Below, piece after piece: positions 1-6,192 of a stretch of 6,192 nucleotides of DNA. The stretch covers positions 1-6,192 of the forward strand of contig JACPHL010000022.1 in assembly GCA_016188625.1 (NCBI GenBank). Direction: 5' to 3'. The translations under genes were made by a program, and so were the position numbers. The notes under the pieces were generated by a model. That model was not told where the DNA came from. It was given only the letters and a program-made list of their open reading frames with translations, and searched no databases. Each line of letters opens with the position of its first letter. The stretch's first letter is position 1. Origin of the DNA: Candidatus Rokuibacteriota bacterium. Its GTDB lineage: Bacteria > Methylomirabilota > Methylomirabilia > Rokubacteriales > JACPHL01.

Positions 1-1
1 C

Positions 2-73
2 GAGGTCGCCGAGGCGATCCTGCTGGCCGCGGACGTCGGGAAAGGGCGAAGGCAGAGGGCGATGCCGATGTAG
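2..73 (+). CDS. Possible C-terminal end of an unidentified gene (partial)
   Basis: A frame open from the window edge encodes 23 residues beginning EVAEAILLAADVG and ends at TAG (71-73). The EVAEAILLAA stretch resembles the last helix of several short-chain dehydrogenases and other Rossmann-type enzymes, but 23 residues are too few to name a family. The frame could also be chance in GC-rich DNA. No terminator follows it. The 199 bases from here to the regulator start hold no other gene or convincing promoter that I can see. Confidence 0.3.
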   Translation, partial: EVAEAILLAADVGKGRRQRAMPM

Positions 74-272
74 GGTTCGAGTCCGACGCCGGATTCGAGC
101 GCCGCAGCCGATGGGGTGCTCAGAAAATAGGCACACGGTCGGTGGCGCTCGAGCCCATAGCTTCATAACTTCTCGTCGTATAGAGCGTTTCTAAGCACCG
201 CACGCAGGCTGCCCAGGCATGGGATTTGCTTCCATCGATGCGGGCTCTCTCCTTGATCTTGAGCCCTGCCCT

Positions 273-1736
273 ATGACGGAGCTGCCGATCCATATCGTCG
301 ATGACGAGGAGTCCCAGCGCTGGGTCCTGAAGCGGGCCCTCGAGCGGGAGGGGTATCGGGTGACCGCCTCCGCCGAGTCCCGCCCCGCGCTCCGGGCCCT
401 CGAAGGGGGGGCGCCGGCCCTCGTCCTCCTCGACGTGAAGCTCGGCCGGGAGGACGGGCTGGGGATCCTCTCCGAGATCCGCGCGGCGAACCCCGCCGCC
501 CTCGTCGTCATGATGACCGCGTACGGGACCATGGACACGGCCATCGAGGCGATGAAGCGGGGGGCGTACGACTACCTGGTGAAGCCCCTCGACCTCGACG
601 AGGTGAGCGCCCTCGTCCGCCGGGCCCTGGGGTCCCGGGGGCGCGAGATCCCGCGCCTCCACCCGTCCCCGGAGACCGAGGCGACCATCGTGGGGAAGAG
701 CGCCAGGCTCCAGGAGATCTTCAAGGCGGTCGGCCGGGTGGCCGTCACCGACGCCACGGTGCTGATCGAGGGGGAGAGCGGGACCGGGAAGGAGCTGGTC
801 GCCCGGGTGATCCACCGGCACAGCCCCCGCGCCTCCCGCCCCTTCGTCACGGTGGACTGCGCGTCGATCCCGGCCAACCTCCTGGAGTCCGAGCTGTTCG
901 GGCACGAGCGGGGCGCCTTCACCAACGCCTTCACCCGGCGCCGGGGGCGGTTCGAGCTGGCCGAGGGCGGCACCGTCTTCCTCGACGAGGTCGGCGAGCT
1001 CCCCCTGGACCTCCAGGCCAAGCTCCTGCGGGTGGTCCAGGAGCGGACCGTCCACCGCCTGGGGGCGGTCGAGCCGATCGAGGTGGATGTCCGGATCATC
1101 GCGGCGACGAACCAGGACCTCCGCCGGGCGGTCGGGGAGGGGAGGTTCCGGGAGGACCTCTACTACCGCCTGAACGTCGTCTCGCTCGTGATCCCGCCGC
1201 TCCGGGAGCGGCGGGAGGACATCCCGCTGCTGGTGGAGCACTTCCTGGCCAAGCACCAGCCCCGGCTGGGCCGGAAGGAGCTCTCCCGCGAGGCCCTGGA
1301 CTGCCTGGTGCGCTACGACTGGCCCGGCAACGTGCGGGAGCTGGACAACCTGGTCCAGCGGAGCCTGGTCACGGCGCCGGGGGCGGTCGTCCACCCCCCG
1401 GATCTCCCGCCGGAGCTGACGGGTCAGAGCTGGGACCGATCGGCCGATCCGGCGCTCGAGCGCGCCATCGAGGAGCGGCTCCGGGGCCTGGTCGCCGGCC
1501 TCAAGGGGGTCGGTCCCGGGGGGCTCTACGCGATGCTGCTCCCGCTCATGGAGCGCCCGCTGATCCGGCTGGCCCTGCGGGAGACCCGGGGGAACCAGGT
1601 CCAGGCCGCCAGGCTGCTGGGGATCCACCGGAACACGCTGAGGAAGCGCCTCCGGGCCCTCTCCACGCCCCCCCTCGCGGACAGGGCGCAGGACACGGCG
1701 CTCACGGGCCTGCCCTCGGACGGCAGACCCGGCTGA
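273..1736 (+). CDS. NtrC-family sigma-54-dependent response regulator
   Basis: A 487-residue cytoplasmic activator that, once phosphorylated by a partner histidine kinase, would use ATP hydrolysis to open sigma-54 RNA polymerase promoters. Residues 1-120 are a receiver: acidic pair D10/D11, phosphoacceptor D54 in [10 protein letters not shown]82 and K104. Residues about 135-375 are an AAA+ domain: Walker A GESGTGKE (167-174), Walker B GTVFLDE (233-239), [11 protein letters not shown] (292-302) and WPGNVREL (350-357). The C-terminus carries a Fis-type helix-turn-helix (about 437-461, [20 protein letters not shown]). Order, length and the [12 protein letters not shown] lead-in resemble NtrC (nitrogen regulator I) itself, but no ntrB or glnA is visible, so the target is unknown. 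The sigma-54 loop reads GAFTNA (214-219), not GAFTGA. I chose ATG 273 because the receiver begins there; an in-frame ATG at 219 would add 18 non-conserved residues. Neither has a good ribosome binding site. Confidence 0.92.
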
Positions 1737-1821
1737 GCCGGTTGGTCCGCGAACCGCTCGTCACGTGCGCCCCTCGTCCTGTACCCGGGGGCGCAATGAC
1801 CACAACCCCGGAGGTGTCACG

Positions 1822-2337
1822 ATGGAAGACAAGCTGTGCGTGATCAAGCCGAGGAAGCGGATCGCCCTCGTCGCCCACGACAACAAGAAGCGCGACCTCC
1901 TGGAGTGGGCGGCCTTCAACCGGGACCTCCTGGCCCGCCACGAACTGTACGCCACGGGCACGACCGGCCGGCAACTGGCGGAGGAGCTTGACCTCGAGAT
2001 CACGCGGCTCCACACCGGCCCGCTGGGCGGCGACCAGCAGATCGGCTCGAAGATCGCGACGGGCGAGATCGATTTCCTGATCTTCTTCTGGGACCCGCTC
2101 GAGCCGATGCCTCACGACCCGGACGTGAAGGCCCTCCTGCGGATCGCCGTGGTCTGGGACATCCCCGTCGCGTGCAACCGCGCCTCGGCGGACTTCATCA
2201 TTTCCTCGCCCCTGATGTCCGCCGAATACCAGCGCCTTCTTCCCGATTATCGTGAGCAGATCGAGGGAGAGCGCGTCGCGGCTCCTCGCCTGCTCGGCCC
2301 TCCCGCCGCCGATCAGCCAGAGATTGACCTCTTGTAA
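1822..2337 (+). CDS. mgsA: Methylglyoxal synthase
   Basis: Converts dihydroxyacetone phosphate to methylglyoxal and phosphate in the cytosol, a bypass of lower glycolysis used when phosphate is short or sugar phosphates build up. The 171-residue product aligns with E. coli MgsA almost without gaps and keeps its numbering: IALVAHDN with H19/D20, phosphate-binding TGTTG (45-49), GPLGGDQQ with catalytic D71, IFFWDPL with D91, and [11 protein letters not shown] with H98 and D101. About 20 residues after the usual end (from position 150) are an extra polar, proline-rich tail. ATG 1822 is chosen because GGAGGT (1810-1815) lies 6 bases before it and the homology starts there; the frame stays open upstream to 1765 without conserved sequence. 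The regulator ends 85 bases upstream and no terminator separates them, so co-transcription is possible. The last codons also contain the -35 box of a downstream promoter. Confidence 0.97.
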
Positions 2338-2353
2338 TTATTTGCAATAGAAT
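2324..2353 (+). promoter_or_regulatory. Sigma-70-type promoter at the mgsA 3' end
   Basis: TTGACC (2324-2329), an 18-base spacer and TAGAAT (2348-2353) each match the consensus at five of six positions. The -35 box lies inside the last mgsA codons and the -10 box just after its stop. Transcription would start near 2360 and run about 80 bases before the short nucleotidyltransferase-like reading frame at 2440. Seen directly; activity is inferred. Confidence 0.55.
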
Positions 2354-2439
2354 GCTTTTTAGCTCTCACTCAGGGAGAGGGGCGTCGGGGTGCCCGCGGA
2401 GGCTGTCGTGGCGGTCGCGATGCGACAGGAGGGTCGGCC

Positions 2440-2571
2440 ATGACCGAACGCGTTCGGACCCTCGTGGTCAGGCTGAAGGCCGGCCTGCAGGATCTCTATG
2501 GGCCTCGCCTGCGGGGCGACCAAAGCCGCAGCGAGCTTTTCGACGTCGTAGCTAGACTAGGTCAACCATAA
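2440..2571 (+). pseudogene. Truncated MNT-type nucleotidyltransferase remnant
   Basis: This 43-codon frame has a near-perfect ribosome binding site, AGGAGGG (2427-2433), 6 bases before ATG 2440, and a good promoter at 2324-2353. Residues 1-26, ending LKAGLQDLYGPRLRG, match the usual N-terminus of small MNT/MNT-HEPN nucleotidyltransferases, where the next strand should be a GSYARGE-type active-site motif. Here the sequence switches at about base 2518 to DQSRSELFDVV and stops at TAA (2569-2571). The catalytic GS motif and aspartates are absent, and no other frame continues the domain. It cannot be an active transferase. It is most likely a gene cut by recombination or insertion whose expression signals survive; a real micropeptide is the less likely alternative. 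The family assignment comes from memory of homologues. Confidence 0.5.
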
Positions 2572-2588
2572 CTGGAACCTTTGACCTA
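2558..2588. repeat. Perfect 8-bp inverted repeat TAGGTCAA-N15-TTGACCTA
   Basis: TAGGTCAA (2558-2565) and TTGACCTA (2581-2588) are exact reverse complements around 15 bases. The arms are AT-leaning with no adjoining T-run, so this looks more like a protein-binding operator or element end than a terminator. It lies across the stop of the truncated reading frame and at the 3' end of the minus-strand small RNA candidate. Confidence 0.5.
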
Positions 2589-2672
2589 AACAAAAACACC
2601 CGCCCGGGGTCGCAGGCCTCTCGGTGCTTTCGCACCAAGATGTTTCCCACTTCCAGCGGGCGGGGTGGAAGT
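2588..2672 (-). ncRNA. Candidate small RNA, minus strand, about 85 nt
   Basis: Predicted from three linked signals. A promoter (2679-2707) places the start at A2672. The transcript opens at once with a 7-bp hairpin, ACUUCCA (2672-2666) with UGGAAGU (2655-2649), around the C-rich loop CCCCGCCCGC. A linker follows, then a 9-bp hairpin (arms 2640-2632 and 2627-2619) capped by a GAAA (GNRA) tetraloop. The end is a terminator hairpin followed by U5GU3. The three wobble pairs in these helices are G-U on this strand but A-C mismatches on the + strand, which favours minus-strand transcription. The RNA points away from modA. I do not recognise it as a known family. Loop C-runs could pair with G-rich ribosome binding sites, as described for other C-rich-loop small RNAs; that role is speculation. 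Confidence 0.5.
2592..2617 (-). terminator. Intrinsic terminator of the minus-strand small RNA
   Basis: On the minus strand GCCUGC (2617-2612) pairs with GCGGGU (2603-2598) around an 8-base loop, followed by G and then UUUUU (2596-2592), G and UUU. Two of the six pairs are G-U on this strand. The stem is modest and its 3' arm can instead pair with the CCCGCCC in the first hairpin loop. Confidence 0.5.
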
Positions 2673-2678
2673 ACTCAA

Positions 2679-2707
2679 AGATTAGTCCACGGGCGGATAT
2701 GTGTCAA
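2679..2707 (-). promoter_or_regulatory. Sigma-70-type promoter of the minus-strand small RNA
   Basis: Read on the minus strand: TTGACA (2707-2702, perfect consensus), a 17-base spacer, and TAATCT (2684-2679), which keeps the key T1, A2 and T6. The seventh base after the -10 box is A2672, exactly the first base of the hairpin at the 5' end of the small RNA candidate. Confidence 0.6.
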
Positions 2708-2749
2708 GCCAAAATTTCAACATATTTTCCAATAGTTATAGGCTTGGAA
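2705..2749. promoter_or_regulatory. Overlapping palindromes in the A+T-rich region before modA
   Basis: Two inverted repeats share their right side: TTCCAA-N11-TTGGAA (2727-2732 and 2744-2749) and CAAGCC-N30-GGCTTG (2705-2710 and 2741-2746). The first has the size and spacing of a dimeric repressor site. The left arm of the second overlaps the -35 box of the minus-strand promoter. Weak + strand promoter-like boxes, TTTCAA (2715-2720) and TATAGG (2737-2742), lie between, so this could be the control point for both modAB and the small RNA. It does not clearly match the ModE operator. Confidence 0.35.
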
Positions 2750-2889
2750 GTTCCCACACCCCGATCCGTCACCTCCGTAATCGCCGGGGTCATCCCAAGG
2801 CTCCGGTGAATCCCCGCCTGAGATCCCCTTCAAATCAGGACACCGGCCTGCGGGGTCGGCGCTTGACGGGGGGGAGGAAGGTCGTCAGA

Positions 2890-3666
2890 ATGAGGACCAG
2901 CGTGCGACGGCTCCTGGCCGGCTTGCTCCTGGGCGTCTGGCTCGGGGCCGCGGCCCCGGGCTCGGGGCAGGGCGTCCCGGCGCTGACCGTCTTCGCGGCG
3001 GCGGATCTCGCCTTTGCCCTCCGGGAGCTCGTCCCCCGGTTCGAGCAGGCCACCGGCGCCAAGGTCACCCTCGTCCTGGGCTCGACCGGGAACCTGGCCT
3101 GGCAGATCGAGCACGGCGGCCCGGCGGATGTCTTCTTCGCAGCCGACGAGCGCTTCGTCGATCAGCTCGTCGCCCGGGGGGTGCTGTTGCGGGAGACCCG
3201 CGCCCTCTATGCCCAGGGCCAGCTCGTCCTGGCCACGGCCAAGAGCTTCGGCCCGAAGCTCACCGACCTCCGCGGCCTCCTCGATCCCCGGGTCCGGCAC
3301 GTGGCCATCGCCAACCCGGCCCACGCCCCGTACGGCCTGCGGGCCGAGGAGACCCTGAGGAGCGTCGGGGTCTGGGAGGCCGTCCGGCCGAAGCTGGTCT
3401 ACGGCGAGAACATCCGCCACACCCTCCAGTTCATCCAGACCGGCGCGGCCGAGGCCGGGATCGTGGCTCGCTCGATTGCCGAGGTCCCGGAGATCGACTG
3501 GGTGCCGATCGACCCGAGCCTCCATCGCCCCCTGAACCAGGCGGTGGCGGTGGTCGCGCGGAGCCCCCGTGCCGATCTCGCCAGGAGTTTCATCCGGTTC
3601 GTGAACGGGCCGGAGGGGCGGGAGGTCATGCGGCGCCACGGCTTCCTCCTCCCCGGGGAGTTCTGA
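2890..3666 (+). CDS. modA: Molybdate-type ABC transporter, periplasmic binding protein
   Basis: A 258-residue secreted protein that would capture molybdate (or tungstate) and deliver it to the membrane permease encoded next. Residues 1-28 are a signal peptide: MRTSVRR, then a hydrophobic [15 protein letters not shown] core. Family motifs follow in order: [11 protein letters not shown] (34-44), [13 protein letters not shown] (64-76), [10 protein letters not shown] (78-87), YAQGQLVLA (107-115), [10 protein letters not shown] (140-149) and [23 protein letters not shown] (170-192, first oxyanion-side hinge through the helix). Length fits the family. The usual serine in the first loop (AAAS in E. 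coli) is aspartate here. ATG 2890 is used because the signal peptide starts there, with GGAGG (2873-2877) and AAGG (2878-2881) upstream; a GTG-initiated extension back to 2701 would place non-coding A+T-rich sequence before the signal peptide. It is followed after 4 bases by modB. Confidence 0.9.
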
Positions 3667-3670
3667 CGCG

Positions 3671-4324
3671 ATGGACCTCTTCCCGGTCTGGCTCTCCCTC
3701 CGGGTCTCCGTCCTGGCGACAGCGCTGACGCTCCTCGTCGGGGTCCCGGCCGCCTGGGTCCTGGCGCGGAAGCGCTTCCCCGGCCGGGACCTCCTCGAGG
3801 GGGTCGTCGTCCTCCCCCTCGTCCTCCCCCCCACGGTGCTGGGGTACTACCTCCTGGTCCTGATCGGGAGCCAGGGGCCGATCGGCCGGGCCCTCGGGGC
3901 GTTCGGGATCGAGCTGGCGTTCACCTGGCGCGCGGCCGTCCTGGCCGCCGCGGTCGGCTCCATCGCGCTCCTCGTCAAGGCGACCCAGGCGGGATTCGAG
4001 ACGGTGGACCGCCGCCTCGAGCAGGCGGCCCGGACCCTCGGGCGCTCGGAGTGGAGCATCTTCTGGTCCGTGACGCTCCCCCTGGCGTGGCGCTCCCTCC
4101 TGGCGGGGACCGTCCTGGCCTTCTGCCGCGCCTTCGGGGACTTCGGGATCACCCTCATGGTGGCCGGGAGCATCCCGGGGAAGACCCAGACCCTGCCGCT
4201 CGCGATCTACGACCGGGTCCAGGCCTTCCAGATGGGCGAGGCCAACGCCCTGGCCCTGATCGCCATCGCGATCACCCTGCTCTTGCTCCTCGGCCTCTCC
4301 CGCCTCGCCCGCCTCCGCTACTGA
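3671..4324 (+). CDS. modB: Molybdate-type ABC transporter permease
   Basis: A 217-residue inner-membrane subunit that would form, as a dimer, the channel for oxyanion import. About five hydrophobic spans are visible: roughly 8-32, 43-66 ([16 protein letters not shown], a ModB hallmark), 85-103, 143-165 and 191-212. The EAA loop that docks the ATPase is intact: EQAARTLG (117-124) through TLPL (135-138). It is followed by [22 protein letters not shown] (145-166, with the acidic residue and glycines usual in ModB) and [15 protein letters not shown] (169-183). The ATG lies 4 bases after the modA stop, with GGGGAG at the modA end serving as ribosome binding site, so the two are translationally coupled. 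The normal next gene, modC for the ATPase, is missing, and no terminator is evident after the stop. Confidence 0.92.
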
Positions 4325-4388
4325 AATGTCCGACACCAGGCTCTCTTAAGCTCGGGGAGAAGATGAGCCGAAAACAGGCCGGCATGCA

Positions 4389-4694
4389 TCAGCCAGCCCG
4401 GCGTGTGGCGAGGCGCTCCTTCAGGTACTGCTGAAGGGTGATCCCCTTGCCCGCCCGGATCTCCTTCGCCGCGACCTTGAGGCTCTTCTGGAACTCGGGG
4501 TCGAGCTCCTCCAGCATGTCGTCAAAGTCGGTGGCCCCCATCAGGACCGCGGTCGGCTTGCCGCTCTTGGTGATGATGAACCGCGCCTTCTCGAGGAGAA
4601 GAGCACCCCCCGGAAGAGTGCGGAGGCGAGCCACGGAGCTCCACCCCCGGGGCGAGACTCGGTCCCCAGGACGGGCGAAAAGGCGGCAGGGCAC
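4389..4694 (-). pseudogene. Orphan, N-terminally disrupted Phd/YefM-type antitoxin
   Basis: The frame gives up to 101 residues from GTG 4694. Residues 31-101 look like the core and tail of a Phd/YefM antitoxin: LLEKARFIITKSGKPTAVLM (33-52), DFDDMLEEL (56-64) and a helical, basic toxin-binding tail with KEIRAGKGITLQQYLKER (77-94). Such proteins normally start with about 25 residues forming the DNA-binding fold; here that part is replaced by MPCRLFARPGDRV-like sequence with no resemblance, and no other frame supplies it. A GTG at 4634 with TGGAG 4 bases upstream could start an 81-residue form that is still too short. No toxin gene follows; the frame ends about 65 bases from the oppositely oriented modB end. 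Family call is moderate; loss of function is inferred. Confidence 0.6.
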
Positions 4695-4722
4695 ACCCTC
4701 CGCCGGTGACGTCGAGACGTCC

Positions 4723-4752
4723 TTGACGGGTGCCGTGCCATTGGGCTAGTCT
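4723..4752 (+). promoter_or_regulatory. Sigma-70-type promoter before the SHMT-like gene
   Basis: TTGACG (4723-4728), an 18-base spacer and TAGTCT (4747-4752) predict a start near 4759, giving a leader of about 146 bases before ATG 4905. The -35 box matches five of six bases; the -10 keeps T1, A2 and T6. Confidence 0.5.
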
Positions 4753-4760
4753 ACGGCCAC

Positions 4761-4790
4761 GATGCCGGCGCGCACGTCCACCCTGGCATC
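4761..4790 (+). promoter_or_regulatory. Leader hairpin upstream of a terminator
   Basis: GATGCCGG (4761-4768) pairs with CTGGCATC (4783-4790), seven Watson-Crick pairs and one G-U, around a 14-base loop. It starts within three bases of the predicted transcript start and precedes the terminator at 4800. CCACC (4778-4782) in its loop can pair with GGTGG (4812-4816) in the terminator, so a switch is conceivable. Confidence 0.4.
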
Positions 4791-4905
4791 CCGGGTCACG
4801 GGCCACGTTGCGGTGGCCCTTTTTGCTTTCCTCCTGCCAGCCCCGGTCTCACGTTCCCACGGCCCGCGCGGGAGCCCGCTCGCCCATTCCACGGAGGACC
4901 CCTGA
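4762..4905 (+). CDS. Short leader reading frame overlapping the SHMT-like start
   Basis: ATG 4762 opens a 47-codon frame whose TGA (4903-4905) overlaps the ATG of the next gene as TGATG, the usual sign of translational coupling. The product begins MPARTSTLASRVTG, has a hydrophobic centre VAVALFAFLLPAPV (about 16-29) like a signal or membrane segment, and a polar tail. No good ribosome binding site precedes it, and with a start near 4759 it would be almost leaderless. The intrinsic terminator hairpin lies inside it. It may be a leader peptide, or chance in stop-poor DNA. I do not recognise the sequence. Confidence 0.25.
   Translation: MPARTSTLASRVTGHVAVALFAFLLPAPVSRSHGPRGSPLAHSTEDP
4800..4824 (+). 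terminator. Intrinsic terminator inside the SHMT-like gene leader
   Basis: GGGCCAC (4800-4806) and GTGGCCC (4813-4819) form a perfect 7-bp stem around GTTGCG, followed at once by TTTTT (4820-4824) and GCTTT. The T-run exists only on the + strand. It lies between promoter and gene, so it either attenuates the gene or ends a separate RNA of about 65 nt. Confidence 0.75.
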
Positions 4906-6192
4906 TGGCGACAGCGCGAGCCCAAGGCGAGCCGCCGGAGGTCCACGATCCCGCCGTCCTCGCCCAGGCCCGGGCGGTCCTGGAGGCCTGCAGGTCCCCG
5001 CGGGAGATGCAGGAGGCCGTGCTCGCGGCGGTGGCCCGGAACGAGGAGTGGCGCGGCCGGCGGTGCCTCAACCTGCTCGCGCCGGAGGCCCCCACCAGCC
5101 CGACCGTGCGGGCGCTCCTGTCGGCCGAGGTGGGCACCCGGGCGGCGGAAGGGCACATCGGCGCCGTCAACCGCTGGTTCGCCGGGACGCGCCACATCGA
5201 CGAGATCGAGGCGCTCTGCGTGGAGCTCTTGAAGCGGGCCTTCCGCGCGCGCTACGCCGAGCACCGGCTCACGGCCGGCATGGGGGGCAACCTGGCGGTC
5301 TATGCCGCGCTCACCCAGCCGGGGGACGTCATCATGAGCGTGGCCCAGCCGGTCGGGGGGCACTCGAGCAATCGCGCCGACGGCCCCGCGGGGGTGCGCG
5401 GCCTCCGGATCGTCGATGTCCCGTTCGATCCGGTCGAGCTCGAGGTGGACCTGGAGCAGTTCCGGCAGGTGGCGCCCCGCGTGCGGCCGAGGCTGGTCGC
5501 GCTCGGGCTGTCGATGACGCTCTTCCCGTTCCCGCTCCAGGCGATGCGGGAGATCGTGGCCGAGTGGGGCGGCCGGATCTTCTTCGACGGCGCGCATCAG
5601 CTCGGCCTGATCGCCGGCGGACAGTTCCAGGACCCGCTGCGCGAGGGGGCGGCGGTGCTGACGGGGTCGGCGGGCAAGACGTTCAGCGGCCCCCAGAGTG
5701 GGATCATGGTGTGGGACGACCCGGCGCTCACGGGGCCCCTGACGCACGCGGTCTTCCCGGTGCTCGCGGCGACGCATCAGGTGAACCGGGTGGCCGCGCT
5801 CGCGGTCGCGGCGGCCGAGATGCTGGCGTTCGGCGAGGGCTACATGGCGCAGATCGTCCGGAACGCCCGGGCCCTGGGCGCCGCGCTGAGCCGCCGCGGC
5901 ATCCCCGTGCTCGGGGCGCACAAGGGCTACACGGCCACGCATCAGGTGATCGCCGATGTGCGCCGGTTCGGCGGGGGCCTCGACGTCGCGCGGCGGCTGG
6001 AGCAGGCCCACATCATCACGAACAAGAACCTGATCCCCGGAGACCGGCCGGAGGACTGGGATCGGCCGAGCGGCCTCCGCATGGGGACCATCGAGGTGAC
6101 CCGCCTGGGGATGCATGAGGCGGAGATGGAGACCATCGCGGCCTTCATGGCGCGGATCCTCGTGGAGCGGGAGAGTCCCGAGGCGGTGGGCC
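4905..6192 (+). CDS. SHMT-family PLP-dependent enzyme (partial, 3' end off window)
   Basis: Open for 429 codons to the window edge with no stop seen. The fold and active site follow serine hydroxymethyltransferase: AAEGHIG with E82 (E57 in E. coli GlyA), AGMGGNLAVYAALTQPGD in place of SGSQANxAVY, VGGH with the PLP-stacking H153, FFDGAHQLGLIAGG with D228 and H231, the PLP lysine K258 in GSAGKTFSGPQSG, and the carboxylate-binding R392 in SGLRMGT. It therefore binds PLP and an amino acid. The tetrahydrofolate and substrate loops differ strongly from GlyA: KRYYGG is VNRWFAG and GGHLTHG is GGHSSNR. A different aldolase, transaldolase or hydroxymethyltransferase role is as likely as glycine hydroxymethyltransferase. 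ATG 4905 has GGAGG (4893-4897) 7 bases upstream. The N-terminal extension (about 50 residues before RCLNLLAPEA) is longer than in GlyA. Confidence 0.85.
   Translation, partial: MATARAQGEPPEVHDPAVLAQARAVLEACRSPREMQEAVLAAVARNEEWRGRRCLNLLAPEAPTSPTVRALLSAEVGTRAAEGHIGAVNRWFAGTRHIDEIEALCVELLKRAFRARYAEHRLTAGMGGNLAVYAALTQPGDVIMSVAQPVGGHSSNRADGPAGVRGLRIVDVPFDPVELEVDLEQFRQVAPRVRPRLVALGLSMTLFPFPLQAMREIVAEWGGRIFFDGAHQLGLIAGGQFQDPLREGAAVLTGSAGKTFSGPQSGIMVWDDPALTGPLTHAVFPVLAATHQVNRVAALAVAAAEMLAFGEGYMAQIVRNARALGAALSRRGIPVLGAHKGYTATHQVIADVRRFGGGLDVARRLEQAHIITNKNLIPGDRPEDWDRPSGLRMGTIEVTRLGMHEAEMETIAAFMARILVERESPEAVG

Follow-up and report, generated by a model that had tools for sequence, protein, structure and literature searches.

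Results

The window analysed here, a stretch of 6,192 nt from a Candidatus Rokuibacteriota bacterium, is an entire contig and belongs to the sole genome of its family among those compared. The genes flanking the studied unit encode a sigma-54 response regulator, an MGS-domain protein, a SBP_bac_11 solute-binding protein and a BPD_transp_1 permease, the latter two read as ModA and ModB. All of them run on the plus strand, and there is therefore no minus-strand gene downstream of the unit. The first-pass annotation had described a minus-strand unit of 85 nt with a TTGACA-N17-TAATCT promoter, a start at A2672 (six bases beyond the -10 hexamer) and a final U5GU3 run, and each of these elements was found in the sequence as described (Table 1). 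The promoter had escaped the automatic scan because TAATCT agrees with TATAAT at only three of six positions. The choice of strand was also sound: the minus strand folded at -44.1 kcal/mol (z -3.8, dinucleotide shuffles, 2/200) versus -34.6 (z -2.1) for the plus strand, and only on the minus strand does a U run follow the stem. The RNA finishes at 2588 with CGGGCGGGT-G-TTTTTGTTT. The proposed terminator was upheld in part. A terminator recurs in relatives, but comparison shows that its conserved stem is the long-range pairing of the two outer-stem arms and not the local GCCTGC/GCGGGT hairpin, which folds only weakly (-9.9). The 5' hairpin (S1) and this outer stem are incompatible as simple nested helices, leaving only a rod or an H-type pseudoknot. 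The inner hairpin occupies the position of the shorter inner hairpins of relatives. The inverted repeat beyond the RNA end is a possible deletion scar.

Table 1. Features of the RNA unit and its surroundings in the window
Feature	Position	Strand	Basis
-35 hexamer TTGACA	2702..2707	-	Sequence; 5-6/6 match at promoter distance in 16/16 units checked
-10 hexamer TAATCT, 17-nt spacer	2679..2684	-	Sequence; same hexamer in two further units, L082 and L117
85-nt RNA, class B member of the NYN-leader RNA family	2588..2672	-	Sequence; L036 homologue, E 1e-9 (rough); model R3, 42 bits (window being one of the 18 sequences behind R3)
5' hairpin S1, 7 bp, 10-nt C-rich loop, ACTTCCA-CCCCGCCCGC-TGGAAGT	2649..2672	-	Class B only
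Outer/terminator stem, 5' arm CCCGCCCG	2657..2664	-	Covariation in 28 sequences
Inner hairpin TCTTGGTGC-GAAA-GCACCGAGA, 9 bp including one G-U	2619..2640	-	Sequence, folding
Outer/terminator stem, 3' arm CGGGCGGG	2599..2606	-	Covariation in 28 sequences
U run TTTTTGTTT (U5GU3), intrinsic terminator	2588..2596	-	Sequence
Inverted repeat TAGGTCAA/TTGACCTA, between RNA end and NYN remnant	2558..2588		Sequence
NYN nuclease gene remnant SYDVEKLAAALV, 12 residues	2518..2553	-	11/12 residues identical to L036-type NYN

Several further features were recorded in the flanks. A plus-strand ORF of 43 aa (2440-2571), preceded by a TTGACC-N18-TAGAAT promoter at 2324-2353, resembles by eye the N-terminus of an MNT nucleotidyltransferase-type antitoxin; Pfam gave no support for a nucleotidyltransferase in this ORF. 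An apparent MNT-type nucleotidyltransferase gene, likewise recognised by eye, lies approximately 150-400 nt past the orphan RNA at two other loci (L115 and L116). On the minus strand at 4389-4694, a Phd/YefM-like antitoxin ORF scored marginally below the Pfam cut-off, and no toxin was recognised adjoining it. The first-pass annotation had also described the unit as divergent from modAB. Across genomes of the order, modA showed approximately 60-74% identity, and an RNA comparable to the window unit was absent from the vicinity of all 30 modA loci of relatives examined. A tie to modAB was not supported; the RNA appears to have nothing evident to do with these genes.

The first-pass annotation could not place the unit in a known RNA family, and Rfam likewise returned no match to it at a permissive threshold; no Rfam 15 match at or near the gathering score fell on the RNA in the window or at representative loci. 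6S RNA was rejected: RF00013 did not match the window unit, and the 6S gene of this genome is on a different contig. When 60 genomes of the order were searched by BLASTN with the window intergenic region, nothing real emerged (one match, L002, lies within an apparent coding region and was put down to chance), BLASTN of the unit against plasmids and phages gave no matches, and neither did an exact hairpin pattern scan of the genome and viral collections. Two covariance models built from the single window sequence both matched a locus in another Methylomirabilota family (G063:C222:26461-26524, hereafter L036), with E-values of 1e-9 and 3e-9, which are rough for home-made models of this kind. The 5' hairpin is retained in this copy, where one A-U pair has become G-C, as are the 3' stem and the U run, and a UUCG-capped stem stands in place of the 9-bp GAAA hairpin of the window. 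A gapped pattern scan recovered G063 once more, along with a contig of Planctomycetota belonging to a sister groundwater metagenome bin. Among the other model matches, L037 (G012, 1426-1605) is a probable leuA attenuator by its leader peptide (MNTLTLEIQRTTSADFSLATLSLN, containing leucine) and downstream gene; it has a terminator, and its match to the single-sequence model was ascribed to chance. The low-scoring matches L038-L041 were likewise taken as chance on alignment. Further loci were found in the phylum, Methylobacterium bullatum and viral contigs using the NYN protein described below as a query. A total of 27 relatives were recovered from unevenly sampled collections, in Methylomirabilota, Planctomycetota, Methylobacterium and viral contigs.

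The window RNA is one member of a family of short promoter-to-terminator RNAs absent from Rfam. The common form, class A, is about 48-52 nt long and consists of ACUU[GC][CU]U, an outer stem (e.g., CCCCGCCCG/CGGGCGGGG) enclosing an inner hairpin, mostly GCC-NNNN-GGC, and then UUAUUUUU. Class B comprises the window, L036 and the second L043 copy; its members differ in their longer interior and in having the 5' hairpin. L043 carries an A copy followed by a B copy, an arrangement of two unlike units seen once. Between the window and L036, S1 shows one compensatory change (A-U to G-C) and one A-U to G-U change; only 4/7 of its pairs are kept in the second L043 copy. The compensatory changes that the first-pass annotation had proposed to look for in relatives were found in the outer stem, and relatives also share the promoter, start site and terminator. 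In 28 distinct sequences, aligned by sequence without structure fitting and themselves the source of the structure, 97.2% of outer-stem cells were paired, whole-structure pairing reached 96.1% in the true register versus 36-57% for structures slid by 1-3 columns, and the covariation score was matched by none of 500 shuffles. Two-sided changes occurred at four pairs; at one of these, C-G was replaced by G-C or G-U in 8 sequences. The L125 unit, with a truncated NYN gene, added another two-sided change, to U-A. At all 16 units checked, a -35-like hexamer with 5-6 matches lay at promoter distance and the RNA started near ACUU, while the -10 hexamers were loose. Since promoter spacing and the U run are conserved, the unit is probably transcribed.

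In the G063 and Planctomycetota copies, the RNA lies directly upstream of a gene for an NYN-domain protein. The same was true of all NYN genes recovered from this subfamily with a complete N-terminus, including 7/7 genes with an intact 5' end in the phylum, as well as those in Methylobacterium and in viral contigs (L087-L091, L098, L104, L105). At all intact class A and class B loci an intrinsic terminator separates the RNA from the nuclease gene, and at each one examined the terminator hairpin immediately precedes the NYN start. The label of self-contained sRNA consequently fits the window copy, but elsewhere the RNA is the terminated leader of a nuclease gene. Pfam identified only NYN (PF01936) in the downstream protein, and residues D16, N19, E115, K116, D119 and D146 were invariant in 10 sequences. 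Three subfamily members matched the PADLOC HEC-09 model PDLC04163 (E 8.7e-17, 3.5e-8 and 1.2e-11), a candidate anti-phage/defence protein family. HEC denotes Hma-embedded candidate, and some HECs have antiviral activity shown by testing (PMC12988326). No published RNA partner for HEC-09 and no NYN-RNA pairing was found in the open-licence literature. The G063 locus looks like a mobile element, since genes for a tyrosine integrase and a DnaB/DUF3987 protein lie on the same contig. In several viral contigs (L088-L091, L104) the cassette stands beside phage head genes and, where annotated, between the terminase large subunit and portal genes. It is apparently a moron in the head-gene cluster there, and we take this layout to be gene-transfer-agent-like. 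More distant leaders were also noted. On a Carboxydocella plasmid (L086, 1283-1495), a LabA/DUF88 NYN gene is preceded by a promoter with perfect hexamers (TTGACA-N18-TATAAT), an approximately 150-nt leader with several hairpins and a terminator; although the sequence is unrelated, this may be the same architecture in Bacillota. On 3.5-kb E. coli plasmids, which carry RNAI, a HEC-09/NYN gene (E 5e-49) follows a leader and a perfect 16-bp terminator-like hairpin (L092, 1240-1417). There were no direct repeats in the L086, L092 and L096 leaders.

In the window, the NYN gene has lost its start and nearly everything else, and the RNA there is an orphan because only the 12-residue remnant is left (tblastn against L036, E 5e-5 for a searched region of 263 nt; 29/36 nt). 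The remnant resembles the L036/L043 NYN type, which accompanies class B RNAs, consistent with the RNA and NYN travelling together. Model R3, built from 18 family RNAs, found the RNA in 17/95 genomes of the phylum. Among 19 units of the phylum (the R3 matches plus G022 minus two weak matches, approximately eleven of them at places outside the model), the NYN gene was intact at 6, cut by a contig end at 1, broken at 7 and absent at 5; it was thus broken or missing at 12/19. Some of the breaks delete the EEKGID segment with its invariant acidic residues. One orphan RNA copy is shared by three species of a single genus and lies after the same gene in each. For the two more distant of these species it was identical at 48/51 positions, versus 121/159 in the adjacent spacer (p 0.004), at one locus with essentially one informative comparison and with uneven spacer conservation.

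Discussion

The unit exists, is conserved and covarying, travels with an NYN gene and has been orphaned in the window. The window RNA is very probably the 5' half of a two-part mobile RNA-NYN cassette, in which a strong promoter is followed by a short structured RNA with an intrinsic terminator and by an NYN-domain (PIN-like) nuclease of the HEC-09 family. How the cassette works is a more tentative matter. By analogy, the RNA may both restrain a toxic RNase and attenuate its expression through the terminator, a combined mechanism to which we give not quite an even chance. Most transcripts would stop at the terminator and yield abundant RNA, while rare read-through would supply little NYN nuclease. 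The RNA would bind and restrain this nuclease in the manner of a type III antitoxin RNA, and the RNA:nuclease ratio would be set by the terminator. A disturbance, such as a phage, would free the nuclease, and an orphan RNA would be a left-over or a retained antidote. A restraining RNA is favoured because the layout is that of type III toxin-antitoxin loci and because the protein matches HEC-09. Against restraint, the RNAs are without type III-like repeats, class A amounts to roughly a terminator hairpin with a 7-8-nt tail, and the excess of broken NYN genes may reflect decay of mobile cargo.

The main rival is pure attenuation, a possible if rather doubtful account in which a promoter and a regulated terminator would keep the nuclease gene near-silent until anti-termination, an altered RNA polymerase or a phage factor intervened, the RNA being inert in trans. 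It covers class A, which is essentially all terminator hairpin and always immediately precedes the NYN start, nearly as well as restraint does, and the shortness of the RNA poses less of a difficulty for it. Distant HEC-09/NYN genes on Carboxydocella, E. coli/Klebsiella and Granulicella plasmids point the same way, as single or clonal examples with a terminator-like hairpin of unrelated sequence shortly upstream. However, pure attenuation leaves unexplained the conserved orphan RNAs without NYN, as well as the covarying S1 hairpin that class B has in addition and that is in competition with the terminator stem. These two points give restraint a slight preference.

Whatever the role of the RNA elsewhere, the window unit itself could be the non-functional scar of a decayed cassette. 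The reduction of its NYN gene to 12 residues and another fragment-like ORF in the flank agree with such a fate, but we consider it unlikely, because the unit has kept its promoter, S1, outer stem, inner hairpin and U run intact, and because orphan copies occur commonly, with apparent conservation in one orthologous set. A MITE-like or DNA-hairpin element, with the hairpin as the recognition end and NYN as an internal gene, would account for internal NYN deletions that retain the left end and for the associated integrases and a tRNA site; it is highly improbable, as the right end after NYN is not conserved among the loci compared and the conserved promoter spacing and U run indicate transcription. 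A host regulator of modAB/molybdate genes, or a riboswitch, is the least credible reading, since it has only the divergent position from modA in its favour, is contradicted by the comparative data on modA loci, and faces a minus strand with no downstream gene and no Rfam aptamer match.

Restraint with attenuation, if correct, can be extended to a broader and still tentative proposal, for which we see a reasonable chance well short of even: HEC-09-type NYN proteins would be the protein half of a repeat-less class of RNA-nuclease toxin-antitoxin or abortive-infection systems, whose short RNA both attenuates and inhibits and whose orphans persist as antidotes. RNA-controlled toxins would then reach a different nuclease fold, and repeats would be dispensable. 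As it stands, an uncharacterised candidate defence nuclease gains a conserved, covariation-supported RNA partner absent from Rfam, and what looks like a lone sRNA can be all that survives of a mobile cassette after its decay.

Several known systems resemble the unit in part. Class B has what we take to be a fluoride-riboswitch-like topology, in that the loop of its 5' hairpin could pair with sequence past the second hairpin; however, there is no Rfam match, no downstream gene is served in the window and class A lacks this topology. C4 antisense RNA of phages P1/P7 is presumably similar as a short hairpin RNA heading a mobile-element operon, and was set aside since neither C4 nor any other Rfam family matched the RNA at representative loci. 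Amino-acid attenuators, such as the leuA leader at L037, share the terminated leader before a gene, whereas the family RNAs are without a leader peptide and have their own promoter, starting approximately 7 nt before the hairpin. HEC-09 in PADLOC (PDLC04163) corresponds to the downstream protein (E 8.7e-17 to 3.5e-8), of which the window retains only a remnant, but the model covers the protein only, without an RNA.

A close likeness is to type III toxin-antitoxin systems (ToxIN, CptIN, TenpIN), which share with the cassette a promoter, a structured RNA, an intrinsic terminator and an RNase gene, together with links to mobile elements and defence. By definition, a type III antitoxin RNA has tandem nucleotide repeats ahead of its terminator (PMC5086642), whereas the family RNAs consist of a single unit, except for the two unlike units in L043, with 7-8 nt before the stem in class A. 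In type III systems the toxin cuts its RNA and is neutralised by it; this toxin belongs to the ToxN family, whereas the cassette protein is an NYN/PIN-type nuclease. We did not file the cassette as type III, because tandem repeats and ToxN were both looked for and neither was found. No partner for the class A 5' tail was seen, and class A is probably without a pseudoknot. For CptI, an H-type pseudoknot whose first loop is a single nucleotide has been reported (PMC5086642), and class B could form a CptI-like H-type pseudoknot, also with a 1-nt first loop, in which S1 crosses the outer stem. By analogy, the cassette may work like a type III toxin-antitoxin system.
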